Assembly: GCF_900090305.1 (NCBI RefSeq)
Contig: NZ_LT607751.1
Location: forward strand, 1,054,001 to 1,118,000
Direction: 5' to 3'
Length of the DNA: 64,000 nucleotides
Source: Micromonospora siamensis
GTDB taxonomy: Bacteria > Actinomycetota > Actinomycetes > Mycobacteriales > Micromonosporaceae
Positions 1 to 64,000 of this stretch are shown here, piece by piece. The position numbers and the translations under genes are program-made. A model generated the notes under the pieces. That model did no database searches. It worked only from the letters and a program-made list of their open reading frames with translations, and was not told where the DNA came from. Within the stretch, counting starts at the first letter, position 1, and the number at the start of each line of letters is the position of its first letter.

Positions 1-235
1 TGATTCGTCATCGACGATGGCACGTGATTCGTCACTTGTCACCGGGCAACCAGATAAGTTTCTGAGTATTTTTTGCCTTCAAAAGGGGCTAATGCCGCGT
101 CAGGGCAGCGAAAAATTCAGCTGATTGTCAGCTGGTGATCGCTCGCAGTGAGCGGATTATGAGGTCCCCATAATGGAGCGCCGACCGGCACGAAAATGTC
201 ACACGATCTGGCGGGGATCGACGGAGCGGTGTCAG
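1..235. other. AT-rich intergenic region, no gene seen
   Basis: No credible coding sequence. The first 180 bases are clearly less GC-rich than the rest of the window. They contain the decamer TGATTCGTCA twice (near 1-10 and 25-34), a short inverted pair CAGCTG..CAGCTG near 118-135, and ATTATG..CCATAAT near 156-174. This may be a promoter region for a gene to the left of the window. Function not determinable. Confidence 0.5.
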
Positions 236-281
236 AAAAAGCGGGGCCCGCCCGGAGCAGTGTGCTCCGAACGGGCCCCGC
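236..281 (-). terminator. Intrinsic terminator of the M6 protease gene
   Basis: 19-base arms at 241-259 and 263-281, two mismatches, 3-nt loop. On the minus strand the stem is followed directly by TTTTT. It lies 36 bases beyond the protease stop codon. Confidence 0.85.
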
Positions 282-316
282 CGGGTGCCCGTCCCGGCGA
301 ACCGGGACGTATCAGG

Positions 317-3103
317 TCAGTTCGTGGCCGGGGTGACGCGCACCGTGGCGTACGAGTTGTCCTTGGCGGTCTTCACGATGTTGATCGAGACGCCGTAGCT
401 GACACCGGCGTCGCCCGGGTTGCCCGACCCCAGCACGGTGAACCCGAGGTCGGTGCCGTAGAGCGCCGTCGCCGGGGTGCCGTCCGGGTTGGTGATCCGG
501 GTGGTGTACGGCGCCATGCCCCGGGAGGGGATGACCACCGAGGCGTCGCTGTCGCGGGCGAAGAGCCGGCCGTCACGCGACTCCAGACCCGGGTACCAGC
601 CCTTGGCGTCGGTGAAGCCGGCCACCGGGGCCTGCGCGCCGAAGCTGGTGCAGTACGCGCTGTACGGCTCCGTCGCCGCCTCCAGGCACTCCTTGAAGGG
701 GTACGTCGGGTTCAGCGAGAACGCCGCGTTCGAGGACTGCGGCCGGCTCGGCAGGTTGTCCAACGTCGACGGGTCCTTGACCGCCGCCTCACCCTGCCGG
801 CGCAGCGGCTCGTTGTGCGAGTCGACGATCAGCAGGCCGCCCTTGGCGCCGTAGCTCGGCAGCGCGGTCGCCTGCGCGGTGACGTGGTTGACGTCGCCCA
901 GGGCGGTGTCGCGGTACCAGACCAGCATGCCCGGGGCGTTGTACGAGATCCGGTCGACCTTCCACGCCTCGTGCGAGTAGATCGTGTCGTAGGCGTACTT
1001 CAGGCCCTTGTCGAACCCGTCGAAGTTGCGCCACTCGGCCAGGTAGTACTGCGCCTTGACCTGGGTGCCCGAGTCGACGTGCCAGCCCGCGCCGGTGCTG
1101 TCGGTGAAGGTGCCGCCGGTCTGGGTCCAGCCGTTCGCACCGCCCTCGACGTCGTCGCTCCAGGTGGTGGTGCCGCCGCCGGTGACCGAGAAGTCGTCGG
1201 CGAACCAGCCCCGCTCCAGGAAGGCCGCGTCGGTGGCCTGCCGCAGCCGCAGCTGCACGGTCTTCCCCGCGTACGCCGACAGGTCGACGTAGTCGTGGCG
1301 CCAGCCGCCGCTGGAGCCGGTCAGGCCGTACTTCTTGTCGCCGTAGTCGTGCATCCGGCCGCTCGGGTCGGCGTAGCCGTCACCGGTGGAGACCAGCTTG
1401 CCGCTCGCGTCGTAGACCTTCTGCTCGGCCCAGGTCGTGCCGCCGTCGGTCGAGACCTCGACGAAGCCGTAGTCCCAGTCCTGCTCGATGACGTAGTTGT
1501 TCCACATCCAGAACTTCGCGTCCACCGCGGCCGGGACGGCCACCTCGCGGGAGAGCTTGACGTCGGCCCAGTCCTGGTCGGCGCCCGAGTACCACATCTT
1601 GTCGCCGCTGTGCGGCGTCGCCAGGTTGATCACCTTGTCCGGCAGGTCGACCTTGATGCCGTCCTTGGTGCCGACCGGGGTGTTCGAGGTCTGGCCGAGC
1701 TGCACGGCGCGCGGGTCGTCGCCCGGCTTGAGGGTCAGCGGGTCGGCCCAGCCGAGGACCCACTTGTCCCAGATCCCCATGTGGGTGGGGAGCGCCTGGA
1801 AGATCTCGCCGGAGTGCGAGCCCGAGGCCATCAGGTCCCAGAAGTCGACGTCCGAGTCGGCGCTGCCGGAGGTGTCATAGAGGTCCGGCAGGCCCAGGTC
1901 GTGGCCGAACTCGTGGGCGAAGACGCCGACGCCGGCGTCCTCCGGCTGCACGATGTAGTTCGACACCTTCAGCTCCGTGCCGGGGATCGTGTAGCCGCCG
2001 GGCACGGCCGAGGAGTGCGCCCAGACCGCGTACGTGCCCTGGTCGCCGCCGCCACGGGACTTGCCCATGCCGGCGTGCACCAGCACCAGGTGGTCGATGA
2101 CGCCGTCCGGCTCGTTGACGTTGCCGTCACCGTCGACGTCGCCCTGGTCCTCGATGTCGTAGTCGGCCCAGGGGAAGTTCGGGTCCTGCTGTGCCAGCGT
2201 GGTGACGGCGTCGGTGGCGAGCCGGCCCGGCCCCTTCGGGTTGTCCGGGTGGCCGAGCATCGTCTGCATCGGCCCGGCGACCCACTCGCCCTTGTCGTTC
2301 TTCGAGCAGCGGTCGGCGGCGTACCAGGCCTCCGAGTGCGGCACGGTGATCCACGGGCTGGCCTGCCCGTCGACGGTGTACGCGCCCTTGGACATCTCCA
2401 GGTACATGTTGTGCATCGTGCGGCCGGCCAGGCTCACGCCCGGCTTGCCGTCCGGGCCGGTCAGGTCCTTGCGGACCCGCTCGGTGATGCCCTCGGAGGT
2501 GTAGAGCATCTTGTCGTAGTGCTCCGGCGAGAAGTCCGGCACCCACATCGAGTTGTTGTCCTCGTGCGGCAGGGACGCCGGGTCCGGGAGGCCGTTGTGC
2601 TTCGGGCCGTTCTGCACGGTGCCGAGGACACAGCTCCGGTCCTCGAAGACCGTCTTCGGCACGTACACGTTGCGGAAGTCGTCGTTGGCCTGGTCGTTGA
2701 ACTCCACGAGCAGGGTGAGCAGCTTGGCCGTCTGGGTGCCCTTGGCCTGCTTGATCTGCCGCGGGCTCTGCCCGGTGCGGATCGCCTTGGCCTCGGTCTT
2801 GGCCAGCTGGCGGGCGGCGACCGGGTTGCCGCCGGCGAACTTCCGGTCGTACGCCCGGGCCCGGTCCAGCGCCGGGGCGTACACGCCGTTGCTGCCCTTG
2901 ACCTCGCGGCCGGCGGTGTCCGGCTGGACCGCCGGCTCGGCGTAGTTGATGTAGTAGTCGCTCGCGCCCGGGTTGGCCTGGACCGGGGCGGCCTGGTGGG
3001 CCGCCGCGCTGCCGGTCACGGTCAGTGACGTGGCGGCGAGGGCGATGGCGGGCAGCGCGACGAGTAGGCGTCGGCGCGACCCGGATTTCGGGGATGTGGT
3101 CAT
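317..3103 (-). CDS. Secreted immune-inhibitor-A-type M6 family metalloprotease
   Basis: Predicted exported zinc endopeptidase of 928 residues. The N-terminus is a typical signal peptide: a twin-Arg/Arg-rich start (SGSRRR), a hydrophobic core, then an Ala-rich SAAAHQA cleavage region near residue 38. The zinc motif HEFGH is at residues 397-401 and is followed by DLGLPDLYD, as in immune inhibitor A / peptidase M6 proteins. A C-terminal beta-rich region (GWRHDYVDLSAYAG, FADDFSVTGGG) resembles the MAM/jelly-roll part of that family. I chose the ATG at 3103 because it has an upstream GGAG (4-nt spacer); an in-frame ATG 21 bases further up has no visible ribosome site. Family known from secreted proteases that degrade host or environmental proteins; the substrate here is unknown. 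Monocistronic, closed by a strong terminator. Confidence 0.93.
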   Translation of the reverse strand: MTTSPKSGSRRRLLVALPAIALAATSLTVTGSAAAHQAAPVQANPGASDYYINYAEPAVQPDTAGREVKGSNGVYAPALDRARAYDRKFAGGNPVAARQLAKTEAKAIRTGQSPRQIKQAKGTQTAKLLTLLVEFNDQANDDFRNVYVPKTVFEDRSCVLGTVQNGPKHNGLPDPASLPHEDNNSMWVPDFSPEHYDKMLYTSEGITERVRKDLTGPDGKPGVSLAGRTMHNMYLEMSKGAYTVDGQASPWITVPHSEAWYAADRCSKNDKGEWVAGPMQTMLGHPDNPKGPGRLATDAVTTLAQQDPNFPWADYDIEDQGDVDGDGNVNEPDGVIDHLVLVHAGMGKSRGGGDQGTYAVWAHSSAVPGGYTIPGTELKVSNYIVQPEDAGVGVFAHEFGHDLGLPDLYDTSGSADSDVDFWDLMASGSHSGEIFQALPTHMGIWDKWVLGWADPLTLKPGDDPRAVQLGQTSNTPVGTKDGIKVDLPDKVINLATPHSGDKMWYSGADQDWADVKLSREVAVPAAVDAKFWMWNNYVIEQDWDYGFVEVSTDGGTTWAEQKVYDASGKLVSTGDGYADPSGRMHDYGDKKYGLTGSSGGWRHDYVDLSAYAGKTVQLRLRQATDAAFLERGWFADDFSVTGGGTTTWSDDVEGGANGWTQTGGTFTDSTGAGWHVDSGTQVKAQYYLAEWRNFDGFDKGLKYAYDTIYSHEAWKVDRISYNAPGMLVWYRDTALGDVNHVTAQATALPSYGAKGGLLIVDSHNEPLRRQGEAAVKDPSTLDNLPSRPQSSNAAFSLNPTYPFKECLEAATEPYSAYCTSFGAQAPVAGFTDAKGWYPGLESRDGRLFARDSDASVVIPSRGMAPYTTRITNPDGTPATALYGTDLGFTVLGSGNPGDAGVSYGVSINIVKTAKDNSYATVRVTPATN

Positions 3104-3294
3104 GCCACTCCGTTTCTCGGGCATGGAGAGGGGAGAGACCCCCGCCGAAGCGCATCGAAGCGACGAATGTCGAAGCGGGGGATGCGGGTGAACCTAGAGG
3201 AGATTCCCCCGGGCCGACAGGGGTCGGCTCGCGCCTCTGACCGTTCGGGTGGCGCGGCCCCGCCAACCGACGGAGGTCGGCGCGCCCCGACAGC

Positions 3295-3328
3295 ACGATG
3301 GGCGGGCCCGACCGGGCCCGCCCATCGT
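3295..3328 (-). terminator. Hairpin terminator downstream of acsA
   Basis: Perfect 16-base inverted repeat (3295-3310 / 3313-3328) with a 2-nt spacer, 17 bases after the acsA stop. No clear T-run on the minus strand, so it may be an L-shaped actinobacterial terminator. The rest of 3104-3344 is intergenic and should hold the protease promoter, which I could not pinpoint. Confidence 0.7.
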
Positions 3329-3344
3329 CGTCCGCGTACGCCGA

Positions 3345-5336
3345 TCAGTCCTCGGCCTTGCCGCCCTGCATGCCGGAGGAGATCAGCTCCATCACCGAGG
3401 AGTCCTGGAGCGTGGTCACGTCGCCCAGCGACCGGTTCTCCGCCACGTCCCGCAGCAACCGGCGCATGATCTTGCCGGAGCGGGTCTTCGGCAGCTCCGG
3501 CACCAGCATGATCTGCCGCGGCTTGGCGATCGGGCCGAGCGTCTTCGCCACGTGGTTGCGCAGCTCGGCGATGAGCTGCTCACCGGCCTCGCCGGAGATG
3601 TCGGCGGTGCCACGCGGGATGGCGAACGCGACGATCGCCTGCCCGGTGGTCGGGTCGGTCGCGCCGACCACGGCCGCCTCGGCCACCGACGGATGGGAGA
3701 CCAGCGCCGACTCCACCTCGGTGGTGGAGATGTTGTGGCCGGACACCAGCATCACGTCGTCGACCCGGCCGAGCAGCCAGATGTGCCCGTCGTCGTCCTT
3801 CTTCGCGCCGTCCCCGGCGAAGTAGATCCACTGGTCGCCGCCGGTGTTGCCGGCGCCCGCCCCGAACCGCGACCAGTACGTCTCCAGGAACCGGTTGTCG
3901 TCGCCCCACACCGTGCGCAGCATCGACGGCCACGGCTCCCGCAGCACCAGGTAGCCGCCCCCGCCGTTCGGCACCGACCGGCCCTGGTCGTCGACCACGT
4001 CGGCCACCACACCGGGCAGCGGGGTCATCGCCGAACCGGGCTTGGTCTCGGTGACCCCGGGCAGCGGCGAGATCATGATCGCCCCGGTCTCGGTCTGCCA
4101 CCAGGTGTCCACGATGGGCAGCTCACCCCGGCCGACGTGCTGCCTGTACCACATCCACGCCTCGGGGTTGATCGGCTCGCCGACGCTGCCCAGCAGGCGC
4201 AGCGACGACATGTCGAAGCCGGCCGGGATGTCCTCGCCCCACTTCATCATGGTGCGGATCAGCGTCGGCGCGGTGTAGAGGATGGTCACCCGGTACTTGT
4301 CGACGATCTCCCAGAACCGACCCTTGTGCGGGGTGTCCGGGGTGCCCTCGTACATGACCTGGGTGGCGCCGTTGGCCAGCGGGCCGTACACGATGTAGGA
4401 GTGGCCGGTCACCCAGCCGATGTCGGCGGTGCACCAGTAGACGTCGCTCTCCGGCTTCAGGTCGAAGACCGCGTGCGCGGTGTACGCCGCCTGGGTCAGG
4501 TAGCCACCCGTGGTGTGCAGGATGCCCTTCGGCCGGGCGGTGGTGCCGCTGGTGTAGAGGATGAACAGCGGGTGCTCGGCGTCGAACGGCTGCGCGGCGT
4601 GCTCCGCCGAGGCGCTCTCCACCGTCTCGTGCCACCAGTGGTCCTTCGCCGACCAGGCGACGTCCTCACCGGTGCGACGGACCACCAGCACGTGCTCGAT
4701 CGTCGGGCAGTTCGCCACCGCCTCGTCGACGGTCGGCTTCAACGCCGACGGCTTGCCCCGCCGGTAGCCACCGTCCGCGGTGATCACCACCTTGGCGCTG
4801 GCGTCCTGGATCCGGTTGGTCAGCGCGTCGGCGGAGAAACCGCCGAAGACCACGCTGTGCGTCGCGCCGATCCGGGCGCAGGCCAGCATCGCCACCGCCG
4901 CCTCAGGGATCATCGGCAGGTAGATGGCCACCCGGTCACCGGCGACCACGCCCAGGTCGGTCAGCGCGTTCGCCGCCCGGCAGGTCAGCTCGTGCAGGTC
5001 GGCGTAGGTGAGGGTGCGGGTGTCGCCCGGCTCGCCCTCCCAGTGGATCGCCACCTTGTCGCCCCGGCCCGCCTCCACGTGCCGGTCCAGGCAGTTGTAC
5101 GCCACGTTGAGCTGCCCACCGACGAACCACTTCGCGAACGGCGCGTTCGACCAGTCGAGCACCTGGTCCCACTTCTGCGCCCAGGCCAGCCGGTCTGCCT
5201 GACGCTCCCAGAAGGCCAGCCGGTCCCCGGCCGCCTCGTCGTACGCGCCGGCGGTCACGTTGGCGTTCGCCGCGAGTTCGGCCGGGGGCGGGAACTGCCG
5301 CGTCTCGTTCAGCAAGTTGGCCAATGCCTCGCTCAT
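3345..5336 (-). CDS. acsA: Acetyl-CoA synthetase (acetate--CoA ligase, AMP-forming)
   Basis: Activates acetate to acetyl-CoA through acetyl-AMP; cytoplasmic, entry of acetate into central metabolism. The 663-residue length is normal for the family. Visible motifs: the AMP-binding P-loop [11 protein letters not shown], the adenylate motif [15 protein letters not shown], the WWQTETG motif, and near the C-terminus TRSGKIMRR with the catalytic lysine at residue 622, the residue that is reversibly acetylated in this family. The N-terminal [11 protein letters not shown] and ACS-type cap are intact. The start at 5336 has a perfect GGAGGAG about 8 bases upstream. The neighbouring gene is divergent, and the gap of 175 bases should carry both promoters. 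In Mycobacterium tuberculosis the acs gene also sits near the tad-like cluster seen here, so the synteny fits. Confidence 0.97.
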
Positions 5337-5499
5337 GCGGTGACTCCTCCGTCGCGTGACCTGCGTCTCCTACCCGGCTGAGGTTATCCCCGGCGCACTG
5401 CCCCCGCGACAGCTCGCCCCCCGCCTCCGCGCCCAGCGGCCCGCCGCACGCGCCGAGATGCAAGCCGGGGTCCGGCGGTGGGAGCGGCGCGTGGGTCGC

Positions 5500-5505
5500 T
5501 AGCGT
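5500..5505 (+). promoter_or_regulatory. -10 box TAGCGT, leaderless promoter
   Basis: TAGCGT ends 6 nt before the GTG start of the Fic-like gene, leaving no room for a 5' leader or ribosome site. Confidence 0.55.
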
Positions 5506-5511
5506 TGCGGG

Positions 5512-6258
5512 GTGACCACCGATCCGCTCGCCCCGCTGCTGGAGCTCGCCGACATCGCGCCCGCCGTCGAGCGGGCCCGCGACCACGTCGACCAGGCCAT
5601 GCGGCACCGCGCCCTGCGCCGCCAGGGCGGCCAGGTCGCCGCCGAGGTCAGCCTCCGGTCCGCGGTGGCCAGCGCCGCCCTCGAGGGGTACGCCCACGAG
5701 CGCGAGGCGGTCCGCGCCGGCACGGTCACCGAACCGGTGCTCCAGGGCGCCCTGCGGGTGGCCGGCGCGCTGCCCCAGCTGGTGGAGCTCTGGCCGAAGG
5801 CGCCCCGGCAGGCGCTGGCCAAGCTGCACGTGCTCGCCGCGCGGGACGTCGTACCCTCCGAGGAGCTGGGGCGGCCGGTGGCCGACCCGGTGGTCGCGGT
5901 CCGGCTGGACGGCCTGGCCGGGCTGGTCGCCGGAGGGACGAAGGTCTCGCCGCTGGTGCTGGCCGCGGTGGTGCACGGCGAGCTGCTCAACCTGCGCCCG
6001 TTCGCCGGCCCGTCCGGCGTGGTGGCCCGGGGTGCGGCGCGGCTGGTGCTGATGTCCCGCGGTGTCGACCCGCGCGGCCTGGTGGCGGTGGACGTCGGGC
6101 ACCGCGAGCGGGAGCCGGAGTACGTCGGCGCGGCCGGCGCCTTCGCCACCGGCACCCCGGACGGGCTGCGGTCCTGGCTCCGGCACTATCTGACCGCGGT
6201 GGAGGTGGGCGCCGACCAGCTCACCGCGATCGGCGACGACCTGCTCGCCGCCTCCTGA
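5512..6258 (+). CDS. Degenerate Fic/DOC-fold protein, catalytic His missing
   Basis: 248 residues. Often labelled simply as a hypothetical or 'oxidoreductase' in actinobacteria; I see no dehydrogenase motif. What is visible is a Fic-like helical core: residues 155-173 read HGELLNLRPFAGPSGVVAR, which aligns with the Fic signature HPFxxGNGRxxR but with the catalytic His replaced by Arg162 and the Asn/Arg phosphate-binding residues altered. About 100 residues earlier, SAALEG at 54-59 matches the Fic inhibitory-helix motif (S/T)xxxE(G/N). AMP-transfer activity by the usual mechanism therefore looks impossible; a binding or regulatory role is inference. Start GTG at 5512 is chosen because of the -10 box just upstream. 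It converges with the tetR gene, 18 bases apart. Confidence 0.7.
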   Translation: MTTDPLAPLLELADIAPAVERARDHVDQAMRHRALRRQGGQVAAEVSLRSAVASAALEGYAHEREAVRAGTVTEPVLQGALRVAGALPQLVELWPKAPRQALAKLHVLAARDVVPSEELGRPVADPVVAVRLDGLAGLVAGGTKVSPLVLAAVVHGELLNLRPFAGPSGVVARGAARLVLMSRGVDPRGLVAVDVGHREREPEYVGAAGAFATGTPDGLRSWLRHYLTAVEVGADQLTAIGDDLLAAS

Positions 6259-6276
6259 CGGTTCGGCGCGGCCGGC

Positions 6277-6909
6277 TCAGTCCCGGCGGGCCGCCCGGTT
6301 GACCTTGGCCTGCACCGCCCGCCGGGCGATCGGCCCGAGATCGTCCACAATCTCGATGAGTACCGCGAGCTGGTCCAACGCGGCCATCGCCCGTTCGGCG
6401 CCGGCCCGGTCCACCCCGTCGTAGAGCTCCAACCCGACGAACGCCGCCGAGACCGCCCGGGCCAGGCCGGGCACGTCGGCCACCTCGGCGAACGGGGAAC
6501 CGGCCAGCAACCGCCGCAGCACCGACTCGATCTCGTCCACCCAGAGTTGCAGCGCACCGGCCGTCGGGGCGGCCAACCGTTCCTCGGTCTGCGCGCCGGC
6601 CAGCATCTGGGCGAGGAAGGAGACGTTGCCCAGGTGCCGCTCCTCCTCGTGCAGGGTCCGCCCGACCTCGAGCAGTTCGCGCAGCGTACCCACCCCGGCG
6701 AGGCGGCGCGACCAGTGCTCGACCCGTTCGGCGGTGCTGGCCCGGCAGGCCGCCGTCAACAGGTCGTCCACCGTGCCGAAGTGGTAGAAGACCAGCGCCT
6801 GGTTCACCCCTGCGGCGGCGGCGATGGTGCGGGCCGAGATCCCGGCGATGCCGTGCTGCCGGATCGCCGTGATGGTGCCGTCGAGGAGGCGCTGCTTGGT
6901 GTCGGACAT
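6277..6909 (-). CDS. TetR-family transcriptional regulator
   Basis: 210 residues with a typical TetR N-terminal helix-turn-helix: TITAIRQHGIAGISARTIAAAAGVN..LVFYHFGTVDDLL in residues 11-50, followed by an all-helical ligand-binding half. Start ATG at 6909 has GAGGAG with a proper spacer. It is the last gene of a three-gene operon read right to left (9058 to 6277), and the coding region of the gene before it runs about 105 bases into it. The operon promoter carries two copies of a 16-bp palindrome, the type of site TetR dimers bind, so autorepression of the whole operon is likely (inference). Ligand unknown; the companion membrane methyltransferase-like protein suggests a lipophilic signal. 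Confidence 0.9.
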   Translation of the reverse strand: MSDTKQRLLDGTITAIRQHGIAGISARTIAAAAGVNQALVFYHFGTVDDLLTAACRASTAERVEHWSRRLAGVGTLRELLEVGRTLHEEERHLGNVSFLAQMLAGAQTEERLAAPTAGALQLWVDEIESVLRRLLAGSPFAEVADVPGLARAVSAAFVGLELYDGVDRAGAERAMAALDQLAVLIEIVDDLGPIARRAVQAKVNRAARRD

Positions 6910-8168
6910 CGTTCTCCTCGCGGGTTCGCCGGGTGCGGCGCTGCGATCATCGCATCGGTCACCAGCTGCGCGAACCAGGTGACCCCGGGCAGCCGCAGCG
7001 TCCAGCCCAGCAGGGCCCAGCCGAGGTGCAGATGCTCGAGAGCGCGGGCGACGGCGGCCACCCCCCGATCCGTGTGACCGTCGCCGCCCGCGTACTCGGC
7101 CCGCCACAGCACCCGGGGGTGCGCGGCGGCGGCCAGGATGGTCAGGTTCACTGGAGCCCGGTGCGCCAGGAAACGGCCGGTCGCGGCGCAGGGACCGCAG
7201 TCCTCGTCCAGCCAGAGGACGGCGGGCGGCCCGGCCGCGTACGGCCGGCGGCGGGGCCACCAGTCGCGGACCCGGCGCCGGTGGTCCCGCCACGGTCCGC
7301 CGTGCCGCCGGGCCAGGTCGTCCTCCTCGTGCGGCCCGGCCACCCCGGCGCCGAAGGCGACGGTCGCGGCGGCCACCCCCAGCAGGGTCAGGCTGCGGGT
7401 CGCCGCGGCGGTCAGCAGGATCAGCGCCACGGCGCTGACCTGCATCGGGTTGGCCAGATAGGCGTACGGCCCGGTGGTGACCAGGCGCGGCGGCGGATCC
7501 CACGGGTAGGGGGTGCCGCCGCCGCGTACCGCGAACTCCCGCACCGCTGCCAGGGCCGGCGTGGCGGCCAGCAGCGCGAGCTGGCCGAGCACCAGCAGCC
7601 GGGAGGCGGGCAGGCCGGTCAGGTGGTCCCAGGAGCCGTCGCCGAACTCGAACGCGACGGTGGGCACGAACCACAGCAGCAACGCGGCGAAGAGCCCCAG
7701 CTGGAGCAGGCTCCGCAGGGCCAGGTGACGGCGGTCGGCGCTCCACCGCCCGACCAGTTGCGCCGGCGCCGCCACGGCGAGCAGGCCGAGCAGCTCACCC
7801 ACCGGCCAGTACGGGCCGAGCCGGACCAGCGGCGACAGCGCCGGCATCGTCACCGTGTCCAGCCAGAGCAGCAGGACCAGGGCGAGGGGCAGGGGAACGT
7901 GTCGGCGGAGCAGCACGGGAAGTGGGCCCCAGAGCGCCGACCAGCCGATCCACAGGTCCACCGGCAGCCCGCGGAAGGTGCCGGCCACCGGCGCGAAGCC
8001 CCACCAGCCGGCCGTCCGGGCCAGCCCGTCGAGCGCGGCCACGCCGATCCCGGCGGCCACGAAGGCGAGCAGCGCGGCGGCCCGGGCGTCCCGGGAGCGC
8101 TCGACCCGGGCGGCGGCCAGCACCGCCAGCAGGGGCAGCGCCAGGCTCAGGTGCCGGGCCAGGATCAT
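6804..8168 (-). CDS. Membrane protein: ICMT-like methyltransferase domain fused to DCC thioredoxin-like domain
   Basis: 454 residues. Residues 1-275 hold about seven hydrophobic helices and, at 228-243, RLVTTGPYAYLANPMQ, the signature of isoprenylcysteine carboxyl methyltransferase-like (ICMT/PEMT) proteins that bind SAM and a lipid-like acceptor at the membrane. Residues 315-412 then form a second domain starting AVLWLDEDCGPCAATGRF, with the DxxCxxC motif of the DCC/DUF393 thiol-disulfide family. Fusion of the two is unusual. The start ATG overlaps the stop of the upstream gene by 4 bases (ATGA), indicating translational coupling. The last ~40 residues are Ser/Pro-rich and overlap the tetR start in another frame; either a genuine extension or a late frameshift, with the original end near residue 412. 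Confidence 0.75.
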   Translation of the reverse strand: MILARHLSLALPLLAVLAAARVERSRDARAAALLAFVAAGIGVAALDGLARTAGWWGFAPVAGTFRGLPVDLWIGWSALWGPLPVLLRRHVPLPLALVLLLWLDTVTMPALSPLVRLGPYWPVGELLGLLAVAAPAQLVGRWSADRRHLALRSLLQLGLFAALLLWFVPTVAFEFGDGSWDHLTGLPASRLLVLGQLALLAATPALAAVREFAVRGGGTPYPWDPPPRLVTTGPYAYLANPMQVSAVALILLTAAATRSLTLLGVAAATVAFGAGVAGPHEEDDLARRHGGPWRDHRRRVRDWWPRRRPYAAGPPAVLWLDEDCGPCAATGRFLAHRAPVNLTILAAAAHPRVLWRAEYAGGDGHTDRGVAAVARALEHLHLGWALLGWTLRLPGVTWFAQLVTDAMIAAPHPANPRGERCPTPSSASSTAPSRRSGSTASPGSRPAPSPPPQG

Positions 8169-9058
8169 CGCAGGGCCAGCATGTCCAGCAGGTGGCCGAC
8201 GCCCGCGCCGAGCAGGACGTCCTGGAGCGGACCGAAGTACCAGGAGGGGTCGAGCCCGCGTAGGAAGTCGACCCGGACGCGTACCTCGGTGTGACCCGGG
8301 TCGACCGGCCGCCAGCGCAGGTCGGCGTGCTCGAAGGCGAGCCAGCGTCCGGTGATCGAGGTGTCCTCGACGAAGCGGAAGGCCAGGTGCCCGGGCTCGT
8401 GGGTGGCCACCTCGGCGAGCAGGTGTCCGCCCGGGCCGTGGGAGCTGCCGTGGTAGCCGAACATCCAGCGGTCACCCGGGTCGAGCCCGTCCCCGGCGAC
8501 CTGCCCCGGGGTGGGGACGCCGAGCAGCCGCAACGGCACCGACCGGACGCCGACCGGGTGGGGGCCGCCGGCCAGCCGGGCGGCGACCTGGTCGGCGGGG
8601 AGAGCCACCACCCGCACCACCTCGACCGACTGCTCCGGGTCGAACCGGGGTGCGAGGCCGCTGCCCTCCAGCCCGGGCAGGAGCAGCAGCGGCACGACCA
8701 GGATCGCGTACGAGCGCCCGGAGCGGTGGAAGGCTTCGACCACCGCCGTGGTGCCGTGGGCCACCGCGTACACCAGCGGGGCCGCCAGGATGACGCAGAC
8801 CGCGCCCTCGTGCAGTGCGACCGCGGCCAGGAGCAGGGCGATCGTGGTCACCGAGAAGACCCGGCCGTGCGCCGTACGACCGGGGGTGAGGGCGAGAGCC
8901 ACGGCCAGCAGCACCGGCAGCGCCACGAAGAGCAGCGCGCTGTCGGCGTGCCCCTGGCTGACCGTGATCACGAAGAGGGCCAGCCCGCAGGCCGCGATCA
9001 TGCCGGCCAGCACCCAGTTCGCCCTGGTACGCCGTGGCCGTTCGTCCGTGTCGCCCAT
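8165..9058 (-). CDS. Membrane protein with C-terminal SRPBCC-like domain
   Basis: 297 residues, first gene of the TetR operon. The N-terminal third has four hydrophobic segments (about residues 17-35, 42-60, 68-85, 88-105) plus a further one near 115-130. The rest (about 140-297) is soluble and beta-rich, with GDRWMFGYHG..EVATHEPGHLAFRF..WLAFEHADLRWRPVDPGHTEVRVRVDF, a pattern like polyketide-cyclase/SRPBCC ligand-binding domains. ATG at 9058 has a GGGAGG site. Function not known; the coupling to an ICMT-DCC protein suggests a joint role on a hydrophobic substrate in or at the membrane (inference). Confidence 0.65.
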   Translation of the reverse strand: MGDTDERPRRTRANWVLAGMIAACGLALFVITVSQGHADSALLFVALPVLLAVALALTPGRTAHGRVFSVTTIALLLAAVALHEGAVCVILAAPLVYAVAHGTTAVVEAFHRSGRSYAILVVPLLLLPGLEGSGLAPRFDPEQSVEVVRVVALPADQVAARLAGGPHPVGVRSVPLRLLGVPTPGQVAGDGLDPGDRWMFGYHGSSHGPGGHLLAEVATHEPGHLAFRFVEDTSITGRWLAFEHADLRWRPVDPGHTEVRVRVDFLRGLDPSWYFGPLQDVLLGAGVGHLLDMLALR

Positions 9059-9073
9059 CTCCGCCTCCCCGTG

Positions 9074-9123
9074 TTGAGCACCCGCTCAACTCGGAGGGTA
9101 GCGGCGATTGAGCACTCGCTCAA
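9074..9123 (-). promoter_or_regulatory. Promoter clamped by two TetR-type palindromic operators
   Basis: Two 16-bp palindromes, TTGAGCACCCGCTCAA (9074-9089) and TTGAGCACTCGCTCAA (9108-9123), differ at one central base. Read on the minus strand, TTGAGC of the upstream copy is a -35 box, 17 nt later TACCCT (9100-9095) is a -10 box, and the transcription start would fall inside the second copy. A repressor bound to both would block the promoter completely. The most likely ligand is the TetR protein encoded by the third gene of the operon. Confidence 0.8.
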
Positions 9124-9349
9124 GAGGGGTCGAGGATGACGTCAGGACGGGTCGCGGACCGGGTTGCGGCGACGTGGGCGGTGCTGCGGTGGACAAGGGT
9201 CGGGTCGCGGCACTCGGGCCGGTTCCAGGGGCGGCCGTCGCGGCGAGGCGCGATTCACGGTCCGATGGACCCGTCGTGGCCGTGCGCCGCAGCCGAATGG
9301 CGCCAACCGGGGTCTCCCGGGTTCCCGCGCCGGTGCGACGCGGTGCTGG

Positions 9350-10156
9350 TCAGGCGGCGGTGACGGCGGTGCGGGTGCGGCGGTGCCGGCCGTACCAGGC
9401 GATGCCGATGGCCACCCCGACCCCAACGCCGAGCGCCGCGGCGGCGACCGGCACGGCGGGGCGTTCCCGCAGCCGGCGGCCCAGCGGGATGGGGTGCCGG
9501 AACTCCAGCACCGGCCAGGTGTTCTCCGCGGCCAGCTTGCGCAGCGCCCGGTCCGGGTTGACCACGGTGGGGTGGCCCACGCACTCCAGCAGCGGCCGGT
9601 CGCTGTACGAGTCGGAGTACGCGTAGCAGTCGGTCAGGTCGTACCCGCGCTCGGTGGCCAGCTCGCTCACCGCGTCGACCTTGCTCGGGCCGGCGGCGTA
9701 GAACTCGACCTCCCCGCTGTACCGGCCGTCCTCGACCGTCATCCGGGTGGCGATCACGTCGGTCACGCCGAGCAGCGCGCCGATCGGCCGGACCATCTCC
9801 TCGCCGGAGGCGGAGACCAGCACGACGTCCCGCCCGGCCGCCTGGTGCTCCTCGATCAGGGCGGCGGCCTCGGCGTACACGTAGGGGTTGATCAACTCGT
9901 GCAGCGTCTCCGCGACGATCTGGCGGACCTGTTCCACCTGCCACCCCTTGCAGAGCGTGGCGAGGTAGTCCCGGGTCCGGGCCATGGTCTGCTCGTCGGT
10001 GCCGCCCAACCGGAACATCAGCTGCGCGTACGCCGACTTGACCACGTCCCGTCGGGTGATCAGGCCGTCACGGTAGAACGGACGGCCGAACGCCAAGGCA
10101 CTCGACTTGGCGATGACGGTCTTGTCCAGATCGAAGAAAGCGGCACTTCGGCCCAC
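9350..10156 (-). CDS. HAD-superfamily subfamily IB phosphatase with C-terminal membrane helix
   Basis: 268 residues. HAD motif I FFDLDKT at residues 7-13 (Asp9/Asp11), motif II VSAS, a lysine near 165 and motif IV YSDSYSDRP are all present, as in SerB-like IB phosphatases; the family is annotated in streptomycetes as inhibiting morphological differentiation. A hydrophobic stretch near residues 235-255 followed by an Arg-rich end suggests C-terminal membrane anchoring. I moved the start to the GTG at 10156 because TAGACT lies 8 nt upstream; the longer form would add eight residues overlapping that box. In M. tuberculosis an orthologue stands in the same relation to the ssd/tad-like genes. Substrate unknown. 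The 226 bases between this gene and the TetR operon show nothing further. Confidence 0.88.
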   Translation of the reverse strand: MGRSAAFFDLDKTVIAKSSALAFGRPFYRDGLITRRDVVKSAYAQLMFRLGGTDEQTMARTRDYLATLCKGWQVEQVRQIVAETLHELINPYVYAEAAALIEEHQAAGRDVVLVSASGEEMVRPIGALLGVTDVIATRMTVEDGRYSGEVEFYAAGPSKVDAVSELATERGYDLTDCYAYSDSYSDRPLLECVGHPTVVNPDRALRKLAAENTWPVLEFRHPIPLGRRLRERPAVPVAAAALGVGVGVAIGIAWYGRHRRTRTAVTAA

Positions 10157-10164
10157 GGCGCGAA

Positions 10165-10170
10165 AGTCTA
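10165..10170 (-). promoter_or_regulatory. -10 box TAGACT, leaderless promoter
   Basis: TAGACT (minus strand) ends 8 nt before the GTG start of the HAD-IB gene. Confidence 0.5.
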
Positions 10171-10413
10171 GCCCGATCACGCAGGGTTGGCGGGTGCCCG
10201 GGGCCAGGGAGTTGGGAGATTCCCGGGCCCGCCGCCGTCGCCGCGCCCAAAGTGACGGCGCTCACACACAATGTCATCAAAATTCGGCGGTGAGTAGGGC
10301 CGGCGGCACTCGACGTGTGCACGTTGCTGCGGCATGCTTGTCATCACGACGAGTGTTCACGTCTCGTACCCCGGACAGACCCTCGGCGGTTGCACCCCCC
10401 GTGACCGCTGAGT

Positions 10414-10443
10414 GGTTCGGCTCAACCCCCCCGGAGCCGAACC
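10414..10443. terminator. Hairpin, second of a tandem pair
   Basis: Perfect 10-bp stem GGTTCGGCTC / GAGCCGAACC with a 10-nt C-rich loop, immediately after the stronger hairpin at 10447-10480 as read on the minus strand. The remainder of 10171-10413 contains no gene. Confidence 0.5.
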
Positions 10444-10446
10444 GCC

Positions 10447-10480
10447 GACGACCCCCGTCACCCCCCCGACGGGGGTCGTC
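10447..10480. terminator. Hairpin terminator of the VHL-like gene
   Basis: Perfect 13-bp stem GACGACCCCCGTC / GACGGGGGTCGTC with an 8-nt loop, 14 bases past the stop codon at 10495. Confidence 0.75.
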
Positions 10481-10494
10481 CCTTTCCGGGCGGT

Positions 10495-11316
10495 TCAGCG
10501 GGCGACGGCACGGGCGATCTCCGGGGCGGGCAGGAAGCAGGCGAGGCCGACGCCCCCGGCGTCGGTCACCACCCACGGGTGCCCGACATAGGTCTGCTGG
10601 CGGTGCGACTCCCCGGGTTGCAGCGACGCGTAGGGCTGCCGTCGGCCGTCGTAGTCGAGCCAGTAGACCACCACCGGCTGGGACCGGGCGTTGACGAAGT
10701 CGACGAAGGTCTCCGGGCCGCCGCCGCTGGACCGCAGGCTCGGCTCCTGGGACGGGGGCAACGGCGAGAGCTCGCCCGGCCCCGGCGTCGGTGGCTGGGT
10801 GGTCGGCGGAGGCGGTGGTGGCGGGGCGCTGCTGGCCGGCGCGGTGCTCGGTCGTGCGGTCGGCCGGGGCGTCGGGGTGGCGGTCGGCCTCGGCTTCGCC
10901 CTCGGTGAGGGGCGGTGGGTCGGCGAGGCCATCCGGGTCGAGAGCGACACCGGCGCCGGCGAGAAGGTCCGGCTGGGCGCGGCGACCGCCGGGGTCGGCG
11001 TGCCCGCGACGCCGATCACCTCGCCGGCCTGGGGTGGTGGCAGCCCCGCCCGGCGCGGTGAGGCGAAGAACGGCTGGAGGGCCAGCAGCACCACGGCGAG
11101 CGCGCCGACCCCCACCAGGGTCAGGACGAAGACGGTCCGGGACTCCGCCCGGCCACCCTCGCGCTCCGCGATCGGGCCCGACGTGGTCCAGCCCCGCTGT
11201 GACGACTCCTCGGCGCCACGCCGTCGGGGCGTCCACGAAGGAGCAGCTCCCGGCGTACGTCCGTCCGCTCGCGACGGAGATCCGTGTCCGGGCTTGACTT
11301 CCGGTGCGTCGGCCAT
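10495..11316 (-). CDS. Single-pass membrane protein with extracytoplasmic VHL-beta-like domain
   Basis: 273 residues: a charged cytoplasmic segment (1-60), one transmembrane helix (61-82), a long Pro/Thr/Ser-rich linker (85-200) and a compact C-terminal domain (202-262). That domain resembles the beta domain of the von Hippel-Lindau protein: YWLDYDGRRQPYASLQPGES followed by TYVGHPWVVTDAGG. By alignment to human VHL the hydroxyproline-pocket residues Trp88, Tyr98, His115 and Trp117 have counterparts here and Ser111 is Thr. The orientation (domain outside) is predicted from the basic N-terminus. No cysteine pairs or catalytic motif are visible. Bacterial VHL-beta proteins are known as sequence hits but without an assigned role; binding of a proline-rich or hydroxylated ligand is inference. 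Monocistronic, divergent from the tad-like operon. Confidence 0.75.
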   Translation of the reverse strand: MADAPEVKPGHGSPSRADGRTPGAAPSWTPRRRGAEESSQRGWTTSGPIAEREGGRAESRTVFVLTLVGVGALAVVLLALQPFFASPRRAGLPPPQAGEVIGVAGTPTPAVAAPSRTFSPAPVSLSTRMASPTHRPSPRAKPRPTATPTPRPTARPSTAPASSAPPPPPPPTTQPPTPGPGELSPLPPSQEPSLRSSGGGPETFVDFVNARSQPVVVYWLDYDGRRQPYASLQPGESHRQQTYVGHPWVVTDAGGVGLACFLPAPEIARAVAR

Positions 11317-11794
11317 GGCCCCGCTTTCGGCGTCCCCGGTGCCGCCCCACGCGGCACCGGGGAACGATTATCCGGGGCGGTCGTTGCCGGACGTCAATGG
11401 TTCCGGAGGGCAAAAACAACGCGAACGTTTGTCAACTGTTTCCGGCCCCCGCGGCCCTGGGTGGAGCCGACCGGCGTGCAGGTCAGACCGACCTGTCGAC
11501 GGTCGAGCCGGGCACGTAACGAATAGTCGACGCCGATCGCTGATTACGCCGAGAAATCCGAATGGATCATGAATTCGGTACGGAATGGCTGCTCACCGCG
11601 GGTGCGGTTATCTTCCCGCAACAATTCGGACCGGCGATCACCCGCAGTCCCCTCCTTAGCAGATCCACCCGGGCGGCGGGGCGTCGTCCACAGCGGCGCC
11701 GGTTGTCCACAGGTGACCGTCGGGGCGTCGTGCGGACCGTCGGCCCGGAGGCAGGGTCTGGTCCAGCACCCGAGCCCGACCGCTGGAGGCCACG
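11317..11794. other. Intergenic region between VHL-like gene and tad-like operon
   Basis: 478 bases without a gene. It contains a relatively AT-rich stretch (11410-11460, 11515-11630) and two sites resembling the actinobacterial DnaA box: TCGTCCACA (11684-11692) and TTGTCCACA (11703-11711), 19 bases apart. It must carry both divergent promoters; I cannot place them with confidence. Confidence 0.4.
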
Positions 11795-12895
11795 ATGCCA
11801 CCCCGTACCTTCCCCGCCCGCCCGCGACTGCCGTTGCTGGTGACCTCCGACGGCGACCTGCTCGACGAACTGCTCCGCCTCGCCGCCGCGGGAGGCGCCG
11901 AGGTGGAACTCGCCGCCGACCCCGCGGCCGCCCGGGCCCGCTGGCTGCCCGCACCCCTGGTGCTCGTCGGCAGCGACCAGGCGCAGGCCTGCCTGCGCGC
12001 CAGACTGCCCCACCGACCCGGGACGGTCCTGGTCGGCCGCGCGGGGCAGCTCGACCCCCGCTGGGAGATCGCCGAGCTGATCGGCGCCGAGCACGTCGCG
12101 ACGCTGCCCGCCGCCGAGCCCTGGCTGGTCGACCGGTTCGCCGAGTGCACCCCGGATCGCGGTGGCGCCGGCCCGGCACGGATCGTCGCGGTGCTCGGCG
12201 GGCGGGGCGGAGCCGGGGCCAGCGTGCTCGCCGGTGGACTGGCCGTCACGGCCGCCCGGGCCCGGCTGCGCACCCTGCTGGTCGACGCCGATCCGCTCGG
12301 CGGCGGGCTCGACCTGGTGCTCGGCTGGGAGCAGCTGGAGGGCCTGCGGTGGCCATCGCTCACCGACGCCGACGGTCGGGTCGACGCCCCCGCGCTGGTC
12401 CGCGCCCTGCCGAGCCGAGGCGACCTCGTGGTGCTCTCCTGGGACCGGGGCGACCTGCTCAACCTGCCCGCCCAGGCGATGGCCGCCACCGTGGACGCCG
12501 CCCGCCGGGGCCGGGACTTCGTGGTGATCGACCTGCCCCGGCAGCTCGACGACGCCGCGGTGATCGCCCTCCAGGCCGCCGAGCGGGTCTTCCTCGTCGT
12601 CCCGGCCGAGCTGCGGGCCACGGCGGCGGCCGCCCGGGTCGCCGCCGCGGCGGCACCGCACTGCGCCGACCTGGCCGCCATCGTGCGCGGCCCGGCCCCC
12701 GGTCGACTGAAGGCCACCGAGGTCGCTCGCGCGCTCGGCCTGCCGCTGGCCGGGACGCTCCGCCCCGAGCCGGGACTGTGTCGCGGGCTGGAACGGGGCG
12801 AGGCCCCCGCAGCGGCCGGCCGCGGCCCGCTCGCCGCGCTCTGCCAGCGGCTGGTCGAGGAACTGACCGGCGCCACCGGCGCGGGTGCGGCATGA
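11795..12895 (+). CDS. ssd: CpaE-like septum-site-determining protein Ssd
   Basis: 366 residues, MinD/CpaE-like. First gene of a seven-gene operon in which nearly every stop overlaps the next start. The N-terminal 120 residues form a receiver-like domain; the ATPase part begins IVAVLGGRGGAGAS near residue 129. The deviant Walker A of MinD/CpaE (KGGxGKT) has here lost both lysines, so ATP hydrolysis is doubtful. LLVDADPLGGGLDL is the following switch region. Family: TIGR03815 'helicase/secretion neighbourhood CpaE-like', including Ssd of M. tuberculosis, which affects septation; in tad systems CpaE localises the pilus machine. GGAGG precedes the ATG by 5 bases. Confidence 0.88.
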   Translation: MPPRTFPARPRLPLLVTSDGDLLDELLRLAAAGGAEVELAADPAAARARWLPAPLVLVGSDQAQACLRARLPHRPGTVLVGRAGQLDPRWEIAELIGAEHVATLPAAEPWLVDRFAECTPDRGGAGPARIVAVLGGRGGAGASVLAGGLAVTAARARLRTLLVDADPLGGGLDLVLGWEQLEGLRWPSLTDADGRVDAPALVRALPSRGDLVVLSWDRGDLLNLPAQAMAATVDAARRGRDFVVIDLPRQLDDAAVIALQAAERVFLVVPAELRATAAAARVAAAAAPHCADLAAIVRGPAPGRLKATEVARALGLPLAGTLRPEPGLCRGLERGEAPAAAGRGPLAALCQRLVEELTGATGAGAA

Positions 12896-14103
12896 CCGAC
12901 CGGCCCGCCGCCGAGGAACTCGCCGCCCGGGTCCGGCGGCGCTTCGCCGCGGCGGACACCCCGGTCACTCCCGCGTCGGTCGTCACCGCCGTACGCGCCG
13001 ATCCCACGGCCGCCGTCCTCGGCGACACCACCGTGCTGCGGATGGCCGACCGGGTGCACGACGACCTCGTCGGCGCCGGCCCGCTCGCCCCGCTGCTGGC
13101 CGACCCGGACGTCACCGACGTGCTGGTCAACGCGGTCCGGGTCTGGGTGGACCGAGGGAACGGGTTGCACCAGGTGGCCGTACCGCTCGGCGGACCGGAC
13201 GACGTCCGGCGGCTGGCCCAGCGACTCGCCGCGAGCGCCGGCCGGCGGCTGGACGACGGCTCGCCGTACGTCGACGCCCGGCTCGCCGACGGCACCCGGC
13301 TGCACGCGGTCCTGCCGCCGGTGGCGACCGACGGGCCCTACCTTTCCCTGCGCACCTTCCGGCAGCGGCCGTTCACCCTCGACGAGCTGGTACGCCACGG
13401 CACCGTGCCGCGTCCCGTGGCCCCGGTGCTCGCGGCGATCGTGGCGGCCCGGCTCGCGTACCTGGTCACCGGGGGCACCGGGTCGGGCAAGACCACCCTG
13501 CTCAACACGCTGCTCGGGATGGTGCCGTCGACCGAGCGGATCGTGCTCGTGGAGGACGCCGCCGAGCTGCGACCGGTGCATCCGCACGTGGTGGGGCTAC
13601 AGGCCCGTACGTCCAACGTCGAGGGCACCGGCGCGGTCGGCCTCGGCGACCTGGTCCGGCAGGCGCTGCGGATGCGACCGGACCGACTGGTGGTGGGGGA
13701 GTGCCGGGGCGCCGAGGTGGTCGACCTGCTCGCCGCCCTGAACACCGGCCACGACGGAGGGGCGGGGACGCTGCACGCGAACGCGCCGACGGACGTACCG
13801 GCCCGGTTGGAGGCGCTGGGCCTGCTCGGTGGCCTGCCCCGGGCGGCGCTGCACGCTCAGGTCGCCGCGGCCCTCCAGGTGGTGCTCCAGGTTCGTCGGG
13901 GCGGGAACGGGCGGGTCCTGGAGTCGGTCTGCCTGCTGCTGCCCGAGGGGCCGGACCGGCTGGTCACCGCCGTACCCGCCTGGACCCGTGGGCGCGGGCT
14001 CGGGCTGGCCGGCCGCGCGTTGGCGGCGCTGCTGCACGAGCGTGGGGTCGCCGTGCCTCCGCTGCTCTGCTCGACCTGGCCGGGATCGGCGGGCCGGGCG
14101 TGA
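12892..14103 (+). CDS. tadA: TadA/CpaF-family secretion ATPase
   Basis: 403 residues. Type II/IV secretion ATPase that powers assembly of Flp/Tad pili or a related export machine at the cytoplasmic membrane. Walker A GGTGSGKTT with Lys200, Walker B/Asp box IVLVEDAAEL, and the His box GTLHANAP are all intact. Start ATG at 12892 overlaps the ssd stop as ATGA. In contrast to Ssd, all ATPase residues are conserved, so this is the motor of the system. Neighbours tadB and tadC supply the membrane platform. Confidence 0.94.
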   Translation: MTDRPAAEELAARVRRRFAAADTPVTPASVVTAVRADPTAAVLGDTTVLRMADRVHDDLVGAGPLAPLLADPDVTDVLVNAVRVWVDRGNGLHQVAVPLGGPDDVRRLAQRLAASAGRRLDDGSPYVDARLADGTRLHAVLPPVATDGPYLSLRTFRQRPFTLDELVRHGTVPRPVAPVLAAIVAARLAYLVTGGTGSGKTTLLNTLLGMVPSTERIVLVEDAAELRPVHPHVVGLQARTSNVEGTGAVGLGDLVRQALRMRPDRLVVGECRGAEVVDLLAALNTGHDGGAGTLHANAPTDVPARLEALGLLGGLPRAALHAQVAAALQVVLQVRRGGNGRVLESVCLLLPEGPDRLVTAVPAWTRGRGLGLAGRALAALLHERGVAVPPLLCSTWPGSAGRA

Positions 14104-15317
14104 ACCCGGCGCTCTGGGCGGTGGCCCTCCTGCTGGGTGCGGCAGCGGTGGCGGTGGCCTGGCCGGTGCGTACCAGCCGGGCCCGCCGGCGCACGGTGCT
14201 CGACGCGGGAGTGCTGGGGGCGGGCCGCGCCGCGGCGGCCGATGGTGACGGCACTCCGTCACCCGCAGGCCGGGAGGCGCATGACCGGGCCGGTGGCGGT
14301 CACCGTGCGGGCCACGGTTCCGCCCTCCCGATCGGGGCCGACCGGGCCGGTGACGTGGCCGCGTGGGAGTCCACCGGACCGGCCGCCCCTCGGCCGCCCG
14401 GGGTGCCCTTTTCGCAGGGAACCTCTGTCTCGACCGGGCCGCCGGTGTCGACCGGGAGGCCTGGCCCAGGGGGGACTCCCGGGTCCACCGGGACCCGCGG
14501 CTCGGCCGGGCACCTGGTGGGCCGTCGTGCCCACGGTCCCTGGCGGCCGGGGGGACGGGCGGCGACCGGCGGTCCACCCGGGCGGCACGACCCCCGCCGT
14601 CCGGATGCCGGCCCCGATCGGGCCGGCGGGCTGGCGAGTCGCGGCTCGACGTCGCCCACCGCCATCCGCCCGTCCCGGCTCACTCCCCGGCGGGTCACGC
14701 TCCTGACGGTTCTGGCCGGGGCGACGGTAGGGGCGCTGGTGGGCGGTCCGGTCGCCACGGTCGCGGTGGCCGGCTACGGGGCGCTCGGTGTCCGCTCGGT
14801 CCGGCGGCGGCGCACCGTCCGGCACGCCGTGCTGGCCCGCCGTCGCCGGCTGGACCAGCTCTGCGCGCTCGCCGCCGACCTGCGCGCGGGACTGCCGGTG
14901 CCGGTGGCGGCCGAGGGACTCGCCGACGTCGCGCCGACCCGACCCGGGGCGCCGACGACACACCCGGGCGGAGCGGACCGGCTGGCGCGGTTGGCGCAGG
15001 CCGCGATGCGGCTCGCCGACCGGACCGGTGCGCCCCTGGCCGAGCTGGTGGAACGGATCGAGGCGGACGCCCGTGCCACCGACCGGGGGCTTGCCGCCGC
15101 GGCTGCCCAGGCAGCGGGCGCCCGGGCCACCGCCTGGTTGCTGGCGGCCCTGCCGCTCGGTGGCATCGGCCTCGGGTACGGCATCGGCGTCGATCCGGTC
15201 GCGGTGCTGCTGCACACCCCGGTCGGGGGCGGCTGCGCGATCACCGCGATCGTTCTCCAGATCGCCGGCCTGCTCTGGGCGGAGCGGCTCGGGGCGGCGC
15301 CGGCGGGGGAGAGCTGA
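14100..15317 (+). CDS. tadB: TadB-like type II secretion platform protein with long low-complexity insert
   Basis: 405 residues; start GTG at 14100 overlaps the tadA stop (GTGA). One transmembrane helix at residues 4-21 is followed by about 160 residues very rich in Gly, Pro, Ser and Arg, then the usual platform domain: two helices near 205-240, a soluble T2SSF-type helical bundle with DQLCALAADLRAGLPVPVAAEGLADV, and two C-terminal helices. Typical TadB proteins of this neighbourhood are near 250-320 residues, so the insert accounts for the extra length. It forms the inner-membrane platform with TadC and contacts TadA. Confidence 0.82.
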   Translation: MNPALWAVALLLGAAAVAVAWPVRTSRARRRTVLDAGVLGAGRAAAADGDGTPSPAGREAHDRAGGGHRAGHGSALPIGADRAGDVAAWESTGPAAPRPPGVPFSQGTSVSTGPPVSTGRPGPGGTPGSTGTRGSAGHLVGRRAHGPWRPGGRAATGGPPGRHDPRRPDAGPDRAGGLASRGSTSPTAIRPSRLTPRRVTLLTVLAGATVGALVGGPVATVAVAGYGALGVRSVRRRRTVRHAVLARRRRLDQLCALAADLRAGLPVPVAAEGLADVAPTRPGAPTTHPGGADRLARLAQAAMRLADRTGAPLAELVERIEADARATDRGLAAAAAQAAGARATAWLLAALPLGGIGLGYGIGVDPVAVLLHTPVGGGCAITAIVLQIAGLLWAERLGAAPAGES

Positions 15318-16057
15318 TGAGCCGGGTGCCGTTGGCCGCCGGTTGCCTGCTGGCCGCCGCCCTGCTCGTGCCCCGGTGGCAGTCTCCGGTGCGCCGGGCG
15401 GCCCACCGGCTCCGAGTGGCCGGCCTGGCCCGGCCGGCCGCCGGGCTGGGTCGGCGGGCGGCCCGAGTGGACGTGATCCGGCTCGGCGCCGCGTTGGCCG
15501 GCCTGGCGGTGCTGGTCGTGGTCGGTGGCTGGGTGGGGCTGTTCGGCGCCGTCCTCACCGCGACGGCCGCCGATCGCCTGCTCCGGCGCGTCGAACCGCG
15601 AGCCGTCCGGGACCGCCGGCTCCGCGAGGTGGCCGACCTTCCGCTCGCCGCCGATCTCCTGGCGGCCGCGCTGCGGGCCGGTGCCCCCGTCGACCACTCG
15701 GTGCTCGCGGTCGCGGACGCCCTCGGCGGTCCGCTGGCCGACCGCCTCGGCCGGGTGGGCCGCACCCTGCTGCTCGGTGGTGGGCCGGAGGAGGCCTGGG
15801 CGCACCTGACGCCGGTGCCCGGCGCGGACCGCCTGGTCACCGCGGCGGTGCGGTCGTCGAGCAGCGGGGCCGCCCTGGCCGGTGCCCTCACCCGGCTCGC
15901 CGACGACCTGCGGGCCGATCGGGCGACCGCCGCCGAGGCTTCGGCCCGCCGCGCCGGCGTGCTGATCGTGTTGCCGCTGGGGCTCTGCTTCCTGCCGGCC
16001 TTCATTCTCGCCGGCCTGGTGCCGGTGATCGTCGCCGTTCTCGGCGACGTGCTCTGA
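15317..16057 (+). CDS. tadC: TadC-like type II secretion platform protein
   Basis: 246 residues. T2SSF domain: an N-terminal helix, a helix pair near 60-90 (GAALAGLAVLVVVGGWVGLFG), the conserved soluble segment EVADLPLAADLLAAALRAGAPVD.. and ALTRLADDLRADRATAAEASARRAGV, then a C-terminal membrane helix. Start ATG overlaps the tadB stop by one base (TGATG). Partner of TadB in the Flp/Tad-like apparatus. No insert is present here. Confidence 0.88.
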   Translation: MSRVPLAAGCLLAAALLVPRWQSPVRRAAHRLRVAGLARPAAGLGRRAARVDVIRLGAALAGLAVLVVVGGWVGLFGAVLTATAADRLLRRVEPRAVRDRRLREVADLPLAADLLAAALRAGAPVDHSVLAVADALGGPLADRLGRVGRTLLLGGGPEEAWAHLTPVPGADRLVTAAVRSSSSGAALAGALTRLADDLRADRATAAEASARRAGVLIVLPLGLCFLPAFILAGLVPVIVAVLGDVL

Positions 16058-16081
16058 CAACCGAGGAGAGAGGAACGTGCA

Positions 16082-16249
16082 ATGCGCAGAATCCTGTCCC
16101 GCCTGCGCGGGGACGCCGGGATGAACACCGCCGAGTACGCCGTCGGAACGCTCGCCGCGGTGGCCTTCGCCGGCATCCTGCTCAAGGTGCTGACCTCGGG
16201 CAACGTGCAGTCCGCGTTGACCGCCGTCATCGACCGGGCGCTGAAGTGA
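16082..16249 (+). CDS. DUF4244 small Flp-pilin-like protein
   Basis: 55 residues, easily missed because of its size. A basic start (MRRILSRLRGDAG) is followed by MNTAEYAVGTLAAVAFAGILLK, a hydrophobic helix. The G/M junction with Glu five residues later and the helix resemble class III prepilins (Flp/TadE type), so it is a good candidate for the pilus subunit. A strong GAGGAGAGAGGAA ribosome site precedes the ATG, in keeping with high expression relative to the overlapping genes around it. It overlaps the next gene by 4 bases. Family DUF4244 is found at this place in actinobacterial tad-like operons. Confidence 0.88.
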   Translation: MRRILSRLRGDAGMNTAEYAVGTLAAVAFAGILLKVLTSGNVQSALTAVIDRALK

Positions 16250-16614
16250 GCCGGCGCCGGTGGGCCGGCCGGGACCGGGGCTCGTTCACGGCCGAACTGG
16301 CGGCCGGCCTGCCGGCGCTCACCCTGCTGCTGCTCGCCGGGGTGACGGCGGTGGACGCGGTCATCACCCGGGCGGGTTGCCTGGACGCGGCCCGGGCGGC
16401 GGCGCTGGCCGCCGCCCGGGGCGATCAGGGCGCGGACGCGGCTGTCGCAACCGCACCGGGCGGGGCCGACATCCGGGTCGCGGTCGACGGGGACCGGGTC
16501 ACCGTCACGGTTCGCGCGCCGGTCCGGGCGCTCGGCACCCGGCTGCCGCGGCTCACCGTGGTCGGCACCGCCGTCGCCGCCGTCGAGCCCGGCCTCCCGG
16601 CGGCTGGGCCGTGA
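16246..16614 (+). CDS. TadE-like pseudopilin
   Basis: 122 residues, start GTG overlapping the DUF4244 stop. RDRGSFTAELAAGLPALTLLLLAGVTAV at residues 9-36 is the typical TadE N-terminal helix with Glu at the fifth position after the predicted cleavage glycine. The remaining part is a small beta-rich extracytoplasmic domain. Likely minor pilin or scaffold of the same apparatus. Confidence 0.85.
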   Translation: MSRRRWAGRDRGSFTAELAAGLPALTLLLLAGVTAVDAVITRAGCLDAARAAALAAARGDQGADAAVATAPGGADIRVAVDGDRVTVTVRAPVRALGTRLPRLTVVGTAVAAVEPGLPAAGP

Positions 16615-17135
16615 ACCGCCCACCAGGGAGGGCCGGAGATCCCGCCACGCCGGCGGCGATGGCTACGACGGCGGAGCCGACGCCACCGGCGCCGACGAGG
16701 AGGCCCGGTGCCGCCCGGAGGGCCTGCGCCGGCCGTGTTCCTGCCGCGTTTCCCGAGCGTCCGGCGGTTCCCGGCGCCGGCGACGGGACCGGCGGAGACC
16801 GGGGCAGCGCCACCGTCTACCTGCTCGCCGTCGGGCTGGTCCTCGTCGTGTTCGGACTCTTCGGCGCGGCGGTGGGCGCCGCCCGGGTGGCCCGGCAGCA
16901 GGCCCGGGTCGCGGCCGACCTGGGCGCGCTCGCCGGAGCGGGCCGGGCGGTCCAGGGACCGGACCCGGCCTGCGCCGCGGCCGGCGCCATCGTCCGCGCC
17001 AACGGTGGTCGTCCGGTCGCCTGCCGGCTCGACGGGCTCGACGTGCTGGTCACCGTCGAGATCACGGTGACCGTCCTGCCCGGGCTGGTACGGAAGGCCA
17101 CGGTGACCTCCCGTGCCGGTCCGATCCGCGGCTGA
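16611..17135 (+). CDS. TadE-like protein (Rv3654c-type), end of tad-like operon
   Basis: 174 residues, start GTG overlapping the previous stop. A Pro/Ala-rich N-terminus of about 60 residues precedes DRGSATVYLLAVGLVLVVFGLFG, a TadE/TadG-type prepilin helix, and a short soluble domain with two cysteines (near 120 and 137) that could form a disulfide outside. TIGR03816 'helicase/secretion neighbourhood TadE-like'. A GTG or ATG further down, e.g. the ATG at about residue 17, is an alternative start. It converges with the LURP-one-like gene; only 11 bases separate the stops and no terminator is visible. Confidence 0.82.
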   Translation: MNRPPGRAGDPATPAAMATTAEPTPPAPTRRPGAARRACAGRVPAAFPERPAVPGAGDGTGGDRGSATVYLLAVGLVLVVFGLFGAAVGAARVARQQARVAADLGALAGAGRAVQGPDPACAAAGAIVRANGGRPVACRLDGLDVLVTVEITVTVLPGLVRKATVTSRAGPIRG

Positions 17136-17146
17136 ACCCGGGTGGG

Positions 17147-17725
17147 TCAGCGGCCCTGGAGGGCGTCCAGCCCGATCGCCATGGCGATCACCAGGCGACG
17201 GTCGACCTGCGGCTGGTGGATCTCCACCACGTACCGGTCGCGCAGGCCCCACTTCTTGATCACCGAGAAGACCGGCTGGCCGTTCGCGGTGAAGTCGAAG
17301 TGGTACGGCAGCCAGGACAGCGAGTCGACGAAGCGCCGCAGCAGGGCCACCGGCATGCTCCGCTCCTGCCCGGTCACCTGCGGCAGGCCCGGCTGCTCCA
17401 CGTGCCAGGTCGAGCGGAGCAGGGACTGGGCGAAGTCCTTGCGGAACAGCCCGATCGGGTTGCCCGCGTGGTCCGTCACGTCGTAGGTGGCACCGAGGTC
17501 GAGCCGCTGGCGGGCCTTGAACCCGAGCAGCGGGTGCTGCTTCGAGTCGTCGGTGTAGATGGTCACCTGCTCCTTGAAGGCCAGGCGCTTCTGCTGGGCG
17601 AAGGCCAGCAGCCCGCCCTCCGAGCCGTCCGGGGCGACGGAGTGGACCTCGTACTGGTTCACCATCATCCGGATCCGCTGGCGGATGTGGAACTGGCGCT
17701 GCTGCTGCAAGGCGTCGAGCTGCAT
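17147..17725 (-). CDS. LURP-one-related protein
   Basis: 192 residues. The sequence RQRIRMMVNQYEVH..LAFAQQKRLAFKEQVTIYTDDSKQHPLLGFKARQ..YDVTDHAGNPIGLFRK follows the tubby-like beta-barrel pattern of LURP-one/DUF567 proteins. Function in bacteria unknown; related folds bind phospholipid. Start ATG at 17725 has TAGGAG at a good distance; a longer reading frame upstream lacks a ribosome site. The upstream gene on the same strand lies 46 bases away, so the two may be cotranscribed. Confidence 0.85.
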   Translation of the reverse strand: MQLDALQQQRQFHIRQRIRMMVNQYEVHSVAPDGSEGGLLAFAQQKRLAFKEQVTIYTDDSKQHPLLGFKARQRLDLGATYDVTDHAGNPIGLFRKDFAQSLLRSTWHVEQPGLPQVTGQERSMPVALLRRFVDSLSWLPYHFDFTANGQPVFSVIKKWGLRDRYVVEIHQPQVDRRLVIAMAIGLDALQGR

Positions 17726-17771
17726 CTGATCTCCTAGGAAGGGTGGGCCGGAGTCTCGCACAACCGGCCCG

Positions 17772-17978
17772 TCAGCGTCCGCCCTCCATGGTCGCCTTCA
17801 TCGCCCAGGCGTTCAGCACCTGGTGGATGCCGCGCAGGCGCTCGTCGATCTGGGCCAGCCGCTCCGCCTGGGCGAGGGAGGCCAGCGCCGCGCCGTACGC
17901 GATCAGCTGGTCGGGGGTGAGTCTCTCCTGGTCGATCGTGTAGAGCAGGTCGACGGTCTCGGCGATGGTGTCGGCCAC
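17772..17978 (-). CDS. Small helical protein of unknown function
   Basis: 68 residues from the GTG at 17978, which is preceded by GGAGGA. Almost entirely alpha-helical by composition (VDLLYTIDQERLTPDQLIAYGAALASLAQAERLAQIDERLRGIHQVL), possibly a coiled-coil. No known domain. It sits just upstream of the LURP-one-like gene in the same direction. An upstream extension to 18083 is possible but lacks a ribosome site. Confidence 0.6.
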   Translation of the reverse strand: MADTIAETVDLLYTIDQERLTPDQLIAYGAALASLAQAERLAQIDERLRGIHQVLNAWAMKATMEGGR

Positions 17979-18129
17979 GGCTCCTCCTGCGGCGAAGGTA
18001 CGGCGAGCTGGGCGGGCACGGCCGGCACCGCTGGCGGCCGACCACGCATGGAAGCGCTCCCATGTCTCAATGCCCACCCGCACCCGATCTCATGCACGAT
18101 CCCCGAACCCCGCCCACCCGCCACCGGCG

Positions 18130-18151
18130 CGTTGATCATGAAGTCAGCGGC
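18130..18151 (+). repeat. Left inverted repeat (IS30 end or host palindrome arm)
   Basis: Matches 19323-19344 in inverted orientation at 21 of 22 positions; C/T difference in AGTCAGC versus AGTTAGC. Confidence 0.85.
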
Positions 18152-18180
18152 GTGGAAAGCGCGGCGGTTTCTAGGCTTCA

Positions 18181-19284
18181 GTGCAACTGATCTTGGTTGG
18201 GCTGGAGGTGCTGGTGGCGAGGCCGGGTGTGTTGACGTTCGGGCATCGGCAGGTGTTGGAGCATCTGTGGGGGGTTGGTCGGACGATCTCGCAGATCGCG
18301 GGGGTTCTCGGGGTGCCGGTGTGCACGGTGTCGCGGGAGGTGGCGCGGAACAACAGTGCGCGGCACGGGACGAAGAACCCGCTGGGGCGGTCACTGCCGC
18401 ATGGGCGGGGGCGCCGCCCGTATCGGTGGGGTTATCAGGCGCAGTGGGCGCAGCGGCGGGCTGACGCGGCCAGGCGGCGGCCGGCGAGGGCGAAGCTGGC
18501 GGTCGGTACGCGGCTGCGGCAGGTGGTGGCGGGGAAACTGGCCCGTAGGTGGTCTCCGAAGCAGATCGCCGCGTGGTTGCGGACCACGTTCGCCGACCGG
18601 CCGGAGTTGCAGGTGTCCCACGAGACGATCTACCAGGCGATCTACGTGCAGTCGCGAGGCAATCTGAGGGCCGAGTTGACCCGGCAGGTAGCGCTACGGT
18701 CGGGACGCACCCAGCGGCGTCCGCAGTCACGTGCCGCGGGCGCCGCTCGCCGTCGGCGGCCCTGGATCGCAGACCTGCACATCAGCACCCGGCCCGCGGA
18801 GGTCACCGACCGGGCGGTGCCCGGGCACTGGGAAGGTGACCTGGTCATCGGCAAGGCCGGCGCCTCAGCGATCGTGACCCTGGTGGAACGAGCCACCCGT
18901 TACGTGATGCTCGGCGCCCTACCCCACGGCCGCGACAGCGAAGCCGTCATCGGTGTGCTCACCAACCTGGCCACCCGCATGCCCACGCACCTGCGCCGGT
19001 CGCTGACCTGGGACCAAGGCGTGGAAATGGCCACCCACCCCGTGTTCACCGTCGCCACCGGCTGCCCGGTCTACTTCTGCGACCCCCACAGCCCCTGGCA
19101 ACGCGGCACCAACGAAAACACCAACGGGCTGCTACGCCAGTACTTCCCCAAGAGCAGCTACGACTTCCGCACCATCGACCAGAACGGCTTGGACGAGGTC
19201 GCCCACGAACTCAACACCCGCCCCCGACAGACGCTGGACTGGAACACCCCAGCCCAGCGTCTGGCTCACCTCATCACCGCCTAA
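18181..19284 (+). CDS. IS30-family DDE transposase
   Basis: 367 residues from the GTG at 18181, though the true start could be a little further in (for example before ARPGVLTFGHRQVLEH). An N-terminal helix-turn-helix (HLWGVGRTISQIAGVLGVPVCTVSREVARN) precedes a basic region and the rve core. The catalytic triad is Asp220 (HWEGDLVIG), Asp278 (LTWDQGVEM) and Glu312 (NENTNGLLRQYFP), with spacings of 57 and 33 residues between them as in IS30. The C-terminal ELNTRPRQTLDWNTPAQRL is typical. The frame is intact, so the element may still be active. Confidence 0.95.
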   Translation: MQLILVGLEVLVARPGVLTFGHRQVLEHLWGVGRTISQIAGVLGVPVCTVSREVARNNSARHGTKNPLGRSLPHGRGRRPYRWGYQAQWAQRRADAARRRPARAKLAVGTRLRQVVAGKLARRWSPKQIAAWLRTTFADRPELQVSHETIYQAIYVQSRGNLRAELTRQVALRSGRTQRRPQSRAAGAARRRRPWIADLHISTRPAEVTDRAVPGHWEGDLVIGKAGASAIVTLVERATRYVMLGALPHGRDSEAVIGVLTNLATRMPTHLRRSLTWDQGVEMATHPVFTVATGCPVYFCDPHSPWQRGTNENTNGLLRQYFPKSSYDFRTIDQNGLDEVAHELNTRPRQTLDWNTPAQRLAHLITA

Positions 19285-21881
19285 CGATTGCACTCACCCC
19301 TTGACCCCGCCCGCTCTCCAGTGCCGCTAACTTCATGATCAACGGAGAGGGCGGAGGTCCGGGCGGGGTGGGGGCCCTGGCGGGGGAGGTCGGCGGTGGG
19401 CGGAGCGTCCGGGAGGTTGGTCAGGACGACGTCGAGGACGCGGACGGCGTCCGCCTTGGAGAGCGGATTGTTGCCGTTGCCGCACTTCGGGGACTGGACG
19501 CAGGACGGGCACCCCGTCTCGCAGCCGCACTCGGCGATCGCGTCCCGGGTGGCCCGCAGCCAGGCCGCCGCCGTCCGGTACGCCCGCTCGGCGAACCCCG
19601 CCCCGCCCGGGTGCCCGTCGTAGACGAAGACGGTGGGCGCCTCGGTGTCCGGGTGCACCGCCGTGGAGAGCCCGCCGATGTCCCACCGGTCGCAGGTCGC
19701 CATCAGCGGCAGCAACCCGATCGCGGCGTGCTCGGCGGCGTGCAGCGCGCCCGGGATGTCGGCCGCCTCCACGCCGGCCGAGGCCAGCGACTCCGGTGAG
19801 ACGGTGAACCAGACCGCCACCGTCCGCAGCTCCCGGGCCGGCAGGTCCAGCGGGCGGGTGTCGATCACCTCGCCGGAGGCGATGCGCCGCCGCTGGTACG
19901 ACACCACCTGGCTGGTCACGTCCACCTCGCCGAGGAAGAGTCCGACCGGCCCGGCGTCGGTGTACGAGCGCACCGACACCACCGACAGCGAGGTGACGTC
20001 CCGGGCGTGGGTGGACCAGTCCGGCTCCTCGGCGTGCACCAGCGCGCACCCGTCGGCGAGGTCGAGCGAGTCGACCACGTACGAGACGCCCTGGTGCAGG
20101 TAGACGGCGCCGGTGTGCAGCAGGAAGTGCGACGAGCCGCCGTCGACGGTGCCGAGCAGCCGCCCGGTCGACGCCTCCACCACGCAGACCGGCGCGCCGC
20201 CCTCGCCGCGCAGGTCCACCTCGGGGCGCTCGCGGTGCCGCCAGTACCAGCCGGTCGGCCGCTGCCGCAGGGCGCCGGACTCGACCAGCGCGTCCACCGC
20301 CTCCTTCGCCCCGTCGCCGAAGAGTTCCAGGTCGGCGGGGGTGAGCGGGGCCTCGGCGGCGGCGCAGGCCAGCTGCGGGCCGAGCACGTACGGGTTGGCC
20401 GGGTCGAGCACGGTCGCCTCGACGGGCCGGCCGAACAGCGCCTCCGGGTGGTGCACGAGGTAGGTGTCGAGGGGGTCGTCCCGGGCGACCAGCACGGCGA
20501 GCGCCTCGTCCCCGGAGCGGCCGGCCCGGCCGGCCTGCTGCCACAGCGACGCCCGGGTGCCCGGCCAGCCGCAGATCAGCACGGCGTCCAGGCCGACCAG
20601 GTCGACGCCGAGTTCCAGCGCGTTGGTCGAGGCGAGCCCGAGCAGGTCGCCGTGGAGCAGGGCGCGTTCCAACTCGCGCCGCTCCTCGCGCAGGTAGCCG
20701 GCCCGGTAGGCGGCCACCCGCTCGCCGAGCCCGGGCACCGCCTCGTCCAGCGCCCGCCGGGCCGAGGCCGCCACCACCTCGGCGCCCTTGCGGGACCGGA
20801 CGAAGGCGAGGGTGCGTACCCCCTCGGCGACCGTGTCGGCGAGCAGGTCGGCGGTCTCCCGCAGCGCCGACCGCCGCACCTGGAGAAGGTCGGCCTCCGG
20901 GGACGAGGAGTCGGCGGCGGGCAGCAGCGGCGGCTCCCAGAGCGCGAAGGTCACCCCGCCGCGCGGCGAGGTGTCCTCGGTGACGGCGGTGACCGGCAGC
21001 CCGGTGAGGCGGCCGGCCGCGGTGGCCGGGTCCCCGGAGGTGGCCGAGGCGAGCACGAAGGTCGGCCCGCCGGCCCGACCGTACTTCGCGCACTGCCGCC
21101 GCAGCCGGCGCAGCACGTGCGCGACGTGCGAGCCGAACACGCCCCGGTAGGTGTGGCACTCGTCGACGACCACGTGGGTCAGCCGGCGCAGGAAGCCGGA
21201 CCACTGGGCGTGCCCGGGCAGGATGCCGTGGTGCAGCATGTCCGGGTTGGTCAGCACGAACCGGGAGTGCCGCCGGATCCACTCCCGCTCGGCGCGCGGG
21301 GTGTCCCCGTCGTAGGTGGCGGGGCGTACCCCGTCGAGTTCCAGCGCGGCGACGGCCCGCAGCTGGTCGGCGGCGAGCGCCTTGGTCGGCGCCAGGTAGA
21401 GCACGGTGGCCCGGGGGTCGGCGAGCAGGGTGGCCAGCGCCGGGAGCTGGTAGGCCAGCGACTTGCCGGACGCCGTCCCGGTGGCGACCACCACGTGCCG
21501 CCCGGCGTACGCGAGCTCGGCGGCCTCGGCCTGGTGCCGCCACGGCGTGACGACGCCGCGCCGGTCGAGCGCCGCGCGCAGCTCGTCGGGGGTCCAGGCC
21601 GGCCAGGGCGCGGTGACCCCGGCCCGGGCGGGCACCCGCTCGACGTGGGTGACCGGGTCGGCGGTGGACCGGGCGCGCAGCCGGCGCAGCAGGTCGGCCG
21701 GCGCGCTCTGCGGGCTCCGACCTGCGGCTGACGACGGCTTCTGGGCGCTGCGCGGCGGCAGCCGCGCCGCGCTGAAGCTGTCGAGGTTCACGTCCTGCAC
21801 TCTCGCGCTGGTGTTCGGGATGAAACCCCGGGGCCCGGGGTAAGGGGTTGGCTCGGCCGGTGACCTTCGGGCTCGTCCCAC
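19281..21881 (-). CDS. MrfA/Hrq1-type DEAD/DEAH-box helicase with DUF1998 domain
   Basis: 866 residues. Superfamily II helicase of the TIGR03817 'helicase/secretion neighbourhood' type, related to Bacillus MrfA and yeast Hrq1, which act in DNA crosslink repair. Motif [10 protein letters not shown], motif [11 protein letters not shown], motif III ASATSG and motif [12 protein letters not shown] are intact. The C-terminal DUF1998 zinc site [19 protein letters not shown] is complete. The last 21 codons and the stop lie in the IS30 element (or its flanking repeat); they follow the end of the recognisable domain, so activity is probably kept. The GTG at 21881 has no clear ribosome site; a GTG within the first 40 codons is possible. 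It sits divergently next to bldG, as in Streptomyces. Confidence 0.9.
19323..19344 (-). repeat. Right inverted repeat (IS30 end or host palindrome arm)
   Basis: Inverted partner of 18130-18151. It is also coding sequence for the helicase tail (ends ..SVDHEVSG in that frame). Confidence 0.85.
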
Positions 21882-21935
21882 CCGGGATGGTTAGATGCCC
21901 AGGAGAGTTTACGGCTCTTGCGAGGGAGGAGACCG

Positions 21936-22292
21936 ATGGAGCTGTCGCTGGCGACCCGCACCGTGGGGGAGCACACGGTGCTCGAGGTCGGCGGTGAGGT
22001 GGACGTCTACACCGCCCCCCGCCTGCGCGAACGGCTCCTGGAGTTGATCGACGGTGGGGCCCGGAAGGTCGTCGTCGACCTGGGCCGGGTGGACTTCCTC
22101 GACTCGACCGGTCTCGGCGTGCTGGTCGGCGCGCTCAAGCGCCTGCGTACCGCCGGGGGAACCTTCGCCCTGGTCTGCGACAAGGAGCCGCTGCTCAAGA
22201 TCTTCCGGATCACCGCCCTGGACCAGGTCTTCCCGCTGCACCCGACGGTCGACGCGGCGGTCGGCGCCGATTCGACCGGCTCGGGCGCGTGA
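21936..22292 (+). CDS. bldG: BldG-type anti-sigma factor antagonist (STAS domain)
   Basis: 118 residues, one STAS domain. The phosphorylation-site segment [18 protein letters not shown] carries the conserved serine that a cognate kinase/anti-sigma factor phosphorylates. In Streptomyces BldG is needed for aerial mycelium and antibiotic production, and the gene lies next to a helicase and upstream of an anti-sigma gene; the same order is seen here, which is the main reason for the name. Start ATG at 21936 has GGGAGGAG. Its stop overlaps the next start (TGATG), so the two are translationally coupled. Confidence 0.85.
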
Positions 22293-22726
22293 TGGCGACG
22301 GTCCGACTCTCCTTCTCGCCGGCGCCGGTGCACGTGCGTACCGCCCGGCTCGTCGGGGTGGCGGTGGCCCGCCGCGCCGGCGTACGCGAGGACCTGCTGG
22401 ACGAGGTCCGGCTGGCCATCGGTGAGGCGTGCACCCGCGCGGTCGCCCTGCACCGGCAGTACGACGTGCCCGACCCGGTGCTGGTGGAGATGGACGACGC
22501 CGGCTCGTACACGGTCCGGGTGATCGACCGGGCGCCGATCGAGGCGAGCATCGGCCTGGCCGCGCTGGACGCCGACCAGCTGGCCAACGAGTCGTTGAAC
22601 GAGGACGACCTGACCACCGGGGTGGGCTTCGCCCTGCTCGCCGGTTTCGTCGAGGATCTCCAGGTGCGCCCGGTGGTGGAGGGCGTCGGCACCGAGGTCC
22701 GGATGGTCTGGCCGGTCGGCCGTTGA
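22292..22726 (+). CDS. RsbW-like anti-sigma/GHKL protein with degenerate ATP site
   Basis: 144 residues, partner of BldG (position equivalent to Streptomyces ApgA). The fold follows RsbW/SpoIIAB: LDEVRLAIGEACTRAVALH is the N-box region, but the ATP/Mg-binding Asn of the usual E..TNA motif is Arg here. The G1 segment reads VIDRAPIEASIG instead of DxGxG, while GVGFALLAGFV is close to the G2 loop. It may still bind the STAS partner or a sigma factor without phosphorylating (inference). Start ATG at 22292; a GTG one codon earlier is equally possible. Followed by a terminator. Confidence 0.82.
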   Translation: MATVRLSFSPAPVHVRTARLVGVAVARRAGVREDLLDEVRLAIGEACTRAVALHRQYDVPDPVLVEMDDAGSYTVRVIDRAPIEASIGLAALDADQLANESLNEDDLTTGVGFALLAGFVEDLQVRPVVEGVGTEVRMVWPVGR

Positions 22727-22751
22727 TCCGCTAGCTGTCGTCAAGGCCCAC

Positions 22752-22781
22752 AGGCCACGTCCCGAGCAGGGGGCGTGGCCT
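22752..22781 (+). terminator. Terminator of the bldG operon
   Basis: AGGCCACG (22752-22759) pairs with CGTGGCCT (22774-22781); inner CCC/GGG extends the stem. Located 25 bases after the stop. Confidence 0.75.
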
Positions 22782-22862
22782 TGTCGTGTTGGTGGCCCTC
22801 TATATCAGATTTTTCCTCATAACACAGCGACGAAGATCATCGGGACACGGTGGGCCCTGCGT

Positions 22863-22939
22863 GTGACCTCTGACACTGCGGAGGGCTACAGTACCCGGGT
22901 TGTCAGCAAGTGACCCGTCCCGCAGCCAGCGGGAACGGG
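22863..22939 (+). promoter_or_regulatory. Probable hppA promoter and leader hairpin
   Basis: GTGACC (22863-22868), 18-nt spacer, TACAGT (22887-22892) form a plausible -35/-10 pair about 160 bases before hppA. The early leader can fold: CCCGTCCCGC (22914-22923) against GCGGG and ACGGG (22929-22939) with one bulge. No known riboswitch class recognised. The rest of 22782-23053 shows nothing else. Confidence 0.4.
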
Positions 22940-23053
22940 TGTTCATCGCTGGTCCGCCGGGGTGGGTTGGCGCGCGCTTGCGAGTCCGCATCCAGGCGTC
23001 GGCCCGTGCGTCTCCACGAGTCGGCGCGAGTGTTCGGTATCAGGAGGACATAG

Positions 23054-25399
23054 ATGTCCGGGACCTTGGCCGCCGACGGCGGCGCACTGTCCCTTACCGG
23101 AGCCAACGTGACGTACGTCGTCATCGCCGCGGTCATCGCGCTGGTGGCGCTCGTCTTCGCCGCCGCCTTGACCAAGGCCGTGCTGGCAGCCGGTAAGGGC
23201 ACCACCAACATGCAGGAGATCTCCGGGGCGGTGCAGGAGGGCGCGTCGGCGTACCTGCTCCGGCAGTTCCGGACCCTGGCCATCTTCGTGGTCATCGCCG
23301 TCGTACTGCTCTTCCTGCTGCCGGTGCACGACACCGACGGCAGCGAGATCGCGGTGAAGATCGGCCGGTCCGCCTTCTTCGTGGTGGGCGCCCTGTTCAG
23401 CGCGTTCATCGGCGGCGCCGGCATGTGGCTGGCCACCCGCGCCAACCTGCGGGTCGCCGCGGCGGCCCGGGAACGCCAGGGTGGCCGCGAGGCCGCCATG
23501 CGGATCGCCTTCCGCACCGGCGGCGTGGTCGGCTTCCTCACCGTCGGCCTGGGCCTGTTCGGGGCGGCGCTGGTGGTGCTGCTCTTCCGCGGCGACGCCC
23601 CGACCGTGCTTGAGGGCTTCGGCTTCGGCGCCGCGCTGCTCGCCATGTTCATGCGGGTCGGCGGCGGCATCTTCACCAAGGCCGCCGACGTCGGCGCCGA
23701 CCTGGTCGGCAAGGTCGAGCAGGGCATCCCCGAGGACGACCCGCGCAACGCCGCCACCATCGCCGACAACGTGGGCGACAACGTCGGTGACTGCGCCGGC
23801 ATGGCCGCCGACCTGTTCGAGTCGTACGCGGTCACCCTGGTCGCCGCGCTGATCCTGGGCCGGGCCGCGTTCGGCGTGGACGGCCTGGTCTTCCCGCTGG
23901 TGATCTCCACCATCGGCGTGCTGGTCGCCATCGTCGGCGTCTTCATCACCCGGCTTCGGGCCAGTGACCGCAACGGCCTGACCGCGATCAACCGGGCCTT
24001 CTACGTCTCCGCGCTGATCTCGGCGGTGCTGGTGGCGGTCGCCGCGTTCGCGTACCTGCCGGCGACCTTCGCCGAGCTGGAGGGCGGGCTGACCGGCGTC
24101 GACCGCAACCCGCGGCTGGTGGCCATCGGCGCGGTGGTGATCGGCATCGTGCTGGCCGCCGCGATCCAGGCGCTGACCGGCTACTTCACCGAGACCAACA
24201 AGCGCCCGGTGCAGGACATCGGCAAGAGCTCGCAGACCGGCGCGGCCACCGTCATCCTCGCCGGCATCAGTGTCGGCCTGGAGTCGGCGGTCTACTCGGC
24301 GCTGCTGATCGGCGCCGGCGTCTTCGGCGCGTTCCTGCTCGGCGGCAGCTCCATCACGCTGTCGCTGTTCGCGGTGGCGCTGGCCGGCACCGGCCTGCTC
24401 ACCACCGTCGGCGTGATCGTCGCGATGGACACCTTCGGGCCGATCTCCGACAACGCCCAGGGCGTCGCGGAGATGTCCGGCGACATCGACGAGCACGGCG
24501 CGCGGACGCTCACCGAGCTGGACGCGGTCGGCAACACCACCAAGGCGATCACCAAGGGCATCGCGATCGCCACCGCGGTGCTGGCCGCGACCGCGCTGTT
24601 CGGCTCGTACACCGACACGCTGACCACCGCGTACGGCGACGCGAAGGTGCCGAACGTTGAGGCCGCCATCGCGGACCTGCTGAACGTGGCGAACCCGCGC
24701 AACCTGGTCGGCCTGATCATCGGTGCCGCCGTGGTCTTCCTCTTCTCCGGCCTCGCCATCAACGCGGTCTCCCGTTCGGCGGGCGCTGTGGTGATGGAGG
24801 TCCGCCGGCAGTTCCGCGAGCTGCCCGGGATCATGGACCGGACCCAGCGCCCGGAGTACGGCAAGGTCGTCGACATCTGCACCCGGGACGCGCAGCGCGA
24901 GCTGATGACCCCCGGCCTGCTGGCGATCATGGCGCCGATCGCGGTCGGCTTCGGCCTCGGGCCCGGCGCGCTGGCGTCGTACCTGGCCGGGGCGATCGGG
25001 GCCGGCACGCTGATGGCGGTCTTCCTGGCCAACTCCGGTGGCGCCTGGGACAACGCGAAGAAGCTGGTCGAGGACGGCGCGTACGGCGGCAAGGGCTCCG
25101 AGTCGCACTCCGCCACGGTCATCGGTGACACCGTCGGTGACCCGTTCAAGGACACCGCCGGCCCGGCGATCAACCCGCTGATCAAGGTGATGAACCTGGT
25201 CTCGCTGCTGATCGCGCCGGCCGTGGTGGCCTGGAACGTCGGCGAGGACGCCAACACCCCGCTGCGGGTGGCGGTCGCCGTGGTGGCGGCGCTGATCATC
25301 GTCGCCGCGGTGGTGTGGAGCAAGCGCAAGGGCGTGGCGATGGAGTCCGACGCCGGGGCGAACACCCCCGACCAGCGGCCCGAGACGATCAACGCCTGA
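23054..25399 (+). CDS. hppA: Membrane-bound proton-pumping pyrophosphatase (H+-PPase)
   Basis: 781 residues with about 16 transmembrane helices. Couples hydrolysis of pyrophosphate to ion pumping across the membrane. The substrate-binding signature KAADVGADLVGKVEQGIPEDDPRNAATIADNVGDNVGD is complete, as are the later acidic clusters (DTVGDPFKDTAGPA). The ion-dependence motif reads GNTTKAITKG with Lys497 and Thr500; Lys/Thr at these positions mark the K+-independent H+-pumping lineage. AGGAGG precedes the ATG. Single gene, bounded by its own promoter and terminator. Confidence 0.97.
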   Translation: MSGTLAADGGALSLTGANVTYVVIAAVIALVALVFAAALTKAVLAAGKGTTNMQEISGAVQEGASAYLLRQFRTLAIFVVIAVVLLFLLPVHDTDGSEIAVKIGRSAFFVVGALFSAFIGGAGMWLATRANLRVAAAARERQGGREAAMRIAFRTGGVVGFLTVGLGLFGAALVVLLFRGDAPTVLEGFGFGAALLAMFMRVGGGIFTKAADVGADLVGKVEQGIPEDDPRNAATIADNVGDNVGDCAGMAADLFESYAVTLVAALILGRAAFGVDGLVFPLVISTIGVLVAIVGVFITRLRASDRNGLTAINRAFYVSALISAVLVAVAAFAYLPATFAELEGGLTGVDRNPRLVAIGAVVIGIVLAAAIQALTGYFTETNKRPVQDIGKSSQTGAATVILAGISVGLESAVYSALLIGAGVFGAFLLGGSSITLSLFAVALAGTGLLTTVGVIVAMDTFGPISDNAQGVAEMSGDIDEHGARTLTELDAVGNTTKAITKGIAIATAVLAATALFGSYTDTLTTAYGDAKVPNVEAAIADLLNVANPRNLVGLIIGAAVVFLFSGLAINAVSRSAGAVVMEVRRQFRELPGIMDRTQRPEYGKVVDICTRDAQRELMTPGLLAIMAPIAVGFGLGPGALASYLAGAIGAGTLMAVFLANSGGAWDNAKKLVEDGAYGGKGSESHSATVIGDTVGDPFKDTAGPAINPLIKVMNLVSLLIAPAVVAWNVGEDANTPLRVAVAVVAALIIVAAVVWSKRKGVAMESDAGANTPDQRPETINA

Positions 25400-25416
25400 C
25401 CCGTTCGACGGTCCAC

Positions 25417-25446
25417 GGTCCCGGTCGGCGCCCGCCGGCCGGGACC
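25417..25446 (+). terminator. Terminator of hppA
   Basis: 13-bp stem GGTCCCGGTCGGC / GCCGGCCGGGACC with one wobble pair and 4-nt loop; outer bases GTCCAC/GTGGAC extend it. Confidence 0.75.
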
Positions 25447-25492
25447 GTCCCGTGGACGAAACCTGACCGGTGGCGGTTCGCCCGGAAGGCCG

Positions 25493-25498
25493 TACGCT
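25493..25498 (+). promoter_or_regulatory. -10 box TACGCT, leaderless promoter
   Basis: TACGCT ends 7 nt before the ATG of the lipoprotein gene. Confidence 0.55.
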
Positions 25499-25505
25499 GC
25501 AACGC

Positions 25506-26051
25506 ATGCGTACGTGCCGGGCGTCTGCCGCCGGAAAGCTCACGGTGGTCCTGGCCACGCTCCTGCTCACGGTGACCGCCTGCGGTGGCGGCGGTCCCAG
25601 CCCTCGGGCCTGGGCCGCCTCGGTCTGCGAGGCGCTCACCCCGTGGCGGGCCGAGATCAGCAAGCTGACCAGCAGCACCCGTCAGCAGATGACCGCGCAG
25701 ACCACCCCGGCGCAGGCCAGGGAGAACCTGGTCCGGCTCTTCGACGGGGCCCGGCAGGCCAGCGAGACGGCCCGCCGGGAGGTGGAGCGGGCCGGGGTGC
25801 CGGAGACCACCGGCGGCGACCAGATCTCGGCCGGGTTCCGCGGCTCGCTGAGCCGGATGCGGGACGCGTACGGCCGGGCTCGGGACACCATCCGCGGGCT
25901 CGACACCAGCCAGCCGGCCACCTTCTACGACGGCGTGCAGACCGCGGTGGAGAGCCTGAACAAGGAGTACGACGCGAGCGCGCTGGACACCAGCCGGCTC
26001 AGCTCCACAGAGCTCAAGGCCGCCTTCGACGAGGTCCCGGAGTGTCGCTGA
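25506..26051 (+). CDS. Predicted lipoprotein of unknown function
   Basis: 181 residues. Signal peptide with hydrophobic core LTVVLATLLLTVTAC and a lipobox ending at Cys26, followed by GGGGPSP. The mature part is helical (WAASVCEALTPWRAEISKLT.., long amphipathic helices) and ends in DEVPECR, giving two further cysteines. Located outside the cell and anchored by lipid (prediction). ATG at 25506 is placed by the -10 box just upstream. No family recognised. The next gene overlaps its end by 10 bases. Confidence 0.8.
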   Translation: MRTCRASAAGKLTVVLATLLLTVTACGGGGPSPRAWAASVCEALTPWRAEISKLTSSTRQQMTAQTTPAQARENLVRLFDGARQASETARREVERAGVPETTGGDQISAGFRGSLSRMRDAYGRARDTIRGLDTSQPATFYDGVQTAVESLNKEYDASALDTSRLSSTELKAAFDEVPECR

Positions 26052-26668
26052 GCCCACCCCACCCACCCCCCGACCCGGGCCGGCAGCTGTCGCTGTTCGG
26101 CACCGAGGCGGCCGACCCGTCCGTGGCGGACCTGGCCGGCCTGCTCGCCGGGCCGGGGGAGGTGGTCCGGATGGGCGGCACGGCGCGGCTGTCGGTGGTG
26201 GTGGACGCCGGCTGGCGGGTGCACGTGCTGGTGGCGGAGCTGACCGCGCGGGGGTTGCCGCCGACCTGGGAGGCGGTCGGGGAGCCGGACGGCCCGCGGC
26301 GGCACCTGATCCGCACCGCGTACGCCAGCACCCTGGCGCCGCTGGCCCGGGCCTGGGCGCGGGGGCCGGTGAAGCGGCCACCGGCCGGCTTCCACCTCAA
26401 CGGCCGGCGGCTGCGGATCTGGTTGGCCGCGGCGGGCCGCGCCGACCCGTCGGGTTTCCTGCTCGGGCTGGGCGACGGCGACAGCGAGTGCTGGGGGCCG
26501 GTGGGCCGGGCGCTCGCGGCGGTCGGCCTCGCCGGGGCGTTGCTGGAGGCGGGGGCGGGCGGGCCGGCGTACCGGATCTCGGGCCGGCGGCGGCTGGCCC
26601 GGCTCGCGGAGCTGGTGGGTGACCGGCCCGCCGCCGCGCCGGCGGCCGACTGGCCGGGGAGCCCCTGA
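26042..26668 (+). CDS. Conserved hypothetical protein upstream of topA
   Basis: 208 residues starting at the GTG at 26042, inside the end of the lipoprotein gene. GRQLSLFGTEAADPSVADLAGLLAGPGEVVRMGGTARLSVVV.. and a Gly/Ala-rich second half with DSECWGPVGRALAAVGLAG. No signal peptide or membrane segment. I do not recognise the family. Overlap with the lipoprotein gene suggests cotranslation. Confidence 0.7.
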   Translation: MSLSPPHPPPDPGRQLSLFGTEAADPSVADLAGLLAGPGEVVRMGGTARLSVVVDAGWRVHVLVAELTARGLPPTWEAVGEPDGPRRHLIRTAYASTLAPLARAWARGPVKRPPAGFHLNGRRLRIWLAAAGRADPSGFLLGLGDGDSECWGPVGRALAAVGLAGALLEAGAGGPAYRISGRRRLARLAELVGDRPAAAPAADWPGSP

Positions 26669-26986
26669 CGACCCACCGGGTGTCCGATCGCGGACAGCTC
26701 GCGTGGACGCCCGGTTGCGGAAAACGGCTCGATCAACCCTCCACCGAGGGTGCGCCATCGTCACAGTGACCCACTTCCCGGCCTACCCACGGTGTACGGT
26801 GGCGCCGTCCGGCACAACCGCCAGCGCGCGGGCCGCCCCCGGAGCGCCGCGCCGGGGCCGTCCGCCGACCATGCCACCGTGAGAAGCGGGGCGGCGCGTT
26901 ACGTTGGACATCCGGACCGCCGCCGGTCCGGCCGGTGCGACACGGCCGGAAACGGGCATGGAGCAGGAGTGGGGTCGAAGAGAGAC
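26669..26986 (+). other. Leader and promoter region of topA
   Basis: 318 bases without a gene. TGTCCG/CGGACA (26691-26706) is a small hairpin after the previous stop. TACGGT (26795-26800) is a possible -10 box. CCGGACCG/CGGTCCGG (26912-26931) is a perfect 8-bp hairpin with a 4-nt loop within the presumed leader. Confidence 0.35.
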
Positions 26987-29821
26987 GTGCCGAGCAAAGC
27001 TGGAACCACCCGTCTGGTCATCGTCGAGTCTCCGGCGAAGGCCAAGACGATCTCGGGCTACCTCGGCCCGGGGTACGTCGTGGAGGCCAGCTTCGGCCAC
27101 GTCCGGGACCTCCCGCGCAACGCCGCCGACGTGCCGGCGAAGTACAAGGGCGAGCCGTGGGCCCGGCTCGGGGTGGACGTCGACAACGGCTTCCACGCCC
27201 TCTACGTGGTCTCCGCCGACCGTAGGCAGCAGATCAGCAAGCTGGTGAAGCTGGCCAAGGAGGTCGACGAGATCTTCCTGGCGACGGACGAGGACCGCGA
27301 GGGCGAGGCCATCGCCTGGCACCTGGTCGAGACGCTGAAGCCCAAGGTGCCGGTCAAGCGGATGGTCTTCCACGAGATCACCAAGCCGGCCATCCAGGCC
27401 GCCGTGGCCAACCCGCGCGAGATCGACCGGGACCTGGTCGACGCCCAGGAGGCCCGGCGCATCCTCGACCGGCTGTACGGCTACGAGGTCTCCCCGGTGC
27501 TGTGGAAGAAGGTCATGCCGAAGCTCTCGGCGGGCCGGGTGCAGTCCGTGGCGACCCGGATCGTGGTCGAGCGGGAGCGCCAGCGGATGGCGTTCCGCAC
27601 CGCCGAGTACTGGGACATCCTGGCCACCCTGGCCGTGGCGAACCCGGGCGAGGGGCCGCGCGCCTTCAACTCCACCCTGGTCGCGCTGAACGGCGACCGG
27701 ATCGCCTCCGGCAAGGACTTCGAGCCGACCACCGGCCGGGTGAAGCCCGGCGCCGGCGTGGTGCACCTCGACGAGAGCGGTGCGCGGGGTCTGGCCGCCC
27801 GCCTTCAGGGGCGGCCGTTCGCCGTCACCCGGGTCGAGGAGAAGCCCTACCGTCGCCGCCCGTACGCGCCGTTCATCACCTCCACCCTCCAGCAGGAGGC
27901 GGCCCGTAAGCTGCGCTTCTCGTCGCAGCAGACGATGCGTACCGCGCAGCGCCTGTACGAGAACGGCTACATCACCTACATGCGTACCGACTCGGTGAAC
28001 CTGTCGGAGACCGCCATCGCGGCGGCCCGTCGGCAGATCGTCGAGCTGTACGGCGAGCGCAGCGTGCCGCCGGAGCCGCGCCGCTACACCGGCAAGGTGA
28101 AGAACGCGCAGGAGGCGCACGAGGCGATCCGTCCCGCCGGGGACAACTTCCGCACCCCGGGCGACGTGGCCAAGGAGTTGTCGGCCGAGGAGTTCAAGCT
28201 CTACGAGCTGATCTGGCGGCGGACCATCGCCTCGCAGATGACCGACGCGGTCGGCTCCAGCGTCTCGGTGCGGATCCGGGCGACCTCCACCGCCGGGGAG
28301 GAGGCCGACTTCGGCTCCACCGGCAAGACGATCACCGACCCGGGCTTCCTGCGGGCGTACGTCGAGTCGTCCGACGACGAGAACGCCGAGGCGGAGGACG
28401 CCGAGCGGCGGCTGCCGACCCTGGTCAAGGGGCAGCCGCTGACCGCCGACGAGCTGGCCGCGCAGGGGCACCACACCCAGCCGCCGTCGCGCTACACCGA
28501 GGCGTCGCTGGTGAAGGCCCTGGAGGAGCTGGGCATCGGCCGCCCGTCGACGTACGCGTCGATCATGCAGACCATCCAGGACCGCGGTTACGTGGTCAAG
28601 CGCGGTCAGGCGATGATCCCGTCGTTCCTGGCGTTCGCGGTGATCGGGCTGATGGAGCGGCACTACCCCCGCCTGATCGACTACGACTTCACCGCCAGCA
28701 TGGAGAACGAGCTGGACGAGATCGCCGGTGGTGACCACGCCGCCGTCGACTTCCTCACCTCCTTCTACTTCGGCAGCGCCAACGGCACCGGCGACCAGGC
28801 GATCGCCCACGCCGGTGGGCTGAAGAAGCTGGTGACCGAGAACCTCAGCGAGATCGACGCGCGCAGCGTCAACTCGATCCCGCTGCACACCGACGACGAG
28901 GGCCGCGAGGTCGTCGTCCGGGTCGGCCGGTTCGGTCCCTACCTTCAGCGGGCGCTCCCGGGTGAGCAGCCGGCCCCGAAGGCCGAGGGCGAGGAGGGCG
29001 GCGCCCAGGGCGACCGGGCGCCGATCCCCGAGGGGCTGGCGCCGGACGAGCTCACCCCGGAGAAGGTGCACGAGCTGTTCCTCGGTGGCGGGGGCGAGCG
29101 CAAGCTCGGTGACGACCCGGCGACCGGCGAGCCGATCGTGCTGAAGTCCGGCCGGTTCGGCCCGTACGTGTCCAGCGGCGAGCGCAAGTCGTCGCTGTTG
29201 AAGTCCCAGTCGCCCGACTCGCTCACCTTCGACGAGGCGTTGAAGCTGCTCAGCCTGCCCCGGGTGGTCGGGGTGGGCCCGGACGGCGCCGAGGTGGTGG
29301 CCAAGAACGGCCGCTACGGCCCGTACGTCCAGCGGGGCGAGGAGTCCCGGTCGCTGGACTCCGAGGAGAAGCTCTTCACGGTCACGCTGGACGAGGCGTT
29401 GGCCCTGCTGGCCGCCCCGAAGACCCGCCAGAGTCGGGCCGCCGCGCCGCCGCTGCGGGAGATGGGCGTCGACCCGCTGACCGAGAAGCCGCTGGTGATC
29501 AAGGACGGCCGGTTCGGGCCGTACGTGACCGACGGGGAGTTCAACGCGTCGCTGCGGCGCGGGCAGACCCCGGAGGAGCTGACCATCGAGCAGGCCTCGG
29601 AGATGCTGGCGGAGAAGCGGGCGAAGGGTCCGGCGCCGAAGAAGAAGGCGGCGGCGAAGAAGGCCCCGGCCAAGAAGGCGACGGCGGCGAAGAAGACCGC
29701 CGCCGCGAAGTCCACCGTGGCCAAGAAGACCACCACCGCCAAGGCCACCACGGCGAAGAAGGCTCCGGCCAGGAAGGCCGCCCCGCGCAAGGCCACCGCG
29801 AGTCGCGGCACCGAGGAGTGA
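26987..29821 (+). CDS. topA: DNA topoisomerase I (type IA)
   Basis: 944 residues. Relaxes negative supercoils by single-strand passage. The TOPRIM domain has LVIVESPAKAKTI (Glu14) and ATDEDREGEAIAWH (acidic triad). The catalytic tyrosine is Tyr331 in ITYMRTDSVNLS. The C-terminal half lacks the Cys4 zinc fingers of the E. coli enzyme and instead has four repeats around GRFGPYV/GRYGPYV, the actinobacterial form, ending in a Lys/Ala tail (KKAAAKKAPAKKA) that binds DNA. The GTG at 26987 is preceded by GAAGAGAGA and begins right before the TOPRIM domain; an ORF extension upstream is non-homologous. Confidence 0.97.
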   Translation: MPSKAGTTRLVIVESPAKAKTISGYLGPGYVVEASFGHVRDLPRNAADVPAKYKGEPWARLGVDVDNGFHALYVVSADRRQQISKLVKLAKEVDEIFLATDEDREGEAIAWHLVETLKPKVPVKRMVFHEITKPAIQAAVANPREIDRDLVDAQEARRILDRLYGYEVSPVLWKKVMPKLSAGRVQSVATRIVVERERQRMAFRTAEYWDILATLAVANPGEGPRAFNSTLVALNGDRIASGKDFEPTTGRVKPGAGVVHLDESGARGLAARLQGRPFAVTRVEEKPYRRRPYAPFITSTLQQEAARKLRFSSQQTMRTAQRLYENGYITYMRTDSVNLSETAIAAARRQIVELYGERSVPPEPRRYTGKVKNAQEAHEAIRPAGDNFRTPGDVAKELSAEEFKLYELIWRRTIASQMTDAVGSSVSVRIRATSTAGEEADFGSTGKTITDPGFLRAYVESSDDENAEAEDAERRLPTLVKGQPLTADELAAQGHHTQPPSRYTEASLVKALEELGIGRPSTYASIMQTIQDRGYVVKRGQAMIPSFLAFAVIGLMERHYPRLIDYDFTASMENELDEIAGGDHAAVDFLTSFYFGSANGTGDQAIAHAGGLKKLVTENLSEIDARSVNSIPLHTDDEGREVVVRVGRFGPYLQRALPGEQPAPKAEGEEGGAQGDRAPIPEGLAPDELTPEKVHELFLGGGGERKLGDDPATGEPIVLKSGRFGPYVSSGERKSSLLKSQSPDSLTFDEALKLLSLPRVVGVGPDGAEVVAKNGRYGPYVQRGEESRSLDSEEKLFTVTLDEALALLAAPKTRQSRAAAPPLREMGVDPLTEKPLVIKDGRFGPYVTDGEFNASLRRGQTPEELTIEQASEMLAEKRAKGPAPKKKAAAKKAPAKKATAAKKTAAAKSTVAKKTTTAKATTAKKAPARKAAPRKATASRGTEE

Positions 29822-29840
29822 TCACCCGTTAAGGGGTGAT
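29821..29840 (+). terminator. Hairpin after topA
   Basis: ATCACCC / GGGTGAT, 7-bp stem with 6-nt loop overlapping the stop codon; only a weak T-rich tail. Confidence 0.45.
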
Positions 29841-29876
29841 TGTCCGATCGGGGCATCCGGGCCGGCCCGGGCTGCC

Positions 29877-29882
29877 TAACGT
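29877..29882 (+). promoter_or_regulatory. -10 box TAACGT, leaderless promoter
   Basis: TAACGT ends 6 nt before the ATG of the CapA-like gene. Confidence 0.55.
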
Positions 29883-29888
29883 GAGGGC

Positions 29889-31127
29889 ATGTCAGATCCC
29901 GCGCTCTCGCGGCGCCGTCGGATGCTGTTCGGCGCGGCGGGGGTGGCCCTGCTGACGGCCGCCGCCGTGCTGGGCTTCCGGGTGGTGGAGCCGGGCGGCG
30001 GCACTCCGGCCGCCGTCGACGCCTCACCGTCCCGGCCGGCGTCGGTCGGGCCCACCACGGGGAACGGCGGGGCCGCCGGGCTCGCGCCGACCGCCGGCGC
30101 CACGTCGCACCGCGACCCGTCCGGCCGGCGCACCCTGCGGCTGGTCGCCGCGGGCGACGTCCTGGTCCATCCCGAGGTCACCGCGCAGGCGCGCCGGGAC
30201 GCCACCCGCACCGGCCGGTCGGGTGGCCTGGACTTCGCCCCGATGTTCGCCGGGGTCGCGCCGACCGTGGCCGCCGCCGACCTGGCGCTGTGCCACCTGG
30301 AGACGCCGCTGGCCGAGCCGGGCGGGCCGTTCGCCGGCTACCCGTCGTTCAACGCGCCCCCGCAGGTGCTCGACGGGATCCGGTCGGCCGGGTTCGACGG
30401 CTGCTCGACCGCCTCCAACCACACCCTCGACCAGGGTGCCGAGGGCGTGACCCGGACCGTCGAGGCGCTCGACGCGGCCGGTCTCGGGCACACCGGCAGC
30501 GCCCGCAGCGCGGCCGAGGCGGCCACCACCCGGATCTACCGGGTCGGTGACGTCCGGGTCGCGCACCTGGCGTACAGCCTGAACTTCAACGGGCTGGACC
30601 GCCCCGCCGGCAAGCAGTGGCTGGCCAACCTGATCGACCCGCCGGAGATCCTGGCCGCCGCGCACCGGGCCCGCGCCGCCGGCGCCGACATCGTCGTGCT
30701 CAGCCTGCACTGGGGTACGGAGTACCAGCACCTGCCCGACGCCGACCAGCGGGACTGGTCCCGGCAGCTGATCGCCTCGCCCGACGTGGACCTGATCCTC
30801 GGCCACCACGCCCACGCCGTGCAGCCGTTCCAGCGGGTCGGGGACAAGTGGGTGGTCTACGGGATGGGCAACGAGCTGGCCCGGCACGCCGACCCGATCG
30901 ACGACAACCGGGAGGGCGTGATGGCCCGGGCCACCTTCACCCAGGTGACGCCCGGGCGGTGGTCGGTGACCCGGATGGAGCCGCTGCCCACCTGGACCGA
31001 CCTCTCACCCGACCTGCGGCTGGTGGACCTGACGGCGGCCCTCGCCGACCCGGCCACCGCCCGGCCGGAGTACCGGGCGGCGTACGACCGGGTGCTGGGT
31101 CACGTGCGGGCGCTCGGGGCTGCCTGA
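29889..31127 (+). CDS. CapA-family (PGA_cap metallophosphatase-like) protein
   Basis: 412 residues. One N-terminal hydrophobic segment (residues 13-30, after SRRRRM) serves as signal anchor, then a Pro/Ser linker, then the PGA_cap domain from about residue 80: LVAAGDVLVHPEV, HLETPL, STASNHTLDQG, LSLHWGTEYQ and LGHHAHAVQPF are the conserved metal-site motifs of this calcineurin-like family. CapA proteins take part in poly-gamma-glutamate capsule export or anchoring, but no capBC genes are near, so that role is not supported here. ATG placed by the -10 box. Convergent with the next gene, 3 bases apart. Confidence 0.92.
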   Translation: MSDPALSRRRRMLFGAAGVALLTAAAVLGFRVVEPGGGTPAAVDASPSRPASVGPTTGNGGAAGLAPTAGATSHRDPSGRRTLRLVAAGDVLVHPEVTAQARRDATRTGRSGGLDFAPMFAGVAPTVAAADLALCHLETPLAEPGGPFAGYPSFNAPPQVLDGIRSAGFDGCSTASNHTLDQGAEGVTRTVEALDAAGLGHTGSARSAAEAATTRIYRVGDVRVAHLAYSLNFNGLDRPAGKQWLANLIDPPEILAAAHRARAAGADIVVLSLHWGTEYQHLPDADQRDWSRQLIASPDVDLILGHHAHAVQPFQRVGDKWVVYGMGNELARHADPIDDNREGVMARATFTQVTPGRWSVTRMEPLPTWTDLSPDLRLVDLTAALADPATARPEYRAAYDRVLGHVRALGAA

Positions 31128-31130
31128 GGA

Positions 31131-32453
31131 TCAGCCGGCGCCGCCGAGCACCCGGTCCAGGTAGGGGTTGGCGAGGAGCCGGTCGGGGTCGAGGCGGTCG
31201 CGGACCGCCAGGAAGTCGGCGAAGCGCGGGTACGCGGGCGCCAGCGACGCGGCGTCCCGCCAGTGCAGCTTGCCCCAGTGCGGCCGGCCGCCCAGCCCCG
31301 CGGCGACCTGCTCGAAGGCCCGGAAGTACGGCTCGTACGGCAGGCCGACGTACTGGTGGACGGCGAGGTACGCGGACTCCCGGCCGTACCCGTGCGACAA
31401 CCAGATGTCGTCGGGGGCGGTGAACCGCACCTCGACCGGGAAGAGCACCTTGAAGGGCAGCCCGTCGACGATCCGCCGCAGCGCGTCGAGCGCGTCGGGG
31501 AGGGCGGCGCGTGGGAGGGCGTACTCCATCTCCACGAAGCGGACCCGGCGCGGGGTGCAGAAGACCGTGTCGGAGCGGCCGGTGTACGTCCGTTCGGTGA
31601 GCGCCCGGGCCGAGACGGCGCTGATGGTCGGGGCGAGCGCCGGCACGGCGCGGCCCAGCCGGCAGGCCCCGGCGAAGACGGTGTTGGCGAGGAACTCGTC
31701 GTCCAGCCAGCCGCGCCAGCGGGGCAGCGGCCGGTCGTCGGCGGGCACCCGGTCGTTGGTCTTCACCTGCACCCGGGCGGTGTACGGGAACCAGTAGAAC
31801 TCGACGTGGTCGTGCCCGGCGACCAGTTCGGGCAGGTCGGCGAGCACCTCGGCGAGCGGGGCCGGCCGCTCGTGCGCGCGGAGGGTGAAGGCGTCGACGC
31901 AGCGCAGGGTCACCTCGACCAGCACGCCGAGCGCGCCGAGCCCGACCCGGGCGGCGGCGAAGATGTCCGGGTGCTCGTCGGCGGAGCAGCGCAGCACCTC
32001 GCCGGTGCCGGTGACCAGGGTCAACGCCTCGACGAAGGTGGAGAGGCAGCCGAGGTTGGCGCCGGTGCCGTGGGTGCCGGTGGAGATCGCCCCGGCCACG
32101 GTCTGCGCGTCGATGTCGCCCAGGTTGGGCAGGGCCAGCCCGTGCGCGGTGAGCAGCGCGTTGAGCGCTCGCAGGGTGGTGCCGGCCGGCACGGTGACCA
32201 GCCGGTCGGTCCGGTTGACCCGGATGTCGGTGCGCAGGGCGTCCAGGTTGAGCTGCCGTCCGGCGGGTAGGGCGATCGGGGTGAAGGAGTGGCCGCTGCC
32301 GACGGGGCGGATCCGTTCGCCGGCGGCGGCGGCGGCCCGGACCGCCTCGACGACGCCGTCGACGGTCTCGGGGCGACCGACGGCGGTCGGGGTGGCCTGC
32401 TGGTTGCCGGCCCAGTTGGTCCAGCCGGGCACCCGCGGCGCGGTGGGGGCCAT
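31131..32453 (-). CDS. FAD-linked sugar-1,4-lactone oxidase
   Basis: 440 residues. VAO/p-cresol-methylhydroxylase-type FAD domain with VGSGHSF near residue 50, whose His is usually the covalent FAD anchor, and GDIDAQTVAGAISTGTHGTG. The C-terminal ALO domain ends with RPHWGKLHW, the signature of D-arabinono-/L-gulono-lactone oxidases. Acts on an aldono-1,4-lactone with oxygen; the exact substrate cannot be told. GAGGAGG precedes the ATG. Divergent from a TetR gene, with a palindrome in the shared upstream region. Confidence 0.9.
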   Translation of the reverse strand: MAPTAPRVPGWTNWAGNQQATPTAVGRPETVDGVVEAVRAAAAAGERIRPVGSGHSFTPIALPAGRQLNLDALRTDIRVNRTDRLVTVPAGTTLRALNALLTAHGLALPNLGDIDAQTVAGAISTGTHGTGANLGCLSTFVEALTLVTGTGEVLRCSADEHPDIFAAARVGLGALGVLVEVTLRCVDAFTLRAHERPAPLAEVLADLPELVAGHDHVEFYWFPYTARVQVKTNDRVPADDRPLPRWRGWLDDEFLANTVFAGACRLGRAVPALAPTISAVSARALTERTYTGRSDTVFCTPRRVRFVEMEYALPRAALPDALDALRRIVDGLPFKVLFPVEVRFTAPDDIWLSHGYGRESAYLAVHQYVGLPYEPYFRAFEQVAAGLGGRPHWGKLHWRDAASLAPAYPRFADFLAVRDRLDPDRLLANPYLDRVLGGAG

Positions 32454-32546
32454 GCACCCTCCTCGATCCGGATGTGAACTGACTTCATATCAGGAACGTT
32501 GTGCCTGGTAAATACCGCAATCGGGGTCCGATCGTTAGTACCGGTA

Positions 32547-32562
32547 GTCACGAACTCGTGAC
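32547..32562. promoter_or_regulatory. Palindromic operator candidate
   Basis: GTCACGAACTCGTGAC, two 6-bp arms with 4-nt centre, in the 148-bp gap between the lactone oxidase and the divergent tetR gene. Likely binding site for that regulator. Confidence 0.55.
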
Positions 32563-32601
32563 GTGCAGATATGTTCATCCGTCGAAGGGGGGTGGCGCCG
32601 A

Positions 32602-33255
32602 GTGTCCACACCAGCCGCCACGACCGGACCGCTGCGCCGCGTTCCGGTGCAGGGTCGAAGTGTCGCGCGGGTCCAGCGGATGCTGGACGCCTGCGCCGAG
32701 CTCGTCGACGAGGTCGGGTACGAGGGACTGACCACGACGCTGCTCGCCGAACGGGCCGAGGTGGCGATCGGATCGGTCTACCAGTTCTTCCCGGACAAGC
32801 GGGCCATCGTGCAGGCGTTGACCCTGCGCACGATGGAGTCCTACCTCCAGCGGCTCGACGAGCGGTTCGCCTCCGACGAGATGACCCACTGGTGGGACGG
32901 CGTCGACGCGGGCATCGACGAGTACATCACGATGCACCGCACCGTCCCCGGGTTCCGTACCCTGCACTTCGGCGACGTGGTCGACCTGCACCTGCTCGAT
33001 GAGCAGCGGGACAACAACGGCGTGATCGCCGACCAGCTGGCCCGGGTGCTCACCGAGCGGTTCGGCCTGAGCGACGTGCCCGACCTGCGGTTCCACCTGG
33101 AGATCGCGGTGGAGGCGGCCGACGCCCTGATCAAGCTCGCGTTCCGCCGCCGCCCCGAGGGGGACGACCGGGTGCTGGTCGAGGCGAAGGCGCTGATCCG
33201 CGAATACCTCTACCGCCAGGTCGACGTACGGACCGAGGCCGGCCAGCCGGGCTGA
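32602..33255 (+). CDS. TetR-family transcriptional regulator
   Basis: 217 residues from the GTG at 32602 (GGGGGG about 10 bases upstream); an ORF start at 32563 is less likely because it would overlap the operator. Helix-turn-helix: ACAELVDEVGYEGLTTTLLAERAEVAIGSVYQFFPDKRAIV. The C-terminal half is helical with MTHWWDGVDAGIDEYITMH. Likely controls itself and the divergent lactone oxidase. Its effector is unknown. Terminated together with the convergent PLP gene by a shared hairpin. Confidence 0.9.
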   Translation: MSTPAATTGPLRRVPVQGRSVARVQRMLDACAELVDEVGYEGLTTTLLAERAEVAIGSVYQFFPDKRAIVQALTLRTMESYLQRLDERFASDEMTHWWDGVDAGIDEYITMHRTVPGFRTLHFGDVVDLHLLDEQRDNNGVIADQLARVLTERFGLSDVPDLRFHLEIAVEAADALIKLAFRRRPEGDDRVLVEAKALIREYLYRQVDVRTEAGQPG

Positions 33256-33309
33256 CCGGCGTCGGCCGCGAGCAGGGACGACGCCCGGGGTGCGACCGGG
33301 CGACTCCAC

Positions 33310-33342
33310 GGCGGGCACCCGCGAGGCACGCGGGGGCCCGCC
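33310..33342. terminator. Bidirectional hairpin terminator
   Basis: 14-base arms (33310-33323 / 33329-33342) with one mismatch, 5-nt loop, between convergent stops. Confidence 0.75.
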
Positions 33343-33345
33343 GGC

Positions 33346-34554
33346 TCACAGGAAGGCGTGGCCCTCGCCCCGGTACGTCGGCACCGTCGCCACGACGGCG
33401 TCCCCCTGCACCAGGTGCAGCTCGTTGACGTGCTCGCAGAGTTCGCCGGCCTTGGCGTGGCGGAACCAGACCCGGTCCCCGACCCGCAGCTCGTCGGCGG
33501 CCGGGCCGGCCAGGGGGGTCTGCACCTCGCCGGCCCCCTCGGCGCCGAGCAGCTTCAGTCCGGCCGGCAGCCACGGCCGGGGCAGCCGGCTGTCCGCGGC
33601 CGGACCGGAGGCGATCCAGCCGCCGCCGAGGACGGTGGCCAGGGCGGGGGCCGGGCGGCGGACCACCGAGCAGGCGAAGAAGGCGGCCGGGGCGGGTCGC
33701 CAGGCCCGGTAGGCGTCGAAGAGCGTCGGCCCGTACAGGCCCGATCCCGCGGTGACCTCGGTGACCGCGGGATCCGCGCTGGTGGCGGCCACGCTGCCGG
33801 TGCCGCCGCCGTTGACGAACTCCAGGTCGGCGTGTTCGCGTACCGCGGCGACCGCAGCGCCCCGGCGGGCCAGCAGTTCCCGGTACGACCCGCGCTGGGC
33901 GATCCGGATCGCCGTGGCGTACGCGGCCTGCCCGGGCGGGGCGTCGCCGAGCCCGGCGATCTGTGCCTCGTACGCCATCAGGCCGACCAGCCGGAAGCCC
34001 GGCCGGCCGGCGACGGTGGCGGCCAGCGCGCCGGCGGCCCGGGCGCTGTGCACCGGTGAGCGGCGCACGCCGACGTGCAACCGCCCGCCCAGCGGTCGCC
34101 AGGAGGCGTCCAGGTCGAGACAGACCCGCAGTTCCGGCCGGCGCTGCGGGGCGCAGACGGCGTCGATCAGGTCGAGCTGCTCGGGCGCGTCCACCATCAG
34201 GGTGATCCGGCCCGCCAGCGTCGGGTCGGCGGCCAGCCGGTCGAGCGCTCCCCGGTCGGCCGTGGGGTACGCCACCAGGACGTCCTCGGTCCCGCCGGAC
34301 CCGGCCAGCCAGATCGCCTCGGGCAGGGTGAACGCCATCACCCCGCGCCAGCCCGGCCGGGCCAGCGCGCGGGCGATCAGCTCCCGGGAGCGGACCGACT
34401 TGCTGGCGACCCGGACCGGCTTGCCGGCGGCCCGGTCGGCCAGGGCGGTGGCGTTGGTGTCGAAGGCGTCCAGGTCGACCACCGCGTACGGCGGGTCGAG
34501 GTGGGCGGTCGCCCGGTCCAGGCGCTGCCGGAGTTGTTCGCTGTGGGTCGCCAC
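33346..34554 (-). CDS. PLP fold-III amino-acid deaminase/aldolase-like protein
   Basis: 402 residues. Alanine-racemase-type N-terminal barrel: AVVDLDAFDTNATALADRAAGKPVRVASKSVRS with the PLP lysine at about residue 52. EFVNGGGTGS is the phosphate-binding loop. The C-terminal domain contains RHAKAGELCEHVNEL, whose His/Cys pair is the zinc site of D-threonine/D-serine dehydratase-like enzymes. Probable action on a D-amino or hydroxy-amino acid; substrate unassigned. The start GTG at 34554 is 6 nt after TAGCGT. Confidence 0.87.
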   Translation of the reverse strand: MATHSEQLRQRLDRATAHLDPPYAVVDLDAFDTNATALADRAAGKPVRVASKSVRSRELIARALARPGWRGVMAFTLPEAIWLAGSGGTEDVLVAYPTADRGALDRLAADPTLAGRITLMVDAPEQLDLIDAVCAPQRRPELRVCLDLDASWRPLGGRLHVGVRRSPVHSARAAGALAATVAGRPGFRLVGLMAYEAQIAGLGDAPPGQAAYATAIRIAQRGSYRELLARRGAAVAAVREHADLEFVNGGGTGSVAATSADPAVTEVTAGSGLYGPTLFDAYRAWRPAPAAFFACSVVRRPAPALATVLGGGWIASGPAADSRLPRPWLPAGLKLLGAEGAGEVQTPLAGPAADELRVGDRVWFRHAKAGELCEHVNELHLVQGDAVVATVPTYRGEGHAFL

Positions 34555-34560
34555 GTCTGC

Positions 34561-34566
34561 ACGCTA
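34561..34566 (-). promoter_or_regulatory. -10 box TAGCGT, leaderless promoter
   Basis: TAGCGT (minus strand) ends 6 nt before the GTG of the PLP protein. Confidence 0.55.
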
Positions 34567-34702
34567 ACTGTCTGGGAGTGAATGCGAAATACCCTCGCGT
34601 CTGTCCGAGCTGCGCCGGCTGGCGGCGGCGGCCTAGGCTCGGCGCGCAGGATGTGGCAGGTCGGGGCGAGCCCGCCCGCGCGACTAGAGTGTTTCACCGG
34701 GG

Positions 34703-37126
34703 ATGCCCAACGTTGGGCCGGCACGTGGAGGTACGGCCATCGAAAGCCAGCAGAACGGCGAGTCGTCCGGTGTGTCGCCAACCGGCCCGCAGCCCGGAGC
34801 CCACGGCCCGCAGCCCGGAGCCGCCGACCTGGGACCGGACGGGCCCGGCCCGGCGCACGTTGCCCGTGACCGGCGCGCCGACGGCGCCGACCGGCGACCG
34901 GCCGCGCCCGCCGACCCGGCCGGCGCCTCCGCCGACCCGGCCGCCACGCCCGGCGCGCAGCGGGACGCCGACAGCGGCCCGGCCGGCTCCCCGGCGGACC
35001 GCTCCGGCGCCGCGGCGATCCGCTCGGTGCTGCGCATCCGGCCGTTCCGCCGGCTCTGGATCGTGCTCGGCGCGGCCTCCTTCGGCGACTGGCTCGGCCT
35101 GCTCGCCACCTCCGTCTTCGCCGCCGGGCAGGTGCAGGGCAGCACCGCCAAGGGTGCCGCGTTCGGCACCACGATCGCCATCCGGCTGCTGCCCGCGCTG
35201 GTGCTCGGCCCGCTGGCCGGCGTCTTCGCCGACCGGTTCGACCGGCGCTGGACGATGGTCATCTGCGACCTGCTGCGCTTCGTGCTCTTCGCCTCCATCC
35301 CGCTCTACGCCCTGACCGGCGCCGCGGGTGGCCTGGTGGTCGGCTGGGCGCTGATCGCCACCTTCCTGATCGAGTCGGTCACCCTGCTGTGGATCCCGGC
35401 CAAGGAAGCCGCGGTCCCCAACCTCATCCCCCGTGCCCGGCTCGAGGCGGCCAACCAGCTCACCCTGATCACCACTTACGGCCTGACCCCGGTCGCCGCC
35501 GCCATCGGCCTGGCCGTGCTCGACCGCGGGGTCCGGGGCGCCGTCGGCGGCGACCTGCCCGCCTGGGCCGAGCCGGCCCAGCTGGCGCTCTGGTTGAACG
35601 CCTTCTCCCGGCTGGCCACCGCGCTGGTGGTGGCGTTCGGCATCAAGGAGATCAGCCACGCCCAGCGCGGCGAGGGCGAGCGCGCCGAGCAGAGCATGTT
35701 CCGGCAGTTCGCCGACGGCTGGAAGTACATCGGCCAGACCCCGCTGGTCCGCGGCCTGGTGCTCGGCATCTTCGGCGCGTTCGCCGGCGGCGGCATCGTG
35801 ATCGGTACGGCCAAGTTCTTCGCCGCCTCGCTCGGCGCCGGTGACGCCGCCTTCTACATGCTCTTCGGCGCGATCTTCATCGGCCTGGCGCTCGGCATCG
35901 GGCTCGGCCCGATGATCGTCCGGGAGATGTCCCGGCGACGCTGGTTCGGCATGAGCATCGTGCTGGCCAGCGCCTCGGTCATGGTGCTGGCGTTCGCCAT
36001 CCACCTGTCCATGGCGATCCTCGGCGCGATCCTGGTCGGCGCGGGCGCCGGGATGGCCTTCCTGGCCGGCACCACGCTGCTCGGCGGCGAGGTCGCCGAC
36101 GAGGTCCGCGGCCGGGTCTTCGCCGTGGTCCAGATCGGCACCCGGCTGGTGCTGATCCTCGCCATCGCGCTGAGCAGCCTCCTGGTCGGCGTCGGCGGGT
36201 CGCGCCAGCTGACCATCGCCGACCTCGGCATCTCGGTCTCCTCCACCCGCCTGCTGCTGCTGGCGGCGGGCGCCGCCGGCATCTTCGCCGGGATCAGCGC
36301 CTTCGGCCAGATGGACGACAAGAAGGGCGTACCGGTCCTGGCGGACCTCTGGGGCTCGATCCGGGGCCGCCCGCTGATGCCGGCCGAGCCGTTCGTCTCC
36401 GCCGGGCTCTTCGTGGTCTTCGAGGGCGGCGAGGGCGCCGGCAAGTCCACCCAGCTGGCGGCGCTCGCCGCCCGGCTGCGCGGGCAGGGCCGCGACGTGG
36501 TGGTGACCCGGGAACCGGGCGCCACCGACGTCGGCGCGAAGATCCGCTCGCTGGTGCTGGAGAAGTCGGCGCCCGACGCGCCGTCGCCGCGCGCCGAGGC
36601 GCTGCTCTACGCCGCCGACCGGGCCCACCACGTCGCCACCGTGGTCCGGCCGGCGCTGATCCGGGGCGCGGTCGTGGTCAGCGACCGGTACGTCGACTCG
36701 TCCCTGGCCTACCAGGGCGCCGGCCGTACGCTGCCGGTCGACGAGGTCTCCTGGCTCTCCTCGTGGGCCACCGGTGGGCTCAAGCCCGACCTGGTGGTCC
36801 TCCTGGACGTGGACCCGCGCACCGGCCTGTCCCGGGTCGAGTCCCGCAACGAGGGCACCGACCGGCTGGAGGCCGAGTCGGTCGCCTTCCACGAGCGGGT
36901 CCGGTACGCCTTCCTCGACCTCGCCGCCAACGACCCGAAGCGCTACCTGGTGCTCGACGCGTCCCGCCCGGCGGAGGAGATCGCCGGCCTGGTGGCCCGC
37001 CGGGTGGAGGAGTTCCTCGCCGACCCGGCCGGCATCGTGCACCCCCGTCCCGCCCAGGGGCCGGACACCTCGGTGCAGCCGGAGTTATCCGACGCGGAGC
37101 TGGTGACGTTGGAGCACCGGACCTGA
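34703..37126 (+). CDS. tmk: Fusion of MFS-type membrane protein and thymidylate kinase
   Basis: 807 residues. Residues 1-105 are Pro/Ala/Gly-rich; about 115-565 form a 12-helix MFS-like transporter (FGDWLGLLATSVFAAG, PLAGVFADRFDRRW); about 570-785 are a complete dTMP kinase: FEGGEGAGKSTQ (Lys581), the DRY-type SDRYVDSSLAYQG and a lid region. dTMP kinase makes dTDP for DNA synthesis and is essential. The fusion is known from other actinobacteria. TAGAGT lies 12 nt before the ATG at 34703; a GGAGG near 34726 is followed only by ATC, so I kept the ATG. Stop overlaps the holB start (TGATG). Confidence 0.92.
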   Translation: MPNVGPARGGTAIESQQNGESSGVSPTGPQPGAHGPQPGAADLGPDGPGPAHVARDRRADGADRRPAAPADPAGASADPAATPGAQRDADSGPAGSPADRSGAAAIRSVLRIRPFRRLWIVLGAASFGDWLGLLATSVFAAGQVQGSTAKGAAFGTTIAIRLLPALVLGPLAGVFADRFDRRWTMVICDLLRFVLFASIPLYALTGAAGGLVVGWALIATFLIESVTLLWIPAKEAAVPNLIPRARLEAANQLTLITTYGLTPVAAAIGLAVLDRGVRGAVGGDLPAWAEPAQLALWLNAFSRLATALVVAFGIKEISHAQRGEGERAEQSMFRQFADGWKYIGQTPLVRGLVLGIFGAFAGGGIVIGTAKFFAASLGAGDAAFYMLFGAIFIGLALGIGLGPMIVREMSRRRWFGMSIVLASASVMVLAFAIHLSMAILGAILVGAGAGMAFLAGTTLLGGEVADEVRGRVFAVVQIGTRLVLILAIALSSLLVGVGGSRQLTIADLGISVSSTRLLLLAAGAAGIFAGISAFGQMDDKKGVPVLADLWGSIRGRPLMPAEPFVSAGLFVVFEGGEGAGKSTQLAALAARLRGQGRDVVVTREPGATDVGAKIRSLVLEKSAPDAPSPRAEALLYAADRAHHVATVVRPALIRGAVVVSDRYVDSSLAYQGAGRTLPVDEVSWLSSWATGGLKPDLVVLLDVDPRTGLSRVESRNEGTDRLEAESVAFHERVRYAFLDLAANDPKRYLVLDASRPAEEIAGLVARRVEEFLADPAGIVHPRPAQGPDTSVQPELSDAELVTLEHRT

Positions 37127-38340
37127 TGCCGGACGTCTTCGCCGACCTGGTCGGGCAGGAGGAGGCGGTCGACACCCTGCGGCGGGCCGCCGCCTCGGCC
37201 GCCGCGGTGCTGCGCGCCGCCGGGCCGCCGGAGGCGGGATCGGGGCCCGACCCGTCGGCCGGGATGACCCACGCCTGGATCTTCACCGGGCCGCCCGGTT
37301 CGGGCCGCTCGGTGGCCGCCCGGGCCTTCGCCGCCGCGTTGCAGTGCGTGCACGGCACCGGCTGCGGCGAGTGTCCCGGCTGCCACACCACGATGACCGG
37401 CACCCACGCCGACGTCCGGCTGGTGGTGCCGGAGGGGCTCTCCATCTCCGTCGGCGAGATGCGCTCCCTGGTGCTGCGCGCCGCGAGCACACCGAGCGGC
37501 GGCCGGTGGCAGGTCGTGATCATCGAGGACGCGGACCGGCTCACCGAGGCGGCGGGCAACGCGCTGCTCAAGGCGATCGAGGAGCCGCCGCCGCGGACCG
37601 TCTTCCTGCTCTGCGCCCCGTCCACCCACCCCGACGACGTCTCGGTGACCATCCGGTCGCGCTGTCGGCTCGTACCCCTGCGGCAGCCGCCGCCCGAGGC
37701 GGTGGCCGAGGTGCTGGTCCGCCGGGACGGCGTCGCGCCGGACGTCGCGGCCTGGGCCGGCGCGGCAGCCCAGGGGCACGTCGGGCGGGCCCGGCGGCTG
37801 GCCCGCGACCCGGAGGCCCGCACGCGGCGGGACGCGGTGCTCGCCGTGCCGCGCCGGCTGACCGGGGTGGGCGCGGCCTTCGACGCGGCGTCGGCGCTGA
37901 TCGAGGCGGCCGAGGCGGAGGCCGCGGCGTCCGTGGCCGAGGCCGACGAGGCCGAGCGGGCCGCGCTCCAGACGGCGCTGGGTGCCGGCGGCACCGGCCG
38001 GGGCGCGGCCGGCGCGATCCGGGGCGCCGCCGGGCAGCTCAAGGAGCTGGAGAAGCGGCAGAAGTCGCGAGCCACCCGGGCGCAGCGGGACGCGCTGGAC
38101 CGGGCCCTGGTCGACCTGGCCGGCTTCTACCGGGACGCGCTGACCACGGCGCTGCGTGCCCCGGTGGCCCCCGTGCACACCGACACCGCCGCGCTGGCCG
38201 CCGCCGGGGCGCAGAAGTGGGCGGCCGAGGGGGCGCTGCGCCGGCTGGAGGCGGTGCTGGAGTGCCGGTCGGCGATCGAGGCGAACGTCAAGCCGCGGAT
38301 CGCCGTGGAAGCGATGATGCTCGCTCTCTGGCGGGGCTGA
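37126..38340 (+). CDS. holB: DNA polymerase III subunit delta'
   Basis: 404 residues. Clamp-loader subunit. N-terminal AAA+ domain: GPPGSGRS at about residues 53-60, a P-loop whose lysine is Arg (delta' does not hydrolyse ATP), the zinc module C..CGECPGC, and the SRC motif IRSRCRLVPL. IIEDADRLTEAAGNALLKAIEEPP is the conserved Walker-B-like stretch. The C-terminal half has an Ala/Glu-rich helical insert. Coupled to the tmk fusion by overlapping stop/start, as in many bacteria. Confidence 0.95.
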   Translation: MPDVFADLVGQEEAVDTLRRAAASAAAVLRAAGPPEAGSGPDPSAGMTHAWIFTGPPGSGRSVAARAFAAALQCVHGTGCGECPGCHTTMTGTHADVRLVVPEGLSISVGEMRSLVLRAASTPSGGRWQVVIIEDADRLTEAAGNALLKAIEEPPPRTVFLLCAPSTHPDDVSVTIRSRCRLVPLRQPPPEAVAEVLVRRDGVAPDVAAWAGAAAQGHVGRARRLARDPEARTRRDAVLAVPRRLTGVGAAFDAASALIEAAEAEAAASVAEADEAERAALQTALGAGGTGRGAAGAIRGAAGQLKELEKRQKSRATRAQRDALDRALVDLAGFYRDALTTALRAPVAPVHTDTAALAAAGAQKWAAEGALRRLEAVLECRSAIEANVKPRIAVEAMMLALWRG

Positions 38341-38454
38341 CCCCTCCCCGTCCACAGGCATCGACAGGCGCGATTCGGGTGCGGTACGGTCCGGTGACGC
38401 CATGGTGACCATGGTGGGACGCTCAGTGAGGACCTGTCGGGGAGGAGTCCGCCG

Positions 38455-38784
38455 ATGCCGCGCGCGGAGATCGACGAGGCCTGGATCGAGGAGGCGGTGC
38501 GGCGCTACCGCCGCATCGAGTCCCTGCAGGCCGAGTTCGACCAGGCGGTGTCGACGGTCGAGGTCACCGTCCGCTCGCCCGACGGGCTGGTCGAGGTGGT
38601 GGTGACCGCCGGTGGCCGGATCACCGACGTCCGCTTCCTCGGCCCCCTGCACAACCGCCACCCCCGGGACGTGGCCGGCTCGGTGCAGGCCGCGGTCACG
38701 GCCGCCGCCGACGCCGCCCAGTGGGCCCGGGAGAAGCTGCACAACGAGACCTTCGCCGCCTACCGGCCGCTCGCGGGGGCCTGA
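38455..38784 (+). CDS. YbaB/EbfC-family protein
   Basis: 109 residues: helix-strand-strand-strand-helix pattern with VEVTVRSPDGLVEVVVTAGGRITDVRFLGPL in the middle, as in the YbaB/EbfC nucleoid-associated family. Here it leads a three-gene operon with WXG100-like proteins; mycobacterial EspL, also YbaB-like, stands with ESX substrates and acts with them. GGAGGAG precedes the ATG. TACGGT near 38382 may be its -10 box. So a chaperone-like role for the next two proteins is plausible (inference), besides DNA binding. Confidence 0.82.
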   Translation: MPRAEIDEAWIEEAVRRYRRIESLQAEFDQAVSTVEVTVRSPDGLVEVVVTAGGRITDVRFLGPLHNRHPRDVAGSVQAAVTAAADAAQWAREKLHNETFAAYRPLAGA

Positions 38785-38785
38785 G

Positions 38786-39091
38786 ATGGACCGGCTGCAC
38801 ACCCTCGCCGCCCGGCTCGACGAGGCCAGCGACACCCTGGCCGCCCTGGCGCACACCGTCACCGCCACCGACCCCGCCCACCCGGTCTTCGGCGCCGACG
38901 CGCCGGGGCGTCCCGGCGAGATCGGCCGGGCCCTGCACCGGCGCTGGACCGAGGCCACCGGTGACCGGGCCCGGGAGGCGGCCGCCGCCGCGGCCCGGCT
39001 CGCCGCCGCCGCGGCCGCCGTCCGCAGCGCCGCCGACCGCTACGCCGACGTCGACCACGCGGCCCGCCGCCGGCTCACCAGGGAGGCCTGA
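38786..39091 (+). CDS. WXG100/EspC-like small helical protein
   Basis: 101 residues, almost entirely helical, with two helices separated near residues 35-45 (PVFGADAPGRPGEIG) and a Trp in HRRWTEATGDRAREA. The shape matches type VII secretion targets of the ESAT-6/EspC kind, but no strict WXG is present. Starts one base after the YbaB stop; its own stop overlaps the next start (TGATG). No ESX machinery genes lie in the window. Confidence 0.65.
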   Translation: MDRLHTLAARLDEASDTLAALAHTVTATDPAHPVFGADAPGRPGEIGRALHRRWTEATGDRAREAAAAAARLAAAAAAVRSAADRYADVDHAARRRLTREA

Positions 39092-39768
39092 TGGACGCCC
39101 TGGACCGGCTCGCCGAGCCGGGTCTGGACCTGCTGCGCCGGGTGGACACGCTGCTCGCGGCCGGCGCGCCGGAGGGGCATCAGGTCTGGCCGCTGCTGCG
39201 TCGGATGCAGGTGCTCCCCGGCGACGCGCTGCGCGCCTTCCTCGACCTGCACCCGGCGCCGCTGGCCTCCGCCGGGCACGCGGTGCGCCGGCTCGTCCGG
39301 GGGTACGACGACGCCGGCGCCGCCCTCACCGACCCCGGGCTCTGGTCCGGCCCGGCTGCCGGCGCGTACGACCAGGCCCGGTCGGCCCTGCTGCGCCACC
39401 TCGACGAGGGGCCGGAGAGCCTGGTGGGCCGGTTGGAGGCGACCGCGGGTTACGCCGACGCGCTCGCCGAGTGGGTGCAGGGCAGCCGGCTGGCGGTGGC
39501 CCGGGTGCTGGGCGACGTGCTCGGCTGCACCGAGGCGGTGGCGGTGGTCGCGGCGACCTCGGGCGGCGGCGCCACCCCGTCCGGCGGCGCCGGGGTGGCC
39601 GAGGCCGCGGAGATCGCGGCCCGGGTGCTGGCGGTGCTCGGCGTGGCGTACGACGGGGCCGAGACCCTGCTGCGCCAGTGGTCGCCGAGCCTGGCCGAGT
39701 CGACCTGGCGGCCGTCGGTGGAGAGCGCGCCCCGGTGGGGCGGCGCCGGCACCCGCATCGGCCACTGA
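39091..39768 (+). CDS. WXG100-like protein, possible type VII secretion substrate
   Basis: 225 residues. The segment LTDPGLWSGPAAGAYDQARSALLRHLDEGPESLVGRLEATAGYADALAEW (about 79-128) has the W-x-G turn and flanking long helices of WXG100 proteins; an N-terminal helical region and a Gly/Ser-rich C-terminal part surround it. Coupled to the preceding gene by TGATG. Terminated by a strong hairpin. Function unknown. Confidence 0.65.
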   Translation: MDALDRLAEPGLDLLRRVDTLLAAGAPEGHQVWPLLRRMQVLPGDALRAFLDLHPAPLASAGHAVRRLVRGYDDAGAALTDPGLWSGPAAGAYDQARSALLRHLDEGPESLVGRLEATAGYADALAEWVQGSRLAVARVLGDVLGCTEAVAVVAATSGGGATPSGGAGVAEAAEIAARVLAVLGVAYDGAETLLRQWSPSLAESTWRPSVESAPRWGGAGTRIGH

Positions 39769-39802
39769 GCAACCGCGCGGCGTCCGGCTGCCGGTACGGC
39801 AC

Positions 39803-39852
39803 ACGGCGCCGCGCTCGGGAGCCGGCGCGCGCCGGCTCCGGCGCGGCGCCGT
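39803..39852 (+). terminator. Large two-tier hairpin terminator
   Basis: Outer 12-bp stem (39803-39814 / 39841-39852), small internal loop, inner 10-bp stem GAGCCGGCGC/GCGCCGGCTC. 50 bases in all. Beyond it to 40058 I see nothing else. Confidence 0.8.
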
Positions 39853-40058
39853 GGCCTTTCCCTGCACCCCCCGCAGGTCTTCCTCCACTCAACGCCGCGG
39901 GTCCGGCGCTGTCCCGGCCGTTCGCCGCGAATCAACCGTCCGGGCGAGGCGGGTCCGGCCGACGGGACGGGGGCCGTTCCGGCGAGTCGACGATCGTCGA
40001 CCGCTGCGCGGAGTGATCGTCCGGCGACGGCCGTCGGGCCGGGGCCGGACGCGGGACG

Positions 40059-40064
40059 TATGGT
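40059..40064 (+). promoter_or_regulatory. -10 box TATGGT, leaderless promoter
   Basis: TATGGT ends 6 nt before the ATG of the RicT-like gene. Confidence 0.55.
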
Positions 40065-40070
40065 GAGGGG

Positions 40071-40904
40071 ATGGGCATGCTCTGCGCGGTCAGCTTCAAC
40101 CGGTACGGGCGCCTCTACTACCTCGACCCGGGCGAGTTGAACCCGCAGGTGGGCGACAAGGTGCTGGTCCCCACCGACGACGGCCCCGAGGTGGCCGAGT
40201 GCGTCTGGGCCGCGCAGTGGGTCGGCGAGGACACCGACGGTTTCCCGAAGCTGGTCGGCCTGGCCCGGGAGGACGACCTGCGCCGGGACGAGACGCTGCG
40301 GCGGCGCAAGGCGGACGCCAAGGTCGCCGCGAAGCGGCTGATCCGGGAGCACGGCCTGCCGATGAAGGTGGTCGCCGTGGACCACGTCCTCGGCCCCGCC
40401 GAGGGCGGCGGTGAGCGGACCACGGTCTACTTCACCGCTCCGCACCGGGTGGACTTCCGGTCGCTGGTCCGGGACCTGGGCGCCACCCTGCACTGCCGGG
40501 TCGAGCTGCGCCAGCTCTCCGCGCGGGACTCGGCCCGGGTGCAGGGCGGCATCGGCTCGTGCGGCCGGGACCTGTGCTGCGCCACCTTCCTCAAGGACTT
40601 CGAGCCGGTCACCATCCGGATGGCCAAGGACCAGGACCTGCCGCTCAACCCGCTGCGCATCTCCGGGGCGTGCGGCCGGCTGATGTGCTGCCTGAAGTAC
40701 GAACATCCGCTGTACGCCGAAAGTGGCAGTTACCCATCTCCAGGTCAGCGAATCGAGACCCCTGATGGCCTGGGGAAGGTTGTGTCCCGGCATCCGCCGA
40801 GCGAGACCGTCACTGTTCGGCAGATCTCCGGTGGGGAGACCAAGCGGTGTTCCCTCTCCGACGTCTGCGGTTCCCGCCGCGCCTACGACTCGGGGACCAG
40901 CTGA
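40071..40904 (+). CDS. PSP1/RicT-family protein (YaaT-like)
   Basis: 277 residues. PSP1 C-terminal domain protein; in Bacillus YaaT/RicT belongs to the Y-complex that binds Fe-S clusters and affects RNase Y and development, and the gene is usually beside holB, as here. Conserved cysteines: GSCGRDLCCATFLKDF and SGACGRLMCCLKYEH. The first residue may be the ATG at 40071 or the ATG two codons later; the -10 box favours 40071. Fully intact. Confidence 0.93.
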   Translation: MGMLCAVSFNRYGRLYYLDPGELNPQVGDKVLVPTDDGPEVAECVWAAQWVGEDTDGFPKLVGLAREDDLRRDETLRRRKADAKVAAKRLIREHGLPMKVVAVDHVLGPAEGGGERTTVYFTAPHRVDFRSLVRDLGATLHCRVELRQLSARDSARVQGGIGSCGRDLCCATFLKDFEPVTIRMAKDQDLPLNPLRISGACGRLMCCLKYEHPLYAESGSYPSPGQRIETPDGLGKVVSRHPPSETVTVRQISGGETKRCSLSDVCGSRRAYDSGTS

Positions 40905-40983
40905 GCGACCGCCATCGACCCTTGCTACGACCCGGCAGCCCGTTCGATGGGGGGATCGGGGCGCCGGCCAACCCGCCGAACCC

Positions 40984-41126
40984 TCACTGCGACCACGCCG
41001 GTGAGAACTCAACCTCGATCAAATCGGCCTTCCAGATCGGCTGGCCGTTCTTCGGCCTTCCCTTGCCTCTTTGTCGGATCATGATTGCATCGAAGGCGCT
41101 CCGCAGTACCTGGCGCTGCTCGCCAG
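40984..41126 (-). pseudogene. Fragment resembling a recombinase C-terminus
   Basis: About 48 codons read LTGEQRQVLRSAFDAIMIRQ then GKGRPKNGQPIWKADLIEVEFSPAWSQ-stop. This looks like genuine protein, similar to the C-terminal tails of serine recombinases, and the DNA is less GC-rich than its surroundings. No start and no upstream part; the metallophosphoesterase stop abuts it. Weak identification. Confidence 0.35.
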
Positions 41127-42884
41127 TCAGGAGAGGGTGATGGGGGGCTCGGCCAGGTGGGGGGTCAGGGGGGTTTCCGGGGTCAGCCAGGAGGCGGTGG
41201 GGGACTGGTCGGGGTTGATCTGCCAGTTTCGGGAGACTCGGTCGACCGCGATCGGGTAGATGGTGAGCGTGCCGTCGGGGTCGATGCGCAGGCGGAGGAA
41301 GGACTTCGAGTCCTCGATGCCCTGCGCGGCGAAGAGCTCGTTGACGTTCACCCCGAACGCCCCCGCCACCAGCAGGTACGCCGCCACCAGCTCGGCGGCG
41401 ACGAAGCCGATCACCGGCCCGTACACGACCGCGGCGGCGACCGCCGGCAGCGGCCAGGGCCACCCGTAGAACGGCAGCATCAGCCACACCCAGGTGCCGA
41501 CGGCGGCCAGCGCCAGGTGCGCCAGGCCGTGGCTGACGCCGAGGATCCAGTGCCGGGCGTGCCGTTTGCCGCCGGCGCTGGGGGGCTTGGCGAAGAAGGC
41601 GGCGCCGAGCAGCGTCACCACCAGCATGATCATCAACGGTACGCTGAACAGTCGCTGCTCCGTCGTGCCGGCCCGGTCGTTGGCCACCCCGGCCATCGCC
41701 AGCATCAGCAACGTGTGCAGGGTGCCGAGCAGGGTGGTGAAGCCCGGGTTGCGGAACGGCAGCCGGGCGAAGATCCCCCAGCCGTACCGCCGTGAGCGGG
41801 CCTTCTCCGGGAACCGGGCGACCAGGTCGTACTCGCGGGTGACGCTGGCCCGCCGGGCGAGGGTGTCCCGCGGCGGCACCTCGATCCGCTCCGGCAGCAT
41901 GTGCGTGGGGTAGAGGTACGCGCCGCCGCCACCGCAGGTGATCAGCTGCCGCTCCGGGCCGGCGTACCGGGCGTAGTGGTGCAGGTCGCCGGAGAGCAGC
42001 AGCCGCACCTGCGCCCCGGTCGGGGCGACGATGGTCCGCACGAAGTAGTCGATCGAGTCGTACGCCGTGGGGTGGTCGACGGCCTTGACCCAGGTCGGCG
42101 CCGGCACCGCCAGGATCACCCGGCTCTGCGCGGTCAGCTTCTCCGCCACCTCGTCGAAGTAGCTGAGCTGCGGGTCGTCCAGGTACGAGCCGGACTGGTC
42201 GTCCAGCCCCAGCAGCCACCAGTCGGCCGGCAGCTCGATCGCGAAGTACGACCGGGACTGGCCGGTGCCCCAGCCGCCGAAGTGCCGGTCCCGGGACCGG
42301 ACGAAGAGCCGCAGGAACGCGGTCAGGCCGTCGTACCAGTCGTGGTTGCCGGGCACCGCGAACAGCGTCGGCCGGTCGGGCGGGCTGGCCGGCAGCGCCG
42401 CCTGGTACGGCCCCTTGCAGCGGTCCTCGTAGGCCGCGTAGCTGGCCGACGGGTAGACCTGGTCGCCTCCCATCACCAGGGTCTGCGCCCGGGGCAGCCG
42501 CTGCCCGTCCACCGTCAGCTCCGGCTGGGCCAGCAGATAGGCGATCGAGTAGGTGGCGTTGAAACCGTCACCCAGGTCGGCCACGTAGTCCAGCCACAGA
42601 CCGCCGTCCGGCCCGACCTGCTTGGAGATCTTCGCGTCCAGCGCGTTCTGCAGCTCCCGCTTGTCCAGGTACGCCCCGAAGAGCATCGCCAGCAGCGTTC
42701 GGATGCCGGTGCTGATCAGCAGGAACGGCGCCAGCCACGGCACCGGCTTGCGGGGCGTGAAGCCCAGCTCCAGCGGATCGGTGCTGCGCGGCCGATGAGC
42801 GGCCCGAGGCAGCTCGCTGCGCTCGGGCCCGGCCGGTGCGTCGGGCTGGTCGGGGTTCCCGGCCGGTACGCGATCGTCGGTCAC
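41127..42884 (-). CDS. Membrane-associated metallophosphoesterase
   Basis: 585 residues. Calcineurin-type metal motifs are present: VMGGDQVYPS, VPGNHDWYDG and LLSGDLHHYARY. One hydrophobic segment lies near residue 55-72 and four more in the C-terminal third (LLGTLHTLLMLAMAGV, LFSVPLMIMLVVTLLGAAFF, HLALAAVGTWVWLMLPF, VVYGPVIGFVAAELVAAYLL). So the phosphatase domain is followed by a membrane domain. Substrate unknown. GTG at 42884 chosen since TACGCT lies 7 nt before it; the longer frame would run through that promoter. Confidence 0.85.
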   Translation of the reverse strand: MTDDRVPAGNPDQPDAPAGPERSELPRAAHRPRSTDPLELGFTPRKPVPWLAPFLLISTGIRTLLAMLFGAYLDKRELQNALDAKISKQVGPDGGLWLDYVADLGDGFNATYSIAYLLAQPELTVDGQRLPRAQTLVMGGDQVYPSASYAAYEDRCKGPYQAALPASPPDRPTLFAVPGNHDWYDGLTAFLRLFVRSRDRHFGGWGTGQSRSYFAIELPADWWLLGLDDQSGSYLDDPQLSYFDEVAEKLTAQSRVILAVPAPTWVKAVDHPTAYDSIDYFVRTIVAPTGAQVRLLLSGDLHHYARYAGPERQLITCGGGGAYLYPTHMLPERIEVPPRDTLARRASVTREYDLVARFPEKARSRRYGWGIFARLPFRNPGFTTLLGTLHTLLMLAMAGVANDRAGTTEQRLFSVPLMIMLVVTLLGAAFFAKPPSAGGKRHARHWILGVSHGLAHLALAAVGTWVWLMLPFYGWPWPLPAVAAAVVYGPVIGFVAAELVAAYLLVAGAFGVNVNELFAAQGIEDSKSFLRLRIDPDGTLTIYPIAVDRVSRNWQINPDQSPTASWLTPETPLTPHLAEPPITLS

Positions 42885-42891
42885 GGGCGGG

Positions 42892-42897
42892 AGCGTA
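42892..42897 (-). promoter_or_regulatory. -10 box TACGCT, leaderless promoter
   Basis: TACGCT (minus strand) ends 7 nt before the GTG of the metallophosphoesterase. Confidence 0.5.
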
Positions 42898-43019
42898 CGC
42901 CCGGATCGCGGGGGAGCGCTGTCCGCCGGGCGACCGAACGTGCCTCGATGTCCGGATCCCGGGGTTGGGGTATCCGGTTCGGCTGTCCGGGGTGGGGTGC
43001 CGTACACTTGACGATCGTT

Positions 43020-43093
43020 GCCGCCTTAGCTCAGTCGGCTAGAGCGACGCACTCGTAATGCGTAGGTCGACGGTTCGATTCCGTCAGGCGGCT
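43020..43093 (+). tRNA. tRNA-Thr, anticodon CGT
   Basis: 74 nt, complete cloverleaf: acceptor GCCGCCT/AGGCGGC with discriminator T, D-arm GCTC..GAGC, anticodon stem ACGCA/TGCGT with loop CTCGTAA (anticodon 43054-43056), T-arm GACGG-TTCGATT-CCGTC. CCA is not encoded. TACACT at 43003-43008 is a likely -10 box. A terminator hairpin and an integrase remnant follow directly, so the gene probably served as an integration site. Confidence 0.97.
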
Positions 43094-43100
43094 CGGTACG

Positions 43101-43127
43101 GAAGCCCAGGTCAATGACCTGGGCTTC
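43101..43127 (+). terminator. Terminator of tRNA-Thr
   Basis: Perfect 13-bp stem GAAGCCCAGGTCA / TGACCTGGGCTTC with a single-base spacer. The stop of the integrase remnant (minus strand) falls inside it. Confidence 0.8.
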
Positions 43128-43380
43128 GCCGTTTCCCGAGGTCGACAACACCGTCGCGGTCCGCAACCAGTCCCGCATCCCGCGCCGCGACCGCCTCGTC
43201 CAGCCGGGTGGCGACCGCGTCCAGGTCGTCACCGAGGAGGCCCCCGTACGCGTCCAGCGTCATCGACGCCGAGGCGTGCCCGAGCATCCGCTGCACCGCC
43301 TTGACGTTGGCGCCCGCCGCCACGGCCAGACTCGCCGCCGTGTGCCACAGGTCGTGCGGAGTCAGGCCCGCCAGCCGCAC
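43111..43380 (-). pseudogene. Tyrosine-recombinase (integrase) remnant
   Basis: 89 codons matching the C-terminal catalytic part of phage-type integrases: LTPHDLWHTAASLAVAAGAN..VQRMLGHASASMTLDAYGGL. Box II should read H-x-L-R-H; here the arginine is Trp, which would abolish strand cleavage. The tyrosine in LDAYGGL is kept. The N-terminal two-thirds are missing. It lies directly behind tRNA-Thr, pointing toward it, as integrases of tRNA-inserted elements do. Confidence 0.85.
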
Positions 43381-43382
43381 GA

Positions 43383-44297
43383 TCAGCAGTCCAGCACGGC
43401 AGTCGCATTGTCCTCGATCTGCACCACGTCGGGGTCCCGGCGCAGAGCTTGAACCTGAGCGTCAGTCATGTCGGCGGAGAAGCTGTTGATGAAGTCGAAC
43501 ACTCTGCTCGGGGAGACCCCGGCTCGCGCGGCGACGGTGAGCGGATCACCGCTGCAACGAACGCCAACTATGTACTCGCCATCGACGCGCCGTTCCTGTG
43601 GGGCACGGAAATGCGGTGCAAGCCGCTCGGGGTCGGGCTCGATGCGATCGATGTCGGGGTCTTCGGAAAGTGCCGGCCCCCCGGCCCTCGGCGACTGTTC
43701 CAACTGCAGGCCGGTCAGCCTGACGCCGAATCCCCACGAGGCGACGATGCGGTACAAGCCGTCGGGCGAGAGCTGGTGCCGACTGAGTATCTGATACAGA
43801 TCGACTCCCGGCTTGACGATGACGAGGTAGTCGTTCTCAGCGGAGCGCCTCGCATACAGCGCCTCCAACGAGTGCGGCTCGGGTTTCGACTCGTTTTCGA
43901 TGGCGTTCAGCATGGCGGTGGGGTCGTAGCCTCGCTCGCGCGCCTTGATGGCGAGATGCGCCGGAGGGCGGCGGCGCAGCTGCGCGGACGCCTGCGTCCC
44001 CCTCGACTTGTGCATGCCTTCGAGGCTCAATTCGTCGAAGGGGTGCCAGGGCTGATAGGCGTTGGGATATTCGGCCCGCAACGAGTCGTGGTCTGCCGGC
44101 AGATCCTGCACCGCGACCCTGATCGAACGCACCGAGCGCGTCGGCAGACTCGCCGACCCGCCAGCCGGATCACGGACGAAGACGAAGTCCGGTGTCATCG
44201 TCACGAAATGAGCCGGATACGACCGAACCTCGCCATCTTCCTGCTCGATCTCCACCATGTACGGCAGATACACCGTCGGATCCGGCCACTCCGTCAT
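43383..44297 (-). CDS. Protein with two tandem I9 (subtilisin-propeptide)-like modules
   Basis: 304 residues, cytoplasmic (no signal peptide or membrane helix). An N-terminal domain of about 150 residues that I do not recognise is followed by two similar modules, residues 155-222 (DYLVIVKPGVD..GFGVRLTGLQLEQ..DPDIDRIEPD) and 241-300 (EYIVGVRCSGD..FSADMTDAQVQALRRDPDVVQIEDN). Both follow the propeptide/proteinase-inhibitor I9 pattern that normally precedes a subtilase, but no protease domain is attached. Start ATG at 44297 has GGGAGG; an ATG at 44321 overlapping the upstream stop (TAATG) would add eight residues. Slightly lower GC than neighbours; probably acquired. Inhibitor or protease-regulator role is inference. 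Confidence 0.7.
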   Translation of the reverse strand: MTEWPDPTVYLPYMVEIEQEDGEVRSYPAHFVTMTPDFVFVRDPAGGSASLPTRSVRSIRVAVQDLPADHDSLRAEYPNAYQPWHPFDELSLEGMHKSRGTQASAQLRRRPPAHLAIKARERGYDPTAMLNAIENESKPEPHSLEALYARRSAENDYLVIVKPGVDLYQILSRHQLSPDGLYRIVASWGFGVRLTGLQLEQSPRAGGPALSEDPDIDRIEPDPERLAPHFRAPQERRVDGEYIVGVRCSGDPLTVAARAGVSPSRVFDFINSFSADMTDAQVQALRRDPDVVQIEDNATAVLDC

Positions 44298-44320
44298 CAG
44301 TGCCTCCCCTGTGAATCCCA

Positions 44321-44527
44321 TTACGACCGGTTGCCGGTAGTGATCAGGAGCTTGCCGGTCACCCCGACCACGGCGAGGACGACGGCGACGGCGAGCAGGT
44401 GGAGACGCGGCCGGGGCGCCCGCACGACGTACGTCAGCAGACCGCAGGCTCCGCTGAGGACCGCCATCGCGTACCACTGGAGAGTCGTCGGGGTGACCCG
44501 CCCGATGAAGAGCATCCAAGTGGCCAT
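44321..44527 (-). CDS. Small two-helix membrane protein
   Basis: 68 residues with hydrophobic helices at about 17-36 and 44-63, short basic segment between them (RAPRPRLH). GGAGAGG precedes the ATG. Its stop overlaps a possible start of the I9-module gene, so the two probably form a unit. No family recognised. Confidence 0.6.
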   Translation of the reverse strand: MATWMLFIGRVTPTTLQWYAMAVLSGACGLLTYVVRAPRPRLHLLAVAVVLAVVGVTGKLLITTGNRS

Positions 44528-44556
44528 TTCGGCGCCTCTCCGGCGGTAGTCGAGGG

Positions 44557-45195
44557 TCAGCGGAGGAAGCTGAAGACCACCTCCGTGGCGTCCAGCGGCC
44601 GGGGCGCGCCCTCCAGCCGGTGAACGCCCACCGAGAACCGTACGCCGTCGGGAGCGTGGAAGGCCTCCTCCACGAAGCCGGCCTCGCGGAGCCAGGCCCG
44701 GATGGCGGGGTTCAGGTCGGGTGCGCGACGTGCCCTGGTCCAGATCACGGTGGCGCCGGCCGCACACAGTTGGGGCAGGGCGGCGACCGTTCGTCGTACG
44801 TCGGAGTCGGAGATGTTGCCGAAGACCCCGACCATGAGCACGAGATCCGCGGGAACCGCCCCGACATACGACGAGAGGTCTCCGGCGTCCGCCTGCCTGA
44901 CCGCGAGGTTCGACAGCCCGGCCCGGTCGGCGGCGGACCGGGCCGCGCCCACGTTGCGCTGGTCGTACTCGATGAGGGTGCACCGGACGCGACGGGCGTC
45001 CGGGCGTGCGGCCAGGACGCCCACGAGGTCGTGGCCCTGCCCCGCGCACGCGCTCACCACGGTCAGCCGCTCCTCGGAGCGCTGGTCCAGCCACGAGGCG
45101 ATGTGCTGCTGGACCAGCCGCAGCCGACGCGACAGTGGAGAGTCCGGGTCGGCGTAGGGCTCGTGCCACGCCTGCCAGTCGGTTCGGGCGGTCAT
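44557..45195 (-). CDS. Class I SAM-dependent methyltransferase
   Basis: 212 residues. Rossmann motif I VVSACAGQGHDLVGVLAARP, motif II TLIEYDQRNV, and RQADAGDLSSYVGAVPADLVLMVGVFGNI are recognisable. Acceptor unknown. Start ATG at 45195 with AGGGTGAG upstream; an in-frame extension to 45441 overlaps the divergent sigma-factor remnant and is not credible. It precedes the small membrane protein by 29 bases. Confidence 0.85.
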   Translation of the reverse strand: MTARTDWQAWHEPYADPDSPLSRRLRLVQQHIASWLDQRSEERLTVVSACAGQGHDLVGVLAARPDARRVRCTLIEYDQRNVGAARSAADRAGLSNLAVRQADAGDLSSYVGAVPADLVLMVGVFGNISDSDVRRTVAALPQLCAAGATVIWTRARRAPDLNPAIRAWLREAGFVEEAFHAPDGVRFSVGVHRLEGAPRPLDATEVVFSFLR

Positions 45196-45282
45196 CCGGC
45201 TCACCCTGCCAGAAGGAGGCCGCCGACGATGCCCGTCCGGGCCGGGGGAACCATCGGTCGGGTCCAGGGCCCTCAATAAGGT

Positions 45283-45777
45283 ATGGGCTTGCTTCGCAGG
45301 GCGGAACCCGACGGCTACGAGGAGTTCGTCGCCGGCCGGTACCGGGAGATCGTCCGATTCGGCGCACTGCTGGCCGGTGACACACGGTTGGGTGAGGATC
45401 TCGCCCAGGAGGGCCTGATCGCGGCCTACCGGTCGTGGCATCGGCTGGACGTGCCCCAGGGGCGACCGGAGGCGTACGTCCGGCAGGTGATGGTCCGTAC
45501 CGCGATGCGTGCCAGGCGCCGGCGCTGGCGGGGCGAGGTCCGACCGGGGAGTTGCCGGACCGGTCCGGGCGGGACTTCGCGGATCAGTCGGATCTCAGTG
45601 TGCTGGTGCTGGCCAGTCTGCGCTGGCTCCCCGCCGACCAGCAGGCGATCTCGACCGGGGGCGGCCGGGTCCGGGTCCCGGCCGGGCTGGGCCAGTCAAG
45701 GGCAGCCGAAAGGCCGTTGACCGGGCGCTGGTCACCTGCTTTGCTGCGTCGCGATTGACCTTGCAGGTCTTTCGCTG
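45283..45777 (+). pseudogene. Broken SigE-family ECF sigma factor gene
   Basis: The first 85 codons are a normal SigE-family start: YEEFVAGRYREIVRFGALLAGD..GEDLAQEGLIAAYRSWHRL..PEAYVRQVMVRTAM. At about 45537 the homology shifts to another frame (PTGELPDRSGRDFADQSDLSVLVLASLRWLPADQQ), then most of region 4 is missing and a third frame gives the tail GPVKGSRKAVDRAL. At least two frameshifts and a deletion. No functional product expected. Confidence 0.85.
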
Positions 45778-45801
45778 ACCTCTCACCACTTTGGAGCTGC
45801 C

Positions 45802-46203
45802 ATGTCCCCCATTGATGCCGTCAAATCGGTCTTTTCCAATTACGCGAGCTTCGGCGGTCGGGCCCGCCGGTCCGAGTACTGGTGGTTCGCCCTCTTCTCC
45901 TGGGTCGTCAGCATTGTCGCCAGCGTCCTTGACGGTGCGTTCGGCACCCAGATGGGTTCGGGTTCGCTCGGCGTGATCGGACTGATCGTCACCCTGGCTC
46001 TCCTGCTGCCGAGCATCGCGGTCGCCGTGCGGCGGCTGCACGACACCAACCGCGCGGGCTGGTGGCTGCTGATCGCGCTCATCCCGCTGGTCGGTGCCAT
46101 CGTCCTGATCGTGTTCTTCGCGATGGAGGGCACCCGTGGCGAGAACCGGTTCGGCGCGGACCCGAAGACGGCCTCCTACGGTGTCGCGCCCGGTATCGCC
46201 TGA
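45802..46203 (+). CDS. DUF805 membrane protein
   Basis: 133 residues with three to four helices. FGGRARRSEYWWFALFSWVV near the start and AVAVRRLHDTNRAGWWLLIALIPLVGAIVLIVFFAMEGTRGENRFG are the family signature. GGAG six bases before ATG. Function unknown. Followed by a strong terminator. Confidence 0.92.
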   Translation: MSPIDAVKSVFSNYASFGGRARRSEYWWFALFSWVVSIVASVLDGAFGTQMGSGSLGVIGLIVTLALLLPSIAVAVRRLHDTNRAGWWLLIALIPLVGAIVLIVFFAMEGTRGENRFGADPKTASYGVAPGIA

Positions 46204-46240
46204 CACGACTGATCGCCTGAGCTGAGTCGGCTCAGGCGCC

Positions 46241-46284
46241 GGCCGGCGGTGGAGGGGGAAGCCCGTCCACCGCCGGCCACTTTT
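46241..46284 (+). terminator. Rho-independent terminator after the DUF805 gene
   Basis: Perfect 13-bp stem GGCCGGCGGTGGA / TCCACCGCCGGCC followed by ACTTTT. Very strong. Confidence 0.9.
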
Positions 46285-46285
46285 C

Positions 46286-46345
46286 GCAACCAATCGTTGC
46301 GCATGTGCCGTCGGCTCCCTAGAGTGACAAGCAACCAAAGGTTGC
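46286..46345 (+). promoter_or_regulatory. Promoter overlapped by two ArsR-type operators
   Basis: GCAACCAATCGTTGC (46286-46300) and GCAACCAAAGGTTGC (46331-46345) are related inverted repeats. Between them: TTGCGC (46297-46302), 17-nt spacer, TAGAGT (46320-46325). The first site overlaps the -35 box, the second the transcription start. Expected target of the ArsR protein encoded downstream. Confidence 0.82.
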
Positions 46346-46368
46346 TCTAGTGACGAGGAGAGCCGGGC

Positions 46369-46860
46369 ATGGAGTACGGGAGCATCGAGCGGGAGATCCA
46401 CGTGGACGCGCCACCGGAAACGGTGTTCGACGTCGTCAGCAACCCCGCCCACATCCGCGACTGGTGGAACGCCGAGACCGACATCGAGCCGGTCGCCGGC
46501 AGCACCGGCGAGTTGACCTGGCGCGACGAGGCGACCGGCCGGACGGACGTCGTACCGATCACCGTGGGGGAGGTGCGACCGCCCCGGCTCTTCTCGTTCC
46601 GCTGGACGCAGGACGCCGGCCAGGCCGCCACCGCCGGCAACTCGCTGCTCGTGACCTTCGAGCTGACCCCGGCGGGTGACGGCACCCTGCTCCGGCTCAC
46701 CGAGACCGGTTTCCGCGAGCGCGGCTGGGAGATCGCCGTGCTGGAGAAGGCGTACCACGAGCACGTGACCGGCTGGGACTTCTTCCTGCCGCGGATCGCC
46801 GAGCGCGCCGCCCGCGTACCCGGGACGGAGCGCGACGACCGCGAGCCGGTACGGCCGTGA
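46369..46860 (+). CDS. SRPBCC (AHSA1-like) protein
   Basis: 163 residues. SIEREIHVDAPPETVFDVVSNPAHIRDWWN and the C-terminal helix ERGWEIAVLEKAYHEHVTGWDFFLPRIAE are typical of the activator-of-Hsp90 homologue/SRPBCC ligand-binding fold. Cytoplasmic. GAGGAG upstream of the ATG. First gene of an operon controlled by the ArsR-type sites; the next start overlaps its stop (GTGA). Confidence 0.92.
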   Translation: MEYGSIEREIHVDAPPETVFDVVSNPAHIRDWWNAETDIEPVAGSTGELTWRDEATGRTDVVPITVGEVRPPRLFSFRWTQDAGQAATAGNSLLVTFELTPAGDGTLLRLTETGFRERGWEIAVLEKAYHEHVTGWDFFLPRIAERAARVPGTERDDREPVRP

Positions 46861-47237
46861 CCACCCTCATCGACGACGACCTGTGGTCCGCGGTCGGCGA
46901 CCCCACTCGCCGTCGCCTGCTGGACCGGCTGCTCAGCGACGGCGCCGGCACGGCCACCAGCCTCAGCGAGCACCTGCCGGTCACCCGGCAGGCGGTCGCC
47001 AAACACCTCGACGTCCTCGACCGCGCCGGGCTGGTCCACGCGACGAGCGTCGGGCGGGAGAGGCGCTACCGGGTGGACGACGCCCAGCTCGCCCGCGCGG
47101 TCGCCCAGCTCGCCTCGGTCGGTGCGGCCTGGGACGCCCGACTGCGCCGGATCAAGACGATCGCCGAGGCGGTCCACCGCTCCCGGCAGCCCCACCCGCA
47201 CCCCGACCACGAGAAAGAGGGGAACGACCATGCCTGA
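46857..47237 (+). CDS. ArsR-family transcriptional regulator
   Basis: 126 residues. Winged helix: LWSAVGDPTRRRLLDRLL..TSLSEHLPVTRQAVAKHLDVLDRAGLV. No metal-binding cysteines are visible (His-rich tail HPHPDH), so it is probably not a metal sensor; ArsR proteins of this type commonly accompany SRPBCC genes. Start GTG overlaps the previous stop; end overlaps the next gene by 8 bases. Confidence 0.93.
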   Translation: MTTLIDDDLWSAVGDPTRRRLLDRLLSDGAGTATSLSEHLPVTRQAVAKHLDVLDRAGLVHATSVGRERRYRVDDAQLARAVAQLASVGAAWDARLRRIKTIAEAVHRSRQPHPHPDHEKEGNDHA

Positions 47238-47673
47238 GATCCTGCACCGCGTCGGCGCCACCGCTACTCCGGAGAAGGTGTACGACGCACTGACCACCCG
47301 GGACGGTCTGGCCGCCTGGTGGACCACCGACACCACGGGGGACGTCGCCGTCGGCGGCACCATCCAGTTCCGCTTCGGCGAGCCGGGCGGATTCGACATG
47401 AAGGTGCTCGACCAGCGGCCGAACGAGCGGGTCGAGTGGGAGGTCACCGACGGGCCGGCCGAGTGGATCGGCACCCGGGTGATCTTCGACCTGAAGCGGG
47501 CCGGTGACTGGACGATCGTGCTGTTCCGGCACGAGGGCTGGGCCGAGCCGGTCGAGTTCATGTACCACTGCAGCACCAAGTGGGCCACGTTCCTGGTGAG
47601 CCTGAAGCAGCTGATGGAGACCGGCATCGGTGCTCCGCACCCGCACGACGTCCGGATCAGCGACTGGCACTGA
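47230..47673 (+). CDS. Second SRPBCC (AHSA1-like) protein
   Basis: 147 residues. EILHRVGATATPEKVYDALTTRDGLAAWWTTDTTGDVAVGG and ATFLVSLKQLMETGIGAPHPHD follow the AHSA1 pattern. It shares the fold, not close sequence, with the first gene of the operon. GAAAGAGGGGAA lies upstream of the ATG. Confidence 0.92.
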   Translation: MPEILHRVGATATPEKVYDALTTRDGLAAWWTTDTTGDVAVGGTIQFRFGEPGGFDMKVLDQRPNERVEWEVTDGPAEWIGTRVIFDLKRAGDWTIVLFRHEGWAEPVEFMYHCSTKWATFLVSLKQLMETGIGAPHPHDVRISDWH

Positions 47674-47838
47674 CCCGTCGTCGCCGACCAGTCCTCGGAC
47701 TACCCGGGCGCTGCGACTTACCGGAGGGCGCGTCCGCGACCCGACAAACCGTCGACGGTACGGGCCGCGGCCGCGCTCCGGTGGGCGACCGCCGATCACA
47801 GTGGACCTGCGGGGTAGCACTGCTCCTCTACGGGCGGC

Positions 47839-48213
47839 TCACAGGACGTACGAGGCGACAAGCTGGCCGAGCTGTCGGATGTCCGAGCTGCCCTTGAACT
47901 CGAGGCGTACCTTGCCCAGACCGCTGAACCAGAGGTCGAGTTCAGCGTCGAGGTCGAAGGTGCCGGCGGTCTCGACGGAGAACGCCTGGATCCGGCTGTA
48001 GGGCAGGGAAGTGAAGTCCCGCTTCTTGCCCGTGATCCCCTGGACGTTCACCGCGATCAGCCGCTTGTCGGTGAAGACGACGAAATCGCGCGCGGCCTTG
48101 AAGCACGAGACCACCCGTTCCTGGGGGATCAGGAGCGGCGCGACCAAGGGGCCGAGTTCGTCGGCGCTGGCCGGGTGAAGCTTGAACACTGAGCCGTTGG
48201 AGAAGTCGATCAT
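47839..48213 (-). CDS. Bacterial PH-domain protein
   Basis: 124 residues. LVAPLLIPQERVVSCFKAARDFVVFTDKRLIAVNVQGITGKKRDFTSLPYSRIQAFSVETAGTFDLDAELDLW is the bPH_1/YokE-like pattern that forms pentameric or oligomeric PH-like assemblies. Function unknown. ATG 8 nt after TACACT. The 165 bases before the convergent SRPBCC gene show no terminator I can support. Confidence 0.9.
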   Translation of the reverse strand: MIDFSNGSVFKLHPASADELGPLVAPLLIPQERVVSCFKAARDFVVFTDKRLIAVNVQGITGKKRDFTSLPYSRIQAFSVETAGTFDLDAELDLWFSGLGKVRLEFKGSSDIRQLGQLVASYVL

Positions 48214-48221
48214 GAGCGGGG

Positions 48222-48227
48222 AGTGTA
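48222..48227 (-). promoter_or_regulatory. -10 box TACACT, leaderless promoter
   Basis: TACACT (minus strand) ends 8 nt before the ATG of the PH-domain gene. Confidence 0.5.
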
Positions 48228-48344
48228 GCCGCCCCGCGTGGGACGTCCGGTAGCCCGCCGGATCGCCCATCGGCCTGCGGACCGCCGGACCGGCCGTCAC
48301 CGGACGAGCGGAAAAACGTCCGCTCGAGCCGGACCGGACCTCGA

Positions 48345-48350
48345 TACAGT
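48345..48350 (+). promoter_or_regulatory. -10 box TACAGT, leaderless promoter
   Basis: TACAGT ends 6 nt before the ATG of the GNAT gene. Confidence 0.55.
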
Positions 48351-48356
48351 GCGCGG

Positions 48357-48902
48357 ATGTTCTCGATCGCACTAACCGAGGGCGCCGAGTTGCGCCCGCT
48401 GGAGCCGTGGCAGGCCGAGGAGTACCTCGCCCACATGGACCGGGCCCGCGCCGCCGTCGACCCGTGGATCCCGTGGGCCAGCCGGGCCACGGACGTGGAG
48501 TCGGCGCGAGCCATCCTCCAGCGCTTCGCCGACCTGGCCGCCCGGGACGCCGGCCGGCTCTACGGCATCTGGCTCGACGGCACCCTGGTCGGCGGCACGA
48601 TGTTCGTCTCCTTCGACGCCGCCGCCGGCACCTGTGAGCTGGGCTGCTGGCTGGAGCCGGCCGGGCAGGGCCGCGGCCTGATCACCCGGGCGGCCGGGCA
48701 CCTGGTCGACTGGGCGGTGCGGGTGCGCGGCATTCACCGTGTCGAGTGGCACTGCCGCCCGGAGAACGTCGCCAGCAGCAACGTGGCGCGGCGGCTGGGC
48801 ATGCGGCGCGACGGCGTGCTCCGCGAGGAGTTTCTCCACCAGGGCGTACGCCATGACACGGAGGTGTGGTCGCTGCTGGCGCGGGAGTGGACGGACCGCT
48901 GA
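48357..48902 (+). CDS. GNAT-family (RimJ/RimL-type) N-acetyltransferase
   Basis: 181 residues. LRPLEPWQAEEYLAHMDRARAAVDPWIPW at the start, the acetyl-CoA loop PAGQGRGLITRAAGHLVDWA, and HCRPENVASSNVARRLGMRRDGVLREE are characteristic of the RimJ/RimL class that acetylates N-terminal or side-chain amines. Target unknown. Start by the -10 box. Confidence 0.93.
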   Translation: MFSIALTEGAELRPLEPWQAEEYLAHMDRARAAVDPWIPWASRATDVESARAILQRFADLAARDAGRLYGIWLDGTLVGGTMFVSFDAAAGTCELGCWLEPAGQGRGLITRAAGHLVDWAVRVRGIHRVEWHCRPENVASSNVARRLGMRRDGVLREEFLHQGVRHDTEVWSLLAREWTDR

Positions 48903-49084
48903 GCCGGAGACACGCGACCGTCGCGGGACCGCGCGCGTCTCGTCGCTACGGTATCGTCCCATCGGTCAGGTGGTGGACCAGCCGTTCGTTGCTGTCACGG
49001 TTCGTCGATCTCTGCCAAACTGCGGTGACCGTCGCCCCACCGGGTCGACCGGTTTTCTCCTTCCCTTATTCACGGGGGTTCTTC

Positions 49085-51961
49085 TTGGCTCTCCGCCGTT
49101 CGGCGGTGGCCGCGCTCGCCCTGGCCGTCACCGGGACCATCGTCCCCTCGGTGGCCGCCGCCCAGGCCGCGCCGTCGCCCGACCACCCGCAGCTCAAGAA
49201 CATGCAGATCCCGCGGCCGGAGCGTGCCGCCGCGGCTGACAAGCCCGAGTTCGACCCGCACACCGTGCTGGTCAAGTTCAAGTCGGGCACCAGCAAGTCC
49301 GCCAAGGACCGGGCGGTGTCCCGGCGCAGCGCGCGCGTCGCGGCCAAGGTGGAGGGCACCGAGTACGTCAAGGTGCGCACCGACGGCTCGGCGCAGGATC
49401 TGCTGACCACGCTCCGCAAGGACCCTGCGGTCGTGAAGGCGACCTTGGACTACCGGCGGTACGCCACCACCACGCCGAACGACCCGGCCTACGTCTACGG
49501 TGACCAGGGCTACCTGAACACCGTACGGATGGCGGATGCCTGGAGCATCTCCCAGGGCACGACCTCCCAGGTCATCGCGGTGCTCGACACCGGTGTGATG
49601 ACCACCCACGAGGACCTGCTCGGTCGGGTGGTGAGTGGATGGAACGCCATCTCGCCGGGCTCCTCGTGGAGCGACAACAACGGCCACGGCACCGAGGTGG
49701 CGGGCATCGCCGGCGCGGCGACCAACAACGGCATCGGCATCGCCGGCACCGCCTGGTCGAGCAAGATCATGCCGGTGAAGGTGCTGGACGCCGACGGCGG
49801 CGGCACCGACTCGACCATCGCCGCAGGCATCAACTGGGCGACCGCCCACGGCGCGAAGATCATCAACCTGTCGCTGGGCGGCACCGAGGACAACCCGGTG
49901 CTGCACGACGCGATCAAGGCCGCCACCGCCAAGGGCGTCCTGGTGGTGGCGGCAGCCGGCAACGACGGCGACGACACCCCGCAGTACCCGGCGGCGTACC
50001 CGGAGGTCCTCGCGGTCGGTGCCACCGACGGTCGCGGCCGGATCACCGACTTCAGCAGCAGCGGCGACTGGGTGGACGTGGCGGCCCCGGGCTTCCACCT
50101 CACCAGCACCGCCTGGCACCCGGCCCACCCGACCGAGAACGACTGGTACGTCATCGGCGACAGCCAGGGCGGGGCCAGCGGCACGTCGTTCTCCGCCCCG
50201 ATGGTCGCCGGCATCGCCGCGCTGGTGCGTACCCGGAACCCGAAGATGACCCCGGCCCAGGTGCTGGCCCGGATCAAGGCCACGGCTCGGGACGCCGGCC
50301 CGCGCGGCATCGACCCGTACTACGGCGCGGGCATCGTCGATGCCAACAACGCGGTCGGCGGCCGGTGGGCGGCCGAGTTCCCCCAACTCACCATCGGCGA
50401 CTCCAACGAGACCCCGGCTCGGGCCACCGTTCTGCCCAACTACGGGACCTCCACCAACGCGAGCATCGGTGTCGAGGGTGACCTGGACTGGTACCGCATC
50501 GACGGTGCTCCCGGTCAGCGGTGGCGGGTGCAGGTCGCCCCGCCGGCCTACAACTCGGTGGCCCCGCAGAGCACCGACCCGGTGGTGGCGCTCTACGACG
50601 CCGACCTGAAGCTGATCGACGAGGTCGACGCGTACGGCCCGGGCGCCACCGAGCAGGTCGTCGGCACGCCCGGCACGGGCACCTTCTACATCCGGGTGCG
50701 CAACTACAACGGTGCCCGCGACGCGGCGAACTACATCCTCTCCACCTTCCCGGACGGCACCGCCACGCCGTCCACGCCCGGCGCGCAGGAGTGGGTGCGC
50801 AACGTGACGCCCACGCCGTACATCAACAGCCAGTCCCTGGCCACCCGGCCGACGGTGACGTTCGCCCGGAACGTGGACCCGGCGTCGGTGACCACCGGCA
50901 CGGTGAAGCTGGTCAACGGGCGTACCGGTGCGACGGTGGCGGGCACGCCGACGCTGAGCGGGTCCACCGTGACCTTCACGCCGGCTGCCCCGCTGCTGGA
51001 CTACACTCCGTACCGGATCGTGGTCGACGGCGTCCGGGACACCGCCGGCAACACCCAGGCGACGCCGTACTCCAGCGTCTTCCGGACCGTCGACACCGTG
51101 CCCGGCAAGGTCGGCTCGCTGACCGCCAAGGGCGTCTACCGGGGTGTCAACCTCAGCTGGACGCTGCCGAACATCACCGACCTGGACCACGTCGTCGTCC
51201 GGATGTCCCCCGGCCCGTCGGCGCCGGCCGGACCCACGTACGGCACCGGGTTGTACGCCCCCAACAACACGGCCGCCGCCGTCGCCAACCTGGTCCCGGG
51301 CCAGACCTACGCGTTCGGCATCTGGGTGGTGGACCGCTCCGGCAAGGTCAGCGGCGTCGCCGGCATCCGCGCCGTCGGCACCGCGACCAGCATCTCCAGC
51401 AACACCACCTCGATCGCGTACGGCGGCACGGTGACCGTGACCGGCAAGGTGACCCGCGTGGACACCGGCGCCGGCATCGCGGGCGCCAAGGCGGAGCTGC
51501 ACGCCCGCCGCAAGGGCACCACCACGTTCGTGGTGGTCGGCACGGCCACCTCCGCCGCCGACGGCACCCTGTCGTTCGCGCACAAGCCGTCGGGGGCGCT
51601 GGAGTACAAGTGGGTCTACCGGGGCGGTAACGGCCTGATCGGGGCGGCCAGCGGCCTGCGCGGCGTCTGGGTCGCCACCACGGTGTCGGCGACGCTGTCG
51701 GCGACGTCGATCCCGCTGGGCGGCTCGGTGTCGCTGACCGGCAAGGTCGCCCCCAGCCACGCCGGCCAGGCGGTCTACCTGCAGCGGTCGGTCAACGGGG
51801 CGTGGCACGACGTGATCGGGGCGAAGCTCTCGGTGACCAGCGCGTACTCGTTCGCCATCAAGCCGACCGCGAAGGGCACCTACACCTACCGGGTGCGCAA
51901 GCCGGGTGACACCGACCACGCGATCGGCTACAGCTCGCCGGTCAGCTTCAAGGTGTACTGA
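49085..51961 (+). CDS. Secreted S8 subtilisin-like protease with Ig-like C-terminal repeats
   Basis: 958 residues. Signal peptide LALRRSAVAALALAVTGTIVPSVAAAQA; I9-type propeptide about residues 55-130; S8 domain with Asp168 (VLDTGV), His201 (NNGHGTEVAGIAG) and Ser368 (GTSFSAPMVAGI); then a pre-peptidase-like beta domain (about 445-545), a bacterial Ig/SbsA-like domain and two Ig-like modules ending in AVYLQRSVNGAWHDVIG and KGTYTYRVRKPGD. Start: TTG at 49085 with GGGGG about 6 nt upstream is the only position giving a clean signal peptide; a GTG at about 49025 is an alternative. The neighbouring 3' gene duplicates its C-terminal modules. Confidence 0.9.
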   Translation: MALRRSAVAALALAVTGTIVPSVAAAQAAPSPDHPQLKNMQIPRPERAAAADKPEFDPHTVLVKFKSGTSKSAKDRAVSRRSARVAAKVEGTEYVKVRTDGSAQDLLTTLRKDPAVVKATLDYRRYATTTPNDPAYVYGDQGYLNTVRMADAWSISQGTTSQVIAVLDTGVMTTHEDLLGRVVSGWNAISPGSSWSDNNGHGTEVAGIAGAATNNGIGIAGTAWSSKIMPVKVLDADGGGTDSTIAAGINWATAHGAKIINLSLGGTEDNPVLHDAIKAATAKGVLVVAAAGNDGDDTPQYPAAYPEVLAVGATDGRGRITDFSSSGDWVDVAAPGFHLTSTAWHPAHPTENDWYVIGDSQGGASGTSFSAPMVAGIAALVRTRNPKMTPAQVLARIKATARDAGPRGIDPYYGAGIVDANNAVGGRWAAEFPQLTIGDSNETPARATVLPNYGTSTNASIGVEGDLDWYRIDGAPGQRWRVQVAPPAYNSVAPQSTDPVVALYDADLKLIDEVDAYGPGATEQVVGTPGTGTFYIRVRNYNGARDAANYILSTFPDGTATPSTPGAQEWVRNVTPTPYINSQSLATRPTVTFARNVDPASVTTGTVKLVNGRTGATVAGTPTLSGSTVTFTPAAPLLDYTPYRIVVDGVRDTAGNTQATPYSSVFRTVDTVPGKVGSLTAKGVYRGVNLSWTLPNITDLDHVVVRMSPGPSAPAGPTYGTGLYAPNNTAAAVANLVPGQTYAFGIWVVDRSGKVSGVAGIRAVGTATSISSNTTSIAYGGTVTVTGKVTRVDTGAGIAGAKAELHARRKGTTTFVVVGTATSAADGTLSFAHKPSGALEYKWVYRGGNGLIGAASGLRGVWVATTVSATLSATSIPLGGSVSLTGKVAPSHAGQAVYLQRSVNGAWHDVIGAKLSVTSAYSFAIKPTAKGTYTYRVRKPGDTDHAIGYSSPVSFKVY

Positions 51962-51974
51962 TCCCATCCGGACT

Positions 51975-52007
51975 CGCGCCCCCGCCGCAGCTCGCGGCGG
52001 GGGCGCG
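51975..52007 (+). terminator. Terminator of the S8 protease
   Basis: Perfect 14-bp stem CGCGCCCCCGCCGC / GCGGCGGGGGCGCG with 5-nt loop. Confidence 0.8.
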
Positions 52008-52024
52008 ATCCGTTATCCGACCCG

Positions 52025-52780
52025 GTGCAGTCGCCTTTGAGACAGAGTGCGGCGAGCGCCGTCTCGGATTACGTGGGCAACCTGACCCCGGGTACGACCT
52101 ACTCGCTCTCCGCCTGGACGTTGGACACCTCCGGCCGGTACAGCCCGCGGGTAACCACCCGCGCGGTCGGCACCCGCACCACCATCTCCAGCAACGTGAC
52201 GACCCTCTACTACGGCCAGTCGTTCGTGCTGACCGGGCGGTTGACCCGCGTCGACTCCGGAGCCGGGGTGCCGGGGGCCCTGGTGGAGCTGCAGGCCCGG
52301 CGCCTGGGCACCACCAGTTTCCAGGTGGTGGCCACGGGGCGTTCCAGCAGCACCGGCGGGCTCTCCGCCAACTTCATTCCGCAGTGGGGCACGGAGTACA
52401 AGTGGGTGTACCGGGGGAGTTCGGGCGGTGGTCAGAACTCGTCCGGCGACTCGCTGATCGGCCAGGCCAGTCCGTTGCGCACCATCTCGGTGACCTCCCT
52501 GGTCTCCACGTACCTGCCCGTGGACAAGATCACCTTGGGGCAGTCGGCGGTGCTGTCCGGCACCGTCGCGCCGAACCACGCCGGCCAGGCGGTCTACCTC
52601 CAGCGCCTGGACAACGGCGCGTGGAAGGACGTGGCGGGCACCAAGCTCTCCTCGACCAGCGCGTACTCGTTCACCCTGAAGCCCTCGGCGAAGGGGACGT
52701 ACTACTACCGGGTCCGCAAGCCCGGTGACGTGGACCATCTGGTCAGCTACAGCAACCGGCGCACCCTGACGGTGAGCTGA
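52025..52780 (+). pseudogene. Decapitated paralogue of the S8 protease C-terminus
   Basis: 251 codons from a GTG, no signal peptide and no catalytic domain. It aligns along its whole length with the C-terminal ~250 residues of the upstream protease: TRAVGTRTTISSNVTT matches RAVGTATSISSNTTS, EYKWVYRG is shared, and VAPNHAGQAVYLQRLDNGAWKDV matches VAPSHAGQAVYLQRSVNGAWHDV. So it is the remnant of a tandem copy. A terminator lies between the two and no promoter is seen, so it is probably not expressed. Confidence 0.85.
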
Positions 52781-52789
52781 CGCGACGAC

Positions 52790-52824
52790 GAAGCCCCCGG
52801 CCGCAGCACGCGGTCGGGGGCTTC
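52790..52824. terminator. Bidirectional terminator
   Basis: 15-base arms GAAGCCCCCGGCCGC / GCGGTCGGGGGCTTC with one wobble and 5-nt loop, between convergent genes. Confidence 0.85.
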
Positions 52825-52834
52825 CGTGTTCCGG

Positions 52835-53566
52835 TCAGAACGTGCGGCCCGGGTTGCTGCCCGTGATCGGGTGGTCCGGGTCGGCCACTGGCACGACCTC
52901 GGTCTCGGTGACCACGTAGTCGGGCTCGCTGACCGTCGTCCGGTCGACGTCCTGGCTGCCGTCGGAGCGGTGCTTCGCGGCGGCGGCGGCGGCGATCCCG
53001 GCCGCGGCGGCCGCGGCACCGGCGGCGACCGTCCTGCCGGAGACGCCAGCCTTGCCGCTGTCACCCCGGGACGCGGGGGCGTCCTCGACGCCGGGCGTCC
53101 CGACGGAGAGGCCGTCGTTGACCGAGCCACGCCACCCGCCGCTCTCGGCGCCCCGGCTCTCGATGTACGACCGGAACTTCTCCAGATCCGACTCGGCCTG
53201 CTTCTCGACGATGTTCAGCGCGTCGCCGGCCTTCTCGACCAGGCCCTCCGGCTCGTACTCCAGGTGCAGCCGCACCGCGGTGCGGCCGGGGCCGAGCGGC
53301 TCGAAGTAGACGGCGCCGGCGTTGGTGGCGCCCTCGGTGGCCGCCCAGGCGACCTTCGTGTCCGGCACCTGCTCGAGGATCCGCGCGTCCCACTCACGCT
53401 TCACGCCGCCGATCTGGGCGGTCCAGTGCAGCCGCTTGTCGTCGAGCTGGCGGACCTCCTTGACGCCGCCCATGAAGCGGGGGAACTCCTCGAACTGCGT
53501 CCACTGGTTGTAGGCGGTGCTGACCGGGACCTGCACCTCGATGGACTTCTCGACCTTCGTGGTCAT
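52835..53566 (-). CDS. SRPBCC (cyclase/dehydrase-type) protein with Ala-rich tail
   Basis: 243 residues. KVEKSIEVQVPVSTAYNQWTQFEEFPRFMGGVKEVRQLDDKRLHWTAQIGGVKREWDA is the polyketide cyclase/dehydrase family pattern (residues 3-150). A long tail follows with a hydrophobic Ala-run (TVAAGAAAAAAGIAAAAAAKH, about 182-200) and ends GSNPGRTF. GGAGGAAAATC before the ATG. Often stress-linked in actinobacteria; ligand unknown. Confidence 0.88.
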   Translation of the reverse strand: MTTKVEKSIEVQVPVSTAYNQWTQFEEFPRFMGGVKEVRQLDDKRLHWTAQIGGVKREWDARILEQVPDTKVAWAATEGATNAGAVYFEPLGPGRTAVRLHLEYEPEGLVEKAGDALNIVEKQAESDLEKFRSYIESRGAESGGWRGSVNDGLSVGTPGVEDAPASRGDSGKAGVSGRTVAAGAAAAAAGIAAAAAAKHRSDGSQDVDRTTVSEPDYVVTETEVVPVADPDHPITGSNPGRTF

Positions 53567-53704
53567 CGCGATTTTCCTCCCTCGTCAGTCGAACCGCTCT
53601 CGGCGGGGTGCCAGAGCCGTCCTCGTCACGGAAATCCGTACCCGCATCCGCCGGAGCAAACCCGAACGACCGAAAAGGACCAGAAGGCGGTCCCCGGGTA
53701 CGGC

Positions 53705-53738
53705 GGAGGCCCAGGGCAACGCGCTGACCTGGGCCTCC
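53705..53738 (-). terminator. Terminator of the SAP-like gene
   Basis: 11-bp stem GGAGGCCCAGG / CCTGGGCCTCC with 12-nt loop, 22 bases past the stop at 53761. Confidence 0.7.
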
Positions 53739-53760
53739 GGGCCGATGAGGGACGTACGCC

Positions 53761-54480
53761 TCAGCCGTCCTCGCGGTCCGGGCTCTCCAGCCGGAAGAAG
53801 TTGCTCTGTCGCCCGTCGGAGCGCTCCTCCTGGAAGATGAAGTTCAGCCGGCGCGCGTCGAAGGCGCGGAACCACTCGTCCCAGCTGATCTCGGTGAGCC
53901 GGCTCTCCCGGCCGCCCGCCGGGAAGTCGAGGCGCAGGACGCCGACGTGCCCGTCGTGCTCGCTGCCCTCCACCGTGCACGGCACGCCCTTGCGCGCCTC
54001 GGCCCACTGCCGGATCACGTCGTGATCGGTGGTGACCAGGCTGCGGCCGGGACGTTCCGGCTGGTCGTCGATGGAGGTGATCTCCTGCGAGTACTTCACC
54101 GAGCTGGAGGTGTGCGACCCGGTACGCGCGCCGCCGCCGGTGGGCGTCGAGCCGCCGGACGACTTCGCGCTGCCGGACGACTTCGCGCTGCCGGACGACT
54201 TCGCGCTGCCGGACGACTTCGCGCTGCCGGACGACTTCGCGCTGCCGGGGGACTTCGCGCCGCCCTTGCCGGAGTGCTCGTCCTTGAGGCTCTTGACCAG
54301 CGTCTTCACCAGGTCGTCGTGGTGCATGTCGCGGGTGCCGGAGACGCCACGGCTGCGCAGCCGCTCCCGGAGCTCGTCGACCTTCAGCTTGGCGATCTCG
54401 CTCTCGTCGATGTCCGGGGTGTTCGGCGTCTGGTTGCCGGGCGGGTTCTTCGTCCCGGTCGAGCCGCTCTTCGTCGCCAT
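53761..54480 (-). CDS. SAP-like/Rho-N-like domain protein with SAKSSG repeats
   Basis: 239 residues: residues 1-75 contain a SAP-like helix-extended-helix element (ESEIAKLKVDELRERLRSRGVSGTRDMHHDDLVKTLVKSL), a flexible repeat of SAKSSG units (about 77-110), and a conserved C-terminal region VIRQWAEARKGVPCTVEGSEHDGHVGVLRLDF..ISWDEWFRAFDARRLNFIFQ. SAP elements bind DNA or RNA; the C-terminal part is widespread in actinobacteria with no known role, sometimes wrongly named as branching enzyme. The repeat is encoded by an 18-bp minisatellite. Start ATG at 54480. Confidence 0.8.
   Translation of the reverse strand: MATKSGSTGTKNPPGNQTPNTPDIDESEIAKLKVDELRERLRSRGVSGTRDMHHDDLVKTLVKSLKDEHSGKGGAKSPGSAKSSGSAKSSGSAKSSGSAKSSGSAKSSGGSTPTGGGARTGSHTSSSVKYSQEITSIDDQPERPGRSLVTTDHDVIRQWAEARKGVPCTVEGSEHDGHVGVLRLDFPAGGRESRLTEISWDEWFRAFDARRLNFIFQEERSDGRQSNFFRLESPDREDG
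54155..54262. repeat. 18-bp coding minisatellite
   Basis: Five perfect copies of CCGGACGACTTCGCGCTG (54155-54244) and a diverged sixth (54245-54262). Encodes SAKSSG-type hexapeptides in the minus-strand gene. Copy number is likely to vary between strains. Confidence 0.95.
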
Positions 54481-54602
54481 GTGTCGTCATCCCTTTCTCG
54501 GCCCCGGTTGGGGGGTGCCGCGCCAGGACGCGGGACGGGCCGATTGCGACCCCATCTGTACCCAGCCCCGCCGGCTGAAACGCCCGACCGCCGGACGAGG
54601 GC

Positions 54603-55220
54603 TCAGCCGTAGAGCGTGCTGAGGTATCCCGGCCCGTAGTGCCGTTCCAGGTCGGCGAGGGTGTCGGCGGGCGCCTCCACCTCCTTGATCAGCTTCGCCC
54701 GGGTCGGCAGCACGTCCGGCTGCCAGGTCTCCGGCCGCCACAGCTCGGAGCGGAGGAACGCCTTCGCGCAGTGGTAGAAGATCTGCTCGACGGTGACCTC
54801 GACGGCCAGCACCGGGCGGTGTCCCTTGACGACCATCCGGTCGAACCAGGGCGCGTCGCGCAGCAGCCGGGCCCGGCCGTTGATCCGCAGCGTGTCGGTG
54901 CGCCCGGGGATCAGGAAGATCAGCCCGACGTGCGGGTTGTCGAGGATGTTGCGGTAGCCGTCCGCGCGCCGGTTGCCCGGCCGCTCCGGGATGGCGATGG
55001 TGGTGTCGTCCAGCACGTGGACGAAGCCGGCCGGGTCGCCCTTGGGGGAGACGTCGCAGCTGCCGTCCGCGCCCGCCGTGGCGACCAGGCAGAACGGCGA
55101 CGCGGCCAGCCACTGCCGGTCCCGCTCGTGCAGGACCGCCCGGTCCTTGGCCACCGTTCGGGGCATCGGGGCCCCCAACAGCTCGCGCAGCTCCTCGTGC
55201 GACCCGATCTCTTCCGTCAC
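54603..55220 (-). CDS. Pyridoxamine-5'-phosphate oxidase-family flavoprotein (MSMEG_1061 type)
   Basis: 205 residues. Split-barrel fold: WLAASPFCLVATAGADGSCDVSPKGDPAGFVHVLDDTTIAIPERPGNRRADGYRNILDNPHVGLIFLIPG is the FMN-binding region of the MSMEG_1061 subfamily, and HCAKAFLRSELW is a conserved later motif. Probably binds FMN or F420; substrate unknown. GTG at 55220 has GGAGG; the longer frame lacks a ribosome site. Confidence 0.9.
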   Translation of the reverse strand: MTEEIGSHEELRELLGAPMPRTVAKDRAVLHERDRQWLAASPFCLVATAGADGSCDVSPKGDPAGFVHVLDDTTIAIPERPGNRRADGYRNILDNPHVGLIFLIPGRTDTLRINGRARLLRDAPWFDRMVVKGHRPVLAVEVTVEQIFYHCAKAFLRSELWRPETWQPDVLPTRAKLIKEVEAPADTLADLERHYGPGYLSTLYG

Positions 55221-55381
55221 GTGATCCTCCCCCGTCCGTTGACCATGGTGGCGGAGCCGGTCATGCCGGTGGGCCGCCGGCATCAGCCTAGGAGAGCGCG
55301 TCGAACGCGAGGTTTGCCCACGAACGGCATGGGTACCGCCTCACACGCAGCGCGCCCGGACGCGAACCGTGGAGGCCCGAG

Positions 55382-55891
55382 ATGGAGAGCCGACTCAAGG
55401 TACTGGGCCACCCCGTGCACCCCATGCTGGTGATGTTCCCGGTCGCCCTCCTGGTGACCGGCACCATCTTCGACATCATCGACATCGCCGGCGGTCCCGA
55501 CTTCCTCGCCGAGGTGGCGTACTGGAACATCACCGTCGGTCTGATCGGTGGCCTGCTCGCCGCGGTGGCCGGCGCGTTCGACCTGCTCGCCATCCCGGCC
55601 GGCACCCGCGCCAAGCGGGTCGGGGTCACCCACGCCGGAGCCAACCTCGCGGTGATCCTGCTCTTCGCCGCCGTCTGGGCGGTCCGGCTCAACGCCGACT
55701 CCCGGGCCGCCGGAGGCGCGTTGGTCGCCATCGAGGTGGTCGGCCTGGCGCTGCTCGGCGTCAGCTCCTGGCTCGGCGGGGAACTGGTCGACCGGCTCGG
55801 GGTGGGCGTGGACCGCGACGCGCACCTGGACGCGCCCAGCTCACTGCGGCCGACGGCCGCCGGACAGCAGCGGATGGGAGACAGGCGATGA
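55382..55891 (+). CDS. DUF2231 membrane protein
   Basis: 169 residues, four helices. LKVLGHPVHPMLVMFPVALLVTGTIFDII is the family signature with conserved histidines (GHPVHP) that could bind a metal or haem. GGAGG before the ATG. Overlaps the Hsp20 gene by 4 bases (ATGA). Confidence 0.92.
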   Translation: MESRLKVLGHPVHPMLVMFPVALLVTGTIFDIIDIAGGPDFLAEVAYWNITVGLIGGLLAAVAGAFDLLAIPAGTRAKRVGVTHAGANLAVILLFAAVWAVRLNADSRAAGGALVAIEVVGLALLGVSSWLGGELVDRLGVGVDRDAHLDAPSSLRPTAAGQQRMGDRR

Positions 55892-56433
55892 CCGAACAGG
55901 GCGGTGCCGGGTTCGGCCGCGGGTGGCGGGGCCGGCAGCAGGGTTGGGACCCGATGGGCGAGTTGCAGTCGCTGCGCTCCGAGCTGAGCCGCCTGGTCGG
56001 CGGGCGCGGCGGCGGAGCTTCGCCGGACGTCGAGCTGGCCGAGACCACGGACGGCTGGGAGGTGCTGGTCCGGCTGCCCGGGGTGGCGCCGGAGGAGGTC
56101 GCCGTCGAGCTCGACGACCGGGAGCTGTGCGTACGGGCCCGCTCCGAGGCGGAGGTCAACGCCGACCAGGGCATCCCCGGCGGCTTCGAGACCCGGGGCT
56201 TCGAGTACCGGGTGGACCTGCCGTCCCGGGTCGACCCCGACGCCATCGACGCGGTGATGGACCACGGCCTGCTCCGGGTGCACCTGCCCCGCGCGAAGCG
56301 TCCCGCCCCCCGCACCATCACCGTCGGCCGCACCGGCCCGCGTACGAGCCGGGCCGTCTCCCACGCCGACCCGGCCGCCGACCGGGAGCTGCACCACCCC
56401 GACACCACCGTCGGCGAGATCGACCGGCCCTGA
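55888..56433 (+). CDS. Hsp20/alpha-crystallin small heat-shock protein
   Basis: 181 residues. ACD domain about residues 48-150: PDVELAETTDGWEVLVRLPGVAPEEVAVELDDRELCVRARSE and the end motif VMDHGLLRVHLPRAKR. ATP-independent holdase. No HAIR/CIRCE operator was seen upstream. Cotranscribed with the DUF2231 gene; six bases to the next gene. Confidence 0.93.
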   Translation: MTEQGGAGFGRGWRGRQQGWDPMGELQSLRSELSRLVGGRGGGASPDVELAETTDGWEVLVRLPGVAPEEVAVELDDRELCVRARSEAEVNADQGIPGGFETRGFEYRVDLPSRVDPDAIDAVMDHGLLRVHLPRAKRPAPRTITVGRTGPRTSRAVSHADPAADRELHHPDTTVGEIDRP

Positions 56434-56438
56434 TCCGC

Positions 56439-57560
56439 ATGGTGAACCCCGCCCTGCTCGGGCCGGTCGGCGAGCCCGTGCCCGACGTCGAGCGGATCGC
56501 CGTGCTGCGCGCCAACGCCCTCGGCGACTTCATCTTCACGCTGCCCGCGCTGGATTCGCTGCGGGCCGCGTACCCGGAGGCGGAGATCGTGCTGCTCGGC
56601 GCGCCGTGGCACGCGAAGCTCCTGCGCGACCGGCCCGGCCCGGTGGACCGGGTGCTGGTGGTGCCCCCGGCGACCGGCATCCGGGCGGCCGACCCGGGCG
56701 AGCCGGAGGTCGCGCGGGAGGACTTCCTGACCGTGGCCCGGGCGGAACGCTTCGACCTGGCCCTCCAGATCCACGGCGGCGGCGCCAACTCGAATCCGCT
56801 GGTCGCGGGCCTCGGCGCCCGGGTCACCGCCGGGCTGCGGGCCGAGGACGCGCCGCCGCTGGACCGCTGGATCCGGTACGTCTACTACCAGCACGAGGTG
56901 ATCCGCTACCTGGAGGTGGTGGCGCTGGTCGGCGCCCCGGCCAGCACCGTCATCCCGGCTCTGGCCGTCACCGACGCCGACCGCGCGCAGGCGCGGCAAG
57001 TGCTCGGCGAGCCGGACCGGCCCCGGGTGGCGCTGCACCCCGGCGCCACCGACAGCCGCCGCCGCTGGCCCCCCGAGCGCTTCGGCGAGGTGGCCCGCGC
57101 GCTGGCCGGCGACGGCTACGACGTGCTGGTCACCGGCACCCCGTCGGAGCGGGAGGTGGTCGACCGGGTGGTCGCCTCGGCCGGGGTGCCGGTCCGGGCG
57201 GAGGTCGGCACGCTCGGCCTGGGCGGGCTGGCCGCCGCGTACGAGGGGTGCACGCTGGTGGTCTCCAACGACACCGGGCCGCTGCACCTGGCCGGCGCGG
57301 TCGGCACCGCCACCGTCGGCGTCTACTGGGTGGGAAACCTGATCAACGGGGCGACGCCGCTGCGCGCCCGGCACCGGCCGATCGCCTCGTGGACCACCAA
57401 CTGCCCGGTCTGCGGCGTCGACTGCACCCGGGACATCTACCCGCACCGGCCCGGCGACGGCGGCTGCGAGCACCGCGACTCGTTCGTCGCCGACGTCCCC
57501 GTCGTCGAGGTCCTGGAAGCCGCCGCCGACCTGCTCAGCAACCCACCTCGGACTCGGTGA
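56439..57560 (+). CDS. Glycosyltransferase family 9 (heptosyltransferase-like)
   Basis: 373 residues. RIAVLRANALGDFIFTLPALDSLRAAYPEAEI at the start and VALHPGATDSRRRWPPERF..SNDTGPLHLAGAVGTATVGVYW are GT9 motifs; this family transfers heptose from ADP-heptose in Gram-negatives. A cysteine set CPVCGVDC..GDGGCEH near the C-terminus is unusual for the family and could bind metal. Start ATG at 56439, six bases after the Hsp20 stop. The 3' end overlaps the convergent GT2 gene by 26 bases. Confidence 0.9.
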   Translation: MVNPALLGPVGEPVPDVERIAVLRANALGDFIFTLPALDSLRAAYPEAEIVLLGAPWHAKLLRDRPGPVDRVLVVPPATGIRAADPGEPEVAREDFLTVARAERFDLALQIHGGGANSNPLVAGLGARVTAGLRAEDAPPLDRWIRYVYYQHEVIRYLEVVALVGAPASTVIPALAVTDADRAQARQVLGEPDRPRVALHPGATDSRRRWPPERFGEVARALAGDGYDVLVTGTPSEREVVDRVVASAGVPVRAEVGTLGLGGLAAAYEGCTLVVSNDTGPLHLAGAVGTATVGVYWVGNLINGATPLRARHRPIASWTTNCPVCGVDCTRDIYPHRPGDGGCEHRDSFVADVPVVEVLEAAADLLSNPPRTR

Positions 57561-58407
57561 GCACCACCTGCCACGCCTCGACGTCCCGCTCGGTGACCGT
57601 GGTCGGGGCCTCCAGGTGGTACGCGCCGCTGGGCAGCACCCCCGCGCCGCCGTACCGGTCGAGCACGGCGAGCTGGGCGGCCACGTCCTCGCCCTGGTGC
57701 CGCTCGGGCAGCCGGTGCCAGAAGTCGAAGCCGCCCACGTCGACCAGCTTCGCCCGGTCGTAGAGCACGCAGCCGCCGATCCAGGAGACCTTGTACGCCC
57801 GCCACTCCCCGGGCGCCAGGTCCAGTCGCTCGGTCACGTGCAGCAGGTTCGCGGCCGGGTGGATGGTGGCCCGGTCCCACTCCGGGGTGCCGGGTCGCAC
57901 CCGCTCCGGGACGGGCGGGCCGTCCCACTCCTCGTAGTGCCGGTGGGTCTCCGGGCGCACGTCGTCGGCGTACGACAGGCCGTGCACCGCGTTGCCGACG
58001 AAACCGCAGCCCAGCTCGCGGATCGCGTCGACCAGCCGGCGCAGCGTCCCCGGCTCCAGCCAGACGTCGTCGTCGAGGCAGAGGACGTACCGGGCGGCCG
58101 AGGCGGCCAGCAGGTAGGCCCGGTGCTCGGCCAGCCCGCGCCGGGGCAGCCGCCGGGTGAGCAGCACCGGGTTGCCGCGGTGGCGCAGCGCCCGGGCCAT
58201 GGTGGCCGCGGCCGGGGCGGCCCACGCCGGTTCGCCGTCGGACTGGTCGCTGACCACCACCCCGAAGCCGGGTACGTCCTCCTGGGCGGCCAGCCCGGAG
58301 AGGGTGACCGCCAGCTCGGCGGGGCGGTTGCGGGTCGGGACCAGCACGTCCAGCAGCCGGGGCACCCGGAACATCTCCGGGTTGCCGGGGTCGAGCGGTC
58401 GGTTCAC
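57535..58407 (-). CDS. Glycosyltransferase family 2
   Basis: 290 residues. GT-A fold: LLDVLVPTRNRPAELAVTLSGL, VVSDQSDGEP and the metal-binding YVLCLDDDVWLEPGTL; later HQGEDVAAQLAVLDRYGG. Inverting transfer from a nucleotide sugar; acceptor unknown. Start GTG overlaps the HldE stop (GTGA), so the two are coupled. Confidence 0.9.
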   Translation of the reverse strand: MNRPLDPGNPEMFRVPRLLDVLVPTRNRPAELAVTLSGLAAQEDVPGFGVVVSDQSDGEPAWAAPAAATMARALRHRGNPVLLTRRLPRRGLAEHRAYLLAASAARYVLCLDDDVWLEPGTLRRLVDAIRELGCGFVGNAVHGLSYADDVRPETHRHYEEWDGPPVPERVRPGTPEWDRATIHPAANLLHVTERLDLAPGEWRAYKVSWIGGCVLYDRAKLVDVGGFDFWHRLPERHQGEDVAAQLAVLDRYGGAGVLPSGAYHLEAPTTVTERDVEAWQVVLTESEVGC

Positions 58408-60290
58408 GGTCGGCGCCTGCCCGTCGTCGGGGCGGTGACACCGTCGCGGGCGGCGGCCGGCGAGCCGTCGCGGGCTGCGGAGGGTGAGCCGTCGTGCGCG
58501 GCGGCGCGGATCCGGTCGATGATCGCCGAGGTGGAGCGGTCCGGCACGTACCCGAGGGTGCGGACCTGCCCGCCCAGCCGGCGGACCAGCGGCGCCTCCG
58601 GCACCATCTCCGGCGGGTAGTCGCCGCCCTTGACGTACACGTCGGGCCGGACGGCCTCGATCAGCGCGGCCGGCGAGTCCTCCTCGAAGACCACCACGTG
58701 GTCCACGCAGGAGAGCGCGGCGAGCAGGGTGACCCGGTCCTCGACCGGGTTGACCGGCCGGTCCGGGCCCTTGAGCCGGCGGACGCTGCCGTCGGAGTTG
58801 ACCGCCACCACCAGCAGGTCACCGAGGGCGCGGGCCTGTTCCAGGTAGCGCACGTGCCCGGGGTGCAGCACGTCGAAGCAGCCGTTGGTGAAGACCACCG
58901 AGCGGCCGGCCACCCGGTGCTCGGCGACCAGCGTGGCCAGCTCGTCCGCGTCGACCAGCACCGGGCCGTCCGGGTCGCCACCGGGGTCGCCGAGCGCGGT
59001 GAGCAGGTCCTCCCGGCGGCAGACGCAGGTGCCGGTGTCGGAGACGGTGACGGTGGCGGCGAGCTGCGCCAGTTGGGCGGCGGTCGGCAGGGCCGCGTCG
59101 GCGGCCAGCGCCAGCGTCATCGCCGCCAGGTACGCGTCCCCGGCGCCCACGGCGTGGCTCGCCGGGACCGGGGTGCTGTGGCTGCGGCGAGGTGTGCCCT
59201 CCGCGCCGCCCACCACCGCGCCGTCGGTGTCCAGGGTGACCGCGACGACGTCCGCGCCGGTGTGCGCCCGCAGCTCGGCGAGCCGGGCCTCGGCCAGGAC
59301 CGCCCGGTCCACCCCGTCCCCGGCGGCGGCGTTCACCGTCACCCCGGTGCCGGTGACGCTGAGCCCGTCCCCGGTCATCGCCACCCGGCTCTCCGCAGGC
59401 GTCGGCTCGCCGGTGGGAGCGCCCGCCGCGGCGGCGCCCCAGGGGCCGTTCGGGTCGTACCGGCCGGCGTCGGGGACGAAGCGTTCCCCGGCGCCACCCG
59501 GGGCCGCCCCGACGATCAGCTCGGACGGGCCGTCGTCGGCCGGCTCGGCGTCGGCGTGGTTGAGGTGCGGGCGGGCCTGCGGTGGGCTGCCGAAGCCGAC
59601 GGCGGCCCGGGCCAGCAGGCGGGTGGCCTCGGCGAAGCTGGGGGTGACCACGGTCGGGGAGAGCCCGTGCCAGTCGGCCAGGTCGTGCGCGTCCAGCGCG
59701 ACCGTGGCGTACCGGTCGCGGTTGGCGACCAGCCAGGCCCGGACCACCTCGGGCAGGGCGCCCAGCCCGTAGTCGCAGACCACCAGCGTGGGTGGCACGC
59801 CACCGCCGGCCGCGCGCAGCTCCTCGGTGGCGCACTCCAGCGCCGTGATCAGCCGGGCCACCCCGTCGGAGTCCAGCGGGTCGTCCGGGTCACCGGAGTC
59901 CTCCCGGAGCAGGATCTGGTTGCCGGCGAGCATCCGGCGCTTGACCGGCGTGGGCCGGCCCTCCTGGCCCACCGTACGGTCCCAGACGCCCGCCCGGTCC
60001 AGGCAGTCGTGCAGTTCGTCGCCGGCCACGTCCGCGCCGACCGGGGCCACCAGCACCGCCCGGCCGCCGAGCGCGGCGACGTTCACCGCCGTGTTGGCGG
60101 CTCCGCCCGCGGCGGAGATCCGGCGGCGCAGGGTGAGTACCGGGGCGGGCGCCTCCCGGCAGAGCCGTTCGGACTCGGCGAACCGCCACTCGTCGAGCAT
60201 GGCGTCGCCGACCACCAGGACGGGACGCCCCAGCCAGCTCTCCACGACGGTCGCGAGCCGGCGCTGCTCCGCTGCTGCTGCTCCTGCCAT
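58404..60290 (-). CDS. HldE-like bifunctional sugar kinase/adenylyltransferase
   Basis: 628 residues. An N-terminal PfkB kinase: VVGDAMLDEWRF, AAGGAANTAVNVAALGG and the catalytic SHAVGAGDAYLAAM; a C-terminal cytidylyltransferase-like domain: VVFTNGCFDVLHPGHVRYLEQAR (HxGH) and VKGGDYPPE. The pair makes ADP-heptose-type sugars from heptose-7-phosphate in Gram-negative bacteria (HldE, 477 residues). Here about 95 extra residues lie inside the kinase domain (about 255-345), and the C-terminus has an AARDGSP repeat tail. Start ATG at 60290 with GGAGGGG. Coupled to the GT2 gene and near a GT9. Confidence 0.88.
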   Translation of the reverse strand: MAGAAAAEQRRLATVVESWLGRPVLVVGDAMLDEWRFAESERLCREAPAPVLTLRRRISAAGGAANTAVNVAALGGRAVLVAPVGADVAGDELHDCLDRAGVWDRTVGQEGRPTPVKRRMLAGNQILLREDSGDPDDPLDSDGVARLITALECATEELRAAGGGVPPTLVVCDYGLGALPEVVRAWLVANRDRYATVALDAHDLADWHGLSPTVVTPSFAEATRLLARAAVGFGSPPQARPHLNHADAEPADDGPSELIVGAAPGGAGERFVPDAGRYDPNGPWGAAAAGAPTGEPTPAESRVAMTGDGLSVTGTGVTVNAAAGDGVDRAVLAEARLAELRAHTGADVVAVTLDTDGAVVGGAEGTPRRSHSTPVPASHAVGAGDAYLAAMTLALAADAALPTAAQLAQLAATVTVSDTGTCVCRREDLLTALGDPGGDPDGPVLVDADELATLVAEHRVAGRSVVFTNGCFDVLHPGHVRYLEQARALGDLLVVAVNSDGSVRRLKGPDRPVNPVEDRVTLLAALSCVDHVVVFEEDSPAALIEAVRPDVYVKGGDYPPEMVPEAPLVRRLGGQVRTLGYVPDRSTSAIIDRIRAAAHDGSPSAARDGSPAAARDGVTAPTTGRRRP

Positions 60291-60433
60291 GCCCCTCCGG
60301 GTCCCCGCGCCGGTCCGGATCAAACCTGCGCGCATCGACCGGGGTCGTGAGGTGGCGCCCCCCACCCCGGGCCGGTGTTTCGGGCAAACCGCCCCGGGAA
60401 CGAATCCAGGATCACCCCGGAGAGGAGTACGAG

Positions 60434-60982
60434 ATGGCCAACGAACTACAGGGCAAGCGGATCGCCTTCCTGGCTGCCGACGGCGTCGAGGAGGTCGAGT
60501 ACGTCCAGCCGCGCGAGGCGGTGGAGCAGGCCGGAGCGGCGGTCGAGCTGGTCTCGCTGAAGCCCGGCACGATCCAGTCCTTCAACCACCTGGACCAGTC
60601 CAAGACGTACGACGTGGACGTGACCGCCGCCGAGGCGGACGGCGGGGCGTACGACGCGCTGGTGCTGCCGGGTGGGGTGGCGAACCCGGACTTCCTGCGG
60701 ACCGACCCGGAGGCGGTGCGGTTCGTGCGCTCGTTCTTCGACGCCGGCAAGCCGGTCGGCGTGATCTGCCACGGCCCGTGGACCATGATCGAGGCGGACG
60801 TGGTCCGGGGGCGCCGGATGACCTCCTGGCCCAGCCTGCGCACCGACCTGACCAACGCCGGCGCGAACTGGGTCGACGAGGAGTGCGTCACCGACAACGG
60901 CCTGGTCAGCAGCCGGAAGCCGGACGACCTGCCGGCCTTCTGCGCCAAGATCGTCGAGGAGTTCGCCGAGGGTCGGCACTGA
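60434..60982 (+). CDS. DJ-1/PfpI-family protein
   Basis: 182 residues. RIAFLAADGVEEVEYVQPREAVEQAGA has the conserved Glu, and GKPVGVICHGPWTMIEADVVRGRRMTSW has the nucleophilic Cys (about residue 114) in the elbow CHG. Related proteins are glyoxalase III/deglycase or stress proteases such as YhbO. AGAGGAG precedes the ATG. Divergent from hldE-like gene. Confidence 0.92.
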   Translation: MANELQGKRIAFLAADGVEEVEYVQPREAVEQAGAAVELVSLKPGTIQSFNHLDQSKTYDVDVTAAEADGGAYDALVLPGGVANPDFLRTDPEAVRFVRSFFDAGKPVGVICHGPWTMIEADVVRGRRMTSWPSLRTDLTNAGANWVDEECVTDNGLVSSRKPDDLPAFCAKIVEEFAEGRH

Positions 60983-61009
60983 CCCTGTCCGGTGCGAACG
61001 CCCCGGAAC

Positions 61010-61102
61010 GCGGCATCCCGGTCCGTCCCCAGGTTCGGGCGGCCCGAGTTGCCGCGTCCCGGCCCGTCCTGAGTTCGGGATGGCCCGGGATGCCGCATCC
61101 CG
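61010..61102. repeat. 41-bp imperfect direct repeat with terminal palindrome
   Basis: Units start at 61010, 61051 and 61092, each opening GC(G/C)GC(A/G)TCCCG; the third is truncated. CGGGATGC-C-GCATCCCG (61086-61102) is a perfect palindrome at the end. It lies between the PfpI and MFS genes; it may be terminator or operator. Confidence 0.6.
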
Positions 61103-61187
61103 AGCGTGCCGCTGCTGGCGGGGCCCGGGGGCGAAGGGTTTTACCGAACCGGGCGCATGTTTCGCCGGGTGCGGGAAAGAAGGCCGG

Positions 61188-62864
61188 ATGACCACGGAAG
61201 CTCCCGGCCGCCCGATGTTGACCGCCCGCCAGATCCGCCTGCTGATGTTCGGCCTGATGACCGGCATGCTGCTGGCCGCCCTCGACCAGACCATCGTGGG
61301 TACGGCGTTGCCGACCATCGTCGGCGAGCTGGGCGGCATCAACCACTACTCGTGGGTGGTGACCGCGTACCTGCTCGCCTCCACCGCCTCCACCCCGCTG
61401 TACGGCAAGATGGCCGACCTGTACGGGCGCCGTCCGGTCTTCCTCTTCTCGATCGGCACGTTCCTGCTCGGCTCGCTGCTGGCCGGGCTGTCGCAGGACA
61501 TGACCCAGCTGATCCTCACCCGGGGCGTGCAGGGCATCGGCGCGGGTGGTCTGATGACGCTGGCGTTCACCATCATCTCGGACGTGGTCTCACCCCGGGA
61601 GCGGGGCCGCTACCAGGGGCTCTTCGGCGCCGTGTTCGGGTTGTCGTCGGTGGCCGGGCCGCTGGTCGGCGGCTACTTCGCGGAGACCAACTGGCGGTGG
61701 ATCTTCTACATCAACGTGCCGCTGGCGATCCTGGCGATCGTGGTCTGCTACCACGTCATGCGGCTCATCCCGTTCCAGCGGCGCGAGCACGCCATCGACT
61801 GGGTGGGCGCCGGGCTGCTGGTCGCCGGGGTGAGCTGCCTGCTGCTCGCGCTGAGCTGGGGCGGCAACGAGTACGCCTGGGGCTCGGGCGTGATCATCGG
61901 ACTCTTCGTGGCCGGGGCGGTGCTCGGCGCGCTCTTCGTGGCGCAGGAGGCCCGGGTGGCCGAGCCGATCCTGCCGCTGCGGCTGTTCCGCAGCGCCACC
62001 TTCGCGCTGGCCAACTCGGCGGGCTTCGTGCTCGGTCTGGTGATGTTCGGGTCGATCATCTTCATCCCGCTCTACCTCCAGATCGTCAAGGGCGCCTCGC
62101 CGACCCGCAGCGGTCTGCTGATGCTGCCGATGATGGCCGGCATCATCGTCACCTCGATCCTGACCGGCCGGGCGATGAGCCGGATCGGCCGGTACAAGTG
62201 GTTCCCGGTGGTCGGCTCGGCCGTGCTGGTCGCCGGGATGCTGCTGTTCCGGCAGCTCCAGGTGGACACCTCGCTCTGGGCGGCGTTCGGCTACATGGTG
62301 GTGATCGGCGTCGGGCTGGGGCTGTGCATGCAGTCGCTGATCCTGGCCGTGCAGAACGCGGTGGACGTGCGGGACCTGGGCGCCGGAACCTCCTCGGCCA
62401 CCTTCTTCCGCTCGCTGGGCGGCTCGTTCGGCGTGGCGATCCTGGGTGCGGTGCTGTCGTCGCAGCTCACCGGTCAGCTGGCCGACCGGTTGCCGGCCGC
62501 GATCGGGCAGCTCCCGCCCGAGCAGCGGGCCGCGGTGGCCGCCGCCGGCGGCACCAACATCTCGATCAACGACCCGGCCAGCATCCTGGCCCTGCCCGCC
62601 CCGGTCCGGGCCGCCATCCAGGCCGCCTTCGTGGAGTCGCTGCACCTGGTCTTCCTGACCACCGGGCTGATCGCGATCGTGGCCGTGCTGGTCACCCTTG
62701 CCCTGCCGAACAAGGAGCTGCGCGGCGCCGGCCCGCAGGGCGCCACCGGCGGCGCCGACCCGCTCGGCGGCGAGGCCCCCGCACCCGGCGGCAAGCCCCT
62801 GACCAAGGAGTCCAAGACCGAAGCCGCCGCCGACATGGAGGCCAAGTCCCAGACCATGCTCTGA
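61188..62864 (+). CDS. DHA2-family (EmrB/QacA type) MFS drug efflux transporter
   Basis: 558 residues, 14 transmembrane helices. Motif D1 in helix 1, LAALDQTIVGTALPTI; motif A, GKMADLYGRRPVF; motif C, GAVFGLSSVAGPLVGGYF. Proton-drug antiporter. The C-terminal tail is soluble. GAAAGAAGG precedes the ATG. A broken lysR gene, convergent, follows after 9 bases. Confidence 0.93.
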   Translation: MTTEAPGRPMLTARQIRLLMFGLMTGMLLAALDQTIVGTALPTIVGELGGINHYSWVVTAYLLASTASTPLYGKMADLYGRRPVFLFSIGTFLLGSLLAGLSQDMTQLILTRGVQGIGAGGLMTLAFTIISDVVSPRERGRYQGLFGAVFGLSSVAGPLVGGYFAETNWRWIFYINVPLAILAIVVCYHVMRLIPFQRREHAIDWVGAGLLVAGVSCLLLALSWGGNEYAWGSGVIIGLFVAGAVLGALFVAQEARVAEPILPLRLFRSATFALANSAGFVLGLVMFGSIIFIPLYLQIVKGASPTRSGLLMLPMMAGIIVTSILTGRAMSRIGRYKWFPVVGSAVLVAGMLLFRQLQVDTSLWAAFGYMVVIGVGLGLCMQSLILAVQNAVDVRDLGAGTSSATFFRSLGGSFGVAILGAVLSSQLTGQLADRLPAAIGQLPPEQRAAVAAAGGTNISINDPASILALPAPVRAAIQAAFVESLHLVFLTTGLIAIVAVLVTLALPNKELRGAGPQGATGGADPLGGEAPAPGGKPLTKESKTEAAADMEAKSQTML

Positions 62865-62873
62865 CCCGGGTGC

Positions 62874-63705
62874 TCAGCCGGCGAGCAGGTCGAGGATGAG
62901 GGCCAGCGGCGGCCAGGCCGCCCGGCCGCGACGGACCACGGCGTACGCCCGCAGCAGCGCCTCCGGCCCGGTCAGCGGCAGCAGGCGTACGCCGGGCACG
63001 GTGGGCTGGTCGGCGGGGAGCAGGCCCACCCCGAGTCCGGCGACGATCAGGTCCTGGACCAGCTCCAGGCTGTCGGCGCGGTGCGCGATCCGCGGCTCGA
63101 AGCCGGCCATCGAGGCGATGGTGCGGACCACCACCTCGTCGGCCGTGTTCCGGGAGTTGACGATCCAGTCGGCGTCCCGAAACCGGGCGAAGACGGCCGC
63201 CGCGTCCGGCGCGGGTGAGCGGTCCCCGTCGGCTGCCGCGTCCCCGCCGGGCGGGGCCGGCAGGGGGTCCCGGGCTGCGGCGGCGCGGGCTGTCGTCAGG
63301 TCCTCGGCGGTGGACCTGCCGGGCGTGAGGTTCCCGGCGGGCACGCCGAGGTGCCAGGCGGCCGTCCACAGCCGGGTGGCCTGGACGGCGGGGTCGAACG
63401 GCGTCGGCGCCAGGTTGTAGTCGTAGACCAGGGCAAGGTCGACGTCGTCGGTGCCGAGCAGCGCGTACGCCTCGGCGGGTTCGTGCTCGTGGATGCGCAG
63501 CCGGACGCCCGGCCGGTCGGCGGCGAGCCGGGCGGTGAGCGGCGGACGGCGGTCGCGAAGCCGGCGACCCGGACCTCACCGGACGGTTCGGCCGCGGGGT
63601 CCAGATCCAGCCGGGCGGCATCGACGGCGGCGAGGATCGTCACCGCGTGGTCGGCCAGCCGCCGTCCGGCGGGGGTGAGCCGGACCCGGCACACGTGGAC
63701 GCGAA
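62874..63705 (-). pseudogene. Truncated and frameshifted LysR-family regulator
   Basis: The 5' fragment reads [47 protein letters not shown] (end of HTH domain and linker) in one frame. At about 63540 the homology jumps: LTARLAADRPGVRLRIHEHEPAEAYALLGTDDVDLALVYDYNL.. through to LADLLAG-like end LILDLLAG at 62874. The entire helix-turn-helix is missing upstream, its place being taken by the start of an EamA gene. Not functional. A sequencing error cannot explain the lost HTH. Confidence 0.85.
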
Positions 63706-63732
63706 CGGTCGCCCCGGGCTCTACTGGGGCAC

Positions 63733-64000
63733 ATGGGCACCACGACCTCGGCTCGCGCCGGCACCGCCATGGCGGTCGCCTCGATGACCTGTGTGCAACT
63801 CGGGCTGGCCGCCTCGGTCGGGCTCTTCGACGCCGTCGGCCCCGAGGGCACCGCCTGGCTGCGCCTGGCCTGGGCCGGCGTGCTGCTGGCCGTGCTGGTC
63901 CGCCCCCGCCCCTCGGCCTTCACCCGTTCCGCCCTGCGCGCCTGCCTGGCGCTGGGCGTGGTGACCGCCGCGGTGACCATCCTGTTCATCGCGGCGGTGG
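63733..64000 (+). CDS. EamA/DMT-family transporter, start only
   Basis: 89 codons, cut by the window end. [50 protein letters not shown] is the usual first EamA unit with two helices and a third begins. A small-molecule/amino-acid exporter such as RhtA is most likely. A weak TCTACT lies 7 nt before the ATG. Confidence 0.85.

Follow-up and report, generated by a model that had tools for sequence, protein, structure and literature searches.

What does a subtilisin propeptide do in a protein that has no protease? The question is raised by a gene in the window, the 64,000-nucleotide stretch of Micromonospora siamensis DNA analyzed here, whose product carries two Inhibitor I9 modules behind a front part of about 150 residues (Table 1). 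As the earlier note had stated, neither a protease domain nor a signal-like N-terminus was present in the 304-aa protein, judged from its sequence and a Pfam search; the first 60 residues reached a 15-residue Kyte-Doolittle mean of at most 0.81 and the 19-residue maximum of the whole protein was 0.85. PADLOC, NCBIfam, and PHROGs returned nothing for the protein at an E-value of 1, and no title or abstract opening in the literature searched described this bacterial protein. The ATG at 44297 likely is the start codon, because the sequence AGGGGAGG lies five bases upstream and the starts of the relatives P0003 and P0004 coincide with it. Reading from the alternative ATG at 44321 would give 312 residues; this codon overlaps the stop of an upstream membrane-protein gene by one base and is probably not used. 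The overlap reported earlier concerns the less likely of the two starts.

Table 1. Position of the features discussed in the text within the window.
Feature	Position	Strand	Description
tRNA-Thr (cgt)	43020..43094	+	Likely old integration site
Tyrosine integrase C-terminal fragment	43111..43380	-	PF00589, 31.7 bits, profile positions 127-165 of 172
Block common to other Micromonospora copies	43351..44346	.	blastn; 93.9-94.4% identity, three unbroken copies
Gene for I9 protein	43383..44297	-	304 aa; beta region, HTH-like region, and two I9 modules
I9 module 2	43395..43595	-	Residues 235-301
Module 2 E-x-N capping pair	43407..43415	-	Full pair E-x-D/N in 10/12 window-type proteins
Linker motif RLAPHFR between modules	43605..43625	-	12/12 window-type proteins
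I9 module 1	43629..43844	-	Residues 152-223; insert of ~8 residues
Module 1 E-x-D helix-capping pair	43632..43640	-	Kept in 15/15 first modules (12 window-type, window protein included, and 3 two-module proteins)
Likely Myb/SANT-like helix-turn-helix	43899..44075	-	Residues about 75-133; degenerate in window branch
N-terminal beta region	44076..44273	-	Residues about 9-74; strands in low-confidence model; no known family
Ribosome-binding-site-like sequence AGGGGAGG	44303..44310	-	Read from the sequence
Small membrane protein remnant (P0002)	44321..44527	-	68 residues; no functional link to I9 gene
Subtilase gene	49106-51961	+	Fervidolysin-type prodomain and Big domains, with 52073-52780

The presence of two tandem I9 modules, claimed in the earlier note, was confirmed at the sequence level. 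Module 2 passed the Pfam Inhibitor I9 threshold (PF05922; 27.9 bits, cut-off 21.2); it was the only stretch of the window protein to match, module 1 remaining below the threshold. The relative P0012 showed two Pfam I9 stretches, the better of which (169-211) lay in module 1. Comparison of module 1 with 12 S8-protease propeptides of related genomes by hhalign gave a probability of 97.0%, against at most 2.5% for 50 shuffled sequences; the S8 catalytic motif was found in 10 of the 12 longer proteins to which these propeptides belong. The sequence profile likewise found S8 propeptides, with a single weak unrelated match in another region (3ub1_A, E 0.4). The fold of both modules is predicted: the structural check that had been proposed for the tandem region yielded a good match to subtilisin prosegments for module 2 and a modest one for module 1, with rmsd values of 1.6-2.6 for single-module Foldseek matches of the tandem model to bacterial prosegments. 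The PDB list for this model mostly tests module 2, and the absence of other families from it proves nothing. A full-length prediction from 12 sequences reached a pLDDT of 52.2 and was left out of the fold matching. The S8 propeptides of related genomes resemble the modules in sequence and predicted fold and are their likely source, although they belong to longer proteins whereas the modules of the window protein stand without a protease.

True propeptides cap protease helices with two residues, a Glu and an Asp/Asn, as described in passages of PMC6993865. Both modules of the window protein carry such an E-x-D/N pair at the last strand; in module 1 it consists of E220 and D222. Among the second modules of window-type proteins, the full pair was present in 10/12 and D/N in 12/12; those of the two-module proteins showed the full pair in 0/3 and D in 3/3. 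The Actinoplanes-type proteins had E in 4/8, D/N in 6/8, and the full pair in 2/8, and the 12 S8 propeptides compared had the full pair in seven and D/N in all 12. An AP[HYF] core, corresponding to part of the linker, preceded the last I9 module in 8/8 Actinoplanes-type and 3/3 two-module proteins; because the Actinoplanes-type proteins have no I9 module before it, the RLAPHFR linker does not have to act as an active-site tail. In the window protein 13 residues follow DPDV, and the stretch after the last strand, where an I9 inhibitor would have a tail occupying the active-site cleft, varies among relatives.

The front part, previously described as unrecognised, could be divided into a beta region, which had no Pfam match, and a second half resembling Myb/SANT-like helix-turn-helix (HTH) domains. 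The second half is likely a domain of this kind, degenerate in the branch of the window protein. When the HTH region was aligned to eight HTH-like stretches by hhalign, the window type scored 98.2% and the Actinoplanes type 98.1%, with shuffles reaching at most 1.6% (n=50) and 5.0%, respectively; this link is partly circular because the stretches were fetched by means of the family itself, seven through its own profile and one (L071, Capnocytophaga MAG) through its motif. The control alignment of the HTH region to module 2 gave 13.8%, above the remaining controls. Pfam yielded no HTH model for the window protein at an E-value of 1 and none over the cut-off for the eight Actinoplanes-type relatives (best HTH_38, E 0.013, in 2/8). 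Two Actinoplanes-type relatives had weak PHROG matches in the HTH region (best E 0.0056), one to a family labelled transcriptional regulator. An intermediate sequence, L108, passed PF13921 (Myb_DNA-bind_6; 26.0, cut-off 22.9), and L102 narrowly passed a wHTH model.

At an E-value threshold of 0.01, the front-region profile matched 11 of 397 genomes at the level of the order and 13 of 394 at that of the class, counts that include the own genome and consist mostly of weak matches. A pattern like LRxxYPNAYxPW...GRxxxAIRSRL was found in 7 of the 23 non-own matches (L090, L092, L100, L102, L105, L108, and L112); a rough two-strand scan of the other 16 found no convincing HTH pattern (a frame was read in six, some on the wrong strand). 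L100, L108, and L112 are short actinobacterial proteins (162-194 codons per open frame) in which the C-terminal domain is Myb-like and the front part is distinct. The Myb/SANT-like proteins L100, L108, and L092 share the LRxxYPNAYxPW...GRxP pattern and the HTH spacing with the window protein but contained no I9 module in the frames read. A beta region in common with the L100-type proteins was also suspected, and hhalign did not support it (0.1 and 1.9%).

Matches to the I9 protein occurred in 25 of 354 Micromonosporaceae genomes. The full architecture was present in seven (the own genome, G145, G174, G301, G078, G079, and, interrupted, G227), while G008, G011, and G054 had the beta and HTH regions twice with one I9 module, G232 had two I9 modules only, and G350 held a fragment of the gene. 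In the remaining 13 genomes the match was partial and always fell within an open frame, 379-1136 codons long; wide flanks were taken for three of these (G175, G290, and G215). Protein searches retrieved 11 window-type relatives, eight Actinoplanes-type proteins (including P0014, one of the queries, and the short P0021), and three two-module proteins named Micromonospora (including the query P0022). The relatives from Actinoplanes combine doubled beta and HTH regions with a single I9 module, and the other Micromonospora proteins consist of two I9 modules alone. Phage records, plasmid records, and viral contigs, from which the window's own records were possibly left out, contained no relative. 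One locus (L045, 9833-10051) is a decayed copy: one frame covers the last I9 module together with some of the HTH of the Actinoplanes type, and an N-terminus-like stretch lies upstream in another frame.

We tentatively propose, at somewhat less than an even chance, that the protein acts inside the cell, where its two I9 modules would block a protease of the subtilisin family by docking on its catalytic domain, while the front part, which likely includes an HTH, may hold the protein on DNA. The E-x-D/N pair of each module would cap the protease helices as in true propeptides, and module 1 would be the better-kept docking module. Docking is supported by the sequence similarity to S8 propeptides and by the capping pair of module 1. 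Among known proteins, POIA1, yeast proteinase B inhibitor 2, SPI-1, TgMIC5, and SUB1-ProM are inhibitors in which an I9 propeptide fold likewise stands alone, with no protease attached (passages of PMC6993865). Those named in these passages are all eukaryotic, whereas the window protein is bacterial and tandem, and has additional beta and HTH-like regions. SUB1-ProM resembles it in the capping pair and the variable C-terminal tail but is described there as having a signal peptide and a gene adjoining subtilisin genes. In the neighborhood survey for subtilases, one subtilase gene was present within the window, about 4.6 kb from the I9 gene, and no S8 relative was found at 11 other loci (219 genes called, window's included), so that the proximity in the window is probably due to chance. 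The genome contained 17 S8 matches, 15 of them with a called gene, nine of which had a strongly hydrophobic N-terminus; no evident cytosolic target was found among the 17. The lack of S8 genes at the 11 loci and of an evident cytosolic target weakens the docking proposal.

A close rival, which we rate only a little below docking, does without a protease: the I9 fold would have taken on a new role as a dimeriser or protein-protein adaptor within a protein that binds nucleic acids. Plants offer a precedent, since the DAL/MORF and ORRM1 RNA-editing factors contain I9-derived domains (PMC5515838, in the passages available). In ORRM1-like proteins, according to the same passages, these domains occur in tandem and are joined to a nucleic-acid-binding domain, as in the window protein; this domain is an RRM in ORRM1 and likely an HTH here, and the plant factors are described for seed plants. 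The MORF profile (PF21864) did not match the window protein at an E-value of 1; for L044, a two-module relative, it scored 13.5 bits and thus stayed below its cut-off (27). The resemblance is likely convergent. Against an adaptor role, the modules are still close to S8 propeptides in sequence and keep the capping pair, strictly so in module 1, and the evidence for the HTH is indirect. By analogy with ORRM1, bacteria might independently have freed and doubled a propeptide and fused it to a nucleic-acid-binding domain. The old inhibitor module would then be the interaction hub of a mobile protein, either an adaptor bound to DNA or a regulator that responds to proteases; we regard this as rather unlikely. 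If a bacterial intracellular tandem I9 protein with a likely DNA-binding domain is indeed encoded here, the propeptide fold would have been freed from the protease in bacteria too, and a small soluble system would be at hand for asking whether the freed modules are still subtilase inhibitors or have become adaptors.

An improbable third explanation is that the gene no longer has a function in this strain and is merely decaying there, which brings its genomic setting into consideration. The block holding the gene is likely foreign DNA, as judged from its composition: its GC content (0.647, compared to 0.732 for the window) ranked last among 254 sampled windows, as did the GC3 of the I9 gene (0.797) among the 43 called genes longer than 150 aa. 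In G174, G301, and G145 the block measures about 1.2 kb and has identical ends in otherwise differing surroundings. Between 38001 and 50000 of the window, nothing beyond the block was common to the flanks of the copies at E 1e-8, except for one 69% stretch in L037. This stretch (window 44617-45194, L037 5471-6048) corresponds to the neighboring methyltransferase gene; in G145 the distance between it and the I9 gene is 3.6 kb, and it was the only common neighbor seen. The G174 block is located among relaxase, coupling-protein, and primase genes of a conjugative element, the relaxase part of which is also present in G227 (3.6 kb at 93%). In the window, the block abuts the integrase fragment and the tRNA-Thr gene, and this arrangement, together with the foreign base composition, bears out the decayed mobile setting that had been suggested before. 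The integrase fragment had no tblastn relative in the flanks of G174, G227, G301, and G145, the search for a direct repeat of the tRNA end gave only a 13-base match immediately beside it, and no inverted repeats were seen by eye at the ends of the 1.2-kb block. With up to three mismatches, the left end of the block was found in 6/354 genomes, four of them holders of the gene, and its reversed control matched once. In G158 (L114, 1429-1526), which has no match to the gene, 99 bases of this end occur alone, at 96%, and this suggests that the end of the block derives from a mobile sequence of its own. The shortened block with its integrase fragment, the damaged neighboring gene, and the G227 copy, which is split by a DDE transposase, are in line with decay. 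The window gene itself, by contrast, has an intact frame and a good ribosome-binding site, and its dN/dS of 0.29-0.42 versus five relatives indicates that the family is kept by purifying selection; versus three close copies, the ratio was 0.06-0.08 in the beta region and 0.33-0.78 in the HTH region, where changes were few.

Very improbable is an ACT-like pair of modules through which a small ligand, once sensed, would control the DNA-binding part. Foldseek aligned the whole tandem to acetolactate synthase small subunits and aspartokinase regulatory domains (best 2fgc, E 5.8e-4, rmsd 8.1), but in these whole-length matches the rmsd was never much below 8 and identity was mostly 8-15%, compared to the rmsd of 1.6-2.6 for single modules on bacterial prosegments, and, apart from the one weak unrelated match, the sequence profile led to S8 propeptides instead.

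The coupling to the small membrane protein put forward in the earlier note is nearly refuted: the two genes share a strand and the one-base overlap with the alternative start, but of the 21 genomes (among 354) with relatives of the membrane protein only two, G301 besides the own genome, have a full-length I9 gene as well, and more than 1 Mb separates the two genes in G301. DNA similarity of the membrane-protein gene to its relatives ends at 44344-44353, where the I9 block starts. All five aligned relatives end in VTG(I/M)F(L/V)(T/V)D, where the window copy reads VTGKLLITTGNRS, and all five have an extra N-terminal hydrophobic stretch that is missing from the window protein. Read from these alignments, the overlap is a junction scar, the C-terminus of a truncated membrane protein having been replaced at the edge of the foreign block. 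In L059 (5127-6464), a member of the membrane-protein family is followed by a WXG100/EspC-like gene, with which it possibly forms a secretion-linked pair.
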